Positions 1 to 64,000 of a stretch of DNA of 64,000 nt are shown here, piece after piece (the first letter of the stretch is position 1; each line of letters opens with the position of its first letter). Under the pieces are notes generated by a model. The model was not told where the DNA came from. It made no database searches and saw only the letters and a list, made by a program, of their open reading frames with translations. A program made the translations under genes and the position numbers. The stretch is from Geothrix limicola (GTDB taxonomy: Bacteria > Acidobacteriota > Holophagae > Holophagales > Holophagaceae), in NCBI RefSeq assembly GCF_030268085.1, contig NZ_BSDE01000003.1:1-64000 (forward strand), given 5' to 3'.

Positions 1-200
1 ATCCGGTTTTCAAAGACGCCCCCATGCTCCTCAGCATGGCCCAGAACGGCCTCTCAGCCCTTCCTGACACCTCGCAGCCTCAACCGCGCAGACATTCAGA
101 CTATCACCCTCATCCTAAAGTGCAAGAGAAAATTTCCGCAGAGGGCCCCAAACCTTCATTCTGTGAGCATCCTCAGCCATCATGAGCCATCGGAGATGCC
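1..200. other. Upstream region of galU; no gene recognised
   Basis: No gene is recognised here. The first plus-strand frame is open from the window edge to about 206, but the peptide has no recognisable composition or motif. A mildly AT-rich patch near 115-135 could hold the galU promoter. The only clear signal is a CGGAG Shine-Dalgarno sequence just before the galU ATG. Confidence 0.4.
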
Positions 201-1073
201 ATGAAGACCCTACGCAAAGCCGTCATTCCCGTTGCAGGACTGGGCACTCGTTTCCTTCCAGCCACCAAGGCCCAGCCCAAGGAAATGCTGCCGCTCGTGG
301 ATACGCCGGTCATCCAATACGTGGTGGAAGAGGCGATTCGTGCCGGCATTGAAAGCCTGGTGCTGGTGACAGGACGCGGCAAGGCCGCCATCGAGAACCA
401 CTTTGATGTGTCCTTCGAGCTTGAGGACACCCTCAGGCGCCGCGGCAAACAGGAGGATCTCGATCTGGTGCGTGGCATCAGCCATCTCGCCCAGTTCGCC
501 TATGTGCGCCAGGGCGAACCCCTCGGCCTCGGCCACGCGGTCCTCTGCGCGCGCCATGCCGTGGGCGATGAACCCTTCGCCCTGCTGCTAGGTGACGATG
601 TCTTTGACGAACGGGATTCGGCCCTGGATGCCCTCATCGCCGCCTACCGGATCACCGGCAAATCGGTGGTGGGTGTGCAGGAGGTCCCGCTCGAGCACGT
701 TTCCCGCTACGGCATCGTGAACGCGCCGGCGGGCCGACACGAAACCTGGGATGTGACATCCATTGTCGAAAAGCCCCGCCCCGAGGCCGCGCCTAGCCGC
801 TGGGCCGTGGTCGGGCGCTACGTCCTGGAACCGCGGGTCTTCGATCACCTCGCCGCGCTGGAGCCCGGCGTCGGCGGCGAGTACCAGCTCACGGATGCCC
901 TGGCCGCCCTGGCCGAGGAGGGTCGACTCGTCGCCGCCCCCATCCCCGCCACCCGCTTCGATACGGGCAACAAGCTGGATTACCTGAAGGCCAACGTGGA
1001 GTTCGCCCTCAAGCGCGATGATCTGCGTGATGAGTTCGCGGCCTACTTGAAGGAACTGTCCTGCGACCTCTAG
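201..1073 (+). CDS. galU: UTP--glucose-1-phosphate uridylyltransferase
   Basis: Makes UDP-glucose from UTP and glucose-1-phosphate in the cytoplasm, feeding glycan synthesis and the Leloir pathway encoded at the other end of the window. The 290-residue protein has the normal family length. It opens with the nucleotidyltransferase signature [19 protein letters not shown] (about residues 14-32) and carries VEKP (about 190) and GGEYQLTDA (about 230), all typical of GalU. A CGGAG ribosome-binding site precedes the ATG. Its TAG stop overlaps the TAG stop of the convergent copA on the shared bases CTAG, so there is no room for a terminator between them. Confidence 0.95.
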
Positions 1074-3175
1074 CGCCGCAGGCGCAGCGCGTTCAGCACC
1101 ACCGTCAGTGAGCTCAACCCCATGGCCACGCCCGCGAGCATGGGGCCGCCGAACCGCTCGAGCTGCCCGAAGGCAGCCAGCGGCACCAGCACGAGGTTGT
1201 AGCCAAAGGCCCAGCCGAGGTTCTGCCGGATGATGCGATGGGTGCGCTGCGCCAACCGGCGCGCCGCGAGGATGGGCTCCAGCCCGGGCCGCAACAGCAC
1301 CAGCGGAGCCGCGGCCATGGCCGCGGCCGTGCCCTGCTCGCCCGCGCCCGATCCCATCGCGATGCCGCAATCGGCCTGGGCCAGGGCCGGCGCATCGTTG
1401 ACGCCATCCCCCACGAAACCAGCAACGGCCCCGCCCTCCTGCAGGCGCTTCAGTTCCGCCAGCTTCCCCTCCGGCCGAACCTCGGCGATCACGTTCTGAA
1501 TGCCGACGGCCTCCGCCATGAGGCGGGCCGGGGCACTGCGATCCCCCGTCAACAGGTGGAGCTTCAGCCCCTGGGCCCCCAGCGCGTGTACCACCGCGGC
1601 CGCCTCAGATCGCAGGCGATCGCCCAGCACGAGCACACCCTGAAGACCCAGCTCATCCGCCAAGCCAACCGCAATGCCGTCCTCGTCCATCTCCGGCCAG
1701 CTCACATCGAGGAAGGCCGCGCTTCCCAGGCGCCACGCCCGCCCTTCCACCACGCCTGTGATGCCTCCACCGGGATGCGCCCGGAATCCTTCGACGGGCA
1801 GGAGCGGTCCTTCATGCGCAGAGCGGATGCCCCGGGCGATGGGATGCTCGGAATCCCGCTCCAGGCTGGCCGCCACCTTCAACACGTCGGCTTCGCCCAG
1901 GGTCCCTGAGATCACCACGCGCCGGAGTCGGGGTCGCCCTTCCGTGAGCGTGCCTGTCTTGTCGAAGACGAGGTCCGTGGCCTGCCCCAGGGCTTCCAGC
2001 GCCGCAGCGTCGCGCACCAGCACGCCCTTGCGGGCGGCCGCGCCGATGCCGACCATGACGGCCACCGGTGTCGCCAGGCCCAGGGCGCAGGGACACGCGA
2101 TGACGAGCAGGGTCACCGCGGGGCGCCAGGCCTGGGCCAGCCCTCCGCCCAGCCACCACCAGCCCGCGAAGGTCACGAGAGCCAGCGCGAGGATGGCCGG
2201 CACGAACACCGCGCTGATGCGGTCTGCCAGGTCCTGGGCCGGGGCCTTGGAACCCTGGGCCTGGGCCACCATGGCGGCCATGTGGGCCAACTGGGTGTCC
2301 GCCCCGACGGCCATCACGTCCAGTTCAAGTACAGAGCCATGGACGACGGTACCCGCCACCACCGCCTCGCCGGGCCCCTTCGGCACGGGCAGGGGCTCCC
2401 CGGTGAGCATGGATTCGTCCACCTCCGCCTGCCCGGACATCACCCGTCCATCGGCGGGGACGGCTTGTCCCGGGAGCACGCGGACCCGGTCTCCCGGCAC
2501 CAGGGCGGCCACGGGCACTTCCAGGACGGACCCATCGGGTTCGAGGCGCAGGGCCGTCGGCGGGGCCAGGGCGAGCAGGGCCTTCAAGGCGTCCGTGGCG
2601 CGGGACTTGGCCCGGGCCTCGAGGTATTTCCCGGTGAGCAGGAAGGCCACCAGGGCCGAGGCCGTCTCGAAGCTGAGTTCGTGGGCCCCACCCCACCATT
2701 CGCTCACAGCGAAAGCCCAGGCGACACCGGAGCCCAGCGCGATGAGCGTATCCATGGAGGCCTGTCCGTGAAGGGCCTGGCGCGCCGCGCGGCGGAAGAA
2801 GCCCAGCCCCGCGCCAAACACCACGGGCGTCGCCAGCAGGGCCTGCACCCAGCCCGGCAGGTGCCAGCCTAGGCCAGGAAGCATTCCCACCAGCAATGGC
2901 GCGGTGAGGGTCAGTGCGACGAGCATCCGCCAGCGCGCGGGCGCCAGACTGTCCCCTTCAGGCGTTTCGGCCTCGATGCGCTTCAAGCCGTAGCCTGCAT
3001 CCTCCACCTGGAGCGCCATGGCCTCGTAGGTCGCCGTCCCATCCACCGTGGCGGTGGACGTGGCCAGATTCACGGTGGCCGAGGCGACGCCGGGTGTGGC
3101 CGCCAGGGCCTTCTCCACGTGACGCACGCAGGAGGCGCACGTCATGCCGGATACGGAAAAGGTCTGCTGGCTCAC
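1070..3175 (-). CDS. copA: Copper-translocating P-type ATPase
   Basis: Inner-membrane P1B-type ATPase that exports Cu(I) from the cytoplasm. It is 701 residues with one N-terminal heavy-metal domain (GMTCASC at residues 10-16), several membrane helices, the metal-site CPC motif in [12 protein letters not shown] (about 360), the phosphorylation site DKTGTLT (about 403) and the hinge [10 protein letters not shown] (about 593). The start is a GTG preceded by a strong GGGAGG. It is the third gene after the MerR regulator and copZ, the classic Cue-type efflux set. CPC plus the CopZ partner favours copper over zinc or cadmium. Confidence 0.95.
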
Positions 3176-3211
3176 GGATCTTCCTCCCTGACGACAGGCA
3201 CAAGCGAAGGC

Positions 3212-3418
3212 CTAGGCTTGGCTCGCCATCGCGTAGCCGGCCTCGGCCACGCGAGCGGCCATGGCCTCGAAGGGCGCCCCGCCTTCCACGGTGGCGGTGC
3301 CCTGGGCCAGATCCACGGTCACTCCCGTTACGCCCTCCACGGAGCGCAGGGCCTTCTCCACGTGCTTGGCGCATCCGCCGCAGGTCATGCCGGTGATGCG
3401 GTAGGTCTTGGCATTCAT
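3212..3418 (-). CDS. copZ: Copper chaperone, heavy-metal-associated domain protein
   Basis: A 68-residue stand-alone HMA domain with the Cu(I)-binding motif GMTCGGC at about residues 9-15 and the following AKHVEKAL helix. By family knowledge it carries Cu(I) to the N-terminal domain of CopA or to the sensor. Its ATG overlaps the stop of the upstream MerR gene in an ATGA, and copA follows 36 bases later, so the three genes are one transcription unit. The HMA domain at the N terminus of CopA is clearly related. Confidence 0.93.
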   Translation of the reverse strand: MNAKTYRITGMTCGGCAKHVEKALRSVEGVTGVTVDLAQGTATVEGGAPFEAMAARVAEAGYAMASQA

Positions 3419-3915
3419 GAGTGCCTCCTTGAAGACGTCAAAGTCTCGGATTCCCGAGGACGGAGGCGGCCAGCTCCATCCAGGAGGGTCGCCATCAAAT
3501 CACAACCGACGGTGCTGCTCTGACCGTCCGGCGTGGCCAGCGTGAGCCGGAGCAGCTCCACCAGGGCGTTGATCTCGGCCAACCGAACCTCCAGCGCGGT
3601 CAGCTTGGTGCCGAGCGCTTCGCGCACATGCCCGCAGGGCGCGGTGCTTCCCCGGAGGACCCGCAGCAACTCCTGAATCTCCTCCAGATCGAATCCGGCC
3701 ACCTGGGCAGCCCGGAGCATCCGGACCCAGTGCACCGCCTCCGCAGGGAAGAGGCGATAGCCTTTCCCGGAGCGCGGAAGCTCCCCGAACACGCCCGCAT
3801 CGGCATAGAAGCGCAGGTTGCGGGCAGTGACGCCCGAAAGATCGGCCAATTGGCCGATCTTGAGCATCCCGGATGGGCCGGAACCCTTCGCCAACCCTTC
3901 GATCTGCTTCGCCAT
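3415..3915 (-). CDS. MerR-family transcriptional regulator, CueR/copper-type
   Basis: 166-residue activator of the copZA genes that follow it. The winged-helix domain begins at MLKIGQLADLSGVTARNLRFYADAG in two halves (about residues 17-41), followed by a dimerisation helix. A cysteine lies in PCGHV (about 113) and another in GCDL near the C terminus, the region where CueR-like sensors hold their metal ligands. I chose the upstream ATG at 3915 because GGGAGGG sits just before it, while the internal ATG at 3867 has no good ribosome-binding site. The longer start gives an unusual 16-residue N-terminal extension. The metal is inferred from the operon, not from the ligands. Confidence 0.85.
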   Translation of the reverse strand: MAKQIEGLAKGSGPSGMLKIGQLADLSGVTARNLRFYADAGVFGELPRSGKGYRLFPAEAVHWVRMLRAAQVAGFDLEEIQELLRVLRGSTAPCGHVREALGTKLTALEVRLAEINALVELLRLTLATPDGQSSTVGCDLMATLLDGAGRLRPRESETLTSSRRHS

Positions 3916-3942
3916 GGGACCCTCCCGAGCGCCTTGGATCCC

Positions 3943-3973
3943 AGGGTAAGGTTCCAGTCGCCTGGAGACTCAA
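3943..3973 (-). promoter_or_regulatory. MerR/CueR-type promoter with 19-bp spacer and central dyad
   Basis: On the minus strand a -35 TTGAGT (3968-3973) and a -10 TACCCT (3943-3948) are separated by exactly 19 bases. The spacer holds the perfect inverted repeat TCCAG-GCGA-CTGGA (3953-3966 on the plus strand). An over-long spacer carrying a dyad is the hallmark of promoters that MerR-family activators twist into register, and the layout resembles known copA promoters. It lies about 28 bases upstream of the regulator start, so the operon would be autoregulated. Confidence 0.75.
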
Positions 3974-3982
3974 GGGAAAAAT

Positions 3983-5875
3983 TCACATCGACGAAGCGCC
4001 CCTGGCCCGGTGGATCAGAAGGTGGAGGATCGTCACGGCTGCGGGCGTGATTCCCGGGATGCGGCTGGCCTGGCCGAGGGTCTCAGGCCGATGCAGGGCC
4101 AGCTTCTCGAGCACCTCCTTCGAGATGCCGTGCAGGTGCTCCACGCGCAGGTCCGAGGGGATCCGCACGTGATCCCAGGCGCGCTGCCCCTCCAGCAGCC
4201 GGGCCTCCCGCTCACGATAGGGCGCGTAGCGCAGATCGAATAACAGCAGGTCCCGCTCGGTGGCAGGCGTCCAACCCGCCTGAGCGTCGTCCCACCCCTC
4301 CAGCAGGCCCAGACAGGCATCCGCCTCGGCCGGACCGATCTGCTGACGCCGGAACAGGTCCGACAGGCTCAGGCCCGCCTCCAGGCGCAATCCAGCCCCG
4401 GCCGCGATGGCGCCGAAGGGGCTGGTCTGAGTGACCCAGGCCGCCTCGCACTGCACCTTCAGGCGCTCCCGGCGGGCGACCTTCGCCTCCACCTGGGCGA
4501 GCTCGGCGGGATCCAGGGCACCCACCTCGCGGGCCACGGCCAGCAGCCGGCCGTCGGCCAGGTCGCAGGCCAGGCCCAGCCGGTGTTCGGCCCGGGCCGT
4601 GAGCATGCGGTAGGGCTCATCGGTGCCCTTGGTGACGAGGTCGTCGACCATCACGCCCAGGTAGGCCTGCTCGCGACCAAGGACGATGGGTTCCTGGCCC
4701 CTCAAGCCCCGCACGGCGTTGATGCCCGCCAGGAGGCCCTGCCCCGCCGCCTCTTCGTACCCGGTGGTGCCGTTGATCTGACCCGCGAACCAGACGCCTT
4801 CCAGGCTCGCCACCGAAAGATCCTGGCGAAGCTGCAGAGGGTCGAAGCTGTCGTACTCGATGGCGTAGCCCGGGCGCAGGATTTCCGCCGCTTCGAAGCC
4901 CGGCAGGCTCCGCACCATGCGCACTTGAACATCCGGCGGCATGGAGGTGGAGAGGCCCGCCAGGTAGATCTCCTCGGTCTCGAGGCTTTCGGGCTCCACG
5001 AAGATCTGGTGATGCCCCTTGTCGGGGAACTTCACGAACTTGTCTTCGATGGAGGGGCAGTAGCGCGGCCCGACGCCTTCGATGTGGCCCCCGTAGAGGC
5101 TCGACTTGGGCAGGTTCTCGCGCACGATGGCTTCGGTGTCCCGCGTGGTGTGCACGATGTGGCAGGGCACCTGGGGCTGAGGGATGCCCGGGCTGAAGAA
5201 GCTGAAGGGCCGCGGTGGATCATCCCCGGGCTGGACCTCCAGGCGGCTGAAATCGATGGAGGCCTTGGCCAGCCTCGGGCTGGTGCCCGTCTTCAGGCGG
5301 CGGTGGCGCAGCCCGAGGCTGCGCAGCTGCTCGGCTAGGTGCGTGCTGGCGGGTTCGCCCGCGCGGCCCGCTTCCAGGCGCTTCTCCCCGATGAGGATGC
5401 ACCCGTTGAGGAAGGTGCCGCTGGTCACCACCACGGCCTCGCAAGGCAGGACGGAACCGTCCAGCAGCTCCACGCCGCGCAGCCCCTGTGTGCCTTCCCG
5501 CCAGAGCAGGGCGGCCGCCATGCCCTGGCGCAGCCGCAGATTCGGCGTGTGCTCCAGCAGGTGGCGAGCGGCGATGCGGTATTTCACCTTGTCGGCTTGG
5601 GCCCGCGGGCCGCGCACGGCCACGCCGCGGCTTTCGTTGAGGATGCGGAAATGGATCCCCGTCGCATCGATGAGGCGGCCCATGGCGCCACCCAGGGCGT
5701 CGAGCTCGCGGACCATGTGGCCCTTCCCCACCCCTCCAATGCTCGGGTTGCAGCTCATCTGGCCGATCTGGTCGAGGTTCATGGTGAGCAGGGTGGTGTC
5801 CATGCCCATGCGCGCCGCGATGTAGGCAGCCTCGATCCCCGCGTGCCCGCCCCCGATGACCACCACGTGCTTCAA
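3983..5875 (-). CDS. mnmG: tRNA uridine-5-carboxymethylaminomethyl modification enzyme
   Basis: FAD-dependent subunit that, with MnmE, installs the cmnm5 group on U34 of certain tRNAs. The 630-residue protein is full length. It starts with the dinucleotide-binding motif GGGHAGIEAA (residues 8-17) and has CNPSIGGVGKG (about 41-51), GRAGEPAS, and the NGTTGYEEAAGQGL stretch (about 365-378) diagnostic of MnmG. The C-terminal helical domain ends with ISKEVLEKL and PGITPAAVTILH. No mnmE or rsmG is next to it. The copper operon starts from its own promoter just beyond the stop. Confidence 0.96.
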   Translation of the reverse strand: MKHVVVIGGGHAGIEAAYIAARMGMDTTLLTMNLDQIGQMSCNPSIGGVGKGHMVRELDALGGAMGRLIDATGIHFRILNESRGVAVRGPRAQADKVKYRIAARHLLEHTPNLRLRQGMAAALLWREGTQGLRGVELLDGSVLPCEAVVVTSGTFLNGCILIGEKRLEAGRAGEPASTHLAEQLRSLGLRHRRLKTGTSPRLAKASIDFSRLEVQPGDDPPRPFSFFSPGIPQPQVPCHIVHTTRDTEAIVRENLPKSSLYGGHIEGVGPRYCPSIEDKFVKFPDKGHHQIFVEPESLETEEIYLAGLSTSMPPDVQVRMVRSLPGFEAAEILRPGYAIEYDSFDPLQLRQDLSVASLEGVWFAGQINGTTGYEEAAGQGLLAGINAVRGLRGQEPIVLGREQAYLGVMVDDLVTKGTDEPYRMLTARAEHRLGLACDLADGRLLAVAREVGALDPAELAQVEAKVARRERLKVQCEAAWVTQTSPFGAIAAGAGLRLEAGLSLSDLFRRQQIGPAEADACLGLLEGWDDAQAGWTPATERDLLLFDLRYAPYREREARLLEGQRAWDHVRIPSDLRVEHLHGISKEVLEKLALHRPETLGQASRIPGITPAAVTILHLLIHRARGASSM

Positions 5876-5937
5876 CCGAACCTCCGAAGGTTGTCAGGAT
5901 ACCCTTCCGCGCCGGCGACATCCCCTGGGGCCCCGGG

Positions 5938-5943
5938 TAAACT
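5938..5943 (+). promoter_or_regulatory. Possible -10 element for a leaderless pssA mRNA
   Basis: TAAACT fits the TANNNT -10 pattern and lies 6 bases before the pssA ATG, which has no Shine-Dalgarno sequence. A weak -35 (GCGACA, 5915-5920) sits 17 bases upstream. This spacing would place transcription start on or next to the A of the start codon. Confidence 0.35.
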
Positions 5944-5949
5944 GGTGTC

Positions 5950-6789
5950 ATGCGACCCCGTCTGAGTCCCGAGGAACGCCGCGCGCGGCGACAGCGAGCC
6001 ATGCGGAGGTCGATGTTCGTGCTGCCCTCCAGCATCACGATGGCTTCCGTGTTCTGCGGTTTTTCCAGCGTGGTCATGTCCATCAACGCCGCGGGCGCCA
6101 CGCCGGAGCGCTATTTCCTCTGGGCCGCGGGCCTGCTGGTGCTGGCCGGCGTCTTCGATGGTCTGGACGGCCGGGTGGCGCGGGCCACCAACACGGCCAC
6201 GGAATTCGGCGTGCAGCTGGACAGCCTCGCGGACGTCGTCAGCTTCGGCATGGCTCCCGCGATCCTGGCCTACCGCTACGGGTTCTTCCAGCTCGGCATC
6301 AATGATTCCCACGTGCGGGCCGCCGGATGGGCCGCCTGTTTCGTATTCACGGCCTGCGGCGCCCTGCGCCTGGCCCGCTTCAACGTGCAGGTGGGGGCCG
6401 TGGATTCCCGCTACTTCGTCGGGCTGCCCATTCCCGCCGGCGCCGCCTGCGTGGCGTCCGTGATCATCTGGCATCCCACGCCGCCCGCTGCGGCGGGCCT
6501 CGCCTACTGTTTCGCGGCCATGCTCTTCTTCGTCGGCCTGCTCATGGTGTCCACCATCCGGTTCTCGAGCTTCAAGAAGCGCGCCACCAGCCCCCGCGCG
6601 GTCATGGTCACCAACCTGAGCATCGTGCTCGTCCTGGCCATGATGATCCTCTTCCAGCAGCGCTTCTTCGGCAGCTTCTTCGCGGCCTACATCACGCTTT
6701 CGCTGATCATGAATCTCGCATGGAAGGCGGGCTGGCGCGGCATTGAGCCGCCTCACGACGGGCCCAAGGAACCGGAAACGGTCCACTGA
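5950..6789 (+). CDS. pssA: CDP-diacylglycerol--serine O-phosphatidyltransferase
   Basis: Integral membrane enzyme that makes phosphatidylserine from CDP-diacylglycerol and serine, on the way to phosphatidylethanolamine. The 279-residue protein has the CDP-alcohol phosphotransferase signature in DGLDGRVAR, then GVQLDSLAD (about residues 71-96): DGxxDGxxAR followed by GxxxDxxxD. About seven hydrophobic segments follow, with a short basic cytoplasmic N terminus. PssA is favoured over PgsA by the length and the FGMAPA stretch after the motif. No psd gene is adjacent. The start lacks a ribosome-binding site, see the -10 entry. Confidence 0.92.
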   Translation: MRPRLSPEERRARRQRAMRRSMFVLPSSITMASVFCGFSSVVMSINAAGATPERYFLWAAGLLVLAGVFDGLDGRVARATNTATEFGVQLDSLADVVSFGMAPAILAYRYGFFQLGINDSHVRAAGWAACFVFTACGALRLARFNVQVGAVDSRYFVGLPIPAGAACVASVIIWHPTPPAAAGLAYCFAAMLFFVGLLMVSTIRFSSFKKRATSPRAVMVTNLSIVLVLAMMILFQQRFFGSFFAAYITLSLIMNLAWKAGWRGIEPPHDGPKEPETVH

Positions 6790-6817
6790 CCTTTCAGAAG
6801 CAAAGTGCCGAGCCGGT

Positions 6818-7318
6818 CTAGAGCGCCGTGGCGCCGGCCGGAACGGTCACGCCCGCGACGGCGGAGACCTTGGCATTGGCCAGCAGCTTGCCGCCCGTCC
6901 CGGGCCCGATGCCCAGGGCGGCGCCCTGCTTGACGCCCGCCTCGGTGGTGGCGGCCGTCGGCACCTTGATGGCCGCCATGCGCTGGATGAGGAAGGTCGC
7001 CGCGGAAGATCCGTCACCGGCGATGCGGTCCCCCGCGAGGAGCAGCACGGCGTCCGGCTTCCGGCTCGACAGGGTGCCGATGGCCTTGCCCATGTCCTGA
7101 GGACCCTTCACGTCCACCACGATCAGCTTCATGCCGCCCGCGGCCCCCGTAAGGGCCGCCAGGGCGCCCTTGCTGCCGTTCGAATCGCAGACCACGGCGA
7201 GCGTTTCGCAATTGGGCCAGGACTTCTTGATGGCGCCGATGATCGCATCGTAATCCCCAGCGACCAGAGTCGATGCGGCCATGGCCAGTAACACCGCGAC
7301 AGAACGGACCCTCGACAT
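6818..7318 (-). CDS. Small secreted protein, possibly ABC substrate-binding-like
   Basis: 166 residues starting at the ATG with GGAGG in front (7318); a longer reading to 7360 has no such support. A Sec signal peptide (SRVRSVAVLLAMAASTLVAG) is followed by alternating alpha/beta sequence: KLIVVDVKGPQDMGKAI, KPDAVLLLAGDRIAG and a C-terminal stretch with KQGAALGIGPGTGGKLLANAK. The last part recalls the second half of the ABC_sub_bind family (PF04392), but the protein is only about half that family's length. The function is unknown. It follows nupC on the same strand, with two small hairpins (7330-7347 and 7348-7366) between the genes. Confidence 0.7.
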   Translation of the reverse strand: MSRVRSVAVLLAMAASTLVAGDYDAIIGAIKKSWPNCETLAVVCDSNGSKGALAALTGAAGGMKLIVVDVKGPQDMGKAIGTLSSRKPDAVLLLAGDRIAGDGSSAATFLIQRMAAIKVPTAATTEAGVKQGAALGIGPGTGGKLLANAKVSAVAGVTVPAGATAL

Positions 7319-7407
7319 GAAACCTCCAACCGATGCCCCTTCATCGGCAGCCTTCCTCAAAGGCTGGAGCTTTCACCGCATCAGCGGGTTTTTTACAGCC
7401 TGCTCGG

Positions 7408-8781
7408 CTAACTCAGGATGCCCGCGATGCAGGCGCTGAGGAAGTTGGCCAGGGTTCCGGCCAGCATGGCCCGGATGCCCAGGCGGGCCAGGTCGCCCCG
7501 CCGTTCGGGCACGAGGGCGCCGATGCCGCCCACCTGGATGGCGATGCTGCTGAAGTTGGCGAAGCCGCAGAGGGCGAAGGTGGAGATGAGCCTCGCCTTG
7601 GCGGACAGATCCGTCATCCGGCCCAGATCCAGGAAGGCCACGAATTCGTTCACCACCATGCGCTTGCCCAGCAGGCCGCCCACCCGACCCGCCTCGCCCC
7701 AGGGCACGCCCATGAGGAAGGCGGGGATCTTGAACATCCAGCCCAGCACCAGCTCCAGGCTGAAACCGGGATGGATGGCCTTCATGAGCCCGTTGATGAG
7801 GTAGATGAGCGCGATGAAGGCGATAAGCATGACGGCCACGTTGAAGGCCAGCTGGCCGCCTTCGAAGGCGCCGCGAGCCGCGGCATCCAGCACGTTCGCG
7901 TCGTGGTTGGGGATGTCCACCTTGATCTCGCCGGCGGTTTCGGGGGCGCCCGTCTCGGGTTCCAGCATCTTGGCCATCATCACCGCGCCGGGCGCCGTCA
8001 TGATGACGGCCGTCAGCAGGTGGACGATGTCGACGTGGGCCACCTGGACGTAGGCCACCATGATGCTGCCCGACACGTGGGCCATGCCCGCCGTCATGAT
8101 CACCATGAGCTCGCTGCGGGTCATCTTGGCCAGGAAGGGCCGGATGGTCAGGGGCGCTTCGGTCTGGCCCATGAGGATGCTGGCCGCCACGCTCACGCTT
8201 TCCGCGCCGGAGACCTTCAGGAAGCGGCCCATGGCGCGGGCCGCCGCGCTCACCACCCACTGCATGATGCCGACGTAGTAGAGCACCGCGAAGATCGAAG
8301 CCACGAAGATGATGGTGGGCAGCACGGCGAACGCGAAGACCATCCCCACGCTGCTGCCGGGGCCATCGGACAGGCTGCCGAACACGAAGCTCGCGCCTTC
8401 GTGGGCATAGGTCATGAGGTGTTCGACCACCAGGCGCATCTTGTCGAAGGTGGAACCCACCAGGTTCCCGCGCAGCAGGCCCAGCACGATGACGCCGAAG
8501 AGGCCCCAGTTGAGCGGCTTGTTCTCGTAGGCGGCGAAGCGCCGCAGCAGCATGGGCGTGAACATCAGCGCCAGCACCACCCAACCCGTTCCCCTGGGGA
8601 AGGGCAGGAAGCTCAGCAGGCTCGAGATCTGCACGCCCTTGAGCACGATGAGGGCGAAGATCCACTGGAGCCCCAGGCCCCAGAGGATCGTCCGCCAGTG
8701 GATCGCGCTGCGCTTGTGGGACAGCAGGTACGCAAGGGCCACGAAGGCCACGATTCCGGCCAGTCCAATGAACCGTTCCAT
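7408..8781 (-). CDS. nupC: Concentrative nucleoside transporter, NupC/CNT family
   Basis: 457-residue inner-membrane nucleoside/cation symporter. The N terminus (FIGLAGIVAFVALAYLLS) and the segment with HWRTILWGLGLQW match NupC-type transporters. Further on are GSSVGMVFAFAVLP, SILMGQTEAPLTIRPFL (the conserved GQTE nucleoside-site motif), GMAHVSGSIMVAYV, and NEFVAFLDL, all characteristic of the CNT family. About eight to ten membrane spans are visible. A GGGAG ribosome-binding site lies between it and the upstream gene, only 10 bases away, so the two are probably co-transcribed. Confidence 0.93.
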   Translation of the reverse strand: MERFIGLAGIVAFVALAYLLSHKRSAIHWRTILWGLGLQWIFALIVLKGVQISSLLSFLPFPRGTGWVVLALMFTPMLLRRFAAYENKPLNWGLFGVIVLGLLRGNLVGSTFDKMRLVVEHLMTYAHEGASFVFGSLSDGPGSSVGMVFAFAVLPTIIFVASIFAVLYYVGIMQWVVSAAARAMGRFLKVSGAESVSVAASILMGQTEAPLTIRPFLAKMTRSELMVIMTAGMAHVSGSIMVAYVQVAHVDIVHLLTAVIMTAPGAVMMAKMLEPETGAPETAGEIKVDIPNHDANVLDAAARGAFEGGQLAFNVAVMLIAFIALIYLINGLMKAIHPGFSLELVLGWMFKIPAFLMGVPWGEAGRVGGLLGKRMVVNEFVAFLDLGRMTDLSAKARLISTFALCGFANFSSIAIQVGGIGALVPERRGDLARLGIRAMLAGTLANFLSACIAGILS

Positions 8782-8791
8782 CGAGTTCTCC

Positions 8792-9148
8792 CTACAGTTC
8801 GTGGTTCAGGGCCTCGATGGCCTGCTCCATGTGAAAACGGGCCCGGCCCAGCAGGCCCTCCCGCTGCATCACCAGCACCAGGGTGCACTGTTCCTTGGCG
8901 CCCACCATCAGGATCCAGTGCTGGTCCGTCGCAAAGGCCACCTGCTTGATCTCGCCGCGGTCGAATTCCTCCACGGCCTGCTGCAGGTGCCGCTTCACCA
9001 CGTGCTGATAGGCGCCCAGCAACTGCAGCCCTTCGTTGGACACCTGGATGGTGCGCGCGCAGACGGGATCTCCGTCCCGGTCGTTGAACGTCGCGGCCAG
9101 GGCTTCGGGCACGCGCTCGATAAGCTGATCCAGGATTTGCTGGAACAT
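8792..9148 (-). CDS. Small cytoplasmic protein, roadblock/LC7-like
   Basis: 118 residues from the ATG at 9148, chosen because GGAG precedes it and the extension to 9202 looks non-coding. It has no signal peptide or membrane span. The order is helix (FQQILDQLIERVP), strand (ALAATFNDRDGDPV), helix, strand (KQVAFATDQHWILMVG), strand, helix. This resembles roadblock/MglB-like folds, whose members often partner small GTPases, but the match is by fold pattern only. It sits 10 bases upstream of nupC. I cannot assign a role. Confidence 0.75.
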   Translation of the reverse strand: MFQQILDQLIERVPEALAATFNDRDGDPVCARTIQVSNEGLQLLGAYQHVVKRHLQQAVEEFDRGEIKQVAFATDQHWILMVGAKEQCTLVLVMQREGLLGRARFHMEQAIEALNHEL

Positions 9149-9290
9149 GGTGGGACTCCGGTGATGCGTGACCAAAGCATGACCGGACTGGGTCACTCCC
9201 ACAAAACAACCTTTTCATCCCCAGGGGCACAAGGGCACAGGAAGGTGCTTCGGCACGACCTGGGCAGGCATGGGTTTTCCCCAACCGCTT
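9149..9290. other. Intergenic region, no gene seen
   Basis: About 140 bases between the roadblock-like gene and the DUF2752 gene. It should hold the promoter of the roadblock-nupC unit on the minus strand. No clear promoter or terminator is visible. Confidence 0.4.
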
Positions 9291-9665
9291 CTAAATCCCC
9301 CGCACCACCTGAAACGCCCACACGGCGAGCAGGAGCACCCAGATGAACGTCCGCGCCTTTCGGGAATCCGGAAGCCGCGGATAGGGATCGCCCCGCCGGG
9401 CCCGCCGCAGGTCCCATAAGGAGAGGAGCGGGAGCAGAAAGGCGAGGCCCGCCGCTGCGGGATGCCAGTGGAAGGCGCCTCGCCAATCTCCTTGTCCCAG
9501 GGCCATGACACAGCGCGTCAGGCCGCAGGTCATGCAGGCCAATCCCGTGAAGTGCTTGAAAGCGCAGCCCGGAAGCAGGTCCGCCACCGGCCGAAGCCAG
9601 GTGGAAGCCCAGGCTCCCAGCCCGGCCAGCAGGGCCCCCAGGGCCAACCACGGCACCCGTCTCAT
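9291..9665 (-). CDS. DUF2752 membrane protein
   Basis: 124-residue protein with two or three membrane segments. The conserved pattern CAFKHFTGLACMTCGLTRC (about residues 34-52) followed by GDWRGAFHWHP matches DUF2752: cysteine, then TGxxCxxCGLTR, then Gd and NP/HP. The function is not known; the paired cysteines suggest a redox or metal role, which is inference. The start at 9665 was chosen because this ATG overlaps the upstream gene's TGA in an ATGA, and the longer frame above it is GC-rich shadow sequence. Confidence 0.85.
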   Translation of the reverse strand: MRRVPWLALGALLAGLGAWASTWLRPVADLLPGCAFKHFTGLACMTCGLTRCVMALGQGDWRGAFHWHPAAAGLAFLLPLLSLWDLRRARRGDPYPRLPDSRKARTFIWVLLLAVWAFQVVRGI

Positions 9666-10345
9666 ACGGCCAACCGGGCCACGAACAGGGTCAGCCCCAG
9701 CAGCCCCAGACCGCAGACACTCACCAGCACCGCATGGACCACCGTGGCCGCCAGGCCCCGCCAGGGCTCGCAATCGTGGCGCGCGGCCAGGGCGAAGCCC
9801 CGGAACACCCACAGGTAGGCGTCCAGCAACAGAAGCGGTAGCGCCAGCAGCGTGCCGAACACCGGGACGAAGCCCAGGAGCCCCAGCAGGGTGCCCAACG
9901 CGGCCACCCGCAGGGCCTGGGCCTCGGCGAGCAGACTCGTGCGGAACCCCCGTTTCCGTTTCAGCCCGCCCAGCAGCCACAGGCCGAGATGATCCCAGAC
10001 GGCGTGATGGAGCCAGGTGCCCAGCACGCCGAGGGGCACTGCCAACAGCAGCCAGGGCCAGATCCTCCCGAAGGCCGGCGCCGGCGGCAAGGAGGCCAGG
10101 GCCGCGCGCAGATCCGAAGGATCCACGCCGAACCTTTCGAAGAGACCTGTTGCGACGGCCCCACGCCGGAGCAGCTCATAGGCCTGGCCCATCCGCCAGG
10201 CCGTGCCCAGCGCGTTCAGCAGGGCCAGCGGCATCCAGACCCGCGCCATCTCCCAACAGGCGCGGGCCAGGCTCGGTGGAGCCGGGGCGAAGGCCTCGCC
10301 GGGCCGGAGCAGGGCCCGGCAGGACGCCGAGAAGGGGAACAGCAT
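9662..10345 (-). CDS. Polytopic membrane protein, Yip1-like
   Basis: 227 residues with about five or six hydrophobic helices, e.g. FGRIWPWLLLAVPLGVLG, ALGTLLGLLGFVPVFGTLLAL and AVLVSVCGLGLLGLTLFV. The topology and the N-terminal amphipathic region before the first span recall bacterial YIP1-domain proteins; I see no catalytic motif. The ATG at 10345 overlaps the upstream TGA by one base; a GTG one codon earlier is an alternative. It is the middle gene of a tightly coupled set of three. Confidence 0.75.
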   Translation of the reverse strand: MLFPFSASCRALLRPGEAFAPAPPSLARACWEMARVWMPLALLNALGTAWRMGQAYELLRRGAVATGLFERFGVDPSDLRAALASLPPAPAFGRIWPWLLLAVPLGVLGTWLHHAVWDHLGLWLLGGLKRKRGFRTSLLAEAQALRVAALGTLLGLLGFVPVFGTLLALPLLLLDAYLWVFRGFALAARHDCEPWRGLAATVVHAVLVSVCGLGLLGLTLFVARLAV

Positions 10346-11025
10346 CACTTCCCCAGGAAGAGGGCTTCGAATTCGCGCAGCGCCATCGGGTCGCCATCCC
10401 GCTTGAGGGGCCCGTAGAAGTCCCTGGGACTCAGCTCCGCGAATTCCCCGAAAGTCGCGACATTGCCGTTGATGTAGGCGATGAACTCATCCTGCCGCCC
10501 CTTGATGTAGCCGCGGAAGGGGCGCGACAGCGCGCCGAGCACCGCTGAATCCAGGGCCGTCCAGGTCTGCAGGTGGCTTTCGAAGCCGTTCTTGCCTTCC
10601 CAGTAGCGGTACGAGGTGAGCATCTTCGCTCCCACGGCGAAGGGCGTCTTCAGGCGGCCCTTCTCGGCCCGGCCCTCCACCAGGTACACGCGATGGCCCG
10701 GGCGCTTGTAGACCAAGCGCAACGTTCCGTGGAGGCCCCGGGTATCGTCGATGCTCCAGGCGCCATCCGGGTGGATGAAGGCGTAGAACCCCGGCACGAA
10801 CTGGCAGTTCCGCCACATGGCCGCACCCAGGACCGGGTGGTCGAAGAGCTTCTCCATGGTGGACATGCGCACGTGCTTGGGCTCGGTCCGCGTTTCGAAC
10901 ACGAAGTCGGCGCGATTCACGATGTCCATGGCCTCCACCTGGGCCGCGGGCGGCAGCTGGTCCAGGAAAGCCGGGGCCTGGGCCTGGAGGGTGCAAACCA
11001 GGAGGATCGGGAGCAGGGCGCGCAT
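10345..11025 (-). CDS. Secreted protein of unknown function
   Basis: 226 residues with a Sec signal peptide (RALLPILLVCTLQAQA). The mature part looks like a soluble periplasmic domain of mixed alpha/beta character, with HPDGAWSIDDTRG, RVYLVEGRAEKG and FESHLQTWTALDSA. I do not recognise the family. It begins a three-gene unit with overlapping stops and starts (this gene, the Yip1-like gene, the DUF2752 gene), which suggests a common envelope role. The start lies 55 bases from the first possible start of the divergent HEAT-repeat gene. Confidence 0.8.
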   Translation of the reverse strand: MRALLPILLVCTLQAQAPAFLDQLPPAAQVEAMDIVNRADFVFETRTEPKHVRMSTMEKLFDHPVLGAAMWRNCQFVPGFYAFIHPDGAWSIDDTRGLHGTLRLVYKRPGHRVYLVEGRAEKGRLKTPFAVGAKMLTSYRYWEGKNGFESHLQTWTALDSAVLGALSRPFRGYIKGRQDEFIAYINGNVATFGEFAELSPRDFYGPLKRDGDPMALREFEALFLGK

Positions 11026-11097
11026 GGAAAAACGCTAACACTTCCGAAGGAAAATGGTGGTTCTTGACCCGGGAAGCGGTTGGGCCGATGGAAGGGC

Positions 11098-13770
11098 ATG
11101 GCCGCCCTTCTCCGACACATCCCCGTCACCCCCCTGGACGAACTCCGGGCCTGGCTGAGCGACCATGTCGAAAGCGATGCCAGCGCCCAGCTCCGCCTCT
11201 ACCAGCTTCTCCAACAATTGCGCCAAATGGCCCTGCCCGAACTCGGAAGCCGCCTGACCAAGGCTTCGAACCCACCGGCCATGAAGCGCTTCATCCTGGG
11301 CCTCACGGCCAAATTCGATTGGCCGGAATGGGTGCCCTGGCTCCTTCAGGCCCTCCAGCAGGAGACGGACCTGGGCGTTTTCGACGAAGGCTGCGCGGCC
11401 CTGGGCCGCCTGGAGATCCGGTCGGCCCGGGAGGCCCTCCTCAAGCTGGCGGCCCAGCGCACCGACCCCGACCGCCAGCTGATCCTGCGGCGGGAACTGG
11501 GCGCCCAGGATTCCCAGCAGCCCCTGTCCTTTTTTCTCGGCCGCCTCCTGGAAGGCGAAGCGAACGCCCGCCTGGCGCACCAGGGCGCACGAGGTCTGGC
11601 CGCCGTGGCCGAGCCCAAGGACCTGCCCGCCCTCTGGGAGGCCTTGAACGGCGCCGATCCCCTGGCCTTCCGCCTGCTCCTGCGGGCCATCACCGAATTC
11701 CAGGGGGAGGCCGCTGGCCCCCTCCTGCTGGACCTGTTCCAGGAGACCCTGCAGACCCTGGAGGACCTGGAGGCCCTCGAAACCCTCACCCACCGCGTGC
11801 AGGTCGGAGCCCGGACCGCTGCCCGGTCAGAACTGGCCGGGGCCCTGGTGGCCCGCATGGGCACGCGCCAACCGGAAACGGTCGAAGCCCTGCAACAGGC
11901 CCTCGCGGCGGGCGAAGCCGGCAACCCGATCCCCTGCCTCGATCGGATCCGGGAACAGGCCAAGGGACCCTACGAGCTCTTCCTCACCGACGCGCTGGCC
12001 GTTCTGGTGGAAGGCAAGGTGGCCCGGTTCAGCGCCATGGTGACCGAGGCACAGGACCTCGCCACCAAGCAGCAGGTCATCCTGAGCGGCACGCTGAATC
12101 AGGTCTGCGAGGGTCTGATGCGCCAGGTGCTTCAGGCCCAGCTTCCGGTGGCCGCGGCCATGCCCGTGCTCCAGGAGGCTTTCGCCCGTTTCTCCCACAG
12201 CGAGGGCCTGGACTACACCTTCTGCCGCCTGGTGCCGGCCTCGGATGAATCCGCCCTCGTGCGCGTGCTCGGCGTCTCCGAGCCCAAGCGCCGCACCGCC
12301 TGCCTGGATGTGATCGGCGCCCGGGAGGAGGATGCCCTGGTCCCTTTCTTCCTGCTCGCCATGCAGGATCCCATCGTTGAGGTGGGACACCGGGCCATGC
12401 ACCACTTCGGGAAGCTGCCCTCCAGCTTTCCGGCGGTCATGGCCCTGTTCGAATCGGGCCATCCCGAGAAGGTCCGCACGGCCCTCCGCATCTTCGCGGT
12501 GAACGGTACCCAGGCCGCCGCGGAACCGCTGATGGCCTTCCTCAAGACGGATGTTCGCGACGACCTGCTTCTCGAAACGGTCGAGGCCCTGGGCGCCATC
12601 CGCTGCCCCAGCGCGGCGCCCGTGCTGCTCGACCTCCTGCATGACGGCAAACCCGCCCGCCTGCAGGAAGCCCTCGTGGAAGCCCTGGCCGAAATCGCCA
12701 CGCCAGAATCCGGCCTGGGTCTGCTGACCAAGTCGGCTCACCTCAAACTGCCCCTCGTCCTCATTCGGGCCCTGGAGGGCCTCCTTGCGGCCTTCCCCGG
12801 ATTCGAGAAACCCCTGCCCCAGGACACGCTGCCGGCCCTCGAACAGCTCATCACCCGCTGCTGCGACGAGCGGGAGGGCGAAGGCCAGCGCCTGCGGGCC
12901 ATCCTCGCCACCCAGCACCTCTACTGCTTCGACCAGGCCCTCTACACGCGGCTGAAGGACACCTTTTCCGATTTCCTCTTCGACCTCCGCACCAAGGGCG
13001 ACTGGGACCGCGACACCAATGACCGCGTGGCCGCAGTGGTCAAGGAACTCGGCCGCCGCAGCGCCAGCCTGAACCACATCGCGGGGCGCGAGGAGAAGGT
13101 CCGGAACATGATGCAGGGCCTGCCCGCGGCCGGGCCCGGGCGCGCCCCCGCCCTGCTGGCGCTTCGCGAGGCCCTGCAGGATCCCGAATTCATCATGCGG
13201 GCCGAACTGGCCCAGGAGCTGTCCGCCTTCGTGCTTCAGGAGATGGGCCGCACGGACCAGGACTGGCGCGAACTGGCCCGCCTCTGCGAGATCGGCGGCC
13301 TCACCCGCCAAATGGATCTCGTCGACCCGCTCAAGGACGTCTTCAACCGCGCCTCGGGCCTGGGCCTGCGCAGCGCCGCGAAGGAGTCCCTCCTCGCCCT
13401 GGGCCTGAGCGAAGCCGACATCTCGAGAAGGCCACCGATCCGCACCATCCTGCTTCTGGAGCCCAGCGCCTTCTTCCGCAAGCGCCTGCTGGCGGCCCTC
13501 GGACAGGGATGGGAGCTCCAGGAAGCGGGCCACCGCACCGAAGCCGAAGCCATCCTGGAGCAGCATCCCGTCGACCTCGTGATCTCGGAACAAACCGACG
13601 GCTCCGGGGATCTCCTGCCCTGGCTGAAGGCCCAGGTGGAGGCTCGGAAATGCCGCCAGATCCTTCTTTCCACGGCGGCCCGCGACGTCAGCCCCGGCGA
13701 GTCCTGGCTCATGGGCGTGCTCTACAAGCCCTATGCGCCCGAAGCGCTCCTCAAGGCCCTGGAGCCTTGA
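11098..13770 (+). CDS. HEAT-repeat protein with C-terminal pseudo-receiver domain
   Basis: About 890 residues, mostly helical repeats of 30-40 residues (for example FLKTDVRDDLLLETVEALG then APVLLDLLHDGKPARLQEALVEAL), typical of HEAT/PBS-lyase scaffolds that bind other proteins. The last 110 residues look like a response-regulator receiver: TILLLEPSAFFRKRLLAAL, PVDLVISEQTD, and LYKPYAPEALLKAL with the conserved lysine. The phospho-acceptor aspartate is replaced by glutamate (DLVISE) and the acidic pocket pair is EP instead of DD, so classical phosphorylation is unlikely. A TTG at 11080 is an alternative start. No signal peptide, so it is cytoplasmic. Confidence 0.85.
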   Translation: MAALLRHIPVTPLDELRAWLSDHVESDASAQLRLYQLLQQLRQMALPELGSRLTKASNPPAMKRFILGLTAKFDWPEWVPWLLQALQQETDLGVFDEGCAALGRLEIRSAREALLKLAAQRTDPDRQLILRRELGAQDSQQPLSFFLGRLLEGEANARLAHQGARGLAAVAEPKDLPALWEALNGADPLAFRLLLRAITEFQGEAAGPLLLDLFQETLQTLEDLEALETLTHRVQVGARTAARSELAGALVARMGTRQPETVEALQQALAAGEAGNPIPCLDRIREQAKGPYELFLTDALAVLVEGKVARFSAMVTEAQDLATKQQVILSGTLNQVCEGLMRQVLQAQLPVAAAMPVLQEAFARFSHSEGLDYTFCRLVPASDESALVRVLGVSEPKRRTACLDVIGAREEDALVPFFLLAMQDPIVEVGHRAMHHFGKLPSSFPAVMALFESGHPEKVRTALRIFAVNGTQAAAEPLMAFLKTDVRDDLLLETVEALGAIRCPSAAPVLLDLLHDGKPARLQEALVEALAEIATPESGLGLLTKSAHLKLPLVLIRALEGLLAAFPGFEKPLPQDTLPALEQLITRCCDEREGEGQRLRAILATQHLYCFDQALYTRLKDTFSDFLFDLRTKGDWDRDTNDRVAAVVKELGRRSASLNHIAGREEKVRNMMQGLPAAGPGRAPALLALREALQDPEFIMRAELAQELSAFVLQEMGRTDQDWRELARLCEIGGLTRQMDLVDPLKDVFNRASGLGLRSAAKESLLALGLSEADISRRPPIRTILLLEPSAFFRKRLLAALGQGWELQEAGHRTEAEAILEQHPVDLVISEQTDGSGDLLPWLKAQVEARKCRQILLSTAARDVSPGESWLMGVLYKPYAPEALLKALEP

Positions 13771-13814
13771 GCGAGTCCCAGGCGGATATGCTTTTTTTCT
13801 GACCCGAGGCCTCC

Positions 13815-15308
13815 ATGCTCGTCCTGTCCCCCTGGTTCCGACCCCCGGCTGCGCTGCTTTGCGCTTTGCCGGCCATGGCTCTGGCCCAGGCCCCGACCCA
13901 AGCATCGGCACAGGACGGGGATCTGGCCGACCGCCTCTATCACAGCGGGGAGCGGGCCTACGCCTCCAAGGCCTACAAGGAAGCCACGGACACCTGGGAG
14001 CAGCTGCTGCAGACCAGCCCCCGCAGCGAGTTCGCGCCCCTGGTCCTCCTCCGCCTCGCCCGCCACCAGGTGGAAGTCGAGCACAAACCCGAGGCGGCCA
14101 AGCCCTATCTGGACCGTCTTCGCAGCGAGTACATCAAGGCCCCCGAAGCCGCCGATGGGCTGCTTCTGCACGGCCAGCTCCTGGCCCAGGAGGCCCGCCG
14201 CCCCGCCGACCTGAAGGATGCGATGGCGGAGTTCAATCGCGTGCTCGACCTGTTCCCGGATGCTTCCGCCTGCGCCGAGGCCCGCCTCGAACTGGCCCGG
14301 GCCTGGCGGGACCAGGGCCAGTGGGGACGCGCCCTCCAGCAGGCCATCGACGCCTTCCGCCTCCATTCCGGATCGGCCGTGGCCCCCCGGGCCATGTTCG
14401 AAGCCGCCGAGATCCTCGACCAGATGGGCGACCTGCCGGGCTGTCTGCGGATGCTGCAGCGGGTGCGCTCCGAGGCGCCCCAGTCCCCCGAGGCCCAGGA
14501 AGCCGCCTGGCGCATGGCGGTACGCGTGAAGCACCGCCTGCAGAAGCCCCCCTTTCGCAATGAGGGCCCCTGGCCCGCGGGCCGGACCAAGTGGCTCAAG
14601 ACGCCGACCCTGCTCTCCCTGGCCCCGGACGGGGACCTGCTCGTCTTCCAGAACGACTTGGACCGCGCCTTCCGCCTGCACGCCGCTGAGGCCGGGCCCC
14701 TGGGACCTCCGGCGCCCGGCACGCGCGCCCTGCTCGCAAGCCCCAAAGGTGCCCTGTGGATGCTGACGAAGAACGGCCTGGTTCGCGAAGACGCCGCCGC
14801 CGTGCAGCCCCTGGGTGGCCTCGGCGCCATCTCGGGAGCGGCCTTGGACCGCTGGGGCAGCCTCTGGGTGGCGGATGCCAAGACCCCCGCGCTCACGGTG
14901 TTCGCAGCCGATGGGGGATCCCGGACCGTGGCCTCCCCGACGCTCAACGCCCTCGCCCCCCTGCCCAGCGGTGGTCTGGCGGTCGCCGCCGACGCGGACC
15001 GCAAGCTGCTCTTCCTGGACGCCGAGGGCCAGCCCCGGATCGTCGTGCCCTATGGCAAGGACCTGCCGGCCCCCTTTCGCACCGTGACCGCCCTGGCCGC
15101 GGATGGCGCCGGCCAGGTGGCCGCCCTCGTGGATGGCGGCGATTTTGGCGAAGGGGTCGTGATCTTCGGGCCCGATGGCGCCCTGCTTCGTCAGGCCACC
15201 TTCAAGGCCCTGGGCATCAGCGGACGCATCACCTCCCTGGCCCTGGACCGCTCCGGAGGATTGATCCTCTGCGACCGCCGCAACGACCTGCTGATCCGGT
15301 TGAACTAA
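13815..15308 (+). CDS. Secreted TPR and beta-propeller (NHL-like) protein
   Basis: 497 residues with a signal peptide ending near ALPAMALAQ. Residues about 45-240 form tetratricopeptide-like helices (ERAYASKAYKEATDTWEQLLQ; AEFNRVLDLFPDASACAEARLELARAW). Residues about 255-497 are repeated short strands with aspartates (LALDRWGSLWVADAK, LAVAADADRKLLFLD, LALDRSGGLILCDRR), the look of an NHL/SMP-30 type propeller. This is probably a periplasmic scaffold; no catalytic residues are evident. The PEGA gene starts one base after its stop, so the pair is one unit. A GAGG precedes the start. Confidence 0.82.
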   Translation: MLVLSPWFRPPAALLCALPAMALAQAPTQASAQDGDLADRLYHSGERAYASKAYKEATDTWEQLLQTSPRSEFAPLVLLRLARHQVEVEHKPEAAKPYLDRLRSEYIKAPEAADGLLLHGQLLAQEARRPADLKDAMAEFNRVLDLFPDASACAEARLELARAWRDQGQWGRALQQAIDAFRLHSGSAVAPRAMFEAAEILDQMGDLPGCLRMLQRVRSEAPQSPEAQEAAWRMAVRVKHRLQKPPFRNEGPWPAGRTKWLKTPTLLSLAPDGDLLVFQNDLDRAFRLHAAEAGPLGPPAPGTRALLASPKGALWMLTKNGLVREDAAAVQPLGGLGAISGAALDRWGSLWVADAKTPALTVFAADGGSRTVASPTLNALAPLPSGGLAVAADADRKLLFLDAEGQPRIVVPYGKDLPAPFRTVTALAADGAGQVAALVDGGDFGEGVVIFGPDGALLRQATFKALGISGRITSLALDRSGGLILCDRRNDLLIRLN

Positions 15309-15309
15309 A

Positions 15310-17337
15310 ATGAGATTTCGACATTTTCTGTCCATTTTTCTGCTCTGCGCCGCCCTTTGGGGCCAGGACGCCGCCCTCAAGGAAACCTTCCTTCAGGCCA
15401 AGGCCCTCTGGGCCACTCAGGGGGACCGGGAGGGCGCCACCGCCCGTTTCGACAGCGTGGTGGCCGCGCTGGCCCCCAAGGCCGCCGGACTCGAGCCCGA
15501 GTGGATCCAGGTGCTGTGCGAAAGCTACAACTGGCTCGCCGTGCTCGATGACCGCAGCGCCCAGAACAAGGCGCGTGCCCAGGTTCGCCTCCAGGCCCTC
15601 ATCGACCTCAATCCGGATTTCGACCTGGACCGCGCCCTAACCTCCCAGCGCCTGGCAGCCCAGTTCGACCGTATGAAGGGGGAGAAGTTCGCCCTGGTCA
15701 AACTGAGCTACGCGCCCGAAGGCGGTCGGCTCACCGTGGACGGCCGTGCCACCCCGGCCCTACCGCGGAAATACCTCCCTTTCGGAAATCACAAGCTGGT
15801 CTACGCGCGACCGGGACACGCCCCCGCCGAAGTCACGCTCGACTTCGCTCCGAAGGATGCGAAACCAGTGGATTTCAAGCTGACCCGGACCTCGTCCACC
15901 GTCACGCTGTACACACAGCCCAGCGATGTGGAAGTCTTCGTGGACGGCAAGAGCCTCGGGTACGCCATCGGCAAGGCCGGCCCCGAGGCTGCGCCCCTCG
16001 CCGTGCCCCTGGGACTGCGGCCTGAGGACCTCTCGGCGCCCTTCATCATTCCTGAACTCGCGCCGGGCAAGCACCGTCTGGAGCTTCGCGCTGGCTGCTA
16101 CCGGACCAAGGTGCTCGAATTGGGCGCGGAACTCGCGACCCCGGCTGCGGACCACACCCTGGAGCCGATCCGGATGGAACCCTCCCGGGGCCTGCTGAGC
16201 GTGAGTTCCGCCTGGCCCGGCGGCGAGCTGTTCCTTTCGGGCCGAAGCCAGGGGATGCTTCCTCTGACGAACCTCCAGGTCTGCTCGGGCCCCTACGACG
16301 TGATGGTGCGGTTCCCCGGCGGCGGCTTCTCGCAGCGCATCACCGTGGAGGACGGCAAGTCGCTCCGTTTGGAGGCCCGTCCGAAACCCCGCCTGGCCTT
16401 TTTGGGGCTCGAGGGAGGGGATTTCACCGGACGGGCCCGCTTCCAGGCCCTGCTGGAATCCCTGGGTGACCGGCTTCAGCAGCTGGCCTTCCTTCCCGCC
16501 CATGCCGGCGAACCTGCGGCCGAGGCCCTGGTGCGCCTGAAGGCCTCGCGGGACGCCGAACTGGTGCTCCTGGCTCGGCCGGTCCCCGACAAGGTGATCC
16601 ATCGCGTCGAACTCCTGGTGGCCACCCTCGACGGCGAGGAAGAACGTCTGGTCGTCAAACCCCTGGAACAGGATCCCCTCGAAGCCCTGGCGGCGCGCCT
16701 CAACGCCGTACCGACCCTCCACCGTCCGGGCCTCGGCCTCTCAGCCCTGGATATCCCGGGCGAACCCGGCCCCTGGGTGCTCGCCGCGACCGAGCCCGCC
16801 CTCAAGGCGGGTCTGGCGGTCGGCAGGCCCATCCTCCAGGTCCAGGAACGCTCCGTTTCCACCGTCGAGCAGCTTCAGCAGGCGGAAGGCTCAGCCAAGG
16901 GAGCGCTGAGTCTGGTCCAGGAAGGGGCGACCTCCACCCTGCCGCTGCAATCGGAGGCCCTGGAGATCCCCCTCGGAGCCACGAACCTGAGCTATCCCGC
17001 CCTGCTCGCCCACCTGCGCCTGTTGTCCGCCGGCGCCAAGGGTGATGAGGCGAACCTGATCAAACTCAACCTGGCCCTGGGCTTGATGCAGTTCCGAAAG
17101 TACGACAAGGCCATCGAACTGCTTCGCGATGCGCGGCTCAGCACCGTCCGCGGAGTCAGCCAGGGCACCATCGACTACCACATGGGCCTCTGCTTCCTGC
17201 ATCTGGGCAGTGCCTACCAATCCGAAGCCGGGCAGGCATTCCGGCAGTCCCTGAAGTATCCTCAGTCAACCCTTCTCGGTCCCGATGGCCCCCTGGTCGC
17301 CCCCCTGGCCAAGCAGGCGCTCGAAGACCTGAAGTGA
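15310..17337 (+). CDS. Secreted PEGA-domain protein with PDZ-like and TPR segments
   Basis: 675 residues with signal peptide (RHFLSIFLLCAALWG). After an N-terminal helical part it has about three PEGA-type beta modules: RLTVDGRATPALP (about 140), TLYTQPSDVEVFVDGKSLG (about 205) and SAWPGGELFLSGRSQG (about 300). A region around 500-555 (EPALKAGLAVGRPILQVQ) resembles a PDZ fold, and the C terminus has TPR-like helices (LALGLMQFRKYDKAIELLRDA). Such proteins usually act at the envelope as binding scaffolds. It is nearly fused to the preceding propeller gene and followed by a small membrane protein. Confidence 0.82.
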   Translation: MRFRHFLSIFLLCAALWGQDAALKETFLQAKALWATQGDREGATARFDSVVAALAPKAAGLEPEWIQVLCESYNWLAVLDDRSAQNKARAQVRLQALIDLNPDFDLDRALTSQRLAAQFDRMKGEKFALVKLSYAPEGGRLTVDGRATPALPRKYLPFGNHKLVYARPGHAPAEVTLDFAPKDAKPVDFKLTRTSSTVTLYTQPSDVEVFVDGKSLGYAIGKAGPEAAPLAVPLGLRPEDLSAPFIIPELAPGKHRLELRAGCYRTKVLELGAELATPAADHTLEPIRMEPSRGLLSVSSAWPGGELFLSGRSQGMLPLTNLQVCSGPYDVMVRFPGGGFSQRITVEDGKSLRLEARPKPRLAFLGLEGGDFTGRARFQALLESLGDRLQQLAFLPAHAGEPAAEALVRLKASRDAELVLLARPVPDKVIHRVELLVATLDGEEERLVVKPLEQDPLEALAARLNAVPTLHRPGLGLSALDIPGEPGPWVLAATEPALKAGLAVGRPILQVQERSVSTVEQLQQAEGSAKGALSLVQEGATSTLPLQSEALEIPLGATNLSYPALLAHLRLLSAGAKGDEANLIKLNLALGLMQFRKYDKAIELLRDARLSTVRGVSQGTIDYHMGLCFLHLGSAYQSEAGQAFRQSLKYPQSTLLGPDGPLVAPLAKQALEDLK

Positions 17338-17354
17338 GTCCGGAGGTACCATCC

Positions 17355-17747
17355 ATGCGGCAACGGCAGCGCGGTGAAGGCAAGATCGGGTGCATCATCT
17401 CCTTTCTCGTCCTGGGCGTCCTGGGTGCGGTGGCGTACAAGGCTGTCCCCGTCTACTACGGCAACAGCGAACTGGCTGACGCCTGTGACTTCATCGCCAG
17501 CGGTGCCGCGGGCAAGCCCGTCGAAACACTGGAACGAGAAGTGAAAGCCAAGGCCAAGGAATTGGAGGTCGATGAAGCCCTGACCGACAAAAACGCGATT
17601 CGAGTCACCAAGGTCGGCGCCGGAGAGGCTGGAACTTGTACGATCACTCTCCGCTACAAGCGGACCATCGATTTCTACGGCGTCTACCAGTGGACCCTGG
17701 TGACGGACAAGCGGCTCAGCAAACCCTTCTACGAAAACATACGCTAA
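17355..17747 (+). CDS. Small single-pass membrane protein, DUF4845-like
   Basis: 130 residues: a basic N terminus, one hydrophobic helix (KIGCIISFLVLGVLGAVAYK), and a small periplasmic domain beginning VPVYYGNSELADACDFI. The arrangement recalls DUF4845 proteins (pilin-like N helix, then PVYYxN), but the similarity is by eye. The ATG at 17355 was chosen because GGAGG lies 9 bases upstream; an in-frame GTG at 17334 overlaps the previous stop. It closes the propeller-PEGA unit. Confidence 0.75.
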   Translation: MRQRQRGEGKIGCIISFLVLGVLGAVAYKAVPVYYGNSELADACDFIASGAAGKPVETLEREVKAKAKELEVDEALTDKNAIRVTKVGAGEAGTCTITLRYKRTIDFYGVYQWTLVTDKRLSKPFYENIR

Positions 17748-17789
17748 TCCGCGCTTGCGGCCGGGCCTGCCTCACGGCACCCTGCCCAG

Positions 17790-19061
17790 ATGCGCCTGTC
17801 ACTTCCCGAAGACACCCACCTCGCCCCTGGCGAACCCCTGGCGTCGGTGCGCATCCCGGGCTCCAAATCCGTCACCAACCGAGCCCTGCTGCTGGCCGCG
17901 CTGGCCCCCGGTCCCAGCCTGCTGCGCGGCGGTCTGGAGGCTGAAGACACCCGCTGGATGCGCCAATCCTTGCGAAGCCTGGGCTACGCCCTCGAAGAAG
18001 CCGACGGGACATGGAGCCTTCGGGGAGGCGCCCGACCCCGAGCCGAGGCCCCCCTTTGGCTCGGAGCCTCCGGCACCACCCTGCGTTTCCTGCTGCCCTG
18101 GCTGGCCCTGTGTTCCGAAGGACCCATCCACCTGGAGGGCGACCCCCGCCTCTTCGAACGTCCCCTTGGTCCCCTCCTTGAACCCCTGCAGGCCCTGGGC
18201 GCGCGCTGGTTGCCGGATGAATCCGGAGCATGGCTGCATCCCAGTCCCACGCCCCCGCAACAGCTCGACCTCCGCGTGGACGCCCACCTCAGCAGCCAAT
18301 TCCTGTCGGGACTTGCCCTCGCGGCAGCCGCCCTGCCTGGACCGAGCCTGCTGACCTGGACCGAGGTGGCGAGCCCCAGCTACCTCACCCTGACGACCCA
18401 GTGGCTTCGGCGCTTCGGATGCATGGCCGAATTGGAACCCGGCTGCTGGCGCATTCCCGGCGATTCCCTCCGGGCCGGCCGGTTCGAGCTGCCGGGGGAC
18501 TGGAGCGGAGCCGCGGCCTTCCTCGCCGCCGCGACCGCGACGGGACGGACGCTGCGGCTCGGCCCCCTCGATCCGGAGGACGCCCAGGGAGACCGAGCCA
18601 TGATCGCGATCTTGGAAGCCGCCGGCTGCAGTCTGCACTGGGTGGATGCGCAGGTCCTGGAAGCCTCAGGCCGCCTGTCTCGCGGGCTGGATGCGGATCT
18701 GACGGATTGCCCCGACCTGGGCCCGGTCCTCGCCGCCCTGGCCGCCCTGGCGCCCGAGCCTTCGGAATTGCGGGGCCTCCATACCCTGCCTCTCAAGGAA
18801 TGCGACCGGCTGGACGCCTCGGCCGAACTGGTGCGCTGGTTGGGCGGCCAGGCCGAGGTGATCGGAGACCACACCCTGCGCATCCGCCCAGGCACGCCGC
18901 CTCGCGAGCGGCCCGCCTTCGATCCTCGGAACGATCACCGCATGGCCTTCGCCGCCGCCCTCGGCGGACTCCGCTGGGGCGGAAACCTCCTGGACCCCCA
19001 CTGCGTCGCCAAGACTTTCCCGGACTTCTGGGAGGTCTGGCGAGCCATGCTCCGATGTTGA
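17790..19061 (+). CDS. aroA: 3-phosphoshikimate 1-carboxyvinyltransferase (EPSP synthase)
   Basis: Condenses shikimate-3-phosphate with phosphoenolpyruvate in the shikimate pathway. The 423-residue protein shows RIPGSKSVTNRALLLAAL (about residues 21-38), LGASGTTLRFLLPWLA (about 90-105), ELPGDWSGAAAF, the LKECDRL segment (about 331-337) and DHRMAFAAALGGL (about 379-391). All are diagnostic active-site blocks. Length is normal. The next gene starts 7 bases inside its end, so translation is coupled to a sigma-54 activator, an unexpected partner. Confidence 0.95.
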   Translation: MRLSLPEDTHLAPGEPLASVRIPGSKSVTNRALLLAALAPGPSLLRGGLEAEDTRWMRQSLRSLGYALEEADGTWSLRGGARPRAEAPLWLGASGTTLRFLLPWLALCSEGPIHLEGDPRLFERPLGPLLEPLQALGARWLPDESGAWLHPSPTPPQQLDLRVDAHLSSQFLSGLALAAAALPGPSLLTWTEVASPSYLTLTTQWLRRFGCMAELEPGCWRIPGDSLRAGRFELPGDWSGAAAFLAAATATGRTLRLGPLDPEDAQGDRAMIAILEAAGCSLHWVDAQVLEASGRLSRGLDADLTDCPDLGPVLAALAALAPEPSELRGLHTLPLKECDRLDASAELVRWLGGQAEVIGDHTLRIRPGTPPRERPAFDPRNDHRMAFAAALGGLRWGGNLLDPHCVAKTFPDFWEVWRAMLRC

Positions 19062-22000
19062 GAGCGGCCTGGCTGGGAGACTGGAAGGCCCCCTGGGGAC
19101 TCGACCGGGGAAGGCGCTGGGGGGATGCCCCCTGGGCCCTGGCCGCCATTTCCCAGGCCTGGCTGCTAGGAGGTCATGAGGGACGGTGGCCGCGGCTGGA
19201 TCAGGAGGCCCACCGATCCCGTGGTCCCCATGTGCTCTCGCCCCCGACCACCTTCGATTCCCGTCCGGATCCCGCCTGGGTTGCGCGCCTGCGCCACGGG
19301 AGCGCCAAGGTCCCCGCCACCCAGCGCGGCGACCGGGAGGACGAACTCCTAGCCTGGGCCTGGGAAGCCCTGCTTGAAGGCGATGGAACGCCCTGGATGG
19401 CGGCGGGGTCGGTGCTGCTGGACCTGCCTCTGCGCCTGAAATGGGTGGCGGCCCTCGGCGCAGTGGATCCGGAGGGCCATCTCTGGCTCCCGCCCTACCT
19501 GGATCTGATCCCGCCCGAATGGCATGACCTACCCTGCGGATGGTGGGAGAGCCTGCTCAAAGCCATGGATGCAGAAGGCCGACTGCTCCCCGAGGGACCC
19601 CTCAATCCGAACCTTCCTTGGCCCACCCTCCAGAAGCATGCGGATCCCCTGGTGATGGCCACTCTCCCCGAGGATCTGAAGGCCCACCACCAGGCCGCCT
19701 GGCTATGGGAATCCCCCACCGGAGGCTGGATGTTGGCCCCCGCGGTCCGGGCCTGGGCTCGGGGATTCGGAGCGTCACCCAAGGGCCTCATGCCCCTGGT
19801 GCCCCACAGCCTCGGTGCCGGCCATGCCCCCGGCGCCGACCTCGCCGATCTCCTCGCCCTGCGTATGCCTGCCTCCCACCCATCGGGGTGGGGACCTTCC
19901 ATCCAGGCCGACCTCCAAGAAGACCTCCAGCGCCCCGAAGCCCCCAAGGCCTCGGGACATCCAACCTGGGACCGACTCCGCATGCGCTGGGGTGGCGAGC
20001 CCGCAGCTCCCGCCCCCCATTACCCCGCGTGGGATACCCCCGCCGCTCCCTGCGCAGACCCATTCCACTGGATGGCACAGGGGCAGGTTTGGTTTAGAAA
20101 TTACAACCCCAAAGGTGCACTTCAAGCTTTCAATTTGGCCTACGCTCACTTCGTACGATTACAGGCAGTCGGGTGGGCCTCACGTGCTGCCTCGAATGCA
20201 GCCATCGCGGCTCTTCAATGGGCGAACGTTCCAACCCATAAACTCTGGCGTTTAATAAGAGGCCCTCTCCCGGGGCCCTGGCGTGATCTCGAAGAAGCAC
20301 AACTTGCTGGAATTTATCTAGAAGAAGAGGAGGCTCTTTCTCAAATTCGCAAATTAGTCGAACAATACCCGGATTTGCCTGAGGGGTGGGGGTTGCAAGC
20401 GACGCATGGTGTTGATGCTGACCGATGGGATCTGGTCAGAGAAAGTTTGCCGCATGTAAGTGAACACCCTTATGCACGGTTCTTGGAAGCTGCACTGGGC
20501 CCGTTGATAGAAGGCCCTCCGGAACATACTGACCCCGAAACCCGCCTCAGCTGGGAAGCGCATCGTTTGTTCCGGGGCACAGGGAATGCTCAGGCGTTCT
20601 GGTCGGCTTGGCGGGATTGCCCGACGCAGATCATGTGCCTGGAACTGGGGCTGCAGGTCATGGAGCGGGTGCCGGAGCTGCGCACGGCGGCGGACCTGCT
20701 GGCACTGCAGGTCATCGCGGATCGGGCGGCCTCGCCTCGGCATCAGCGGCGTCTGGCGGCGCTCTGGCCTCTGTCCGAGGGGGAGGCTGATCCCGCACCC
20801 GAGCTTGTATTCAAGGCCTGGCTGGACGAGCGCGAGACGCCGATCTGGATCGTCTGGGAAGAGGATGGCCAGTTGCATTCCCTCGGGAGCGGGGACCCGC
20901 CTCCTGAAGGAGCGCTCAGCCGCCTAGCCAAGAACGGCAGCCTGGCTCCGTTCCTTCACGGGAGCTGGGCCTGGCGGGGGTACCCGCTGATCTGGGAGGG
21001 TAGCCCCGTCGGCGCCGTGCTGCTGGGCCAAAGGGCGGACGCGCCTCCGGCGCCGGCCCTGGAACCCCTGCTCATCTCGCCCTGGTTGGCGCGGATCCGG
21101 GCGCGGCGCCCGGTCGAAGCGGTCGTCGAGTCCGGCCTCCTGCTGACGGATGGCAGCGAACCCATGGCCACCATCCTGCGCGAGCTGGACCGCGTGGCCG
21201 CCTCGGATCTGCCCGTGCTCATCCTCGGCCCCACGGGCAGTGGCAAGGAACTCGCGGCCGGAGAGGTGCACCAGCGCTCGGGTCGATCCGGCCCTCTGGT
21301 CGCGGTGAACTGCTCGGCCTTCGCCGAGGGCCTGCTGGAATCCGAATTGTTCGGGCACACCAAGGGCGCCTTCACGGGTGCTGACCGGGACCGCCGCGGC
21401 GCCATCGAGGTCGCCAAGGGTGGCACCCTGTTTCTCGACGAGGTCGCGGACCTTTCGCCGCGCCTCCAGTCCATGCTGCTGCGCGTCCTCCAGGAGCGCG
21501 AGATCCGCCGGGTGGGATCGGATCACGCCCTCAAGGTGGATGTCCGCTTCATCGCGGCCACGCACCGGTCTCTGGAGGATCTGAGCCGGGCCGGCGCCTT
21601 CCGTCGCGACCTGCTCTTCCGGCTTCAAGGCGCGGTGCTCAACCTGCCCGCCCTGGCCGAGCGGCGCCACGAATTCCCCTTCCTGCTGCCTCGGCTGACG
21701 CTCCGCGCGGCCCAGGCGGTGAAGCGGCCCATCCCCGCGCTGGCCCCGGGCCTGGCCCAGGCCCTGGCCCGCCTGCCCTGGCCCGGCAATGTCCGGGAAC
21801 TGCTCCACACCCTGGAGCGCGCGATCCTGCGCTGCGAGGACGGCATCCTGAAACCCCGACACTTCCCCGAGCTGGACACCCCGACCCTGCAATCTCGCAC
21901 CTGGGATGAAGCCACCCGCGCCTTCCAGCGCCGCCTTCTGCTGGACACCCTGCAGGGCCGCCACTTCAAGGTGGCCGAGGCGGCCCAGGCCCTGGGCCTC

Positions 22001-22078
22001 GCCCGTCCGGCGCTCTACGCCACGGCCAAACGGCTGGGCGTAGACCTGGTGGCCGAAAAGGCGCTGAGACCGTCCTGA
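19055..22078 (+). CDS. Sigma-54-dependent activator with a long TPR-like N-terminal region
   Basis: 1007 residues from the ATG at 19055, which overlaps the end of aroA. Residues 1 to about 690 are not a recognised sensor; parts look like helical repeats (GALQAFNLAYAHFVRLQAV; ASNAAIAALQWANVP). The C-terminal third is a complete AAA+ domain: Walker A GPTGSGKE (about 725), the sigma-54 contact loop GAFTGA (about 770), Walker B GGTLFLDEV (about 790), sensor and arginine-finger regions. A Fis-type helix-turn-helix follows (FKVAEAAQALGLARPALYATAKRLG). It has no receiver domain, so the signal is probably a bound partner or ligand. Part of the N-terminal region is AT-rich, see separate entry. Confidence 0.88.
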   Translation: MLRAAWLGDWKAPWGLDRGRRWGDAPWALAAISQAWLLGGHEGRWPRLDQEAHRSRGPHVLSPPTTFDSRPDPAWVARLRHGSAKVPATQRGDREDELLAWAWEALLEGDGTPWMAAGSVLLDLPLRLKWVAALGAVDPEGHLWLPPYLDLIPPEWHDLPCGWWESLLKAMDAEGRLLPEGPLNPNLPWPTLQKHADPLVMATLPEDLKAHHQAAWLWESPTGGWMLAPAVRAWARGFGASPKGLMPLVPHSLGAGHAPGADLADLLALRMPASHPSGWGPSIQADLQEDLQRPEAPKASGHPTWDRLRMRWGGEPAAPAPHYPAWDTPAAPCADPFHWMAQGQVWFRNYNPKGALQAFNLAYAHFVRLQAVGWASRAASNAAIAALQWANVPTHKLWRLIRGPLPGPWRDLEEAQLAGIYLEEEEALSQIRKLVEQYPDLPEGWGLQATHGVDADRWDLVRESLPHVSEHPYARFLEAALGPLIEGPPEHTDPETRLSWEAHRLFRGTGNAQAFWSAWRDCPTQIMCLELGLQVMERVPELRTAADLLALQVIADRAASPRHQRRLAALWPLSEGEADPAPELVFKAWLDERETPIWIVWEEDGQLHSLGSGDPPPEGALSRLAKNGSLAPFLHGSWAWRGYPLIWEGSPVGAVLLGQRADAPPAPALEPLLISPWLARIRARRPVEAVVESGLLLTDGSEPMATILRELDRVAASDLPVLILGPTGSGKELAAGEVHQRSGRSGPLVAVNCSAFAEGLLESELFGHTKGAFTGADRDRRGAIEVAKGGTLFLDEVADLSPRLQSMLLRVLQEREIRRVGSDHALKVDVRFIAATHRSLEDLSRAGAFRRDLLFRLQGAVLNLPALAERRHEFPFLLPRLTLRAAQAVKRPIPALAPGLAQALARLPWPGNVRELLHTLERAILRCEDGILKPRHFPELDTPTLQSRTWDEATRAFQRRLLLDTLQGRHFKVAEAAQALGLARPALYATAKRLGVDLVAEKALRPS
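20085..20600 (+). other. AT-rich patch inside the sigma-54 activator gene
   Basis: About 500 bases inside an otherwise very GC-rich gene use codons that are rare elsewhere in the window (TTA, ATA, AGA, ATT, GTT, CAT). The reading frame is uninterrupted, and the encoded part (NYNPKGALQAFNLAYAHFV to AHRLFRGTGNAQAF) looks like TPR helices. Both edges return abruptly to GC-rich coding. The patch may be a recombined segment; no repeats or mobile-element ends are seen at its edges. Confidence 0.65.
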
Positions 22079-22093
22079 TCCGCGTTTCGGCGT

Positions 22094-23890
22094 CTACACC
22101 CTGCGCCCGAAGCTGCGGTCCAGATCATCCAGAGTGAGCTTCTTGATGATCGGCCGGCCGTGGGGGCAGGTGTTGGGAACCTCGCAGGCCAGCAGGTCCC
22201 GGATGAGTCCCAGGGCCAGGTCCGAGGGCAGCGCGTGGTGCTTCTTGATGGCGGCGCGGCAGGCCAGTTCCGCGTTGAGATCGCGCCGGAAGACGTCCAG
22301 ATCCACGCGGCCTTCCCGTTCCAGACGGGCCAGCAGATCCTCCAGCAGGGCCTGCGGATCCCGGTCCGCCAGGAAATCCGGCAGGCCGCGGACCACGAGG
22401 GCGTCCGCGCCGAAGGCCTCCGCTTCGACACCGACGGCCCCCAGTTCCCCCAGGAAGGGCGAGAGCCGGGCCATGGCTTCGGGTCCGAGCTGAACCACCT
22501 GGGGCGGCATCAGGGGCTGGATGGCGGGGGCGTGGCGGCGCAGGAAGAGCCGCTCGAAAAGAATCCGCTCGTGGGCCACGTGCTGGTCCACCAGCCAGAG
22601 TTCGGGCCCGGCGGATGTCGTAATTTCCGCCACCAGGTAGGTCCGCTGGAAGGCCCCCAGGTAGCGGATCTCCGAGCGTTCCTCCAGGTTCTCAGACACG
22701 CCCGTGGGCGTGGGTTCGTAGGCGTAGATGGTGTCCAGGGGCCGCGTGTCGAAGGTCTCGGTCTGGGTCTGGTAGGCGCCCAGGGCGCCGCCCGAATGAT
22801 CCGACCAGAGCCGCGGATGCTGGGGCGCGGCGCGGCGCGACGGATCCAGTTCGAATTCGGCCTCCAAAGGCTTGGGCGGCAGTTCCAGCACCGAGGCGAG
22901 GCCGCCCCGCAGCTTGGCCCAGGCTTCTTCCGCGCCGCTCCGCACCCAGGCGAAGATGCGCTGGGGCTCGCGGAAGCGCACCTCGGCCTTGGTGGGATGC
23001 ACGTTCACGTCCACGGCTTCTGGCGGCATCTCCAGGAAGAGCACGGCCGCGGGGTACGAGCCCTTGGCGAAGGTACCGGACCAGGCTTCCGACAGGGCCG
23101 CCAGCAGGAGGCGATCCCGCACGGCACGGCCGTTCACGAAGAGGTAGAGGTGGTTGCGGTCACGGAAGCTGAGATCCGGCGGCGAGACGAACCCCCGCAC
23201 CTGCCAGGGCCTTTCGCCGTTCACGAAGGGCACCAGCCGGCCCAGCTTGTCGCCCAGCAGGGGTGCCAGGCGCAGGCCCGCATCCTCCACGGGCGGCAGC
23301 ACGAGGGGCGCACCGCGATCGGGACGGATGACCCAGTGGACGCCCGGCGCGCTGAGGGCCAGCCGCGCCACCGCGCCCCAGAGCTGGGCGTGTTCGGTGT
23401 CCGTGGACTTGAGGAAGCGGCGCCGCGCCGGCAGCTGCGCGAAGAGATCGCGCACGGTCACGGTGGTGCCCCGGCTGCGGGAGACCGGCGCCACCTCCTT
23501 GATGACACCGAATTCGCAGCGCAGGCGATGGCCCGCGCCTTCCGCTTCCGCACTCGTGAGATCGAAGCGGCTCACGCTGGCGATGCTGGGCAGGGCCTCT
23601 CCGCGAAAACCGAAGGTGCCGAGGTGACCGAGGTCCTCGGCCGTGCGCACTTTGCTCGTGGCGTGGCGCTCCAGGGCCAGGTAGAGGTCGTCCCGGGCCA
23701 TGCCCGAGCCGTCGTCGGCCACTTCCAGCAGGCGCTTGCCGCCCTCCTCCCAGGCCACCTCGATGTGCCGCGCACCCGCATCCAGGGCGTTCTCCACCAG
23801 CTCCTTGAGCACGGAGGAGGGCCGTTCCACCACTTCTCCCGCAGCGATCTGGTTGGCCACCTGGTCGGGGAGAATGCGGATGCGTGACAT
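22094..23890 (-). CDS. mutL: DNA mismatch repair protein MutL
   Basis: 598 residues. The GHKL ATPase domain starts IRILPDQVANQIAAGEVVERP (within residues 4-25) with LVENALDAG (about 32-40), the DDGSGM motif (about 59-64) and TFGFRGEALPSI (about 92-103). The C-terminal dimerisation domain ends with ACEVPNTCPHGRP. A QVAHERILFERL block is present. A clear DQHA(x)2E(x)4E-type endonuclease motif is visible only in degenerate form (DQHVAHERILFE), so incision activity is possible but uncertain. No mutS is in the window. Confidence 0.95.
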   Translation of the reverse strand: MSRIRILPDQVANQIAAGEVVERPSSVLKELVENALDAGARHIEVAWEEGGKRLLEVADDGSGMARDDLYLALERHATSKVRTAEDLGHLGTFGFRGEALPSIASVSRFDLTSAEAEGAGHRLRCEFGVIKEVAPVSRSRGTTVTVRDLFAQLPARRRFLKSTDTEHAQLWGAVARLALSAPGVHWVIRPDRGAPLVLPPVEDAGLRLAPLLGDKLGRLVPFVNGERPWQVRGFVSPPDLSFRDRNHLYLFVNGRAVRDRLLLAALSEAWSGTFAKGSYPAAVLFLEMPPEAVDVNVHPTKAEVRFREPQRIFAWVRSGAEEAWAKLRGGLASVLELPPKPLEAEFELDPSRRAAPQHPRLWSDHSGGALGAYQTQTETFDTRPLDTIYAYEPTPTGVSENLEERSEIRYLGAFQRTYLVAEITTSAGPELWLVDQHVAHERILFERLFLRRHAPAIQPLMPPQVVQLGPEAMARLSPFLGELGAVGVEAEAFGADALVVRGLPDFLADRDPQALLEDLLARLEREGRVDLDVFRRDLNAELACRAAIKKHHALPSDLALGLIRDLLACEVPNTCPHGRPIIKKLTLDDLDRSFGRRV

Positions 23891-23957
23891 ACCCTGAATG
23901 TACCCCTCCCCGGCCGCTGGTGGTCCCTTGAAAACGCCTGCCCTTTGGAGTCTGAGC

Positions 23958-24422
23958 TCAGGACGGATTCAGGGAGGCATCCGCTTCGGCCAGGGCGCTA
24001 CGCGTCTGCCTCAGGGGCGCGAGCAGGTGCACGCCGTAGCCCGCGAGAAAGAGCAGGCTCGACACACCGTGGATCCAGGCCAGGGCCAGGCGTCCGGCGG
24101 GTGCGACCACCACCTGCACGCCGTAGCCGCTCAGCACCATGGGCGCCAAGACCATCGCCAGCAGGAAGCCCGAGGCCCGGCCCACGGGCCGACCCGAGCG
24201 CCACATGGGCAGCACGTGGCCCCGCACCAGCATGCCCAGGGCGAAGACCAGCAGGGGCGCCGCAAGCACGTGCAGATGCTGCAGCGCGCCCTGAAGCGGA
24301 TGGGCCTCCAGTCCGAACTCGCCCTCGCGCTGCCCGTAGTAGCGGAGCCAGCCGTAGATCAGGCCCGTCGCGCCCGTGAACAGGGCGGCCAGGTGGAGGC
24401 TCCAGCGTTCCAGGCGCGTCAT
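23958..24422 (-). CDS. Four-helix membrane protein, possibly cytochrome b-like
   Basis: 154 residues with four hydrophobic helices: SLHLAALFTGATGLIYGWL, LHVLAAPLLVFALGMLV, GFLLAMVLAPMVLSGYGVQV and WIHGVSSLLFLAGYGVHLL. Histidines lie in helices 1, 2 and 4 (LHLA, QHLHV, WIHG, YGVHLL), spaced as possible heme ligands in small b-type membrane proteins such as the DUF4405 type. Heme binding is inference. The ATG at 24422 overlaps the TGA of the FMN-binding gene, so this is the last gene of the apbE operon and could be the membrane electron donor or acceptor for the flavoprotein. Confidence 0.75.
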   Translation of the reverse strand: MTRLERWSLHLAALFTGATGLIYGWLRYYGQREGEFGLEAHPLQGALQHLHVLAAPLLVFALGMLVRGHVLPMWRSGRPVGRASGFLLAMVLAPMVLSGYGVQVVVAPAGRLALAWIHGVSSLLFLAGYGVHLLAPLRQTRSALAEADASLNPS

Positions 24423-24937
24423 TTCTTGTCCCCGTATAGGACCTGCCACAGGCCGAGGCAGCGCCGCGACGCGTCCGTGAGGGCATTGGCCGTGAGCGTG
24501 GCCCCGCCGAGGGGACGGATGCCCCGCCTGAGGCTCAGTTCGTCATCGAGCTGGTGGCCCACCAGCTGCTGCTTCCAGGCATCCTTGGCCATGTATTCCT
24601 GGGGCTCATGGAACTGGATGACCTCCACGCGCAGGATCCGGCCATCGGGGGCCACGGCCACCATGGCCGTCTCGTTCAGGGTCCTCACTCGGTGGGTGTC
24701 GAAGAAGGCCACGCCCACGGGTTTTCCATTCACCGCGGCCTCGTAGGCGATCCACCAGAGGCCCGGCAGCTCCCGCTGGGAGAGTTGCTTCACCCTCTGG
24801 GCCTGGGCCTCACTGAGGAAGTATTCCTTGCGCGTGAAGGCGGCGCCCGGAAAAGCGAGCTTCAACGCCTCATCCCGACTGGGCAGCGCGGCGGCCAGAG
24901 AGGCGGTCAGGAGGAAGGCTGGAACGAGACGCATCAT
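24419..24937 (-). CDS. Exported FMN-binding domain protein
   Basis: 172 residues with an N-terminal signal or anchor (RLVPAFLLTASLAAALP). Near the C terminus is PLGGATLTANAL (about residues 145-156), matching the (S/T)GATxT motif of RnfG/NqrC-type domains, in which ApbE attaches FMN covalently to the threonine. The preceding part (NETAMVAVAPDGRILRVEVIQFHEP) fits the FMN_bind fold. ApbE is the first gene of the same operon. The start at 24937 has GGAG five bases upstream; 24934 and a GTG at 24943 are alternatives. Expected location is the periplasm, carrying electrons between membrane and periplasm. Confidence 0.85.
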   Translation of the reverse strand: MMRLVPAFLLTASLAAALPSRDEALKLAFPGAAFTRKEYFLSEAQAQRVKQLSQRELPGLWWIAYEAAVNGKPVGVAFFDTHRVRTLNETAMVAVAPDGRILRVEVIQFHEPQEYMAKDAWKQQLVGHQLDDELSLRRGIRPLGGATLTANALTDASRRCLGLWQVLYGDKK

Positions 24938-24952
24938 GATCACTCCAGAAGA

Positions 24953-26389
24953 TCACTGGACCTCGAATTGGCCCATCATGCCGGCGCCCTCATGCTCGAG
25001 GATGTGGCAGTGGTAGAGGTAGCGGCCGCTGAGCCCCTGGAAACGCAAGATCACCCGCACGGTCTCGCCGGGACTGACCAGGAAGGTGTCCTTCCAGCCC
25101 CGCTCGCCCTCGGGCAGCTCACCGCCGCTCCGGCTGAGGATCTGGAACTGGCCGCCGTGGATATGGAAGGGATGGGCGATGGTGGTGGCGAAATTGGTCA
25201 CCTCCCAGATCTCCGTGCTTCCGGCGGATACCGTGACATCCACTCGCATCTCATCGAAGGTCTTCCCGTTGATCACGGCGTCACCCGTATCCTCCAGCCC
25301 GAACCTGCGCGTCATCGCGGCCTCCGATTCGGGAATGCGAGGAACGGGCGTCAGGGACCCAGGCACGGGACGGGCCGTTCCGGGCCTCGCGATGCGCAGC
25401 TGCATCACGGGAAAGCCCCTCCCCTGGCCCGCCTCGGCCTCTTCGCTTGCGGCCGCGAAGGCCTCGCTGCGCAGGAAGAGACTGCGGCCCAGGTCCTTCG
25501 AGAAATCCACGAGGATCTCCGCCCGTTCGGCGGGCCCCAGCCTGAGCTGGGTGAGGGCCACGGGGGCCGCGAGAAACCCGCCATCCGAAGCGATCTGATG
25601 GAAGGTGCGTCCATCCTCGAGGGCAAAGGCGTAGCGGCGGGTGCTGGAACCGTTCAACAGGCGCAGCCGCACCAGGCCTGCGGGCAAGTCCAGGTAGGGA
25701 TTCTCCACGCCGTTTACGAGGATCCGCTCGCCCATCATGAAATCCTTGCCGCCCATGCTTTCCATGTAGGCGAGGGAACCGTCGGCCTTCAGGCGGCGGT
25801 CCTGCACCACCAGGGGGAAGTCGTCCACGCCATAGGCCTTCGGCAGCGGGAGGGCATCGGAGACGTCATCTTCCAGGAGGATCAGCCCTGCCATCCCCAG
25901 ATTGACCTGGAGGCCCGTGGATCCGTGCGGATGGGGGTGGTACCAAAGCAGGGCCGCGGGCTGGTCGGGTGTGAAGGCGGCCAAGGCGGTTTCACCGGAA
26001 TGGATCCCTTGGTGGAGGTCGGGGACGATGTCCATGCTCCCCGGTACCTTCAGTCCGTGCCAATGCAGGTTGGTGTCACTGTGATCGGATTCGGGCAGGT
26101 GGTTGGCGAGGGCCACTTCCACGGCCTGCCCCCGGCGCATGCGCAGCGTGGGGCCCAGGATGGCGCCGTTGTAGCCATAGGTTTCGGTGGGTTTCCCCGC
26201 TTCAAGTTCGCTGGTGCCGGCCTGGGCCACCAGGTCGTAATGCACGCTTCCCCCCGTCCCCACCGTGGCGGCCAGGAGGGGCGGCACGGGCATGGGGCGG
26301 GAAAACTTGGTGTCTGAACCTCCACTGCCTCCGCAGGCCACCAAGGCGGCCAACGTCACGCCCGCGAGGAGGCTTTGAAACAGGCGCAT
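24953..26389 (-). CDS. Multicopper oxidase, predicted lipoprotein
   Basis: 478 residues. The N terminus ends in a lipobox (TLAALVAC, cysteine 19), so it should be membrane-anchored in the periplasm. All four copper-ligand blocks are present: HWHGL, WYHPHPHGSTG, HPFHIHGGQF and YHCHILEHEGAGMMG; the last contains the type-1 cysteine and axial methionine, so it should be catalytically complete. The layout matches CueO/bilirubin-oxidase-type enzymes that oxidise Cu(I), Fe(II) or phenols with oxygen. No Met-rich insert as in CueO is evident. It lies 10 bases after the porin gene. The substrate is unknown; the Fur-like sites make iron worth testing. Confidence 0.9.
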   Translation of the reverse strand: MRLFQSLLAGVTLAALVACGGSGGSDTKFSRPMPVPPLLAATVGTGGSVHYDLVAQAGTSELEAGKPTETYGYNGAILGPTLRMRRGQAVEVALANHLPESDHSDTNLHWHGLKVPGSMDIVPDLHQGIHSGETALAAFTPDQPAALLWYHPHPHGSTGLQVNLGMAGLILLEDDVSDALPLPKAYGVDDFPLVVQDRRLKADGSLAYMESMGGKDFMMGERILVNGVENPYLDLPAGLVRLRLLNGSSTRRYAFALEDGRTFHQIASDGGFLAAPVALTQLRLGPAERAEILVDFSKDLGRSLFLRSEAFAAASEEAEAGQGRGFPVMQLRIARPGTARPVPGSLTPVPRIPESEAAMTRRFGLEDTGDAVINGKTFDEMRVDVTVSAGSTEIWEVTNFATTIAHPFHIHGGQFQILSRSGGELPEGERGWKDTFLVSPGETVRVILRFQGLSGRYLYHCHILEHEGAGMMGQFEVQ

Positions 26390-26399
26390 GCCGCCCTCC

Positions 26400-27719
26400 T
26401 CAGAAGTTGTAGCCGATGCCGAGGTTGAACTGATCCTGGGCGGTCTTGGCCTTGTTGTCGGCCTTGGTGTAGTCGGCCTTGACCACCACCTGGGGGATGG
26501 GCTTGTAGTCCATGCCGAAGGTCAGGTAGGTGCGGTCGTTGGCGGGGTCGGCCACGACGCCTGCCGCCACCTGCTTCTGGAGTTTGAGCTGCTCGTAGCG
26601 CACGAAGGGGATCAGGGACTGGCGCGTGCCGCCGCTGCTCAGCAGGTCATAGCCCACTTCCAGATAGCCGCCGGCCTGGTTCGTCCCCACTTCCCGAAGG
26701 ACGCTGGCCGCGGGCAGGGCCTCCACTCCGGCCTTGCTGATGCTGGTCTGAGCGTAGATCGCCCGCACCTGCCAGCCCCGGGCCCGGTACTCGCCGTGCA
26801 CTTCGGCGATGCTGGTGTCGAGGGGCACGCCGGTATCAGGAATCGTGTCATTGCCGCCCTGGTTGCTGTTGCCGCGGTAGAAGCTGCCACCCACCAGCGC
26901 TCCGGGCGTGAAGGTCCAATCGAGCCGTCCCGTGAGGGCCAGCTTGTTGGCCTGGGCCTGCTTGCCCAGCTGCACGGCGCCCGTGATGCCTTCGGCGTTG
27001 AAACCGTGGTCGGCATCCCGCCCGATGCCATCGAGGCCGTTGACCGCGAAAAGACGATAGGTCAGGCCATGGCCGAGATCCCCGTGGATGCCCACGCCGT
27101 TCTCGCGCCACGTGGTGGGGATGATTCCGCCTTCGTTTTCGAGGAAGGGGCGCCGGGCGCCCAGGCGGGAGGGCGGCTCGTGCAGCTCGTTGACGAAGCC
27201 CATGGGCATGAGCAGAAGGCCCGCCCGCACGTTGAAGGCGCGGTTCACGAGGAAGTCCAGGTAGGCGAATTCGAGGATGGCCTCGCCGTCCGTGCTGCGG
27301 TCGCTGTAGCCGCCGTGCTCCCACTCCAGTTCCGTGTTGAGCACGATCCAGTCGTTGAACTTGTAGCCCATGTACAGCACCGCCCGCAGGGCATCCGTCT
27401 GGGCCGTACTCGGCAGCGTGCTGCCATCGGGAAGCAGCTTGCTGCGCGTGTTGGTGTAGAGCACCTCGCCGTAGCCGCCGATGCTCAGGCCACCCTTGGT
27501 GTCGTAGACCTTGGACGCAGAGGCGCCCAGGCCGAAGCGGCCCTGGTCCGGCGCCTCCATCTGGGTGCCCGTGCTCTGGGCCTCGAGCTGCTTGGAGAGG
27601 ATGTCGAGCTTGCGCTCCAGATCCTGGATGCGCTTCTCCTGATCGGGCTTGGGCGGTTCCTGGGCGAAGGCTGGCCCGGCCAGCAGGGTGCACATCAGGG
27701 GAGTGAGGAAGGCTTTCAT
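26400..27719 (-). CDS. Outer-membrane porin, phosphate-selective-porin-like
   Basis: 439 residues: Sec signal peptide (KAFLTPLMCTLLAGPAFAQ), a short coiled coil (DQEKRIQDLERKLDILSKQLEAQ split around residues 26-48) and then an aromatic-rich beta-barrel ending in LGIGYNF, with the C-terminal phenylalanine needed for BAM insertion. Segments like ISIGGYGEVLYTN-type strands and FNVRAGLLLMPMGFVNELHEPP resemble OprO/OprP-type and related trimeric porins. The substrate is not predictable. Its ATG overlaps the apbE stop, so it belongs to the apbE-multicopper oxidase operon. Confidence 0.87.
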   Translation of the reverse strand: MKAFLTPLMCTLLAGPAFAQEPPKPDQEKRIQDLERKLDILSKQLEAQSTGTQMEAPDQGRFGLGASASKVYDTKGGLSIGGYGEVLYTNTRSKLLPDGSTLPSTAQTDALRAVLYMGYKFNDWIVLNTELEWEHGGYSDRSTDGEAILEFAYLDFLVNRAFNVRAGLLLMPMGFVNELHEPPSRLGARRPFLENEGGIIPTTWRENGVGIHGDLGHGLTYRLFAVNGLDGIGRDADHGFNAEGITGAVQLGKQAQANKLALTGRLDWTFTPGALVGGSFYRGNSNQGGNDTIPDTGVPLDTSIAEVHGEYRARGWQVRAIYAQTSISKAGVEALPAASVLREVGTNQAGGYLEVGYDLLSSGGTRQSLIPFVRYEQLKLQKQVAAGVVADPANDRTYLTFGMDYKPIPQVVVKADYTKADNKAKTAQDQFNLGIGYNF

Positions 27720-28729
27720 CGGGGCTCTCTTAGAATCAGGGTGGGGTGGAGGGAACGGAAGGCCGGGCTCAACCGGATGCTGCCGTCCCGAAGCAGAAAG
27801 GCCGCCGCCACGTCGTGGCGTTCGGCCCAGCGAAGGCCAGCCTTGGGTCCCAGGACGTAGAGGGCGGTGGACAGCACGTCCGCCGTCAGGCCGTCCGCCG
27901 CGACGACGGCCGTACTGCCCCAGGCCGGGCAGGGTTCTCCGCTACGAGGGTCCAGGATGTGACGGCCCCGCTCGGAGGTGCCGCTGCAGGAGAGCGAGGC
28001 TTCGTTCAATCGGAAGGTGAGGCGGGGTCGCTGGCGGTCCAGGGGATCGGCCACCGAGGCTTCGACCGGGCTTCCCCATGCCAGGAGCTGGCCGCCGAAA
28101 TCCAGGAGTCCCGCCTGGGCCTGGGCAGCGGCCTTCATGCGATCCAGGGCGTAGCCCTTGAGGAAACCCCCCTCTTCTAAGCCCGCGGCGGGATGGCCCA
28201 GCTGCGCCATGCCGCTGCGCGCATCGAGCCGAAGCAGGGCGGCGCCCGAAGCCTCGCGTGCCTGCGCCACGGCCTCGGGGCTTGGATGCGCGCCCCCCTG
28301 GCGAATGCCCCAGGCGTTCAGCAGCGCCCACAGCACGGGGTCGAAGGCCCCTTCGGTGCGCGCCGTCCAGCCCTTCACGGTTTCCAGCAGACCGATCCAC
28401 TCCGCCGCCAGCGGGACGGCCGCCCCCCGGGCCGCGTTCAGGCGACTCCAGGCGGAGGCCGGATTCCAGGTGGAGCAGGCCGCCTCGATGCGCTGGGTTT
28501 CGGCCAGGGCCGCCTCGGAGGCCTTACCCAGATCACCCGTCCCCTCCAGGTGGACGCGCAGTTCCGTGCCCATGGCGAGCACCCGGCGGTCCATCGCCGG
28601 AAGCGGCGTGGAAGGCGTGGGCTGCGACACCTGTGGCACCGGAGCGGGAGGGGGAAGCGCGATCAACACGAGAATGAGTCTCAAATAATCACATTCCCCT
28701 TTCAAGGCATTTTTGAGATTGGTTCTCAT
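27716..28729 (-). CDS. apbE: FAD:protein FMN transferase (flavinyltransferase)
   Basis: Transfers FMN from FAD to a threonine of exported flavoproteins, here most likely the FMN-binding protein three genes downstream. Family blocks are visible: MGTELRVHLEG near the mature N terminus, GGFLKGYALDRMK, LLDFGGQLLAWG, GRHILDPRSGEP and GLTADVLSTALYVLG, the last carrying the Mg-binding Asp/Thr region. A hydrophobic stretch (LRLILVLIALPPP) is a likely signal peptide without a lipobox cysteine. The start is uncertain: ATG 28729 overlaps an operator-like palindrome and lacks a ribosome-binding site, while a TTG at 28684 begins right at the signal peptide with AGGGGA upstream. The enzyme core is unaffected. 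Confidence 0.88.
   Translation of the reverse strand: MRTNLKNALKGECDYLRLILVLIALPPPAPVPQVSQPTPSTPLPAMDRRVLAMGTELRVHLEGTGDLGKASEAALAETQRIEAACSTWNPASAWSRLNAARGAAVPLAAEWIGLLETVKGWTARTEGAFDPVLWALLNAWGIRQGGAHPSPEAVAQAREASGAALLRLDARSGMAQLGHPAAGLEEGGFLKGYALDRMKAAAQAQAGLLDFGGQLLAWGSPVEASVADPLDRQRPRLTFRLNEASLSCSGTSERGRHILDPRSGEPCPAWGSTAVVAADGLTADVLSTALYVLGPKAGLRWAERHDVAAAFLLRDGSIRLSPAFRSLHPTLILREPR
28669..28683. promoter_or_regulatory. Fur-like palindrome A
   Basis: CGAGAATGAGTCTCA. It agrees with the 7-1-7 Fur consensus (TGATAATNATTATCA) at 10 of 14 fixed positions and shares the (T/C)GAGA-N5-TCTCA arms with palindrome B 45 bases away. It overlaps the possible TTG start of apbE. Confidence 0.4.
28714..28728. 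promoter_or_regulatory. Fur-like palindrome B between apbE and the divergent surface-protein gene
   Basis: TGAGATTGGTTCTCA: perfect TGAGA/TCTCA arms, 10 of 14 matches to the Fur 7-1-7 consensus. It lies in an AT-rich island unlike the surrounding sequence and overlaps a CATAAT (28727-28732) that could be a -10 element for the rightward gene. A metal-responsive repressor bound here could control both divergent units. Confidence 0.45.
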
Positions 28730-28766
28730 AATGTGACCCGAGTCACCCGGCGGGCAAACTGGAGCC

Positions 28767-31373
28767 ATGCCTCTGAGACCTCTCTCCACCCTCCTGCTTC
28801 TGCCCGCCTTGCTTCAGGCGGCCCCCCGCACCCAGGCGCCCGATGCCGCCTGGATCACCTTCACCACGACCCACTACCGCATCCACTGCCCCAGGGCCTT
28901 CGAAACCTTCGGCCGCGAGGTGGCGGGTCGCGTGGAAGGCATCCATGCCCAGTACCTGAACCTCGTCGGCTACGCCCACGACAAGCCCATCGACATCCTG
29001 ATCCAGGACCCCGTGATGGAGTCCAACGGCCAGGCCCTGCCCTTCCTGAACCGGCCCCACGTGGTGCTCTGGAAAACCGAGCCCGAGGCGGACTCCAGCA
29101 TCGGCCACCACCACGGCTGGCCCGAGCTGCTGCTCACCCACGAGCTGGCCCACATGCACCACCTGCTGCGGCCTGCCCGGAAAGCCAGCCTGCTGGAACG
29201 CTGGACCGCCGTGGTGGGCCCTCTGCCCCGCAAGACACCCCGCTGGGCGATCGAAGGTTACGCCACCTACATCGAAGGCAAGCTCACCGGCAGCGGCCGG
29301 CCCCACAGCGCCATCCGCGCCTCGGTCCTGCGCCAGTGGGCCCTGGAGGGGAAGCTGCCTTCGTACGAGGCGATGAGCGGGGCGGAGGGCTTCCTGGGCG
29401 GCAGCATGGCCTACCTGGCGGGCAGCGCCTACCTGGAATGGCTGGACGCCAGAGCCGCCGATCCCAAGGCCTTCCAGACGCTGTGGCTCCGCATCGCTGG
29501 CAAGCGCTCCTTCGAGGAATCCTTCAAGGCCACCTTCGGGTTCGCTCCCAAGGACGGCTATCAGCGCTTCTGCGCCGAGCTCACCCACACGGCCCTGGAA
29601 CTGGAGCGCCGCGCCAAGGCCGAGGGGCTCCGCGAGACCGAAGCAGGAGCGGAGGTCCACCGTCGCGCAAAGCGCGATGACCCGCAGGGCGCAGCCCAGG
29701 AAGGGCTGCGTGAGGGCGAACTCGTCACCCAGCTGCACGGCTGGGCCTCGGACCTGTCCCTCAGCCCCGATGGCTCCAGGCTCCTGGCGCGGGTGCTCGA
29801 TCCCCGAAAGCCCGGGCTCTACCTCTGGGACCTGAAGGCTCCGAAGGCCAAGGCCGCCGACAAGAAGGCGGACCCCGACGAGCCCGCCGATCATGCCCCG
29901 GCGCTGCCCGTGCTTCCCCCCACCCGGCGGCTGGGCCGCATCGACGGCGCCCTGCCCGCCAAGCCCTCCTGGACCTCGGCCAGCACCATCGCCTACGAGC
30001 TGCGCCTGCCCGATGGTGAAGGCGTCCTCCAACCGCACCTCCGGACCTGGCGCGTGGGCCCGGGCACCGCACCCGTGACGCCCGCGCCCACCGCCTCCCT
30101 CGCCTGGAAAGAGGTCGACGGCATCTGGAACCTCGTGGATGGCGCAGGAAGGCCCCTCACGCGCACCCTGGCGGCCGCCTGGAATCCCGTGGCCTCGCCC
30201 GATGGCAAGTGGATCTACTACACCCAGCTCAGCGCCACGGGCCTGCAGATCCGCAGGCTCGACGCGTCCCTGCCGCCCCTCGAGGAAAGGCCCCTGCCCC
30301 AGGACGCCGCGGCCCTGGTGAAGCAGACGATTCTGCCCAAGGCCGACGAACCCAGCCCCCTGCCTCCGCCCGTCTCCGTGGAGCCGCACCCCTACCGCGT
30401 CGGAGAGACCCACCATGTGTTCTCCCTCGTGGGCTACAGCGACACGCCCTCGGGCACCAGCCTGCAGGTGGGCGGCGGCGGCAATGATGTGCTGGGGCGC
30501 CTGAACTGGCAGGTGCTCGCGGGCCTCGGCAACGCCACGGGCCCGCGCGGCGGCAATCTGGGCGCGGCCTGGCGGGGCTGGCGCTGGGCACCCTCGCTTC
30601 AGATCTTCTCCACGCTGGATCAGCCCTCCCGGCAGGATCACCTCTTCGTGAAGGGTATGGATCGGGAGCGACGGGGCGCCGAGCTGGCCTTCGCCTACGA
30701 GGACCTGGGCCGGCCTCGCTTCAGCTTCCGCCCCGTGGCGGCCTTCGAGCGCATCACGCCCATCGGCGGGGAGGTGCTCACTCGCGCCCTGGCTGGCGGC
30801 GTCGCCTCCCTGTCCAACCACTGGAGCCAGGACGGTCAGGGTTTCCGGGGCGCCGCGACTCTCCACGAGTACCAGGGACGCACCGAGGGCCGGGCCTGGA
30901 CCCTCAGCCGCCTCGCCCTCACAGCCGGGTGGATCAACCCCTGGGCGCCCCTCAGCCTCCAGGCCGAGGCCGGCCGTCTCAACGGCGACCCGGGCCCCTT
31001 CGACCGCTTCCACCTCGGCGGCGTGCCGACCTCCCTCCTGCCCACCGCCCTGGATGCCAACCGCGTGGTGCAGGCCGCCCTTCCCGCCTACACGAGCACG
31101 GGCAACCGCCTGGCGCGGCTCCGGAGCGAACTGGGCCTGGGCGTCTTCCGGGCCTACGTCGAACACGCGACCCTCTGGCCGGACAGCGCGCCGCGCCCTT
31201 CGGCCCAGCGGGTGGCGGGTCTCGAATTGGATAGCCGCCACCTCAATCTGCCGATGGATGTGCTGCGCAGGATGGCGGGGAACCTCTCCTTCACCCTGGG
31301 CCTCCACAGGCCCCTCGACGGGGTGATGAAGGACCGTACGGTGGGAACCCTCAGCGTGATCGTGCGACCCTAA
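28767..31373 (+). CDS. Exported gluzincin-like protein with propeller and C-terminal barrel-like region
   Basis: 868 residues with signal peptide. Residues about 30-290 resemble the peptidase MA-like family: HELAHMHH (HExxH zinc site, about 129-136) followed by WAIEGYATYIEGK, whose glutamate is placed as the third zinc ligand. The middle (about 325-500) has TolB/WD40-like repeats (LSLSPDGSRLLARVLDP; PVASPDGKWIYYTQL). The C-terminal third is rich in alternating aromatic strands (WRGWRWAPSLQIF; FDRFHLGGVPTSLL) and looks like an outer-membrane barrel of the BamA/TamA type. This suggests a surface metalloprotein anchored by its own barrel. It has a GGAG start site and is divergent from apbE. Confidence 0.82.
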   Translation: MPLRPLSTLLLLPALLQAAPRTQAPDAAWITFTTTHYRIHCPRAFETFGREVAGRVEGIHAQYLNLVGYAHDKPIDILIQDPVMESNGQALPFLNRPHVVLWKTEPEADSSIGHHHGWPELLLTHELAHMHHLLRPARKASLLERWTAVVGPLPRKTPRWAIEGYATYIEGKLTGSGRPHSAIRASVLRQWALEGKLPSYEAMSGAEGFLGGSMAYLAGSAYLEWLDARAADPKAFQTLWLRIAGKRSFEESFKATFGFAPKDGYQRFCAELTHTALELERRAKAEGLRETEAGAEVHRRAKRDDPQGAAQEGLREGELVTQLHGWASDLSLSPDGSRLLARVLDPRKPGLYLWDLKAPKAKAADKKADPDEPADHAPALPVLPPTRRLGRIDGALPAKPSWTSASTIAYELRLPDGEGVLQPHLRTWRVGPGTAPVTPAPTASLAWKEVDGIWNLVDGAGRPLTRTLAAAWNPVASPDGKWIYYTQLSATGLQIRRLDASLPPLEERPLPQDAAALVKQTILPKADEPSPLPPPVSVEPHPYRVGETHHVFSLVGYSDTPSGTSLQVGGGGNDVLGRLNWQVLAGLGNATGPRGGNLGAAWRGWRWAPSLQIFSTLDQPSRQDHLFVKGMDRERRGAELAFAYEDLGRPRFSFRPVAAFERITPIGGEVLTRALAGGVASLSNHWSQDGQGFRGAATLHEYQGRTEGRAWTLSRLALTAGWINPWAPLSLQAEAGRLNGDPGPFDRFHLGGVPTSLLPTALDANRVVQAALPAYTSTGNRLARLRSELGLGVFRAYVEHATLWPDSAPRPSAQRVAGLELDSRHLNLPMDVLRRMAGNLSFTLGLHRPLDGVMKDRTVGTLSVIVRP

Positions 31374-31391
31374 GCTGCCCCAGGGACTCGA

Positions 31392-32582
31392 ATGCCCTTC
31401 CTGATCGCCCTCATCCTCATCGTGCTCGTCCAGTGGTTCCACCTGCGCCTGCTGCGCCTGGAGCTTCCGGACCGCACGCACCGGTGGCTGCCCTGGGCGC
31501 TCATTCTCGTGCATGTGCCCCTGATCGTGTTCGCGCTCCTCCGCGTGGCCAGCCTGAGCGGGCACCCCTCCCTGCCCCTGCTGCGGTCCCTGGCGCGCTC
31601 GGGCTTCTATTTCCAGGCCTTCACGGTGCTCCACCTGATCATCGCCATGATCGCGGAGGGCACCTGGCGGATCAGCCGCCTGGGCCATCCGGATGATCTG
31701 GAGGCGGAAGCCGAGGCACCGGACGACGCCGGGCGCCGCGCCTTTCTGCGCACGGCGGCCGTCGCCAGCACGGGCGCCGCCGCAGCCCTGGGCGCGGGCG
31801 GCTCCCGCGAAGCCTACGGGGATCCGAGGATCACGCGGCTTCCCCTCGCCTTCCCGGATCTGCCCGAGGGACTGGATGGCCTGCGCCTCGCTCAGCTCAG
31901 CGACCTTCATGCGGGCCCCCTCATCGGTCCGGCCACCCTGCGCCGCTGGCGCGAGCTGGCGGAGCGCGAACAGCCCGAACTGCTCCTCTTCACCGGCGAT
32001 CTGGTGGACAGTCGCCCTGAGGAACTCGAAGCCCTGCTCGTCGCCTTCCAGGGGTGGAATCCGCCCCTCGGACGCTTCGCCATCCTCGGCAACCACGACT
32101 ACTTTGACGATCCCCGTCCCATCTGGCGCGACCTGGAGGCCGCGGGAATCCGCTGCCTGGAGAACGCGGCGACCCTCATCCCGCGGGGAGACGCGACCCT
32201 GGCCCTCATGGGCCTGCAGGATCCCATGGCGCGGAACGGCCGCTTCCGCCGCATGGTCTTCGGCCCCGGACCCCGGCCCGCCGAGGCCGCCCGCGACCTG
32301 CCCGCCGACGCCTTCCGCATCTGCATGAACCACCGCCCCAGCGAATGGGAACAGGCCCTGGCGGCGGGGGCCCGGCTCACGCTCTCGGGTCACACCCACG
32401 GCGGCCAGATCAACCCCATTCCCGGTATCAGCAGCGCCCGCCTCATCGGCCCGCGCACGCAGGGCCTCTTCCGCGAGGGCGAGGATCTGCTCTACGTCAG
32501 CCGCGGCCTGGGCGTGGTGGGCCTCCCCATGCGCATCGCCGCGCCGCCGGAGATCGTCATCATCACGCTGAAGCGGGGCTAG
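31392..32582 (+). CDS. Membrane metallophosphoesterase, YkuE-like
   Basis: 396 residues. Three membrane helices fill about residues 1-95, then a twin-arginine-like RRAFLRTAAVASTGAAAA (about 114-131) precedes the catalytic domain. The calcineurin-like blocks are complete: LSDLHAG, FTGDLVD, GNHDYF and SGHTHGGQ, giving the two-metal site. The relatives YkuE/YaeI act on lipid-linked or UDP-sugar phosphates, so a lipid substrate at the membrane is plausible. It starts 18 bases after the gluzincin gene and is probably co-transcribed. Confidence 0.9.
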   Translation: MPFLIALILIVLVQWFHLRLLRLELPDRTHRWLPWALILVHVPLIVFALLRVASLSGHPSLPLLRSLARSGFYFQAFTVLHLIIAMIAEGTWRISRLGHPDDLEAEAEAPDDAGRRAFLRTAAVASTGAAAALGAGGSREAYGDPRITRLPLAFPDLPEGLDGLRLAQLSDLHAGPLIGPATLRRWRELAEREQPELLLFTGDLVDSRPEELEALLVAFQGWNPPLGRFAILGNHDYFDDPRPIWRDLEAAGIRCLENAATLIPRGDATLALMGLQDPMARNGRFRRMVFGPGPRPAEAARDLPADAFRICMNHRPSEWEQALAAGARLTLSGHTHGGQINPIPGISSARLIGPRTQGLFREGEDLLYVSRGLGVVGLPMRIAAPPEIVIITLKRG

Positions 32583-32595
32583 TTCACTTCCCCGT

Positions 32596-32859
32596 TCACT
32601 TCTCTTTGCGAAGGGCTGCCTGCACCTGGGCCTGTACTTGGGCGAGGGCGAGGGTCGCGGCTTCGGGGGCCTTCGCCGGCGCCGCGAGGGATCGCTTGGC
32701 CACGCCGGGCAGGGCTTCCAGGCCGCGCAGGAAGCCCGCGCACACGCGGCAGAGCAGGAGATGCAGCCAGATGCCGAGCCGCCTCCGCAGCGGCAGCGCG
32801 CCTTCCAGATACTCGGTGAGTTCGGTCTGGACGTCGTGGCAGGAGGGCAGGAGCTTCAT
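32596..32859 (-). CDS. Zinc-finger anti-sigma factor
   Basis: 87 residues starting at an ATG that overlaps the TGA of the sigma gene (ATGA). It has the anti-sigma zf-HC2 pattern: cysteine in SCHDVQTELTEYLEG near the start and HLLLCRVC (about residues 33-40), i.e. Cys...HxxxCxxC. Unlike many relatives it has no membrane helix, so it would be a soluble zinc- or redox-responsive anti-sigma factor. It should bind the ECF sigma factor encoded just upstream and release it on metal or thiol stress. Confidence 0.85.
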   Translation of the reverse strand: MKLLPSCHDVQTELTEYLEGALPLRRRLGIWLHLLLCRVCAGFLRGLEALPGVAKRSLAAPAKAPEAATLALAQVQAQVQAALRKEK

Positions 32860-33473
32860 GAGCGGCCTCCCAGGACATGGCTTCGCAGGCGCGCCTGAAG
32901 CAGCACCCGGGCGCGGTGGAGCCGCTGCCGGACGGTGCCTGGCGCCAGTTGGAGGTGGCGGGCGATGGCGTCGAGATCCCAGTCCTCCAGATCCTTCAGG
33001 ACGAAGACGATCCGCTGCGAATCCGGCAGCTCGTCCAGGGCCCGCAGCAGGCAGGCCCGCATCTCCTGCTTCTCCACCAGCGCGTGGGCCTGCGCCTCTT
33101 CCTGCCATTCGGGCAGGTGGTCCGTTTCCGTGTGGTGGCCGCGCTCATCAAAGGGCCCGAGGGCCAACGGCTCGGGGCGTTCCATGTCCTGGATCCGCAC
33201 CCGGCTGCGCCGCGTCATCAGGGCCGCGTTCAGGCAGATCTTGTAGCCCCAGCTGCTGAAGCGGCTGCGTCCCTCGAACCTGGGCAGATCGCGGTGCATG
33301 CTCATGAGCGCGTCCTGCAGCGCATCCTGGGCATCGGCCTCGTTGCCCAGGATGCGCTGGATCCCGTTGAAGAAGAGCGAGAGGTGGGGCTGCACGAGAC
33401 CGCCGAAGGCCTCCGAGTCGCCCTGGGCGGCCCGCTGGATCAGCTCCGGTTCTGCGAGAAGGGTTGCCGTCAT
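32856..33473 (-). CDS. ECF RNA polymerase sigma factor
   Basis: 205 residues with region 2 (DALQDALMSMHRDLPRFEGRS, about 50-70, followed by FSSWGYKICLNAAL) and region 4 (LPDSQRIVFVLKDLEDWD, then IARHLQLAPGTVRQRLHRAR). Regions 1.1 and 3 are absent, as in ECF factors. It is followed by its zinc-finger anti-sigma gene and preceded by YceI and the HvfC/HvfB/HvfA-like genes on the same strand. By analogy with other DUF692/DUF2063 operons run by ECF factors, it may drive this operon, but I could not identify its promoter. Confidence 0.92.
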   Translation of the reverse strand: MTATLLAEPELIQRAAQGDSEAFGGLVQPHLSLFFNGIQRILGNEADAQDALQDALMSMHRDLPRFEGRSRFSSWGYKICLNAALMTRRSRVRIQDMERPEPLALGPFDERGHHTETDHLPEWQEEAQAHALVEKQEMRACLLRALDELPDSQRIVFVLKDLEDWDLDAIARHLQLAPGTVRQRLHRARVLLQARLRSHVLGGRS

Positions 33474-33512
33474 GCCGCTGCCAGTGTCGGCGGCGGCCCC
33501 TTCCCCGGCAAG

Positions 33513-34136
33513 CTACTTCTTGGCGGGGGCCTTCTTCGAGGCGACGGGCGGCTTCATCGCGGCCTTGGGCTCTTCGAAGAAGCCCACCAGCAGGAGGTTC
33601 AGTTCCACCTGGCGCTTTAGGCTGATCTTGGCCGCCACGCTTTCGGCGCCGATGCCGTAGTCCAGGCGGTCCAGGGGCAGCATGGTTCGGTACGACCAGG
33701 TGCGCACGCCGGCGCCGTTCATGCCCTCGGCGGGCTCGAAGGAGAGGTCGAGGTCCTTGCTGACCCCGTGCATCTGAAGGGTGCCGTGGACCTTCACGCG
33801 GTCGCCCTCCTTGCGGACATCGCTGGAGGTGAAGGTGATCTTCGGATACTTGGCCACGTCGAAGAAATCCGCCGAGCGCAGGTGTTCGTCGCGGCTCTGG
33901 ATCGCCGTGTTGAGCGACTTCGCATCGATCTCGAGGCGCACCTTCGCACCCTCGAAGGTGGCCGGATCGCCCTGGATATCGGCCTTGTAGTGCGCGAAGC
34001 GGCCCGGCACGTCGAAGAGCAGAGTCGAAGCCTTGAAACCCAGCACCGTGTGGTTGTCGTCCACGCGGAAGACCTTGGTTTGGGCCATGAGGGTAGGAGC
34101 CAGCAGCAGGGCTGGCAGGAGGATGCGAAGGAGCAT
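33513..34136 (-). CDS. YceI-family periplasmic protein
   Basis: 207 residues with Sec signal peptide (LLRILLPALLLAPTLMAQ). The YceI lipocalin-like fold is shown by VDDNHTVLGFKASTLLFDVPGRF, KSLNTAIQSRDEHLRSADFFDVAKYPKITFTS (both segments split), VHGTLQMHGVSKDLDL and the closing LDYGIGAESVAAKISLKRQVELNL. YceI proteins bind isoprenoid lipids and are often co-located with redox or metal-stress genes. The C terminus has an odd Lys/Ala/Pro tail. It sits 14 bases after the hvfC-like gene, so it looks like part of that operon. Confidence 0.9.
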   Translation of the reverse strand: MLLRILLPALLLAPTLMAQTKVFRVDDNHTVLGFKASTLLFDVPGRFAHYKADIQGDPATFEGAKVRLEIDAKSLNTAIQSRDEHLRSADFFDVAKYPKITFTSSDVRKEGDRVKVHGTLQMHGVSKDLDLSFEPAEGMNGAGVRTWSYRTMLPLDRLDYGIGAESVAAKISLKRQVELNLLLVGFFEEPKAAMKPPVASKKAPAKK

Positions 34137-34150
34137 GGGGGCCTCTCGGG

Positions 34151-34957
34151 CTAGGTGGGGGTTTGGAATCCGGCGATGGCGCCGTCTCGATGCAGGTCTT
34201 TGAGCAGGGTCATCGCCGCGTCGGGGCCGGCCAGGCCCAGGGCCGCGGCCACCTCGCCAAGGGGCCGGTCCTGGGCCCGCACGAGGAGCGCCGCCGTGGC
34301 GGGGGTCAGCTCCAGGAGCCGGGCATCGCCATCAGCCAGGCGATAGGCGATGAGATGAGTGGGGCGGATTTCGGGCACCGGTGAGGCTTCGCTCGCGCGA
34401 TGCACCGCATGGGTGTAGGTCAGGATCTGGGTGGCCGGATCCAGGACGATGCAGTCTTCGGGCGTCGGTTCCGCGCGCAGGCCTTCGGGCCGAGCCGCAT
34501 CCGGAAACCGGGCGACGAGCACTTCCAGGATCTCGACGTGGGCCAGTTCGAGCAGGAAGGGCCAGCGGTCCTGGCCCCAGCGCGTGCTGGCCAGCCAGCC
34601 CAGGAAGGTGGGGGCGATGTCGCGGTACTGGCCGCTGCGGATGAGACGGGCCTCGAGGAAGGCCTGGACACAGGGCTCCCAGGCTCCGGCCGGTTCCAGC
34701 AGAGCCTTTGTCACAGGGAACATGGTTTCGAGAGGCTCGATGAGGCTGGCCCGGGCCAGCTCGCGGTAGGTGAGCATCGCTTCGGCCTGGTCCCGGAAGG
34801 CCTGCTGATCGGCGCCCGGAAGGGCCTGGCTCCGCGCGACGCGGCCGGGGTCGGCCTCGAGGGCGACCTCGTCCGCATCCAGGACCAGCGAGGCCATGGC
34901 GCGCTGCAGGCGGAGGGTTCTCGGTTCGGACCCGGATCCGGTCGTCGCTTCAGGCAT
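34151..34957 (-). CDS. hvfC: DUF2063 (HvfC/BufC-like) partner of the DUF692 enzyme
   Basis: 268 residues from the ATG at 34957, which overlaps the end of the hvfB-like gene by 8 bases. The N-terminal part (FRDQAEAMLTYRELARASLIEPLETMFPVTKALL, split) matches the DUF2063 'putative DNA-binding domain', with the typical RLIRSGQYRDIAPTFLGWL block. The C-terminal part has THLIAYRLADGDARLLELTPATAALL, typical of HvfC. In characterised HvfBC/BufBC pairs this protein recruits the precursor peptide and forms a complex with the DUF692 iron enzyme. A nucleic-acid role is not expected despite the family's name. Confidence 0.85.
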   Translation of the reverse strand: MPEATTGSGSEPRTLRLQRAMASLVLDADEVALEADPGRVARSQALPGADQQAFRDQAEAMLTYRELARASLIEPLETMFPVTKALLEPAGAWEPCVQAFLEARLIRSGQYRDIAPTFLGWLASTRWGQDRWPFLLELAHVEILEVLVARFPDAARPEGLRAEPTPEDCIVLDPATQILTYTHAVHRASEASPVPEIRPTHLIAYRLADGDARLLELTPATAALLVRAQDRPLGEVAAALGLAGPDAAMTLLKDLHRDGAIAGFQTPT

Positions 34958-35813
34958 GGCGGGCCTCCGCGGACGCCAAGGCTGCGTCGTAGGCCGCGTC
35001 GTAGGCGGCCTGGATCTGCGCCCGTTCGGCGAGGAGCGCATCGAGGTCGGGGATGTGGTTGTCCCGCTCCAGCAGCACGGGCACCGGGCGGCCGAGGCGC
35101 GCGAGGGTCCACTGCATCAGTTCGATGACGGGGTCGATGACGTCGGCGCCATGGGTATCGATGGTGAGGTTGCCGAATTTTTTGTGCCCCGCGATGTGCA
35201 TCTGGGAGACCCGGTCCAGGGGCATGCGGGACAGCCAGGCCTTGGGATCGAAGCCGAAGTTGAGCGCGTTGACGTAGACGTTGTTGATGTCCAGCAGCCA
35301 GCCCACGTCCGCGCCCTCCAGCACCGTGCTGATGAAGTCGGCCTCGTCCATGTCGGAAGCCCCCAGCTCGGCGTAGTAGGTGATGTTTTCCAGCAGCAGC
35401 GGCACGGGCAGCCGGGACTGCAGGTCCCGCGCGCGGGCGATGGTGTGGCGCGCGGCCTCCCGCGTGAAGGGGAGCGGCAGCAGTTCGTGCAGGCAGTTCG
35501 CGTCCACCCGGGTGAAGCAGAGGTGCTCGGAATGCCAGGGCGTGCCAGTGCGGAGGAGGAAGTCCCCCAGGTCCTGGAGGTAGGTCTCGTCCCAGGGATC
35601 GTAGCCACCCACGGACATGGTCAGTCCGTGGGTGAGCACCGGATCCCGATCGAGGATGGCGCAGGCCAGCCGGTGCTGGCGGCCCCCGTCCCCAACCACG
35701 TTCTCAGGACAGGTTTCCCAGAAGGGTACGCCGTGGCCTTCCCTCCGTGCGACCTCTTCGAGGTGCGGACGGCGCAGCCCGAGGCCGACGCCGTGGAAAC
35801 GGTCCTGAGTCAC
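34950..35813 (-). CDS. hvfB: DUF692 multinuclear non-heme iron oxygenase (HvfB/BufB-like)
   Basis: 287-residue TIM-barrel enzyme. MNIO-family blocks are intact: GVGLGLRRPH, ETCPEN, THGLTMSVGG, WHSEHLCF, LLENITYY, LLDINNVYVN, MHIAGH and DTHGADV, containing the expected His/Asp/Glu iron ligands. Family members convert peptide cysteines to thiooxazole or oxazolone-thioamide groups that bind copper. The Cys-repeat peptide encoded directly upstream is the obvious substrate. The start is GTG; its GGAGG overlaps the TAG stop of hvfA, so the two are translationally coupled. The exact modification here is inference. Confidence 0.92.
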   Translation of the reverse strand: MTQDRFHGVGLGLRRPHLEEVARREGHGVPFWETCPENVVGDGGRQHRLACAILDRDPVLTHGLTMSVGGYDPWDETYLQDLGDFLLRTGTPWHSEHLCFTRVDANCLHELLPLPFTREAARHTIARARDLQSRLPVPLLLENITYYAELGASDMDEADFISTVLEGADVGWLLDINNVYVNALNFGFDPKAWLSRMPLDRVSQMHIAGHKKFGNLTIDTHGADVIDPVIELMQWTLARLGRPVPVLLERDNHIPDLDALLAERAQIQAAYDAAYDAALASAEARHA

Positions 35814-35822
35814 GGCAGCCTC

Positions 35823-36176
35823 CTACGACTTCTTGTCCTTGCCGCAGGAGCCTTCCTTCTTGTCCTTCCCGCAGCTGCCGTCCTTCTTGTCCTTCCCGCA
35901 GGAACCGTCCTTCTTCATCTTCTTGTCCTTGCTGCCGCAGGAACCCTTGCCGCAGGAACCGTCCTTGGACTTGGCATCCTTCGCCTTCGCCTTGGCGGGG
36001 GCCTTGCCCTCCTCCTTTGCGTCCTTGGCATCCTTGGTACCGCATCCACCGGCCTGGCTGAGGGCGGCCTCGCTTCCGAAGGCGTCGACGGGGGTGGCGC
36101 CGAGGGTGGGGGAGCCCGCGGCCGTCAGGGACCCGGCGGCGAAGAGGGTGGCGGCACCGATGAGCTTCGTGATCAT
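35823..36176 (-). CDS. hvfA: HvfA-like exported Cys-repeat precursor peptide (copper-binding RiPP candidate)
   Basis: 117 residues from the ATG at 36176 with GGAGG upstream. A Sec-type signal (ITKLIGAATLFAAGSLTAAG) is followed by a spacer and a Lys/Asp-rich tail carrying five GSCG units (DGSCG, KGSCG, DGSCG, DGSCG, EGSCG), most followed by KDKK; one more cysteine lies in GGCGTK. Characterised HvfA peptides have EGKCG repeats whose cysteines are modified by HvfB-HvfC. Here lysine is replaced by serine in every unit. Expected role: periplasmic copper chelator or buffer. The operon order hvfA-hvfB-hvfC is conserved. Confidence 0.85.
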   Translation of the reverse strand: MITKLIGAATLFAAGSLTAAGSPTLGATPVDAFGSEAALSQAGGCGTKDAKDAKEEGKAPAKAKAKDAKSKDGSCGKGSCGSKDKKMKKDGSCGKDKKDGSCGKDKKEGSCGKDKKS

Positions 36177-36338
36177 GAATCCTCCATGCGGACAGAGCCG
36201 CGGCGGGGGGCGCACGGCGACCCCACGTGTGATGGAACGCGACCCGATCCCCCCGATTTGGAGGAGCGATCGAGACCGTGTTGCTGTTCCTAACCCTTGG
36301 GGTGCGGGTTCATCGAGCTTTGTGACATTTTTTTATGT
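36177..36338. other. Upstream region of the hvf-like operon
   Basis: 162 bases without a gene. It must hold the promoter of the hvf-like operon on the minus strand. No standard sigma-70 promoter stands out and I could not place an ECF promoter with confidence. A small inverted repeat GACAT-N6-ATGTC lies at its right end, just past the DCC gene stop, and may act as a weak terminator. Confidence 0.4.
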
Positions 36339-36740
36339 CTATGCCTCGAACCGCTCGTCCAGCACGGCTTTATCCATTGGACAAGCTCGTCTTGCGGGCC
36401 GGATCCAGGCGATGAACCGGTAGGCCCCATCGCGCAGCCAGGTTGGAATCCAGGCCAGAACCACCCCCACCCGCCGCCAGGCCGGGCCCATCCGCTTCAG
36501 GACGTGAATCGCCGCCTCGGAGCGGGTCAGCAGCTCCCCCTCGGGCGTCAGCACCACGAGGCTGTCGGGAAGCCCACGCCACCGGGAGGCGGGCACCAGC
36601 CGCGTGAAGGTGCTTCCAAACAGGGGTGCGAAGTGGATGCGACCGGAGCTGTCATGACGGGCCACGAATCGCGCCGCGCCGCTGCAGAAGCCGCAGTCGC
36701 CATCGTAGAAGAGCCGGGTCAGCCCTTGATCAGCACCCAT
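36339..36740 (-). CDS. DCC-family thiol-disulfide oxidoreductase-like protein (DUF393)
   Basis: 133 residues. The N terminus carries the family signature FYDGDCGFC (about residues 11-19), a thioredoxin-like DxDCxxC motif. SSGRIHFAPLFGS and a 'SEAAIHVLKRMG' helix follow, then a hydrophobic YRFIAWIRPARR segment typical of DUF393. The function is unknown; family members may act on thiols. Its ATG lies 22 bases inside the end of the UPF0016 gene, so the two are coupled. The reading frame above 36740 is shadow sequence. Confidence 0.85.
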   Translation of the reverse strand: MGADQGLTRLFYDGDCGFCSGAARFVARHDSSGRIHFAPLFGSTFTRLVPASRWRGLPDSLVVLTPEGELLTRSEAAIHVLKRMGPAWRRVGVVLAWIPTWLRDGAYRFIAWIRPARRACPMDKAVLDERFEA

Positions 36741-36988
36741 AGCCCCACCGCGATGAAGGCCACGCCCGCCACCCACTTGATGGCCGCCTCGGGGATGAAC
36801 CTGAAGAGCACGCCGCCGACCGCGACGCCGATGGCCGTGGCGCACACCAGAGCCGCGCTGGCGGCGAGGAAGACGGTCCAGACCTGGCCGCTGCGCACGG
36901 TGGCCGTCATCGCCGCGAGCTGCGTCTTGTCGCCGACCTCGGCGAGGAAGACGGTGCCGAAGGTGGTCCAGAAGAGGGATCGATTCAT
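36719..36988 (-). CDS. Single-domain UPF0016/GDT1 membrane protein
   Basis: 89 residues with three hydrophobic helices. The first carries the signature EVGDKTQLAAM (about residues 17-27), the E-x-G-D-K-T/S ion-binding motif of the GDT1/TMEM165/MneA family of Mn2+/Ca2+ exporters. Most homologues have two such repeats; this one has a single copy and would need to dimerise. AAGG-type ribosome-binding sequence precedes the ATG. It is divergent from rnd and followed by the DCC gene. Confidence 0.88.
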   Translation of the reverse strand: MNRSLFWTTFGTVFLAEVGDKTQLAAMTATVRSGQVWTVFLAASAALVCATAIGVAVGGVLFRFIPEAAIKWVAGVAFIAVGLWVLIKG

Positions 36989-37055
36989 CGTGTTTCCTTG
37001 GAATTCCTGTGGACTGTACAGGGTAACGGACTGTCATCTGCGGCACACTGGAGGG

Positions 37056-38003
37056 ATGGTGCTTGATCACTTCGACCTCCCCACGACCTACGTGGACACG
37101 CCGGAAAAGCTGCAGGAGGCGCTGCCCCAGTGGCATGCGGCGGGCCTGCTGTCGGTGGACATCGAGTGCAGCCTCACCGGCGTCCACCACTGCGTGCTGG
37201 CGCTCATGCAGGTGGCGACCCACGACCAGGCCTGGCTCGTGGATCCCCTGCCGCTGGAGGATTTCATGCGCCCCGCCCTGCAGGCCATGGCCCAGGTGCC
37301 CTGGATCGTCCATGACTTCTCCGGCGACGGCATCGTCTTCAAACGCCTCTACGACGTGGTGCCCGAGAGCATCTTCGACACCATGCTGCTCTCCCGGGCC
37401 CTGGGCTACCCTCAGCCGGGGCTCAAGACCATGGCCAAGCTCAAGCTGGGGCTCGACATCCCCAAGGAGGAGCAGGATTCCAACTGGATGATCCGCCCCC
37501 TGCGCGAGGCCCAGATCAGCTACGCCAGCCGTGACGCCGCCCTGTTGCTGCCCCTTCTGCGCATCCTGGCCGATGAATGCGATGCCCACCGGGATCATCC
37601 CGAGATCGGCCCCCGCCTCGCCAGCCTGCCCAAGGAGATGCGCCACCTGCTCAAGCGTGTGCGGGCCTACACGCCCCCCAAGCACGATCCCGTCGTGGAC
37701 AAGATCCGGCACCTGGGCGACCTGGCCGTGGAGCGCGCCCTCAAGCTGACGGCCCTGCGCTGGGCCTGGGGCAACGAGGGGGACGTGGGTGCCGTCATGG
37801 AACTGGGCAATCGCTGGCTCACAGCGCGGCTCACCCATCCGCCCACCTCCAAGGAGGCCCTGGAGCGCACCATCGCCAACCCCCGGTTCCGCCGCAAACG
37901 GCTGGACGCCCTTTGGGCCGTGTTCAGCGAGGGGATGGTGGAAACTCAGGATGACCCGGAATCTCCCGATGGATTGATCTGGAACAACCCTGGACGGCCA
38001 TGA
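37056..38003 (+). CDS. rnd: Ribonuclease D-like 3'-5' exoribonuclease
   Basis: 315 residues. The DEDD exonuclease domain shows SVDIECSLTG (D-x-E, Exo I, about residues 32-41), IVHDFSGDGIVFKRLY (Exo II, about 88-103) and ISYASRDAALLLPLL (Exo III Y-x3-D, about 155-170). An HRDC-like C-terminal region follows. It acts on 3' ends of tRNA and other stable RNAs. The ATG sits directly against GGAGGG, so the GTG one codon later may be the true start. The longer open frame to the left is not supported. Its stop overlaps fliW in an ATGA. Confidence 0.9.
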   Translation: MVLDHFDLPTTYVDTPEKLQEALPQWHAAGLLSVDIECSLTGVHHCVLALMQVATHDQAWLVDPLPLEDFMRPALQAMAQVPWIVHDFSGDGIVFKRLYDVVPESIFDTMLLSRALGYPQPGLKTMAKLKLGLDIPKEEQDSNWMIRPLREAQISYASRDAALLLPLLRILADECDAHRDHPEIGPRLASLPKEMRHLLKRVRAYTPPKHDPVVDKIRHLGDLAVERALKLTALRWAWGNEGDVGAVMELGNRWLTARLTHPPTSKEALERTIANPRFRRKRLDALWAVFSEGMVETQDDPESPDGLIWNNPGRP

Positions 38004-38434
38004 CCCCCGAACCCGAAACGACCAAGCCCGCCTCTCCCTTCTTCGAAGAAGGGGTCGTCCTGACCTTCCCCAAGGGCCTGCTCGGCTTCGAACAGCTCAC
38101 GAGCTACCGGCTCGTGGAGCCGCAGGACGCCTACCCCCTCAAATTCCTCCAGTCCACCGAGGCCGAAGAGGTGTCCTTCATCTGCATCGATCCCGTGGCC
38201 GTAAAGAAGGACTACGAGGTGTCGTTGAGCGATGAGGAGGCCCAGGCCCTCGGCCTGGAATCCCCCGAGGACGCCCTCATTCTCACCCTCGTGGTGGTGC
38301 CCGAGAACCCCCGGCACATGACGACGAACCTGGCCGGCCCCCTGGTGGTGAACGTGAAGACGCGCGTGGGCTACCAGATCATCCTCAGTTCGGAGACGTT
38401 CCCCCTCCGGTTCCCGATCCTCGTCCAAGACTGA
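38000..38434 (+). CDS. fliW: Flagellar assembly factor FliW
   Basis: 144 residues matching FliW: FPKGLLGFEQLTSYRLVEP (about residues 22-40), PLKFLQSTEAEEVSFICIDP and LTLVVVPENPRHMTTNLAGPLVVN. In the known partner switch FliW binds CsrA and relieves translational repression of flagellin until free flagellin titrates FliW away. CsrA is the next gene, 16 bases on, as expected. No flagellin or hook genes are in the window. Confidence 0.95.
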   Translation: MTPEPETTKPASPFFEEGVVLTFPKGLLGFEQLTSYRLVEPQDAYPLKFLQSTEAEEVSFICIDPVAVKKDYEVSLSDEEAQALGLESPEDALILTLVVVPENPRHMTTNLAGPLVVNVKTRVGYQIILSSETFPLRFPILVQD

Positions 38435-38450
38435 AGCCGGGAACCCGCCC

Positions 38451-38702
38451 ATGCTCGTCATCACCCGAAAGCCGGATCAGTCCATCGTCATTGGCGGCGA
38501 GGTGGAGGTCGTCGTCCTCGGGATCACGAAGGATGGCGTCCGCCTGGGCATCAAGGCCCCGCGCAGCGTGCAAGTGCATCGGCGCGAGGTTTTCGAGGCT
38601 ATCGCCGCCGAGAACCGCGCCGCCACCACCGCCAAGGCCCCCGTGCAGGATGCGGCCGCCCTGCTCCGGGCCGCTCAAGTCCGCAAGCCCCACATCCGAT
38701 AA
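38451..38702 (+). CDS. csrA: Carbon storage regulator / translational regulator CsrA
   Basis: 83 residues beginning MLVITRKPDQSIVIGGEVEVVVLG, split here as MLVITRKPDQS then IVIGG, followed by VRLGIKAPRSVQVHRREVFEAI: the canonical RNA-binding beta strands and helix. It binds GGA motifs in mRNA leaders. The C-terminal tail (about residues 50-83) is somewhat long and Ala-rich, the region where FliW contacts CsrA in other bacteria. It is coupled to fliW upstream and to a small motility gene downstream. Confidence 0.95.
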   Translation: MLVITRKPDQSIVIGGEVEVVVLGITKDGVRLGIKAPRSVQVHRREVFEAIAAENRAATTAKAPVQDAAALLRAAQVRKPHIR

Positions 38703-38720
38703 GGCCCTGTCGAGGTCTCT

Positions 38721-38894
38721 ATGGAAATCAGCGCCGCAGGGCTTGCTGCCGAGGTTCAGGCGAACACCCAGAACCAGGTGGCCGTCAGCGTCCTGAAGAA
38801 ATCCTTGGATATCCAGGCCGAGCAGGGCGCCGAAATGGCCAAGATGGTCGCCCAGGCCGCCGGCGTGGGCCAGCGGGTGGACCAGTACGCCTGA
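38721..38894 (+). CDS. Small YjfB-like putative motility protein
   Basis: 57 residues read directly from the sequence, from ATG 38721 (GAGG upstream) to TGA 38894. It has NQVAVSVLKKSLDIQAEQG in the middle and ends MVAQAAGVGQRVDQYA, matching the short YjfB_motility family (PF14070) by its 'vLKkalDiq...G..ll..l' pattern and length. The location 18 bases after csrA and fliW supports a flagellar link. The molecular function of the family is unknown. Confidence 0.72.
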   Translation: MEISAAGLAAEVQANTQNQVAVSVLKKSLDIQAEQGAEMAKMVAQAAGVGQRVDQYA

Positions 38895-38916
38895 GGCAGG
38901 ATAGGGCCGTTCGGAT

Positions 38917-41748
<2,832 letters not shown>

Positions 41749-41793
41749 GGTTTCCCCAGCTTACGCCAATTTTTCGCTTTTGCGAATTGTGTC

Positions 41794-41799
41794 TAAAAT
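41794..41799 (+). promoter_or_regulatory. -10 element for a possible leaderless CHAD-kinase mRNA
   Basis: TAAAAT in an AT-rich island between the divergent uvrA and CHAD genes. It ends 6 bases before the ATG, with no Shine-Dalgarno sequence in between. Transcription would start at about the A of the start codon. A poor -35 (TTTCGC) lies 16 bases upstream. Confidence 0.45.
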
Positions 41800-41805
41800 C
41801 ATCAG

Positions 41806-42714
41806 ATGCATCCAGCCGACCTGGCGATCCTGCTTCACCGCGCCCTCGAGGTCCGGTTGGCGCGCCTGCAGGAACTGCTCAGGACCGATGATTGGGCCGC
41901 TGAGGCCGAACAGCTCCACCAGGTGCGGGTTTCGTCCCGCCGCCTCGGCGCCGTGCTGGATCTCGTGGATGCAGAGGTCTACCCCGGCCACAAGGGTCAG
42001 CGCCGCGCCCTGAAGGACCTGGTGGACATCCTGGGCCTGCCCCGCGAACTCGACGTCCACGCGGAATTCCTGAAGGCCCGCCACCTCGAGGCCGCCACCC
42101 CCGCCCAGGCCGCCGTGCTGGAGCACCTGCTCGAAGGGGTCGACCATCGCCGCGCCAAGGCCCGCCGCGCCATGGGCAAAGCCCTGGAGCGCCTGCGCCT
42201 GCCGGACCTTCGCCGCCTCCTCGACGTGCGTGCCCTTCAGCAGCCCTTCCAGGCCACCTCCCTGCAGGAGGCCGCCTGGGCCTGCCTGGAACCCCGCGTC
42301 TCCGCGGCCCTGGAGCCCCTGCCCGCCCTGGTCGCCCACGAGGATCCCGCAGCCCTCCACAAGGGCCGGGTCCGCCTCAAGAAACTGCGCTATGCCGTCG
42401 AGGCCCTCGAAAGCGCCTTCGCCGAATCACCCGAGGCCGTACTTGGAGACTTGCGGGCGCTTCAGACCATCCTCGGGGAGCACCACGACCTCGCCGCCCT
42501 GGAGGCCCTGCTCTGGGAAGTCGAAGGCGAGCTTCGGGCGCGCACGCGGCCCACCCTATGTGCCGGCGTGCTCGACCTTCTCGGAACCGTGGCCGAGGCC
42601 CGCCGCGCGGCCTTCGACCGCTTTGCCGCCCTCGCCCAGCCGCTGGGTTCCGCTGTCCTCGCCCGCGCCCTTCGAGCCGCGCTCGGTCTGCCCCTTGAGG
42701 AAACCCTCGCATGA
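41806..42714 (+). CDS. CHAD-domain protein
   Basis: 302 residues, all helical. The N-terminal HQVRVSSRRLGAVLDLV (about 44-60) is the conserved CHAD core, with further basic residues in VDHRRAKARRAMGKALERL and VRLKKLRYAVEALE, and the ILGEHHDLAALEALL block. CHAD domains bind polyphosphate through such arginine and lysine faces. No CYTH/triphosphatase domain is fused or adjacent. The downstream histidine kinase overlaps its stop (ATGA), so this protein may feed polyphosphate status into that kinase; that is inference. Confidence 0.9.
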   Translation: MHPADLAILLHRALEVRLARLQELLRTDDWAAEAEQLHQVRVSSRRLGAVLDLVDAEVYPGHKGQRRALKDLVDILGLPRELDVHAEFLKARHLEAATPAQAAVLEHLLEGVDHRRAKARRAMGKALERLRLPDLRRLLDVRALQQPFQATSLQEAAWACLEPRVSAALEPLPALVAHEDPAALHKGRVRLKKLRYAVEALESAFAESPEAVLGDLRALQTILGEHHDLAALEALLWEVEGELRARTRPTLCAGVLDLLGTVAEARRAAFDRFAALAQPLGSAVLARALRAALGLPLEETLA

Positions 42715-44330
42715 GTTTCTGGCGGATGCGGATTCGACCCCTGGCCTGGATGCGCAGCCTGCACGCCAAGCTCTTCGTTCTCCTCGGGCTCGTCACCAGC
42801 GTGCTCACCGTGGCCGTGGCCTACTCCATCACCCGCAACAGCCGCCGGGAACTGGAGAGCTATTCGCGCAAGCTCACCATCGAAACGGCCCTCACGGTGG
42901 AGACGGACATCGTCGAGCGCGATCCCACCTTCAAGGATCCAGACAAGCTCGACCAGCTGCTGGAGAGCATCGCCGGCCCGGACCGCAGCATCTTCCAGAT
43001 CGATGTCTTCAAGCGCGTGGGCAAGGGCTCCGAGGTCGAACTCGTCCGCTCCTCCGGCGAAGAGGACAAGGTGGAGTGGGGCTCGGAAATCGGATCCTAC
43101 CTCTCCCTGCCCGGGCCCCAGGCCGAACTGGTGGACCTGGATCCCGCCGGGCGCGCCTGGAAGGTCTACCTGCCCATCCACACCCACAAGCCCGGCCAAC
43201 CGCCCATCGGCCTCATCCGCGCCTACTGCGACCTGGAGCGCTGGGAGGTGGTCTGGACCAACAACTTCAACAAGACCCTGCACACCCTCCCCGGCGTACT
43301 GATGGGCGAGTTCATCCTCCTCTGGCTCATCCTCCGCGTGCTCATCAGCGATCCCATCGAGGGCCTGGTCCTCACCATGCAGCGCCTGGAGCAGGGCGAG
43401 GCCAACGCCCGCGCCCCCGTGCGCCGCAGCGACGAACTGGGCCTCATCGCCGCCCGCTTCAACGACATGGCCGGGCGCATCGAACAGGCCGCCGAGGAAC
43501 GCGAGACCCTCATCCGCGAGATCCGCGGTCTGAACGCCAACCTCCAGGGCCGCATCGACGAGGCCCTGTCCGAACTCCAGGCCAAGAACCGCGAACTGGC
43601 CGCCCTGGTGGAACGCAACGCCCTCCTGCGCGAGGAACTCGGCGCCCAGGAACGGCTCGCCGTCGCCGGCCAGCTGACGGCCACCTTCGCCCACGAGGTG
43701 GGCACGCCGCTCAACCTCGTGACGGGCCACCTCCAGCTGCTCGAAGGCCAGAAGGACCTGCCGGACAAGACCCGTGAAAGGCTGGGCGTCATCGGCGGCC
43801 AGATCAAGCGCGTGGGCGACATCGTGCGCCGCATGCTGGACCTCACCCGCCGTCCCCAGCTCGATCGGCAGTCCCAGTCCTTCTCCGCCCTCCTGCTGGA
43901 TCTGCAGCAGCTGTGGACCCCCACCCTGACAGCCCACGGCGTCACGGTCACCGCCCAGGCCCCCGCGGACTGCCTCCTGAATGTGGACCGCAAGCAGATG
44001 GAGCAGCTCTTCCTCAATCTCATGAACAACGCGGTGGACGCCATGCCCGGCGGCGGCGCCGTCACCCTCAGTGCCCAACTCTCCGAGGAAAGCACCCCTG
44101 GCGGGCAGTGGTGGGAGTTCCGCTTCCATGATTCGGGGCTGGGTATTCCCGCCGACCTGCTGAGCCAGGTCTTCCGCCCCATGTTCACCACCAAGCCCGA
44201 GGGGCGCGGCACGGGCCTGGGCCTCAGCATCTGCCGCGAGATCGTGCGCGGCCACGGCGGCGAAATCCGCATCGAAAGCACCGAAGGCCAGGGCACCTGC
44301 GTCGTGTTCACCCTGCCGGGAGCCGCCTAG
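42711..44330 (+). CDS. Membrane sensor histidine kinase with HAMP domain
   Basis: 539 residues. Membrane helix 1 (LFVLLGLVTSVLTVAVAY, about 17-34) and helix 2 (GVLMGEFILLWLILRVLI, about 195-212) flank a periplasmic sensor region. HAMP follows (DPIEGLVLTMQRLEQGE), then a coiled coil (about 255-310), the H-box TFAHEVGTPLN with the phospho-accepting His (about 327), N-box NLMNNAVDAM, and G-boxes DSGLGIP and GRGTGLGLSI. No response regulator is adjacent, so it is an orphan here. It is translationally coupled to the CHAD gene. Confidence 0.92.
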   Translation: MSFWRMRIRPLAWMRSLHAKLFVLLGLVTSVLTVAVAYSITRNSRRELESYSRKLTIETALTVETDIVERDPTFKDPDKLDQLLESIAGPDRSIFQIDVFKRVGKGSEVELVRSSGEEDKVEWGSEIGSYLSLPGPQAELVDLDPAGRAWKVYLPIHTHKPGQPPIGLIRAYCDLERWEVVWTNNFNKTLHTLPGVLMGEFILLWLILRVLISDPIEGLVLTMQRLEQGEANARAPVRRSDELGLIAARFNDMAGRIEQAAEERETLIREIRGLNANLQGRIDEALSELQAKNRELAALVERNALLREELGAQERLAVAGQLTATFAHEVGTPLNLVTGHLQLLEGQKDLPDKTRERLGVIGGQIKRVGDIVRRMLDLTRRPQLDRQSQSFSALLLDLQQLWTPTLTAHGVTVTAQAPADCLLNVDRKQMEQLFLNLMNNAVDAMPGGGAVTLSAQLSEESTPGGQWWEFRFHDSGLGIPADLLSQVFRPMFTTKPEGRGTGLGLSICREIVRGHGGEIRIESTEGQGTCVVFTLPGAA

Positions 44331-44350
44331 ATTCGGGCGAAAGGGGTTGC

Positions 44351-44743
44351 ATGAAGATCGAACTCACGAGCGTCCTGGTGAACGACCAGGCCCACGCCCT
44401 GGCCTTCTACACGGAAGTGCTCGGCTTCATGCAGAAGCGCAACATCCCGCTGGGGGAAGTCCGATGGCTGACCGTCGTCTCCGCCGAGGGACCCGACCAT
44501 GTGGAGCTGCTGCTGGAACCCAACAGCAACCCTGCGGCCAGGACCTACCAGCGGGCCCTCCTCGAACAGGGGATCCCGCTGACCGCCTTCCGCGTGGCCG
44601 ACCTCGATTCCGAGTACGTCCGTCTGAAATCCCTCGGTGTGTCCTTCTCCATGAATCCCACCGACGTGGGCATGGCCTCCCTGGCCGTCTTCGACGACAC
44701 CTGCGGCAACCTCATCCAGATCTACCAGGCTAAGAACGACTGA
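44351..44743 (+). CDS. VOC-family (glyoxalase/bleomycin-resistance-like) protein
   Basis: 130 residues with the repeated beta-alpha-beta-beta-beta VOC fold: SVLVNDQAHALAFYTEVLGF near the start, DHVELLLEPN, then FRVADLDSEYVRLKSLGVSFS and DDTCGNLIQIYQ. The metal-site residues of the fold (H in DHVELL, and E/Q near the C terminus) are partly present. Members include dioxygenases and detoxifying lyases; the substrate is unknown. A ribosome-binding AGGGG lies upstream. The 3' end overlaps the convergent PilZ gene by 14 bases. Confidence 0.88.
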   Translation: MKIELTSVLVNDQAHALAFYTEVLGFMQKRNIPLGEVRWLTVVSAEGPDHVELLLEPNSNPAARTYQRALLEQGIPLTAFRVADLDSEYVRLKSLGVSFSMNPTDVGMASLAVFDDTCGNLIQIYQAKND

Positions 44744-45248
44744 CGCCCTGCCGGATCCGTTCGCGGATGAACTGCTGCAGCCGTGCCTCGTCCCCGGTCT
44801 TGAATCGCAGGAACTCCAGCTTCGCCTGGTTCGCGTGGAGCCCCCGCAGCACGGCCTCCTGCACGTCGACGACCTCCGCCTGATCCGGGAGCTGCACCTG
44901 GAGCCGCAGGATGTCGCCGGGCTCGAAGCGGATTTCCGTGCCAAGGGAACAACCGGCCATGGATAGGTCCGTGAGCGTGCCCTGGCCCTGCCGCGTTCCG
45001 AGAGAAAGCGTCACCGCCAGGTCGATCGGCAGACGCTCGTACTCGCGCCGATCCTCGTCGATCCGCGTGTAGGTGACGCCTTTCTGGAGGCGGTGGAACC
45101 GGTGCCGGCAGAGCTGGCAGCGAAAGGGGTAGACGGCGAACGAACTGAACAGGCGGTCCAGCAGGCCCGTCCTACGGGAGCGGCGGACATAGTCGCTGTG
45201 GCAGGCAGGGCAGGTCAGGGGTGCGGGATGGTCTGGATCGGTGGACAT
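44730..45248 (-). CDS. Zinc-ribbon PilZ-domain protein
   Basis: 172 residues. The N terminus is a four-cysteine zinc ribbon: CPACHSDYVRR (about 14-24) and FRCQLCRHRF (about 43-52). The PilZ domain follows with RREYERLPIDLAV (RxxxR c-di-GMP motif, about 68-80) and LTDLSMAGCSLGT, matching the second D/NxSxxG motif. Both binding motifs are intact, so c-di-GMP binding is likely. Such proteins link c-di-GMP to motility or surface behaviour. No fusion to an output domain. Confidence 0.88.
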   Translation of the reverse strand: MSTDPDHPAPLTCPACHSDYVRRSRRTGLLDRLFSSFAVYPFRCQLCRHRFHRLQKGVTYTRIDEDRREYERLPIDLAVTLSLGTRQGQGTLTDLSMAGCSLGTEIRFEPGDILRLQVQLPDQAEVVDVQEAVLRGLHANQAKLEFLRFKTGDEARLQQFIRERIRQGVSRS

Positions 45249-45293
45249 GGTCGGGCCCTATGGTTGGCTGAGGATGGCGGAAAGGCTGGCGAC

Positions 45294-45599
45294 TCAGGCC
45301 GGGAGTTCCTGGCCGAGGTCGCACCTGTGTTTCGAAACCTTCGTGATCTTGGAACGGGTTTCTGCGCGGTACTGCGCGATGCTGGCGCCTTCGGAGTGGG
45401 CCGCGAGTGCGGCCTCATCCGCGTAGAGTTCGAAGATCAGGAACTTGCCCGGCTCGTTCTGCGGCACCAACACCTCGAACTGCAGCGTTCCAGACTCATC
45501 CCTCAGGGACCGTTCCCGATGGGCGAGAAGGGCATGAAGAATCTCCCCTTTCAGCTCGGGTTCGAATTCGGCGGTGACGATGAGGGCGACCTTGCTCAT
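45294..45599 (-). CDS. Antibiotic-biosynthesis-monooxygenase-family (ABM) protein
   Basis: 101 residues from the ATG at 45599: KVALIVTAEFEPELKGEILHAL, split as a strand then helix, then LRDESGTLQFEVLVPQNEPGKFLIFELYADEAALAAHSEG, again in segments. This is the classic ABM ferredoxin-like fold (YgiN-type quinol monooxygenase/heme-degrading relatives). The C-terminal KVSKHRCDLGQ tail is unremarkable. The role here is unknown. It could form a unit with the DUF2789 gene 55 bases upstream. Confidence 0.88.
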   Translation of the reverse strand: MSKVALIVTAEFEPELKGEILHALLAHRERSLRDESGTLQFEVLVPQNEPGKFLIFELYADEAALAAHSEGASIAQYRAETRSKITKVSKHRCDLGQELPA

Positions 45600-45654
45600 G
45601 AACGTCTGCTCCAAGGGGATGACGGCCGTTTCAGGTGGGGCATGCGGGCTTGGT

Positions 45655-45897
45655 TCACGGATTGGATCGGCGCAATCCGCTGTCGAGCTCGTCGATGATG
45701 TCGGCCCAGTCCGCATCGTTCTGGATTTCTTCGCGCAGGAATCCCGCCTGGGAGGGCGTCCAGAAGGGCGCCTCGTGCAAGGCGAGACCGGGCGCCAGGG
45801 GCCGGCGGGATTCGATGAAGGCCTGGATCTCCGCGGGGGCCGAGGGGAGACCAAGCTGGGCGAACAGACTGGTCATCGAATGGACATGGCCTTCCAT
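45655..45897 (-). CDS. DUF2789 small protein
   Basis: 80 residues matching DUF2789 throughout: SLFAQLGLPSAPAEIQAFI, HRPL-like SRRPLAPGLALHEAPFWTPSQAGFL and DADWADIIDELD (segments quoted separately). Family function is unknown; no catalytic residues are seen. GGGAGG precedes the ATG at 45897. It lies between murI and the ABM gene on the same strand. Confidence 0.85.
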   Translation of the reverse strand: MEGHVHSMTSLFAQLGLPSAPAEIQAFIESRRPLAPGLALHEAPFWTPSQAGFLREEIQNDADWADIIDELDSGLRRSNP

Positions 45898-45942
45898 GGG
45901 CGCCCTCCCACCGGCAGGGTACGACTTCCTGCCCGAACCAGT

Positions 45943-46734
45943 CTAGATTTCGACGACTTCCACATCGCCCAGGGCTTCCTCCAGAAAGCGGCTGCCCACT
46001 TCCTTGAGGCGGCTACTGGCGTCCGTGAGCTGGACCCGCAGGCTGCCGCGGGCACTGGCGGTGCGGTAGCCGAGGCTGCGCTGCAGCAGCCGGTCCACGG
46101 CCTTGGCCGTAACGCGCCCGCTGTCGATCCACCGCGTGCCGGGACGGCTGCGTTCCAGGCTCGCCATGAGCGTCGGATAGTGGGTGCATCCCAGCACCAC
46201 CGTCTTCACCTCGAAGGGCAGTTGGTTCAGGTAGCGGCGGCAGATGGTGTCGGTGACCGGATCATCGAACCAGCCTTCTTCCGCGAGGGGCACCAGCAGG
46301 GGACAGGCCACGCTGTGGATCACGCGCTCCGGGTCGTGGCGGCGGATGGCCGCCTCGTAGGCGGCACTGCCCACGGTGGCCAGGGTGCCGATGACGCCCA
46401 CGGGCCCCGGCTGCTCCGCCGCGGCTTCGGCGCCGGGCTCGATCACGCCGATCACCGGACAGGGGCTCACGGCCTGCAGGGCCGGAAGGCCGTGGGCGCT
46501 GGCCGTATTGCAGGCGATGACGATGAGCTTGGGATCATGGCGCTGCAGCAGTTCGCCCATCTGCAGGGTGTAACGCTCGATGGTGCGGTGGCTCTTGCTG
46601 CCGTAGGGCAGGCGCGCCGTGTCGCCGAGGTAGACCAGGTCCTCCTGGGGCAGCGACTGGCGCAGGGCGTGGATGACGGTGAGCCCGCCGATGCCCGAAT
46701 CGAAGACGCCGATGGGACGATCCGAGCGGTTCAT
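45943..46734 (-). CDS. murI: Glutamate racemase
   Basis: 263 residues from the ATG at 46734; the longer frame runs into the inverted repeat and is rejected. Makes D-glutamate for peptidoglycan. Visible motifs: GVFDSGIGGLTV (about 9-20), YLGDTARLPYG, IACNTASAHGL with catalytic Cys (about 76) and LGCTHYPTL with the second Cys (about 187). All are canonical. The upstream gene prmA is separated by the inverted-repeat element. Confidence 0.95.
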   Translation of the reverse strand: MNRSDRPIGVFDSGIGGLTVIHALRQSLPQEDLVYLGDTARLPYGSKSHRTIERYTLQMGELLQRHDPKLIVIACNTASAHGLPALQAVSPCPVIGVIEPGAEAAAEQPGPVGVIGTLATVGSAAYEAAIRRHDPERVIHSVACPLLVPLAEEGWFDDPVTDTICRRYLNQLPFEVKTVVLGCTHYPTLMASLERSRPGTRWIDSGRVTAKAVDRLLQRSLGYRTASARGSLRVQLTDASSRLKEVGSRFLEEALGDVEVVEI

Positions 46735-46742
46735 AGGACCCA

Positions 46743-46843
46743 CCACGGAGACACGGAGGGCACCGAGGAAAGACACGGAGAAAGGGCCGGAGATCGCAGT
46801 GAATCTCCGTGCGTTTTTCTCCGTGTTCTCCGTGCCTCCGTGG
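46743..46843. repeat. Large imperfect inverted repeat built from CACGGAG units
   Basis: Between prmA and murI. The left arm (46743-46780) contains repeated CACGGAG or close variants; the right arm (46805-46843) contains the complement CTCCGTG at matching spacing, starting from CCACGGAG on one side and ending CTCCGTGG on the other. The arms can fold into a long stem with a loop of about 24 bases. Similar CACGGAG-rich elements recur in intergenic regions of many environmental bacteria. It probably belongs to a dispersed, REP-like family. Confidence 0.75.
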
Positions 46844-46852
46844 CGAATCCGT

Positions 46853-47722
46853 TCATGCCGTCACCCGCGTGGCCAAGATGGCGATCCACTCGCCTTCCTT
46901 CACCACCTTCTCGGGCCTGAAGCCGTGGGAGGCCAGGCTCAGCAGGGCCTCGTCCGTGCACTCGGCCAGGATGCCGCTGGCGATGAGCCAGCCGCCGGGC
47001 GCGGACACCTCGGCCATGCGGGGCAGCAGATCCTGGATGGTGAGCAGCAGGATGTTGGCCAGCAGGCCGGCGAAGGGGCCCGCGGCCTGGGGATGCTCCA
47101 GGGTGCCGACGAAGCTGTCATAGGGCTTGGCGCCCTTGAGCAGGTGGGCATTCAATTCGATCAGTTCGTCCATGGCCGGGCCACAGTCCGGGTCGATATC
47201 GAAGGCCGTGAGCCCCTGGCCCCCCAGCAAATGGGCCGCCAGCGAGAGGATGCCGGTGCCGGCGCCGATGTCGAGGATGGGCCCCTTCAGGCGCCCGGAA
47301 GCCGCCAGTTCCTCCAGCAGTTCCATGCAGAGCCGCGTGGTCTCGTGGCCGCCGGTGCCAAAGGCCAGGCCGGGATTCACCACCAGGTCGATGCGGTCCG
47401 CGGGACCCGGGGTCTCGTCCCAGAGGGGCCGCACATGGAAGCGCCGGCCCACGTTGAAGGCGTCGAAGCCTTCGCGGCTCTTGGCCAACCAGTCCTCGTC
47501 GCCAAAGGCCTCGGCCTCCAGCAGGCGCACGCCCGGGAAGGCACCCAGGCCCGCCGCATCGGGGGGGGCTTGGTCGGGCGGGAAATACGCAAAGCAGGCC
47601 TGCGGGGGATCCGCTTCCCGGTAGAAGGCGGAGGAGCCCTCCCCCTCCAGCCAGGCGCAGAGCGCCTCTTCCTGGGGGTCCGGAACCTCCAGTTTCCACC
47701 TCAGATGGGTCGCATTCGCCAT
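46853..47722 (-). CDS. prmA: Ribosomal protein L11 methyltransferase
   Basis: 289 residues. The N-terminal substrate-recognition domain is followed by the SAM domain with NPGLAFGTGGHETTRLC (about 114-130), ILDIGAGTGILSLAA (about 148-162) and LLANILLLTIQDLLPRM, where the usual N-I-L block is kept. It trimethylates L11. The FGTGxH motif is specific to PrmA. Not essential in most bacteria. Its downstream side abuts the inverted repeat. Confidence 0.93.
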   Translation of the reverse strand: MANATHLRWKLEVPDPQEEALCAWLEGEGSSAFYREADPPQACFAYFPPDQAPPDAAGLGAFPGVRLLEAEAFGDEDWLAKSREGFDAFNVGRRFHVRPLWDETPGPADRIDLVVNPGLAFGTGGHETTRLCMELLEELAASGRLKGPILDIGAGTGILSLAAHLLGGQGLTAFDIDPDCGPAMDELIELNAHLLKGAKPYDSFVGTLEHPQAAGPFAGLLANILLLTIQDLLPRMAEVSAPGGWLIASGILAECTDEALLSLASHGFRPEKVVKEGEWIAILATRVTA

Positions 47723-47836
47723 TCGCCCAGATTAGCAGGGGCCCCCGGGAACCATTCCCCCCCGCCCTGCATTCAATGGGTGCGGCCGGCCAGATCGCCG
47801 CGGAAGTGGGAAGTGAAGTGGGACAGGGGGTATGCC

Positions 47837-47860
47837 GCGGGGGAACGGGGGTTCCCCCGC
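47837..47860. other. Perfect 10-bp GC-rich hairpin
   Basis: GCGGGGGAAC-GGGG-GTTCCCCCGC lies 19 bases past the stop of the sigma-54 regulator gene (read on the minus strand). There is no T-run after it, so it is not a typical intrinsic terminator, but it could stabilise the mRNA 3' end or pause polymerase. Confidence 0.5.
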
Positions 47861-47878
47861 GCTTGCGTCTGGGTCGGG

Positions 47879-49336
47879 CTACTCGGCCGCTTCCGCCGCC
47901 TCGGAATCCTCCAGATCCAGCCGCTTCATCTTTTCGAGGAAAGTCGTGCGCTTGAGGCCCAGCAGGTCCGCCGCGCGCTTCTTGTTGCCCCGGGTGATGG
48001 CCAGGCTCTGGAGCATGAGCGTCTTTTCCATGTCCGACACGACCTGGTTGAGGTCCAGTCCCTCGGCCGGCAGGTCCATGCCGAAGGCCGCGGGCGGCAG
48101 GGGCGCGAAGGCATCGGGAAGCACCGGGGCGGACTCGGCCTTCGAGGCGATGGGATGGGTGCTATCGGGGGCCTGGTTGAGGGCCGGAGCCTCGCCCATG
48201 CGCTCGGCCAGGAAGGCGAAATCCTCCCGGGTGAGCACAGGACGGGTGCCCGACAGCACGATGGCCCGCTCGATGGCGTTTTCCAACTGACGCACGTTGC
48301 CCGGCCAGGGCATGGCCATGAGCAGGGGATCCACGCTGGGGTGCAGGGCCTTGGGGTAGAGGCCATGTTCGCGGGCCTTGCGGTTGAGGAAATGCTGGGC
48401 CAGGAAGGGCACTTCTTCGCGCCGCGCCCGCAGGGGCGGCAGGGTGATGGGCACCACTTCGAGCCGGTAGAAGAGATCCTCGCGGAAGCTGCCGTCCTGC
48501 ACCTTCTTCCACAGGTCCACGTTGGAGGCCGTCACCACGCGCACATCCACCTTCACGGGCGCGCCACCGCCCAGGGGCTGCACCTCGCGCTCCTGCAGCA
48601 CGCGCAGCAGGCGCACCTGGGCGCCCAGGGGCATGGTTCCCACTTCGTCGAGGAAGATCGTGCCGCCGTGGGCCTCGCGGAACTTGCCCGGCGTGTCCTT
48701 GCGGGCATCCGTGAAGGCGCCCTTGTTGTAGCCGAAGAGTTCGGATTCCAACAGGTTCTCGGGGATGGCGCCGCAGTGCACGGCCACGAAGGGTTCGGCC
48801 ACGTCGGCGCTCATGCGGTGGATGGCGCGGGCGATGACCTCCTTGCCCGTGCCGCTCTCCCCCAGCAGCAGCACGGTCGCGCGGGTGGCGGCGGCGCTGC
48901 GAGCGCGGGCGAGCACGTCCTGCATGGCGACGCTGGTGCCTACGAGACCAAAAGCGAGGGCCTGCGAAACCGTCAGCTGGGTGGTGGTGCCCGAGCGCGG
49001 GCGCAGGCCCGGCATGGGGGGCTCGGGGCCCAGCACGCCCCAGCGCACGGACCCCAGCGAACCCCATTCCGACAGGGCTTTGGGATCCATGGGCGCCGCG
49101 TCGGGCTTCAGGCCCAGCAGGATGGGCAGGGCCGCCACTTCGGCCATCATGCGATTGAGTTCCGGCGGGGGCCAGGCGCCCTTGGCGCTGATCACCCAGA
49201 GATCCACGTCCTTGGGCGCCAGGGCCGGCGCGGTACCGCGATCCACGCTCACGTTCCAAAGGGCCGCCCACCGATGTTCCAGCCCCCCCGTATCGTCGCC
49301 GAGGGTGGACCAGTGAAGGCGGGGCAGCTGCGTCAT
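47879..49336 (-). CDS. Sigma-54-dependent regulator with GAFTDA loop and degenerate N-terminal domain
   Basis: 485 residues. The AAA+ domain is complete: GESGTGKE (about 156-163), [16 protein letters not shown] (about 195-210), [10 protein letters not shown], and [16 protein letters not shown] Fis-type helix-turn-helix ([22 protein letters not shown]) is at the C terminus. The sigma-54 contact motif reads GAFTDA rather than GAFTGA, a variant known from some working activators. The first ~115 residues resemble a receiver in length, but [14 protein letters not shown] has no phosphorylatable Asp. No kinase is adjacent. Confidence 0.9.
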
Positions 49337-49455
49337 AAGCTCCTTGGTTGGATTTAGCCTAGATGCAGGTCGCTTTCGGTCAAGTCAAAAAAATGACGGC
49401 GCGCGCCTCCGCTTGCTCCCCGGCGTACGATGGAAGGGACTTCCTGGAGGTCCCC

Positions 49456-50007
49456 ATGGCGCTCACGGAATCCACCATGGTCCCGCTCGGCACCGCCTGT
49501 CCCGACTTCACGCTGCCCGGGGTGGACGGGCGGCTCTGGTCCCTCCACGACTTCCACACCCCCGCCCTGCTGGTGGTGGTCATGTGCAACCACTGTCCCT
49601 ATGTGCAGGCCATCGATGACCGATTGAATGAACTTGCCAAGATCCATGCCGGGCAGTGCGCCGTGGTGGGCATCAATTCGAATGACGCGGTCGCCTACCC
49701 CGATGACAGCTTCGAAGCCATGCGCGCCCGGGCCGCGGAAAAGGGCTACGTGTTCCCCTACCTCTGGGACGAGGAACAGACCGTGGCGCGGGCCCTGGGC
49801 GCCGTGTGCACGCCGGATTTCTTCCTCTACGATTCGCACCGCCGCCTGAGGTACCGGGGCCGCATGGACGACAACTGGAAGGACGCCGCCCACGTCACGC
49901 GCCATGACCTGCGGCGAGCCATCGTCCGCGTGCTGAACGGCGAGGAGCTTCCGACCACCCAGCTCCCGAGCATGGGATGTTCCATCAAGTGGAAGGCCGG
50001 GGTCTGA
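49456..50007 (+). CDS. Thioredoxin-like/peroxiredoxin-like protein with CxxC
   Basis: 183 residues from ATG 49456 (GGAGG upstream); the frame above it is not supported. AhpC/TSA-type thioredoxin fold: CPDFTLPGVDGRLWSLHDF, LLVVVMCNHCPYVQAI (CNHC redox motif, about 43-46), VGINSNDAVAYPDDSFEAM and CTPDFFLYD. This matches the 'thioredoxin family' proteins with MCNHCPYV, which are cytoplasmic thiol-disulfide proteins of unclear substrate. It has no signal peptide. Its end overlaps thpR by 31 bases. Confidence 0.9.
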   Translation: MALTESTMVPLGTACPDFTLPGVDGRLWSLHDFHTPALLVVVMCNHCPYVQAIDDRLNELAKIHAGQCAVVGINSNDAVAYPDDSFEAMRARAAEKGYVFPYLWDEEQTVARALGAVCTPDFFLYDSHRRLRYRGRMDDNWKDAAHVTRHDLRRAIVRVLNGEELPTTQLPSMGCSIKWKAGV

Positions 50008-50525
50008 GGCTGTTCTTCGCCCTTCCGCTGCCGGAAGGGCTCGCCGCCGCGCTGGAAGGTTGGCGGCAGGGATACCCTGGCATCGAGGGCTGGTGCGCCT
50101 CCGCGGACCTGCACCTGACCCTCGCCTTCCTGGGGCACCGTCCGCCTTTGATCCTGCCCGGCCTGGAAGCCCTCGGCGCCAGCGTCGCCGCCCGCCACCG
50201 GATCTTTTCCCTGCAGACGGCCGCCCTCGGCAGTTTTTCGAAGCACCCCACCACGCGCCTGCTCTGGCTGGGCCTGGATCCCGCCAGGGCCCTGGAGGCC
50301 CTTGCGGAGGATCTGCGCCGCGCCCTGCTCGCGGCGGGCGAAAGCCTCGACACGCGGCCCTTCCATCCCCACCTGACCCTGGCCCGCTTCAAGCAGGCCC
50401 AGCCCTTTGCCGCCTTCGCGGATCCGCCGGCTCGCGCCTTTGCCGCGGACCGGCTCGTGCTCTTCGAAAGCCGGCCCCGCGGACATCACACGCCCCTGGG
50501 GACCTGGCCGCTTCGGGGGGTATGA
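49977..50525 (+). CDS. thpR: RNA 2',3'-cyclic phosphodiesterase (2'-5' RNA ligase family)
   Basis: 182 residues of the 2H phosphoesterase superfamily. The two catalytic motifs are present: HLTLAFLG (about residues 46-53) and HPHLTLARF (about 133-141), i.e. HxTx twice. The N-terminal RLFFALPLPEGL is typical of ThpR/LigT. It hydrolyses 2',3'-cyclic phosphates and can ligate RNA with 2'-5' bonds in vitro. A GTG at 49989 may be the true start. Overlap with the preceding gene suggests co-translation. Confidence 0.9.
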   Translation: MFHQVEGRGLRLFFALPLPEGLAAALEGWRQGYPGIEGWCASADLHLTLAFLGHRPPLILPGLEALGASVAARHRIFSLQTAALGSFSKHPTTRLLWLGLDPARALEALAEDLRRALLAAGESLDTRPFHPHLTLARFKQAQPFAAFADPPARAFAADRLVLFESRPRGHHTPLGTWPLRGV

Positions 50526-50548
50526 TCGAAAGTTCTGCCGGAGCTCGC

Positions 50549-51190
50549 ATGCGCCTTCCCCTCCTCGCGATCTGCCTCGCCAGCTTGCCCCTCTGCGCCC
50601 AGTGGGACCTGCGCCTGGAGCTGCCCCGGCCCACGGGCCAGAGCCTGCCCCAGACCCTCCTCAGTGGCAGCGGCCAGCTCGTCGCCGGCAGCTTCGACAC
50701 CGGCAAGGGCTTCATCGCCACGGCCAACCGCCAGATCTTTCAGATCGGCCCCCTCTTGAAGCTGGAGGGCGGGCTCGAATACTCACAGTTCACCGCCGAC
50801 GGCAACCTCGCCAAGGGCACGGGCTCCCAGGGCACCACCCTCAAGCAGCAGGGCGCCGGCGTGGATCTCAACGCCCAGGTCTGGGTGCCCTTCGTGGGCA
50901 TCGCCGGCGAGATCGGCCTCATCCAGCGCTTCCAGCGCTACACCGTCGACACCGAAGGCGCCTCCAGCGCCAAGGACCTGAGCCGCACCTGGCTGCGCGT
51001 CGGCGCGCGGTGGCGCGTGCCCTCCGTGATCGTGCACCCCTACGTGGTGGCCAGCTACCAGCAGCCCGTCACCAAGGATCGCCCCGTGAAACTCGGCAGC
51101 GTATCGGATCTGGCCGCCTACTTCACGGCCCAGGGCAACGGCCAGGAATTCGAACGCCTCTGGACCTTCGGTGTGGGCGTGAGCTTCTGA
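50549..51190 (+). CDS. Small outer-membrane beta-barrel-like protein
   Basis: 213 residues with signal peptide (RLPLLAICLASLPLCAQ). The rest is amphipathic strands with alternating aromatics: FIATANRQIFQIGPLLKLEGGLEYSQF (segments), VWVPFVGIAGEIGLIQRFQRY, WLRVGARWRVP, and a final LWTFGVGVSF ending in Phe. This fits a small barrel of about eight strands. No family recognised. The ATG at 50549 was chosen because GGAG and the signal peptide fit; an ATG at 50522 is in the same frame. The phosphatase-family gene starts on its last base. Confidence 0.78.
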   Translation: MRLPLLAICLASLPLCAQWDLRLELPRPTGQSLPQTLLSGSGQLVAGSFDTGKGFIATANRQIFQIGPLLKLEGGLEYSQFTADGNLAKGTGSQGTTLKQQGAGVDLNAQVWVPFVGIAGEIGLIQRFQRYTVDTEGASSAKDLSRTWLRVGARWRVPSVIVHPYVVASYQQPVTKDRPVKLGSVSDLAAYFTAQGNGQEFERLWTFGVGVSF

Positions 51191-52821
51191 TGCGCCGCGC
51201 CGCGCTCCTCCCCCTGCTGCTCGTCCCGGCCCTCGTCGCCGCGCCTCCGCCGCACAGACCGAAGCTCGTCGTCGTCATTTCGGTCGATCAGTTCTCCGCT
51301 GCCCTGATGCAGACCTACGGTCCCGAACTGCACGGCGGCCTCGCGCGGCTCAGAAAGGAAGGCGTCTTCTTCAGCGAGGCCTATCACGATCACGGCTTCA
51401 CGGAGACCGGCCCGGGCCATTCCGTGCTGCTCTCGGGACGCTTCCCCGCCCACACGGGCATCGTCGAAAACGTGTGGATGGATCGGGCCCTCGGCCATCG
51501 CGTCTACTGCGTGGAGGATCCCGCCGCCAAGGCCCTGCATGCGCCGGAACAGGCCAGCGCCTCCAACCTGCGCTTCCTGGGCGACGCCCTCGGCGACTGG
51601 CTGCAAGCCCAGGTGCCCGGCAGCCGCGTCTTCGCCGTCTCGGGGAAGGATCGCGCCGCCATCCTCATGGCCGGTCGCAAACCCACGGGCGCCTTCTGGT
51701 TCACGGGCTCCGCGGGCTTCACCAGCTCCACGGTCTACGGCACGCGCCTGCCCCAGTGGCTCGTCCGCTACGACCAGGAGCTTTCCGATCGCATCGCCAC
51801 CGACAACTGGCTCTGGTCGAAGGATCCCGCGACACCCGAAGGCCGGAAGGCCGAGTGGACCTACGGCGCCCAGACCATGCGCAACGGCGCCCTGCCCCGG
51901 CTCATCCAGGGCGCGGGCATGCCCGTCGACAAGGGCTTCGAGGTCCGCTTCCGCAAGTCGCCCTTCCTCGACGCCGTGACGCTGGAGGCTGCCGAAGCCC
52001 TGCTGGACGGCGAGAAGCTGGGCCAGGGCCCGGGTACGGACCTGCTGGCCCTCAGCTTCTCGGCCACCGACTACATCGGCCACAGCTACGGCAGCCTCGG
52101 CACCGAGATGCGCGACCAGATGCACCGCCTGGACCAGGTGCTGGGCCGCCTGCTGGCGCGGCTGGACCGAGAGTATCCCGGCGCCTGGGTGGTGCTGAGC
52201 GCCGACCACGGCGGCCTCGATGTGCCCGAAGCCCTGGCCGACCAGGGCTTCCCCGCCCGCCGCCTGCTGGCGGAGCCCTTCATGGGCGCCCTGCAAGCGG
52301 ACCTGCGCGCGGCCTTCAAGGCCGATCACGACCTGGTGCTGCCCAGCACCGAACCCAATTCCCTCTACCTCGACGAAACGGTGGTGAAGGCCATGGGCTT
52401 GGACCGCCGCGCGGTGCTGGCCCACCTGCAGGCCTGGCTGCGGGCGCGCCCCGAAGTGGCGGATGCCTTCACCTCCGAAGAACTTCAGGCCACCGATCCG
52501 ACCGTCCAGGGCAGCCCCCGCGACAGCAGCCTGCGCGCCCTGCTCCGCCGCAGCTTCCACCCCGACCGCAGCGGCGACATCCTCATCGCCGTGAAACCCC
52601 TCGTCGTCATTGGCACGCCGCCCACGGACTATCCCGCCAATCACGGCACGCCCAACGGCTACGACCGCCGCGTGCCCCTCATCTTCTGGGGGCCCTGGAA
52701 GGCCGCCGAACGCCGCGAGCCCGTGCGCACTGTGGACCTCGCCCCCACCCTCGCCCACGAACTGGGCCTCCGGCCCGGCGCCGTGGATGGGAAGGCGCTG
52801 GACCTCGGCCCGCGGAAGTAG
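51190..52821 (+). CDS. Exported alkaline-phosphatase-superfamily enzyme, PafA-like
   Basis: 543 residues with signal peptide. Type I phosphodiesterase/PafA blocks: VVVISVDQFSAALMQTYGP (metal Asp), FTETGPGHSVLLSGRFPAHTGIVEN in segments (nucleophile Thr in the ETGPGHS stretch), LSFSATDYIGHSYG (Asp and His), LSADHGG and PANHGTPNGYDRRVPLIFWG (His). All two-zinc ligands expected for the superfamily appear present, so it should be active on phosphomonoesters or diesters in the periplasm. No Pho-box is evident. Its start overlaps the barrel gene stop by one base (TGATG). Confidence 0.9.
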   Translation: MRRAALLPLLLVPALVAAPPPHRPKLVVVISVDQFSAALMQTYGPELHGGLARLRKEGVFFSEAYHDHGFTETGPGHSVLLSGRFPAHTGIVENVWMDRALGHRVYCVEDPAAKALHAPEQASASNLRFLGDALGDWLQAQVPGSRVFAVSGKDRAAILMAGRKPTGAFWFTGSAGFTSSTVYGTRLPQWLVRYDQELSDRIATDNWLWSKDPATPEGRKAEWTYGAQTMRNGALPRLIQGAGMPVDKGFEVRFRKSPFLDAVTLEAAEALLDGEKLGQGPGTDLLALSFSATDYIGHSYGSLGTEMRDQMHRLDQVLGRLLARLDREYPGAWVVLSADHGGLDVPEALADQGFPARRLLAEPFMGALQADLRAAFKADHDLVLPSTEPNSLYLDETVVKAMGLDRRAVLAHLQAWLRARPEVADAFTSEELQATDPTVQGSPRDSSLRALLRRSFHPDRSGDILIAVKPLVVIGTPPTDYPANHGTPNGYDRRVPLIFWGPWKAAERREPVRTVDLAPTLAHELGLRPGAVDGKALDLGPRK

Positions 52822-52827
52822 CCCCAG

Positions 52828-53529
52828 ATGCACACACGGGATGCCCGCCTCGTGATCCTCACGGGAGCGGGCATTTCCGCGGAAAGCGGGCTGCGCACCT
52901 TCCGTGGCGCCGACGGTCTGTGGGAGAACCACCGGGTGCAGGACGTGGCGACGCCCGAGGCGTTTCATCGCGATCCCGACCTGGTCTACCGCTTCTACAA
53001 TGAGCGGCGGCGCGGCCTGAAGGCGGTTCAGCCCAATGCCGCCCACCTGGCCCTCGCCCGCCTGGAGCGCGCCTGGAAGGGGGACTTCCTCCTCGTCACG
53101 CAGAACGTGGACGACCTCCACGACCGCGCGGGCTCGCAGCGCCTGCTGCACATGCACGGCGAACTGCTCCGGGCCCGCTGCCTGGCCTGCCATGGGGTAC
53201 AGCCGTGGACGGGCGATCTGGGCGCGGCGGATCGATGTCCCGCCTGCGACCGCGGCCCCCTGCGCCCGCACATCGTGTGGTTCGGCGAGCTCCCCCTGGA
53301 GATGCCCCGCATCTACGAGGCCCTGGACCGCTGCGACCTCTTCCTGTCCATCGGCACCAGCGGCCACGTCTACCCGGCGGCGGGCTTCGTGGAGGCCGTC
53401 GGTCCCGGTGCCCGCACCGTCGAACTCAACCTCGAACCCAGCCTCGTGGCCAGCGCCTTCCAGGAGGCCCGCACGGGCCGGGCCACCGACCTGGTGCCCG
53501 CCTTCGTGGAAGACCTGCTGGGCGGCTAG
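52828..53529 (+). CDS. cobB: NAD-dependent protein deacylase, sirtuin class III
   Basis: 233 residues. Rossmann NAD site [18 protein letters not shown] (about 10-27), catalytic [13 protein letters not shown] and HMHGEL (His, about 112), a four-Cys zinc site (CLAC, CPAC) and [21 protein letters not shown] (about 57-63) contains the YxxR pair that in class III sirtuins recognises succinyl or malonyl lysine, so desuccinylation is likely besides deacetylation. Its TAG stop shares CTAG with the convergent kinase gene. Confidence 0.93.
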
Positions 53530-54518
53530 GTCTCCAGCCCCTTCAGCAGCCGGTCTTCCGCCAGGCGCAGCATGTGTTCGCTGGCCAGGACGCCGTCCTG
53601 GTGGTTCAGGCGCTGGAAATGGCCCCGCAGATGGCGCAGGGTGCGGGGCACGGCCGAAGCGAAGTGGGCCTTCTTCCGGTGCACGAGCTGATGGCCGAAG
53701 GTGCCCAGGGCCTTGAGGCTGCGCTGCAGGGCGCTGAGGTTCAACTCCTCCATCAGGGCCTCGTGGTTCCAGCCCAGCTCGTCCTGCAGGGGGGCGACGA
53801 GGACGCGTCCCGCCTCCTTCGACCAGTCCCAGTAGGCGTCGTAGAGCAGGCTGGCCAGGTCGTAGGTGGCCGCGCCCCGGCGGGCATCCTGGAAGTCGAT
53901 GGCCACGAGGCGGTCGCCGTGCACCATCAGGTTGCGCACGTGGAAATCGCGGTGAACGAAGAAGTGCGCCCGCGTCTCCAGGCTGGCGTGGACCTCTTCC
54001 ATCATGCGGTCCAGCCAGCGAGGCGGATCCTTCTGCAGGAAATCGTGGAAGAAATTGATGCGGCAGTACTCCCATTCGAATTCGAACTTGGCCTGGTCGA
54101 AGGCCCGGCTCATGAAGAAGGTGTGGCTGGGCGCGCCCAGGGTCAGAGGGCCCGCCAGGGTGGTCAGCAGCCAGCCCGCGCGCTGGGCCCAGGCCAGCTC
54201 CTCTTCGGGGTGCTCCACGAGGCGGCGCTCCAGCGTGGTGTCACCCAAATCTTCCACGAGCAGGCAGCGGTCCGCATCGTCGCTCTGGAGGATGGTGGGC
54301 ACCCTCAGCAGCGGATCCAGGTAGGCCTGGAGGGCGCGGAACTCGAAGTAGCTGTCGTCGGTCTTTTCGGGCGTGTCCAGCGGGTGCAGCACCACCAGGG
54401 CCGTGCCCAGCTGGGGGTGGTTCACGCGGACGTACTGGCGCGTGCCCGCGTCCCCCATGAGTGGGCGGGGTTCCGACAGCTGCCAGCGATCGAGCGCGCG
54501 TTGAAGGCGTGGGTCCAT
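53526..54518 (-). CDS. amgK: N-acetylmuramate/N-acetylglucosamine kinase, AmgK-like
   Basis: 330 residues from the ATG at 54518; the frame above it is not supported. It is an aminoglycoside-phosphotransferase-fold kinase: [14 protein letters not shown] (catalytic HRDxxxxN) and [24 protein letters not shown] (metal DFQDA motif) match AmgK closely. AmgK phosphorylates the anomeric carbon of MurNAc or GlcNAc in the fosfomycin-resistant peptidoglycan recycling route. The partner nucleotidyltransferase MurU lies just upstream (54 bases), which strongly supports the assignment. Confidence 0.88.
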
Positions 54519-54572
54519 CCGAACAGGGTACTCCTGGAGGGAATGTCGGCCACGGATGAACACAGAAAACCC

Positions 54573-55403
54573 CTAGAGCCCCAGGCGCACCTGGCGGCCC
54601 CGCGCCTCGAACCAGAGGGCGTCGGCATCGGTGATGGCCGCGGGCGGACGTGCTCCGGGTCCCAGCACGCAGCGGCCGAGACGGCCCGCGGGCACCGCGC
54701 TGGGATGCACGTAGCAGCCCGGAAGGTGCCCCTCCTGTTCAGGCGCCAGCTCGGCGGCGGTCTGGATGAGCGCCTGCGGACTGCCCACCTCGCGCCAGGG
54801 GAAGGGTTCCACCACCACGCCCAGGTGGAGGGCCAGCCGCGGGCGCAGATCGTTCACTTCACTGGGCCCCTGGGGCAGGAGGGCCAGGGCCTCGGGCGAC
54901 CAGGCGGCGGCTCCCGTGAAATGGAAGGGCCCCTTAGGCCCGGCCACGCCCTTGGGCAGCACACGGTCCGCCTCGTCCAGCCACACCGGGTTCCAGTCCC
55001 CGCCCGGATGGGGTATGAGCAGCCAGCTCAGCGTCGCCGCCGCGGCCCGGTGGGCTTCCCGCAGGCGGGCGAAGGGCACGGCTTCGGCCCACACATCGGC
55101 ATTCCAGGTCAGCAGCTCCGAGGCCACGCGGCCCTGGGCGTGCCGCAGGCCGCCCGCGCTGCCCAGCAGCTCCGGTTCCTCGAAGACCTCCAGCCCATGG
55201 GCCACGCCGCGGAGAAGGTCCGTGTGCAGGTGGGCGTTGCATCCGAGGTGGCGCAGCCCGGCTCCGCGCAGGGCCTCGGCTCCCCATTGGAGGAGGGGTC
55301 TTCCCCTCAGCGTCCAGGCGGGCTTGGGCAGGCACTGGCTGAGGGCCCCCATGCGCAGCCCCAGGCCCGCCGCGAGCAGGAAGCCCTCCAGCGGCTCAGT
55401 CAT
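54573..55403 (-). CDS. murU: Sugar-1-phosphate nucleotidyltransferase, MurU-like
   Basis: 276 residues. Nucleotidyltransferase fold with LLAAGLGLRMGALSQCLPKPAW (segments; the LxAGxGxRMxPLT...PKP consensus) and NADVWAE, the metal Asp. HPGGDWNPVWLD and FTGAAAWSPEAL resemble MurU-type enzymes. It would convert MurNAc-1-phosphate to UDP-MurNAc. The C-terminal ~50 residues (HPSAVPAGRLGRCVLGPGA) look like a short left-handed-helix remnant, an addition not typical of MurU, so other sugar-1-phosphates remain possible. The start overlaps the CorC-like gene by 8 bases. Confidence 0.8.
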   Translation of the reverse strand: MTEPLEGFLLAAGLGLRMGALSQCLPKPAWTLRGRPLLQWGAEALRGAGLRHLGCNAHLHTDLLRGVAHGLEVFEEPELLGSAGGLRHAQGRVASELLTWNADVWAEAVPFARLREAHRAAAATLSWLLIPHPGGDWNPVWLDEADRVLPKGVAGPKGPFHFTGAAAWSPEALALLPQGPSEVNDLRPRLALHLGVVVEPFPWREVGSPQALIQTAAELAPEQEGHLPGCYVHPSAVPAGRLGRCVLGPGARPPAAITDADALWFEARGRQVRLGL

Positions 55404-56715
55404 GGGCAGGCTCGTTGACGTGCTCCGGAGGCAGCGGCTTGAGCAGGAACTGGCCCGGCGCCAGGCCCCGCATGGACAGCACGCGCACGCGCCAGCCCTC
55501 GAGGCGCAGCTCGTCGCCGGGCCGCAGGACCCGGCCCAGCTGCTCCTGGAAGAAGCCTCCGAGGCTGACGGAGCCGGCCACGGTCTCCAGGTTCAGCCCC
55601 AGGTGATCCGCCAGCTGCTCCAACAGGACGTTCCCCTGGGCCAGCCAGGCGCCGCTGCGGGTGCGCCGGAGCTGGATCGCCTCCCGGTCGAACTCGTCCT
55701 GGATCTCGCCCACCAGCTCTTCCAGCACGTCCTCCAGGGTCACCAGTCCGTCGACGCCGCCGTGCTCGTTCACCACCAGCGCGAGGTGCTGCTTTCGAAG
55801 CTGGAAGTCCATCAGGAGTCCCTGGATGGGCTTCATCTCCGGCACGAAGAAGGCGGGCCGCGCCAGGTCGCGCAGATCCACCGCGCCGTTCAGATCCTGC
55901 ATGGCCCACAGCAGCTCTTTCAGGTGGATGATGCCGACCACGCGATCGAGGTCGCCTTCCACCAGGGGGATGCGCGTGTGGGGCGTGCTGCGGGCCAGGG
56001 CCAGGTTGTCCGCGAGGCTGCGGGTCAGGTCGAAGCAGACCACCTGGGCCCGGGGCACGGAGATCTCCTTCACCATGCGGCGGCTGAAATCGAAGAGGTT
56101 CTCGATGAGCTCCTTCCGGTCGAGCTCGAGGTGCCCCTCGGCCTGGCTGCGCTCCAGCATCCGCCGGAACTCGGCCTCCGAGGGCAGCAGGTCCTCCGCG
56201 TCCGCCTCGGGCTGCACGCGAAGCAGCCACAGCACGCCGTGGCTGAGTTTGGTGAGGCCCCAGGTGAGCGGCCGCACCAGCCGCGACCAGGCCAGCAGGG
56301 GCGCCGCGGTGCGCAGGGCCCAGGGAAGCGCCGAGCGGATGGCGAGGCTGCGGGGCACCAGTTCGGCCAGCACGACGTGAAGCGTGGTCATCAGCAGCAG
56401 GGCCAGACCCGTGCTGAAGGGCAGCACGAGGCGGGGCCAGGGCAGATGGCCGAAGAGGGTGAGGAAGGCGTGGCTGAACAGCCCCTCGCCCACGGCGCCC
56501 AGGGCCAGGGCGCAGAGCACGATGCCCGCCTGGATGGCCGAGAGGTGGTGGGAGAGGCCGCGGTGGACCTCCAGGGCGCGCTGGGCGCGGGCGTCCTCTT
56601 CCGCCAACGCTTCCAGCTGGGTCGCGCGCACGCGCACCGCCGCGAATTCGGCCATGACGAAAAAGGCGCTGGCGAAGATGAGGGCGGCGCAGATCAGGGC
56701 CGCGGCGAGGGTCAC
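55396..56715 (-). CDS. CorC/HlyC-family membrane protein (CNNM-CBS-CorC)
   Basis: 439 residues. A DUF21/CNNM transmembrane domain with about four helices (LICAALIFASAFFVMAEFAAVRVR near the start, in segments) is followed by a CBS pair (about 205-330; HTRIPLVEGDLDRVVGIIHLKELL and LALVVNEHGGVDGLVTLEDVLEELVGEI, segments) and a C-terminal CorC_HlyC domain. Relatives act in Mg2+/Co2+ homeostasis. It heads the corC-murU-amgK unit, the three genes overlapping or nearly so. The ATG is five bases from the FrzS/AglZ-like gene's stop. Confidence 0.93.
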   Translation of the reverse strand: MTLAAALICAALIFASAFFVMAEFAAVRVRATQLEALAEEDARAQRALEVHRGLSHHLSAIQAGIVLCALALGAVGEGLFSHAFLTLFGHLPWPRLVLPFSTGLALLLMTTLHVVLAELVPRSLAIRSALPWALRTAAPLLAWSRLVRPLTWGLTKLSHGVLWLLRVQPEADAEDLLPSEAEFRRMLERSQAEGHLELDRKELIENLFDFSRRMVKEISVPRAQVVCFDLTRSLADNLALARSTPHTRIPLVEGDLDRVVGIIHLKELLWAMQDLNGAVDLRDLARPAFFVPEMKPIQGLLMDFQLRKQHLALVVNEHGGVDGLVTLEDVLEELVGEIQDEFDREAIQLRRTRSGAWLAQGNVLLEQLADHLGLNLETVAGSVSLGGFFQEQLGRVLRPGDELRLEGWRVRVLSMRGLAPGQFLLKPLPPEHVNEPAHD

Positions 56716-56720
56716 AGCGA

Positions 56721-58511
56721 TCAGCCCCTGGTCAGGTCCGAGCCGCGCCGGGCCTTGTCCTGGATGTCCTGGAACAGGCCGTCGAGGTTCTGCAGGCGCT
56801 CCCGGTGCTCGGCGAGCTGGCCGAGGATGGCGGCCTTCTCGCGGTCCAGCGCCACATAGGCCTCCTGCTGCTGATCGAGGGCCTGGTTCATGCGGGCGAT
56901 CTCGGCCTCCTTCTGGTCCAGGCCGTTCATCAGTTCGAGCCGTTCCCCCTCGTGCAGGATCCGGGCCTCATCCAGCTCCTGGCAGGTTCCCCCCAGGCGG
57001 ATCGTGAGCATGCCGATCTCCTCCTGGTGCTTGTGGATGGCCTCCTGGCGCTCCGTCAGCAACTGGTCGCGTTCGAGCACCTGGGCCTGGCTGGCCTCCA
57101 GGGCCGCCTCCACCTCCTGCAGGCGGGTCCCCAGTTCGGCCAGATCCCGGCCCTGGCCGCGCATGGTCGCTTCCAGCCCCGCGATCTCCATCTGGTAGAC
57201 GTGGGCCTTCTCCTTGTAGCCCGTCACCTCCAGCAGCGCCGCCTGATGCACGCCTTCGAGCGCAGCGTGCTGCGCCACGAGGCCTTCGAGGGTGGCGTTC
57301 AGCTGGCCCTGCGCAATCTGGGATTCCTCCAGCTCCCGCCCGAGGGCGGCGATGGCCTCCTCCTTGGCGTTCGACAGGGCTTCCATCTCCAGGGCCTTGT
57401 CGGCCAGGGCGAGGTCCATCTCCTGCTGCTTGGCGGCCAGGGCCGCTTCCATCTCATGGATCTTCGACGCCAGGGCCGTCTCGAGTTCCTGGGCCTTGGC
57501 GCGGAAGGGCTCCAGATCGAGGTTCTCGTGCAGGAGACGGTCGCGTTCCTTGAGCAGTTCGATGGCCCGCTGGGACTTCTCCCCCACCTGGTGGTTGAGG
57601 GTCTCCACCTGGTGGATCAGGTCCGTGCGCTCGCCGAGCGCCTCCTTCAACTGGGCCTTGAGCGTCTCGGCGCTTTCCCCCTCGCGGCCGCGGCTGTCTT
57701 CGAGGGCCCGCAGGGCCGCCTCGGTTTCCGCCAGGCGCGCCTTCAGCGCTTCGGATTCACGGTTGCTCCGTTCCAGCTCGTCCAGATTCAGGGTCACCGA
57801 ATTCAGCTGGCGCTGGACCTGCTGCGCATCGGCCTCGGCCTGCTGGATGCGCTGGTCCGCCGCCGCGAGGCGCTGATCCTTGGCGCGGAGCTCCTCGTGC
57901 AGCGCGGCGACCTGCTCTTCCAGCAGCTTGACGTGGCGCGAATCCGGGGGCACTTCGCCCCTGGCATCCAGATGGGTGGTCTGCACCGGCGAGGTGGGAC
58001 GCACTCCGAAGACGGGCGTCGAATCCGGATTGGCGGCGGGGCTTTCCAGCACGTTCTTGAGGCCGTCCAGCCAGTCGTCGCCCAGCTCGGTGTCCACCAG
58101 CTCGCCGAAGGGGTTGTCCGGATCCAGCGTGCGGCTCGGCACCAGGGGCGTCAGGGCCGCCACCAGGGCGCTGGGCGCGATGGGCTTGTGGAGGTAGAGG
58201 TCGGCCTTGCTCTTGCCCTGGTTCAGATTCTGGTGGCGCCGGTACTCCTCTTCCGTCGCCTTGGCGCTGATGAGCGCGATCTTCACGCCATCGAGCTTCG
58301 GGTTCTTCCGGATGGAGGAGCACAGCGCGTAGCCCTTGTTGTCGGCCACCTCCACGCAGATGAACACGGCGGCGTAGGCTCCACCCTCCAGGCGCGCCAG
58401 CACGCCATCCGGCGAGGACGCCACCTCGAGATCGAAGGCCGCCTCAAGACTGACTTGGTGCTCTTTGAGGAAGCTCCGGTCGCTGTCCACAAGCAGGAGG
58501 CGTTGGCCCAT
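56721..58511 (-). CDS. FrzS/AglZ-like protein: pseudo-receiver plus long coiled coil
   Basis: 596 residues. Residues 1 to about 130 form a receiver-like domain: RLLLVDSD with acidic residues, then AYAAVFICVEVADNKGYALCSSIRKNPKL in segments, where the phospho-acceptor position holds Cys instead of Asp, and DLYLHKPI with the conserved Lys. A linker (about 130-185) is followed by about 380 residues of near-continuous coiled coil rich in Glu/Gln/Leu/Ala. The layout and the GYxLC...ADxYLHKP wording match Myxococcus FrzS/AglZ motility proteins, whose pseudo-receivers are not phosphorylated. Role inferred: a polarity or motility scaffold. No frz genes are near. Confidence 0.85.
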   Translation of the reverse strand: MGQRLLLVDSDRSFLKEHQVSLEAAFDLEVASSPDGVLARLEGGAYAAVFICVEVADNKGYALCSSIRKNPKLDGVKIALISAKATEEEYRRHQNLNQGKSKADLYLHKPIAPSALVAALTPLVPSRTLDPDNPFGELVDTELGDDWLDGLKNVLESPAANPDSTPVFGVRPTSPVQTTHLDARGEVPPDSRHVKLLEEQVAALHEELRAKDQRLAAADQRIQQAEADAQQVQRQLNSVTLNLDELERSNRESEALKARLAETEAALRALEDSRGREGESAETLKAQLKEALGERTDLIHQVETLNHQVGEKSQRAIELLKERDRLLHENLDLEPFRAKAQELETALASKIHEMEAALAAKQQEMDLALADKALEMEALSNAKEEAIAALGRELEESQIAQGQLNATLEGLVAQHAALEGVHQAALLEVTGYKEKAHVYQMEIAGLEATMRGQGRDLAELGTRLQEVEAALEASQAQVLERDQLLTERQEAIHKHQEEIGMLTIRLGGTCQELDEARILHEGERLELMNGLDQKEAEIARMNQALDQQQEAYVALDREKAAILGQLAEHRERLQNLDGLFQDIQDKARRGSDLTRG

Positions 58512-58559
58512 GGTCGATCCTTAGGCTTTGGTTGAACCCCCAAGTCTAGCGGAATGAAC

Positions 58560-58584
58560 GAAGCCCCGGGGAATCCGGGGCTTC
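58560..58584 (-). terminator. Likely terminator hairpin after htrA
   Basis: GAAGCCCCGG-GGAAT-CCGGGGCTTC, a perfect 10-bp stem 31 bases past the htrA stop, read on the minus strand. The following sequence (GTTCATT) is only weakly T-rich, so intrinsic termination may be partial. Confidence 0.6.
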
Positions 58585-58615
58585 ACTCCGATCAACTTGG
58601 CGGTGGCTTCGACCC

Positions 58616-60115
58616 TCAGCGGGGCGAAATGGCCAGGGTGACTTCCTGGTTCCCGTTGGGGGTCTGGATGAAGAGCAGCAGGGTGCGGCCCCCGGCCCTC
58701 TTCACCTGGGCGTTGAATTCCGCCACATTGTTCACGGCCTGCCGGCCCACCGCCGTGATGATCATGCCCGGGGCCAGCCCGCGGTCGGCGGCGGGGGAGC
58801 GGGGGTCCACCGTGGTCACCACCACGCCCTTGATGCGATTCTTGGGATCGGCGGATTCCACCTTGAAGCCGTAGGTCTTCTCCAGGTTCAGGCTCTTGGC
58901 ATCGTCCGGGGACTTCGGCGAGGCCTCGTCCTCGGACTCCTCACCGGATTCCCGGCGGCGCTGGTCCTCGATGGCCTTCCGGTCGCCGAGGGTGACGTTC
59001 AGGCTGATCGCCTTGCCGTCGCGCAGGAGGCTCAGCTTGATGGTCTCGCCCGCCCGGCGGCTGGAGACGGCGGCCACCAGTTCATCCTGGCTGTTGACGG
59101 CCTGGCCGTCCACCGCCGTGATCACGTCCAGGCGCTGCACGCCGGCCTTGTCGGCGGCCTGCCCCTTTTCGACCGTGCTCACCACCACACCCTGCTTGGC
59201 GCCGAGGGCGTCCTGGTAGGCCTGGTCCAGGTCCATGGGCCGCACGCCCAGGTAGCCGCGGCTCACGGGCTTGCCGCTGCGCAGGTCCTTGAGGATGCGG
59301 TTCACCATGCTGATGGGCACCGCGAAGCCGATGTTCTGGCCCGCAGGATTGATGGCGGTGTTGATGCCGATCACCTCGCCCTTGAGGTTCAGCAGCGGCC
59401 CGCCGGAATTGCCGCGGTTGATGGCGGCGTCCGTCTGCAGGTACGAGCTCACGCCCGCATCGAGCTTGCGGCCCCGGGCGCTGAGGATGCCCTGGGTGAC
59501 CGTGTGCTCCAGACCCAGGGGGTTGCCGATGGCCACCACCCATTCGCCGATGCGCAGGGCGTCCGAATCGCCGAGCTTGGCGTAAGGCAGATGGGCCGCG
59601 TCGATCTTGATGAGGGCGATGTCCAGCTCCTTGTCCTTGCCCAGTACCGTCGCCTTGTAGGACTTCCCGTCGCTGACCTTCACTTCCAGGGCATTGTCCG
59701 ATCCGCCCATGCTGGCGATCACGTGGTAGTTCGTGAGGATCTCGCCCTGGGGGCTGATGATCACGCCCGAACCGCCGGAGACGGCCCGCTGCTCGTCCTC
59801 ACCACCGCGGGGGCTGCGCCGCTGCTGGGGCCCGCCGGGGCCGAAGAAGAAATCAAAGAAATCCTGGCCTCCGACCTGGGGGTGCTCGAACCGGTTCTTC
59901 ACGAAACTGGTGTTGGTGATGGCCACCACCGTGGGGTTGAGCTTCTCGGCCACTTCCGCGATGGGCGGCAGGTGGTCCATCCCCCTCGCCTCCACCGTCA
60001 CGGGTTTTTCTTCCTGAGCCGAAGCCACCCAACCGTGGCTGAGGCCCATGCCCAAGGCCATGCACCCGGCCGCAAAGGCCGACAAGCCCAGAACCTGCTT
60101 TACCTGACGCTTCAT
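58616..60115 (-). CDS. degP: Periplasmic serine protease, HtrA/DegP family
   Basis: 499 residues from the ATG at 60115 (GAGGG upstream), with an N-terminal signal (VLGLSAFAAGCMALGMGL). The trypsin-like triad is visible: His in LTNYHVIA, Asp in ELDIALIKID and Ser in RGNSGGPLL. Two PDZ domains follow (SRGYLGVRPMDLDQAY...; DPKNRIKGVVVTTVDPRSPAADRG, segments), separated by a charged linker rich in Glu/Asp/Ser/Arg (about residues 370-400). Glycine-, Arg-rich loop GGPQQRRSPRGGEDEQ near 100 resembles the DegP LA loop region. It degrades or chaperones misfolded envelope proteins. Confidence 0.93.
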   Translation of the reverse strand: MKRQVKQVLGLSAFAAGCMALGMGLSHGWVASAQEEKPVTVEARGMDHLPPIAEVAEKLNPTVVAITNTSFVKNRFEHPQVGGQDFFDFFFGPGGPQQRRSPRGGEDEQRAVSGGSGVIISPQGEILTNYHVIASMGGSDNALEVKVSDGKSYKATVLGKDKELDIALIKIDAAHLPYAKLGDSDALRIGEWVVAIGNPLGLEHTVTQGILSARGRKLDAGVSSYLQTDAAINRGNSGGPLLNLKGEVIGINTAINPAGQNIGFAVPISMVNRILKDLRSGKPVSRGYLGVRPMDLDQAYQDALGAKQGVVVSTVEKGQAADKAGVQRLDVITAVDGQAVNSQDELVAAVSSRRAGETIKLSLLRDGKAISLNVTLGDRKAIEDQRRRESGEESEDEASPKSPDDAKSLNLEKTYGFKVESADPKNRIKGVVVTTVDPRSPAADRGLAPGMIITAVGRQAVNNVAEFNAQVKRAGGRTLLLFIQTPNGNQEVTLAISPR

Positions 60116-60224
60116 GACATCCCTCACTTGGCCGGGGTCCCGGCGTAATCTTTCGATGACCGCAGTCCCCCGAAGGTTCCCGCTGGCCTTTCCAGGGCGA
60201 CCAGGATAATCTGAGTGGTCCAAC

Positions 60225-60302
60225 GGCGGCTGTAGTTCAGTTGGTTAGAGCACTGGATTGTGATTCCAGTTGTCGCCGGTTCGAGTCCGGTCAGCCGCCC
60301 CA
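60225..60302 (+). tRNA. tRNA-His (anticodon GTG)
   Basis: 78 bases. The acceptor stem GCGGCTG/CAGCCGC pairs completely, with an encoded extra G(-1) opposite C73, the identity element of tRNA-His. The anticodon stem CTGGA/TCCAG frames loop TTGTGAT with anticodon GTG at 60260-60262. The T-arm has GGTTCGAGTCC, and 3' CCA is encoded. A strong terminator follows. Confidence 0.97.
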
Positions 60303-60337
60303 AACGAAAGGCCCCCCATTCGGGGGGCTTTTCGTTT
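60303..60337 (+). terminator. Intrinsic terminator of tRNA-His
   Basis: Extended stem AACGAAAG-GCCCCCC with loop ATTC and GGGGGGC-TTTTCGTT. A run of T follows the GC core, so it is a standard rho-independent terminator directly after the tRNA. Confidence 0.85.
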
Positions 60338-60484
60338 GGGGTTACCCGAGGGCTCGAATCGGCGGAGGCTCCGCCTCCCTGAGCCGTCAGGCGGAGGGGA
60401 CCGCGGAGACAGCGCGGGGCGCTGTCGGGAGCGGGACCGGCAGATGGCGAAGCCAGACGCAGTTCGAGTCCCCGCCCCCCTCCT
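60338..60484. other. Intergenic region with several dyads, no gene seen
   Basis: Two short GC dyads (GGCGGAGG-CTCCGCCTCC-like near 60362-60378, GACAGCGC-GGG-GCGCTGTC near 60407-60426) and a GTTCGAGTCCCC string near 60460 that resembles a tRNA T-arm, but no tRNA can be folded from it. Its function, if any, is unknown. Confidence 0.4.
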
Positions 60485-60518
60485 CAAAAAATGGGAGCCC
60501 CCAAATGGAGGCTCCCAT
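60485..60518 (-). terminator. Intrinsic terminator of galE
   Basis: On the minus strand ATGGGAGCC, a loop of about 10 bases, then GGCTCCCAT followed by TTTTTT. A canonical rho-independent terminator for the gal operon; the hairpin at 60541-60570 lies between it and galE. Confidence 0.85.
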
Positions 60519-60540
60519 CCAATCCTTCCATCCCCAACCA

Positions 60541-60570
60541 GCGGAAGGCCCCCGGATCGGGGCCTTCCGC
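60541..60570 (-). terminator. Second hairpin after galE
   Basis: GCGGAAGGCCCC with loop CGGATC and GGGGCCTTCCGC, a perfect 12-bp stem just past galE, without a T-run. It probably acts in tandem with the terminator at 60485-60518. Confidence 0.6.
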
Positions 60571-60582
60571 AACGGGTCCCCC

Positions 60583-61569
60583 CTAGGCCCCGTACCCCAC
60601 AGGATGTTGCCGACGCCAGTTCCAGGTGCTCTGGACGATGGATTCCAGGCTCGGGTAGCGGGGCTCCCAGCCCAGTTCCTGGCGGATCTTGTCGCTGGAG
60701 GCCACCAGCACGGCCGGATCTCCGGCCCGGCGCGGCTCGACCTCCACGGGAATGGGATGGCCCGTGATCCGGCGGGCCACGTCGATGACCTGGCGGACCG
60801 AATAGCCCTGGCCATTGCCCAGGTTGTAGATGAGCGGCGTGCCCTTGCCCAGGGCCCGCAGGGCCAGCAGGTGGGCGGCGGCCAGGTCCTCCACGTGGAT
60901 GTAGTCGCGGATGCAGGTGCCGTCCGGGGTCGGGTAGTCCGTGCCGAAGAGCTTGATGGCGTCCCGCCGTCCCGCCGCCACGTCGAGGATCAGCGGGATG
61001 AGGTGGGTTTCGGGATGGTGGTCCTCGCCCAACCGCTCGGAGCAGCCCGAGGCGTTGAAGTAGCGCAGGGCCGCGTAGTCCAGGCCCCGCAGCCGGTGCA
61101 TCCAGTCCAGGGCGCCTTCCACCAGCAGCTTGGCGTAGCCATAGGCATTGGTGGGTGACTGGGGGTGCTTTTCATCGATGGGCGTGTACAGGGGCTCGCC
61201 GTAGGTCGCTGCCGTGGAGCTGAAGACGAACTGCTTCACCCCGGCGCGCATCATCGCATCCAGCAGCACCATGGGGCGGGCCGTGTTGTTCACGAAGAAG
61301 CGCCCCGGTTCGCGCATGGATTCGCCCGCCTCGATGTAGGCGGCGAAGTGGAGCACGGCGTCGACGGGCCGCTCGGCGAAGATCATGTCCAGCAGCACCG
61401 GATCCCCGCAGTCGCCCTGGACGAAGGCGGCCTCGGGATGAACGGCGGCGCGATGACCCTTCTCCAGGCTGTCCAGGACCGTGACGGCATAGCCCTCGCG
61501 GATGAGGAGGTCCACCGTGTGGCTGCCGATGAAGCCGGCTCCGCCGGTGACGAGGACGTGCGCGGTCAT
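60583..61569 (-). CDS. galE: UDP-glucose 4-epimerase
   Basis: 328 residues from the ATG at 61569 (GGAG six bases upstream). SDR-fold epimerase: NAD site VTGGAGFIGSHTVDLL (about 5-20), HFAAYIEAGES, the catalytic SSTAATYG and YGYAKLLVE (Ser and YxxxK), and DGTCIRDYIHVEDLA, diagnostic of GalE. It interconverts UDP-galactose and UDP-glucose. It is the last gene of the galT-alpha-galactosidase-galE unit. GalU at the other end of the window supplies UDP-glucose. Confidence 0.95.
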   Translation of the reverse strand: MTAHVLVTGGAGFIGSHTVDLLIREGYAVTVLDSLEKGHRAAVHPEAAFVQGDCGDPVLLDMIFAERPVDAVLHFAAYIEAGESMREPGRFFVNNTARPMVLLDAMMRAGVKQFVFSSTAATYGEPLYTPIDEKHPQSPTNAYGYAKLLVEGALDWMHRLRGLDYAALRYFNASGCSERLGEDHHPETHLIPLILDVAAGRRDAIKLFGTDYPTPDGTCIRDYIHVEDLAAAHLLALRALGKGTPLIYNLGNGQGYSVRQVIDVARRITGHPIPVEVEPRRAGDPAVLVASSDKIRQELGWEPRYPSLESIVQSTWNWRRQHPVGYGA

Positions 61570-61606
61570 GAAGGCTCCTGGCATGCGGAAATCGAAGAGA
61601 AGATCA

Positions 61607-64000
<2,394 letters not shown>

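Follow-up and report, generated by a model that had tools for sequence, protein, structure and literature searches.

A six-gene operon of Geothrix limicola, a species from a genus of soil and sediment bacteria, is best explained as a whole as a stress-induced copper-buffering RiPP operon under the control of its own ECF sigma factor and ZAS anti-sigma factor, a reading that was given a probability of roughly 0.6. The operon was found in a window of 64,000 nucleotides, which is the entire stretch of DNA that was analyzed, and is preceded by a promoter-like element and a probable structured leader. The features are as follows.

36301..36327, minus strand: promoter-like element TGTCACA-N15-GCACC, 5' of bufA, from a genus-wide pattern match
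36174..36231, minus strand: probable two-hairpin leader, 5' of bufA, with hairpins at 36224-36206 and 36201-36188, from compensatory changes and a covariance model
35823..36176, minus strand: bufA/hvfA-like precursor, 117 aa with 6 Cys and GSCG repeats, from the open reading frame and its homologues
34950..35813, minus strand: bufB/hvfB-like MNIO (DUF692) enzyme with a GTG start, PF05114 at 291 bits
34151..34957, minus strand: bufC/hvfC-like partner, DUF2063 plus NGO1945_C, PME1/RRE type, PF09836 and PF22106
33513..34136, minus strand: YceI, a predicted periplasmic lipocalin-like protein, PF04264 at 115 bits
32856..33473, minus strand: ECF sigma factor, 205 aa, Sigma70_r2 and r4_2
32596..32859, minus strand: ZAS-only soluble zinc anti-sigma factor, 87 aa, C-x25-H-x3-C-x2-C

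All six genes were intact, and the gaps between them from precursor to anti-sigma gene (36176-32596) were 9, -8, 14, 39, and -4 bp, with bufC and bufB overlapping by 8 bp; this spacing fits a single transcription unit. The initial annotation had described six genes on one strand, including a soluble zinc-finger anti-sigma factor, and this was confirmed by open reading frames and profile matches. Genes for a DCC-type protein and a GDT1 transporter lie 5' of the operon in the same direction, and a convergent phosphoesterase gene lies 3' of it. There is no copper gene among the operon's six genes, a point against the copper-buffering reading.

The product of bufB matched PF05114 over its full length (E 9e-87), and BufC scored above the cut-offs for both PF09836 and PF22106. 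An MNIO of the PF05114 superfamily thus precedes a DUF2063/PME1 partner, as in the oxazolin/captophorin operons. The residues N177, D219, and H221 of BufB align with N175, D242, and H244 of HvfB, which are required for its activity (PMC13419390), and the iron site is conserved. The Hvf/Buf-like class proposed in the initial annotation was upheld by homology and by the conserved six-gene order, but not at the level of the strict equivalogs, since BufB scored 262 bits against the HvfB cut-off of 360 and also fell below the BufB equivalog cut-off in NCBIfam, and BufC scored 97.6 bits against the HvfC cut-off of 142. Assignment to the oxazolin/bufferin kind of copper-peptide operon is considered highly probable. 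Terminal oxidases are encoded in the genome, which makes the use of O2 plausible, and the apparent conflict between an O2-dependent enzyme and a reputedly anaerobic host was therefore dropped as an objection.

The precursor carries a Sec-like signal peptide, as judged by eye, and had no match in Pfam or NCBIfam; with no Pfam match it does not qualify as a DUF2282 precursor of the Buf1 bufferin type, which has four conserved Cys. Homologues at 36 loci share the same start, a signal-like N-terminus, and Cys-Gly repeats. Gly directly follows Cys at 190 of the 196 cysteines in these homologues, and the commonest contexts in the 36 precursors were DGSCG, KGSCG, and EGSCG; the repeat is of the type [DE]GSCG. 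The EGKCG repeat occurred in none of the 36. This absence, together with the failure of BufB to reach either the HvfB or the BufB equivalog cut-off, might suggest that the GSCG repeats receive a modification other than 5-thiooxazole or are left as plain thiols. Such an outcome is thought improbable, because in a published scan FonBC tolerated only Gly or Ala directly after Cys but accepted Ala, Thr, or Arg in place of Lys before it (PMC13097082), which makes GSCG a plausible substrate; DGKCG/HKCG repeats were also present in the divergent homologues L178 and L182. By analogy, the modification of the Geothrix peptide would be a thiol chemistry.

Copper is the likely ligand of the peptide, again by analogy, as the biochemically studied 5-thiooxazole peptides of the MNIO-PME1 type bind copper (PMC13097082, PMC13419390). 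These peptides weigh against a product that serves mainly for another thiophilic metal (gold, zinc, or cadmium) or for oxidative or redox stress, which is regarded as unlikely even though chromate and cadmium trigger a SigF response in Caulobacter (PMC3511200), mercury proteins form fusions with some bufferins (PMC12452194), and ZAS domains respond to oxidation (PMC6432622).

Conservation of the operon was examined in 37 Geothrix genomes, including that of G. limicola, and an MNIO was present in 26 of them. The initial annotation had suggested a search for the same six-gene order in relatives. The full order, including a separately confirmed bufC in L058, was present in 13 of the 26 MNIO-bearing genomes, and in most of these it could be seen to lie between GDT1/DCC and the phosphoesterase. 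The order was also present in L165, L169, and the divergent acidobacterial MAG L179, where the entire set lies at a different genomic site. This recurrence at two sites argues that the layout is selected and is not an accident. Three of the 26 genomes carry bufABC-yceI at the same site without the ECF and anti-sigma genes, and bufABC without YceI or ECF was found in 10 (bufABC alone at other sites in six, and a more distant bufABC with 63-65% BufB identity in four). The Geothrix-like MAG L177 lacks only YceI. The named isolates identified among the relatives, with G. terrae and G. paludis as examples, lack the sigma/anti-sigma pair. In a BufB tree L179 adjoins the main Geothrix clade, but this placement is weakly supported (86/64); it is compatible with, though no proof of, an ancestor that had all six genes and descendants that lost some of them. 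One genome (G004) has, in addition to the six-gene operon, another copy of bufAB at the end of a contig (L061, G004:C28:1-860), in which TGTAACA replaces TGTCACA.

The element YGTCACA-N15-GCACC was first spotted by eye and then tested by a genus-wide pattern search. There were 37 exact matches, 23 of them before bufA, compared with 25 for a reversed-pattern control; the 14 matches elsewhere are thus no more than expected by chance, and the element in the genus is essentially exclusive to bufA. A second exact match in the G. limicola genome (C1:1312126) was rejected as a real site for the same reason. At loci outside the discovery set, L173 and L182 had exact matches, L177 had the variant TGTAACA, L179 had CGTCACG-N15-GCATC, and L186, which has no ECF gene, differed by one change (CGTCACA-N15-TCACC). 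The alignment held little information between the two blocks and showed an A-rich tract 5' of the first block, the block columns being partly selected by the search pattern. Promoters of ECF41 have the form TGTCACA-n16-CGTC (PMC3426412), so that the -35 sequence is the same and the spacer similar, but the -10 sequence differs (GCACC versus CGTC).

The same element, with the same spacing, stands before bufA across the genus, with or without a local ECF gene, and at the same and other sites. The 'own ECF sigma factor' of the initial annotation is present as a gene of the operon but may not be its regulator, or at least not the only one, since the element persists in the roughly half of the species that lack a local sigma factor. 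The local pair cannot be the sole reader of the element: in the ECF-less species at least one further factor must recognize it, unless it does not serve a sigma factor at all. A search of ECF-less genomes for an orthologue of the local ECF returned only a paralogue of 51-55% identity.

Both Sigma70_r2 and r4_2 were above cut-off in the local ECF, which is a paralogue, at 48-55% identity, of a core Geothrix ECF; the two form one clade among the sampled sequences. The anti-sigma factor fell below the cut-offs for zf-HC2 (17 bits versus 22.2) and for the NCBIfam antisigmaE model (39 versus 50 bits), and its zinc ligands, C-x25-H-x3-C-x2-C, were invariant in 12 aligned proteins and agree with the ZAS pattern H/C-x25-H-x3-C-x2-C. 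No transmembrane segment was seen by eye in its 87 residues, and so the operon has an ECF without an anti-sigma factor of the membrane NrsF kind. It shares 37-40% identity with the N-terminal ZAS half of the core ChrR-like anti-sigma factor and lacks the C-terminal part. From these comparisons we infer that the local pair arose by duplication of the core ECF/ChrR-like pair with loss of the sensor domain. The core operon itself (L124 4359-7013, G000:C8) encodes a histidine kinase, the ECF sigma factor, and the ChrR-like anti-sigma factor with ZAS and cupin domains, and its genes overlap.

These observations bear on a competing explanation, that the bufA promoter answers to another sigma factor or a DNA-binding regulator whose gene lies outside the operon and which is common to the bufABC-bearing Geothrix. 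The local ECF-ZAS pair would then not be the primary switch but an added amplifier or an insulated duplicate. Retention of the element in ECF-less species, including L186 with its one change, speaks for this explanation, as does the paralogy of the local pair to a core pair found in all Geothrix searched. The core ECF would be the obvious reader, but its candidacy was weakened, since MNIO-less Geothrix have it too and not even a degenerate form of the element is present at its own loci. In addition, half of the species retain the local pair within the operon, as does L179 at its different site, and this retention suggests a role in cis. A reader encoded elsewhere is accordingly a credible but less favored possibility, and the chances that the local ECF controls the operon are put at about even.

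Two GC-rich hairpins lie directly 5' of the Shine-Dalgarno sequence and start codon of bufA. In 29 leaders, 92% of cells could pair, compared with 44-52% in slid controls, and both-sided changes were found in five pairs, against a shuffle mean of 2.4. With a covariance model, leaders of bufA were recovered at E values from 5e-9 to 5e-21, as were, outside the training set, the leader of L182 (5e-4) and that of a radical-SAM variant in G008 (3e-6). The model's match in G012:C37 falls within a transporter gene and was dismissed as chance. The Rfam search of the leader returned no family, and its one weak match, to Xoo5 on the opposite strand, was likewise put down to chance. Folded as a single sequence, the G. 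limicola leader was no more stable than shuffles (z -0.68), so that support for the hairpins is comparative only. The sequences are closely related and rich in GC, and the core of the second helix is invariant, so that the structure is rated no higher than probable; it may protect the mRNA or control translation.

The YceI protein matched PF04264 (E 4e-33), carries a signal peptide as judged by eye, and has polyisoprenoid-binding YceI proteins as its relatives in the PDB. In Geothrix yceI follows the partner gene. YceI is also encoded 3' of the MNIO gene at three individual Melainabacteria loci (L219, L222, L239), and at two in Myxococcus (L210, L218) its gene lies 5' of those for a precursor of the GSCG type and an MNIO. 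Text searches of the literature found no link between YceI and MNIOs, and YceI does not appear in the main text of one survey (PMC12452194). Pairs of ECF and ZAS genes likewise adjoin MNIO genes outside the Acidobacteriota: in one MAG of the Deltaproteobacteria (L202), in a gammaproteobacterial MAG (L232), where the arrangement is antiparallel, and in a verrucomicrobial MAG (L231). In L231 the ECF and the zinc protein, which has no Pfam match, are encoded between precursor and MNIO; the row at L231 4000-6800 reads DoxX-like protein, GCKGKD-repeat precursor, ECF, zinc-type anti-sigma factor, and MNIO. A more speculative proposal, which we hold only tentatively, is that YceI is a genuine, unnoticed partner of the GSCG copper-peptide system in several phyla, and that the Geothrix operon acquired, at a promoter already read by another factor, a duplicate of an ECF-ZAS pair that had lost its cupin sensor. 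If true, the operon would show a metal-peptide pathway gaining and losing a private sigma switch within one genus.

Several other MNIO loci were recorded. In Geothrix fermentans (L048, G008:C1, 4119-8089) a second cluster, which may be a hybrid RiPP pathway, encodes a GSCG precursor, a radical SAM/SPASM enzyme, an MNIO, a DUF2063 partner, and YceI; it has the two-hairpin leader but not the promoter element. In another family of the class (L032 3946-7640, L060 3514-7414, and L031), a ferritin-like protein (PF12902 in L032) with a Cys-rich tail is encoded ahead of an MNIO and a partner-like gene and is a candidate large protein substrate. At L062 5201-6865 an MNIO adjoins a Cys-containing peptide of 60 aa that lacks a signal sequence and a small protein that had no Pfam match, an unusual RiPP-like pair.

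In the favored mechanism, the modification, the copper ligand, the trigger, the match of sigma factor to promoter, and the role of YceI are the parts that we infer. BufC would recognize the precursor, and BufB, using iron and O2, would oxidize the GSCG cysteines, most likely to 5-thiooxazoles. The peptide would be exported by Sec and would bind excess copper in the periplasm, where YceI may act as an accessory protein in the place that DoxX holds in related operons. The ZAS anti-sigma factor would hold the ECF sigma factor until metal or oxidant stress displaced its zinc or oxidized its thiols, and the freed sigma factor would then transcribe the operon, its own gene included, from TGTCACA-N15-GCACC. 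The gene content, the conserved order, the iron- and zinc-site residues, and the element on which this scheme is built are established by sequence.

Chemically, the operon most likely belongs with the oxazolin, bufferin, and captophorin operons, whose core pathway is already known. It shares with oxazolin/HvfABCX of Haemophilus influenzae and the fontiphorin/gonophorin captophorins (PMC13097082, PMC13419390) the order of precursor, MNIO, and DUF2063 genes, the iron-site residues, and Sec-exported Cys-Gly repeats, and differs from them in having GSCG and not EGKCG repeats, YceI and no DoxX, an ECF/ZAS pair within the operon, and a host in the Acidobacteriota. An MNIO-DUF2063 operon linked to an ECF sigma/anti-sigma pair is shared with Buf1 bufferins, Caulobacter SigF-NrsF, and Cupriavidus gig-rpoQ-rsqA (PMC12452194, PMC3511200, PMC10304878); in Caulobacter, SigF drives DUF2282-DUF692-DUF2063-DoxX (PMC3511200), and sigma/NrsF genes are reported in Buf1 but not Buf2 clusters (PMC12452194). 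Metal induction is a feature of those clusters and would be shared by the Geothrix operon. Their precursors are DUF2282 proteins or, for GigP, another 4-Cys peptide, in place of a GSCG-repeat precursor. The anti-sigma factors of the Caulobacter and Cupriavidus systems are membrane proteins (NrsF, and RsqA as predicted; PMC3511200, PMC10304878) and not a soluble ZAS domain, and their sigma genes form a separate unit, whereas the Geothrix pair closes the operon. With anti-sigma factors of the ChrR/RsrA type the Geothrix protein shares the ZAS domain and x25-H-x3-C-x2-C, but its first ligand is Cys and it has no C-terminal cupin-like sensor domain; the 205-aa ECF lacks the C-terminal extension of ECF41.

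The initial annotation had singled out the built-in sigma/anti-sigma pair together with YceI as a notable layout. The pair does stand in a conserved operon, but sigma linkage by itself is not new, as the Buf1, gig, and SigF clusters already have it. What distinguishes the Geothrix operon from these published clusters is the soluble ZAS anti-sigma factor, the GSCG repeat, and YceI, and this combination of peptide type, sigma switch, and YceI partner was not found described in the literature. New here are the bufA element, its persistence without the local pair, the probable two-hairpin leader, and the finding that YceI and ECF-ZAS pairs adjoin MNIO genes outside the Acidobacteriota as well. Copper-peptide (captophorin/bufferin) operons are thereby extended to a repeat type and a phylum for which no biochemical data were found, and the YceI family, which is widespread but little understood in its function, is tentatively linked to metal-peptide maturation. 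Geothrix offers a natural experiment within one genus, in which the same promoter element occurs with and without a local sigma/anti-sigma pair.
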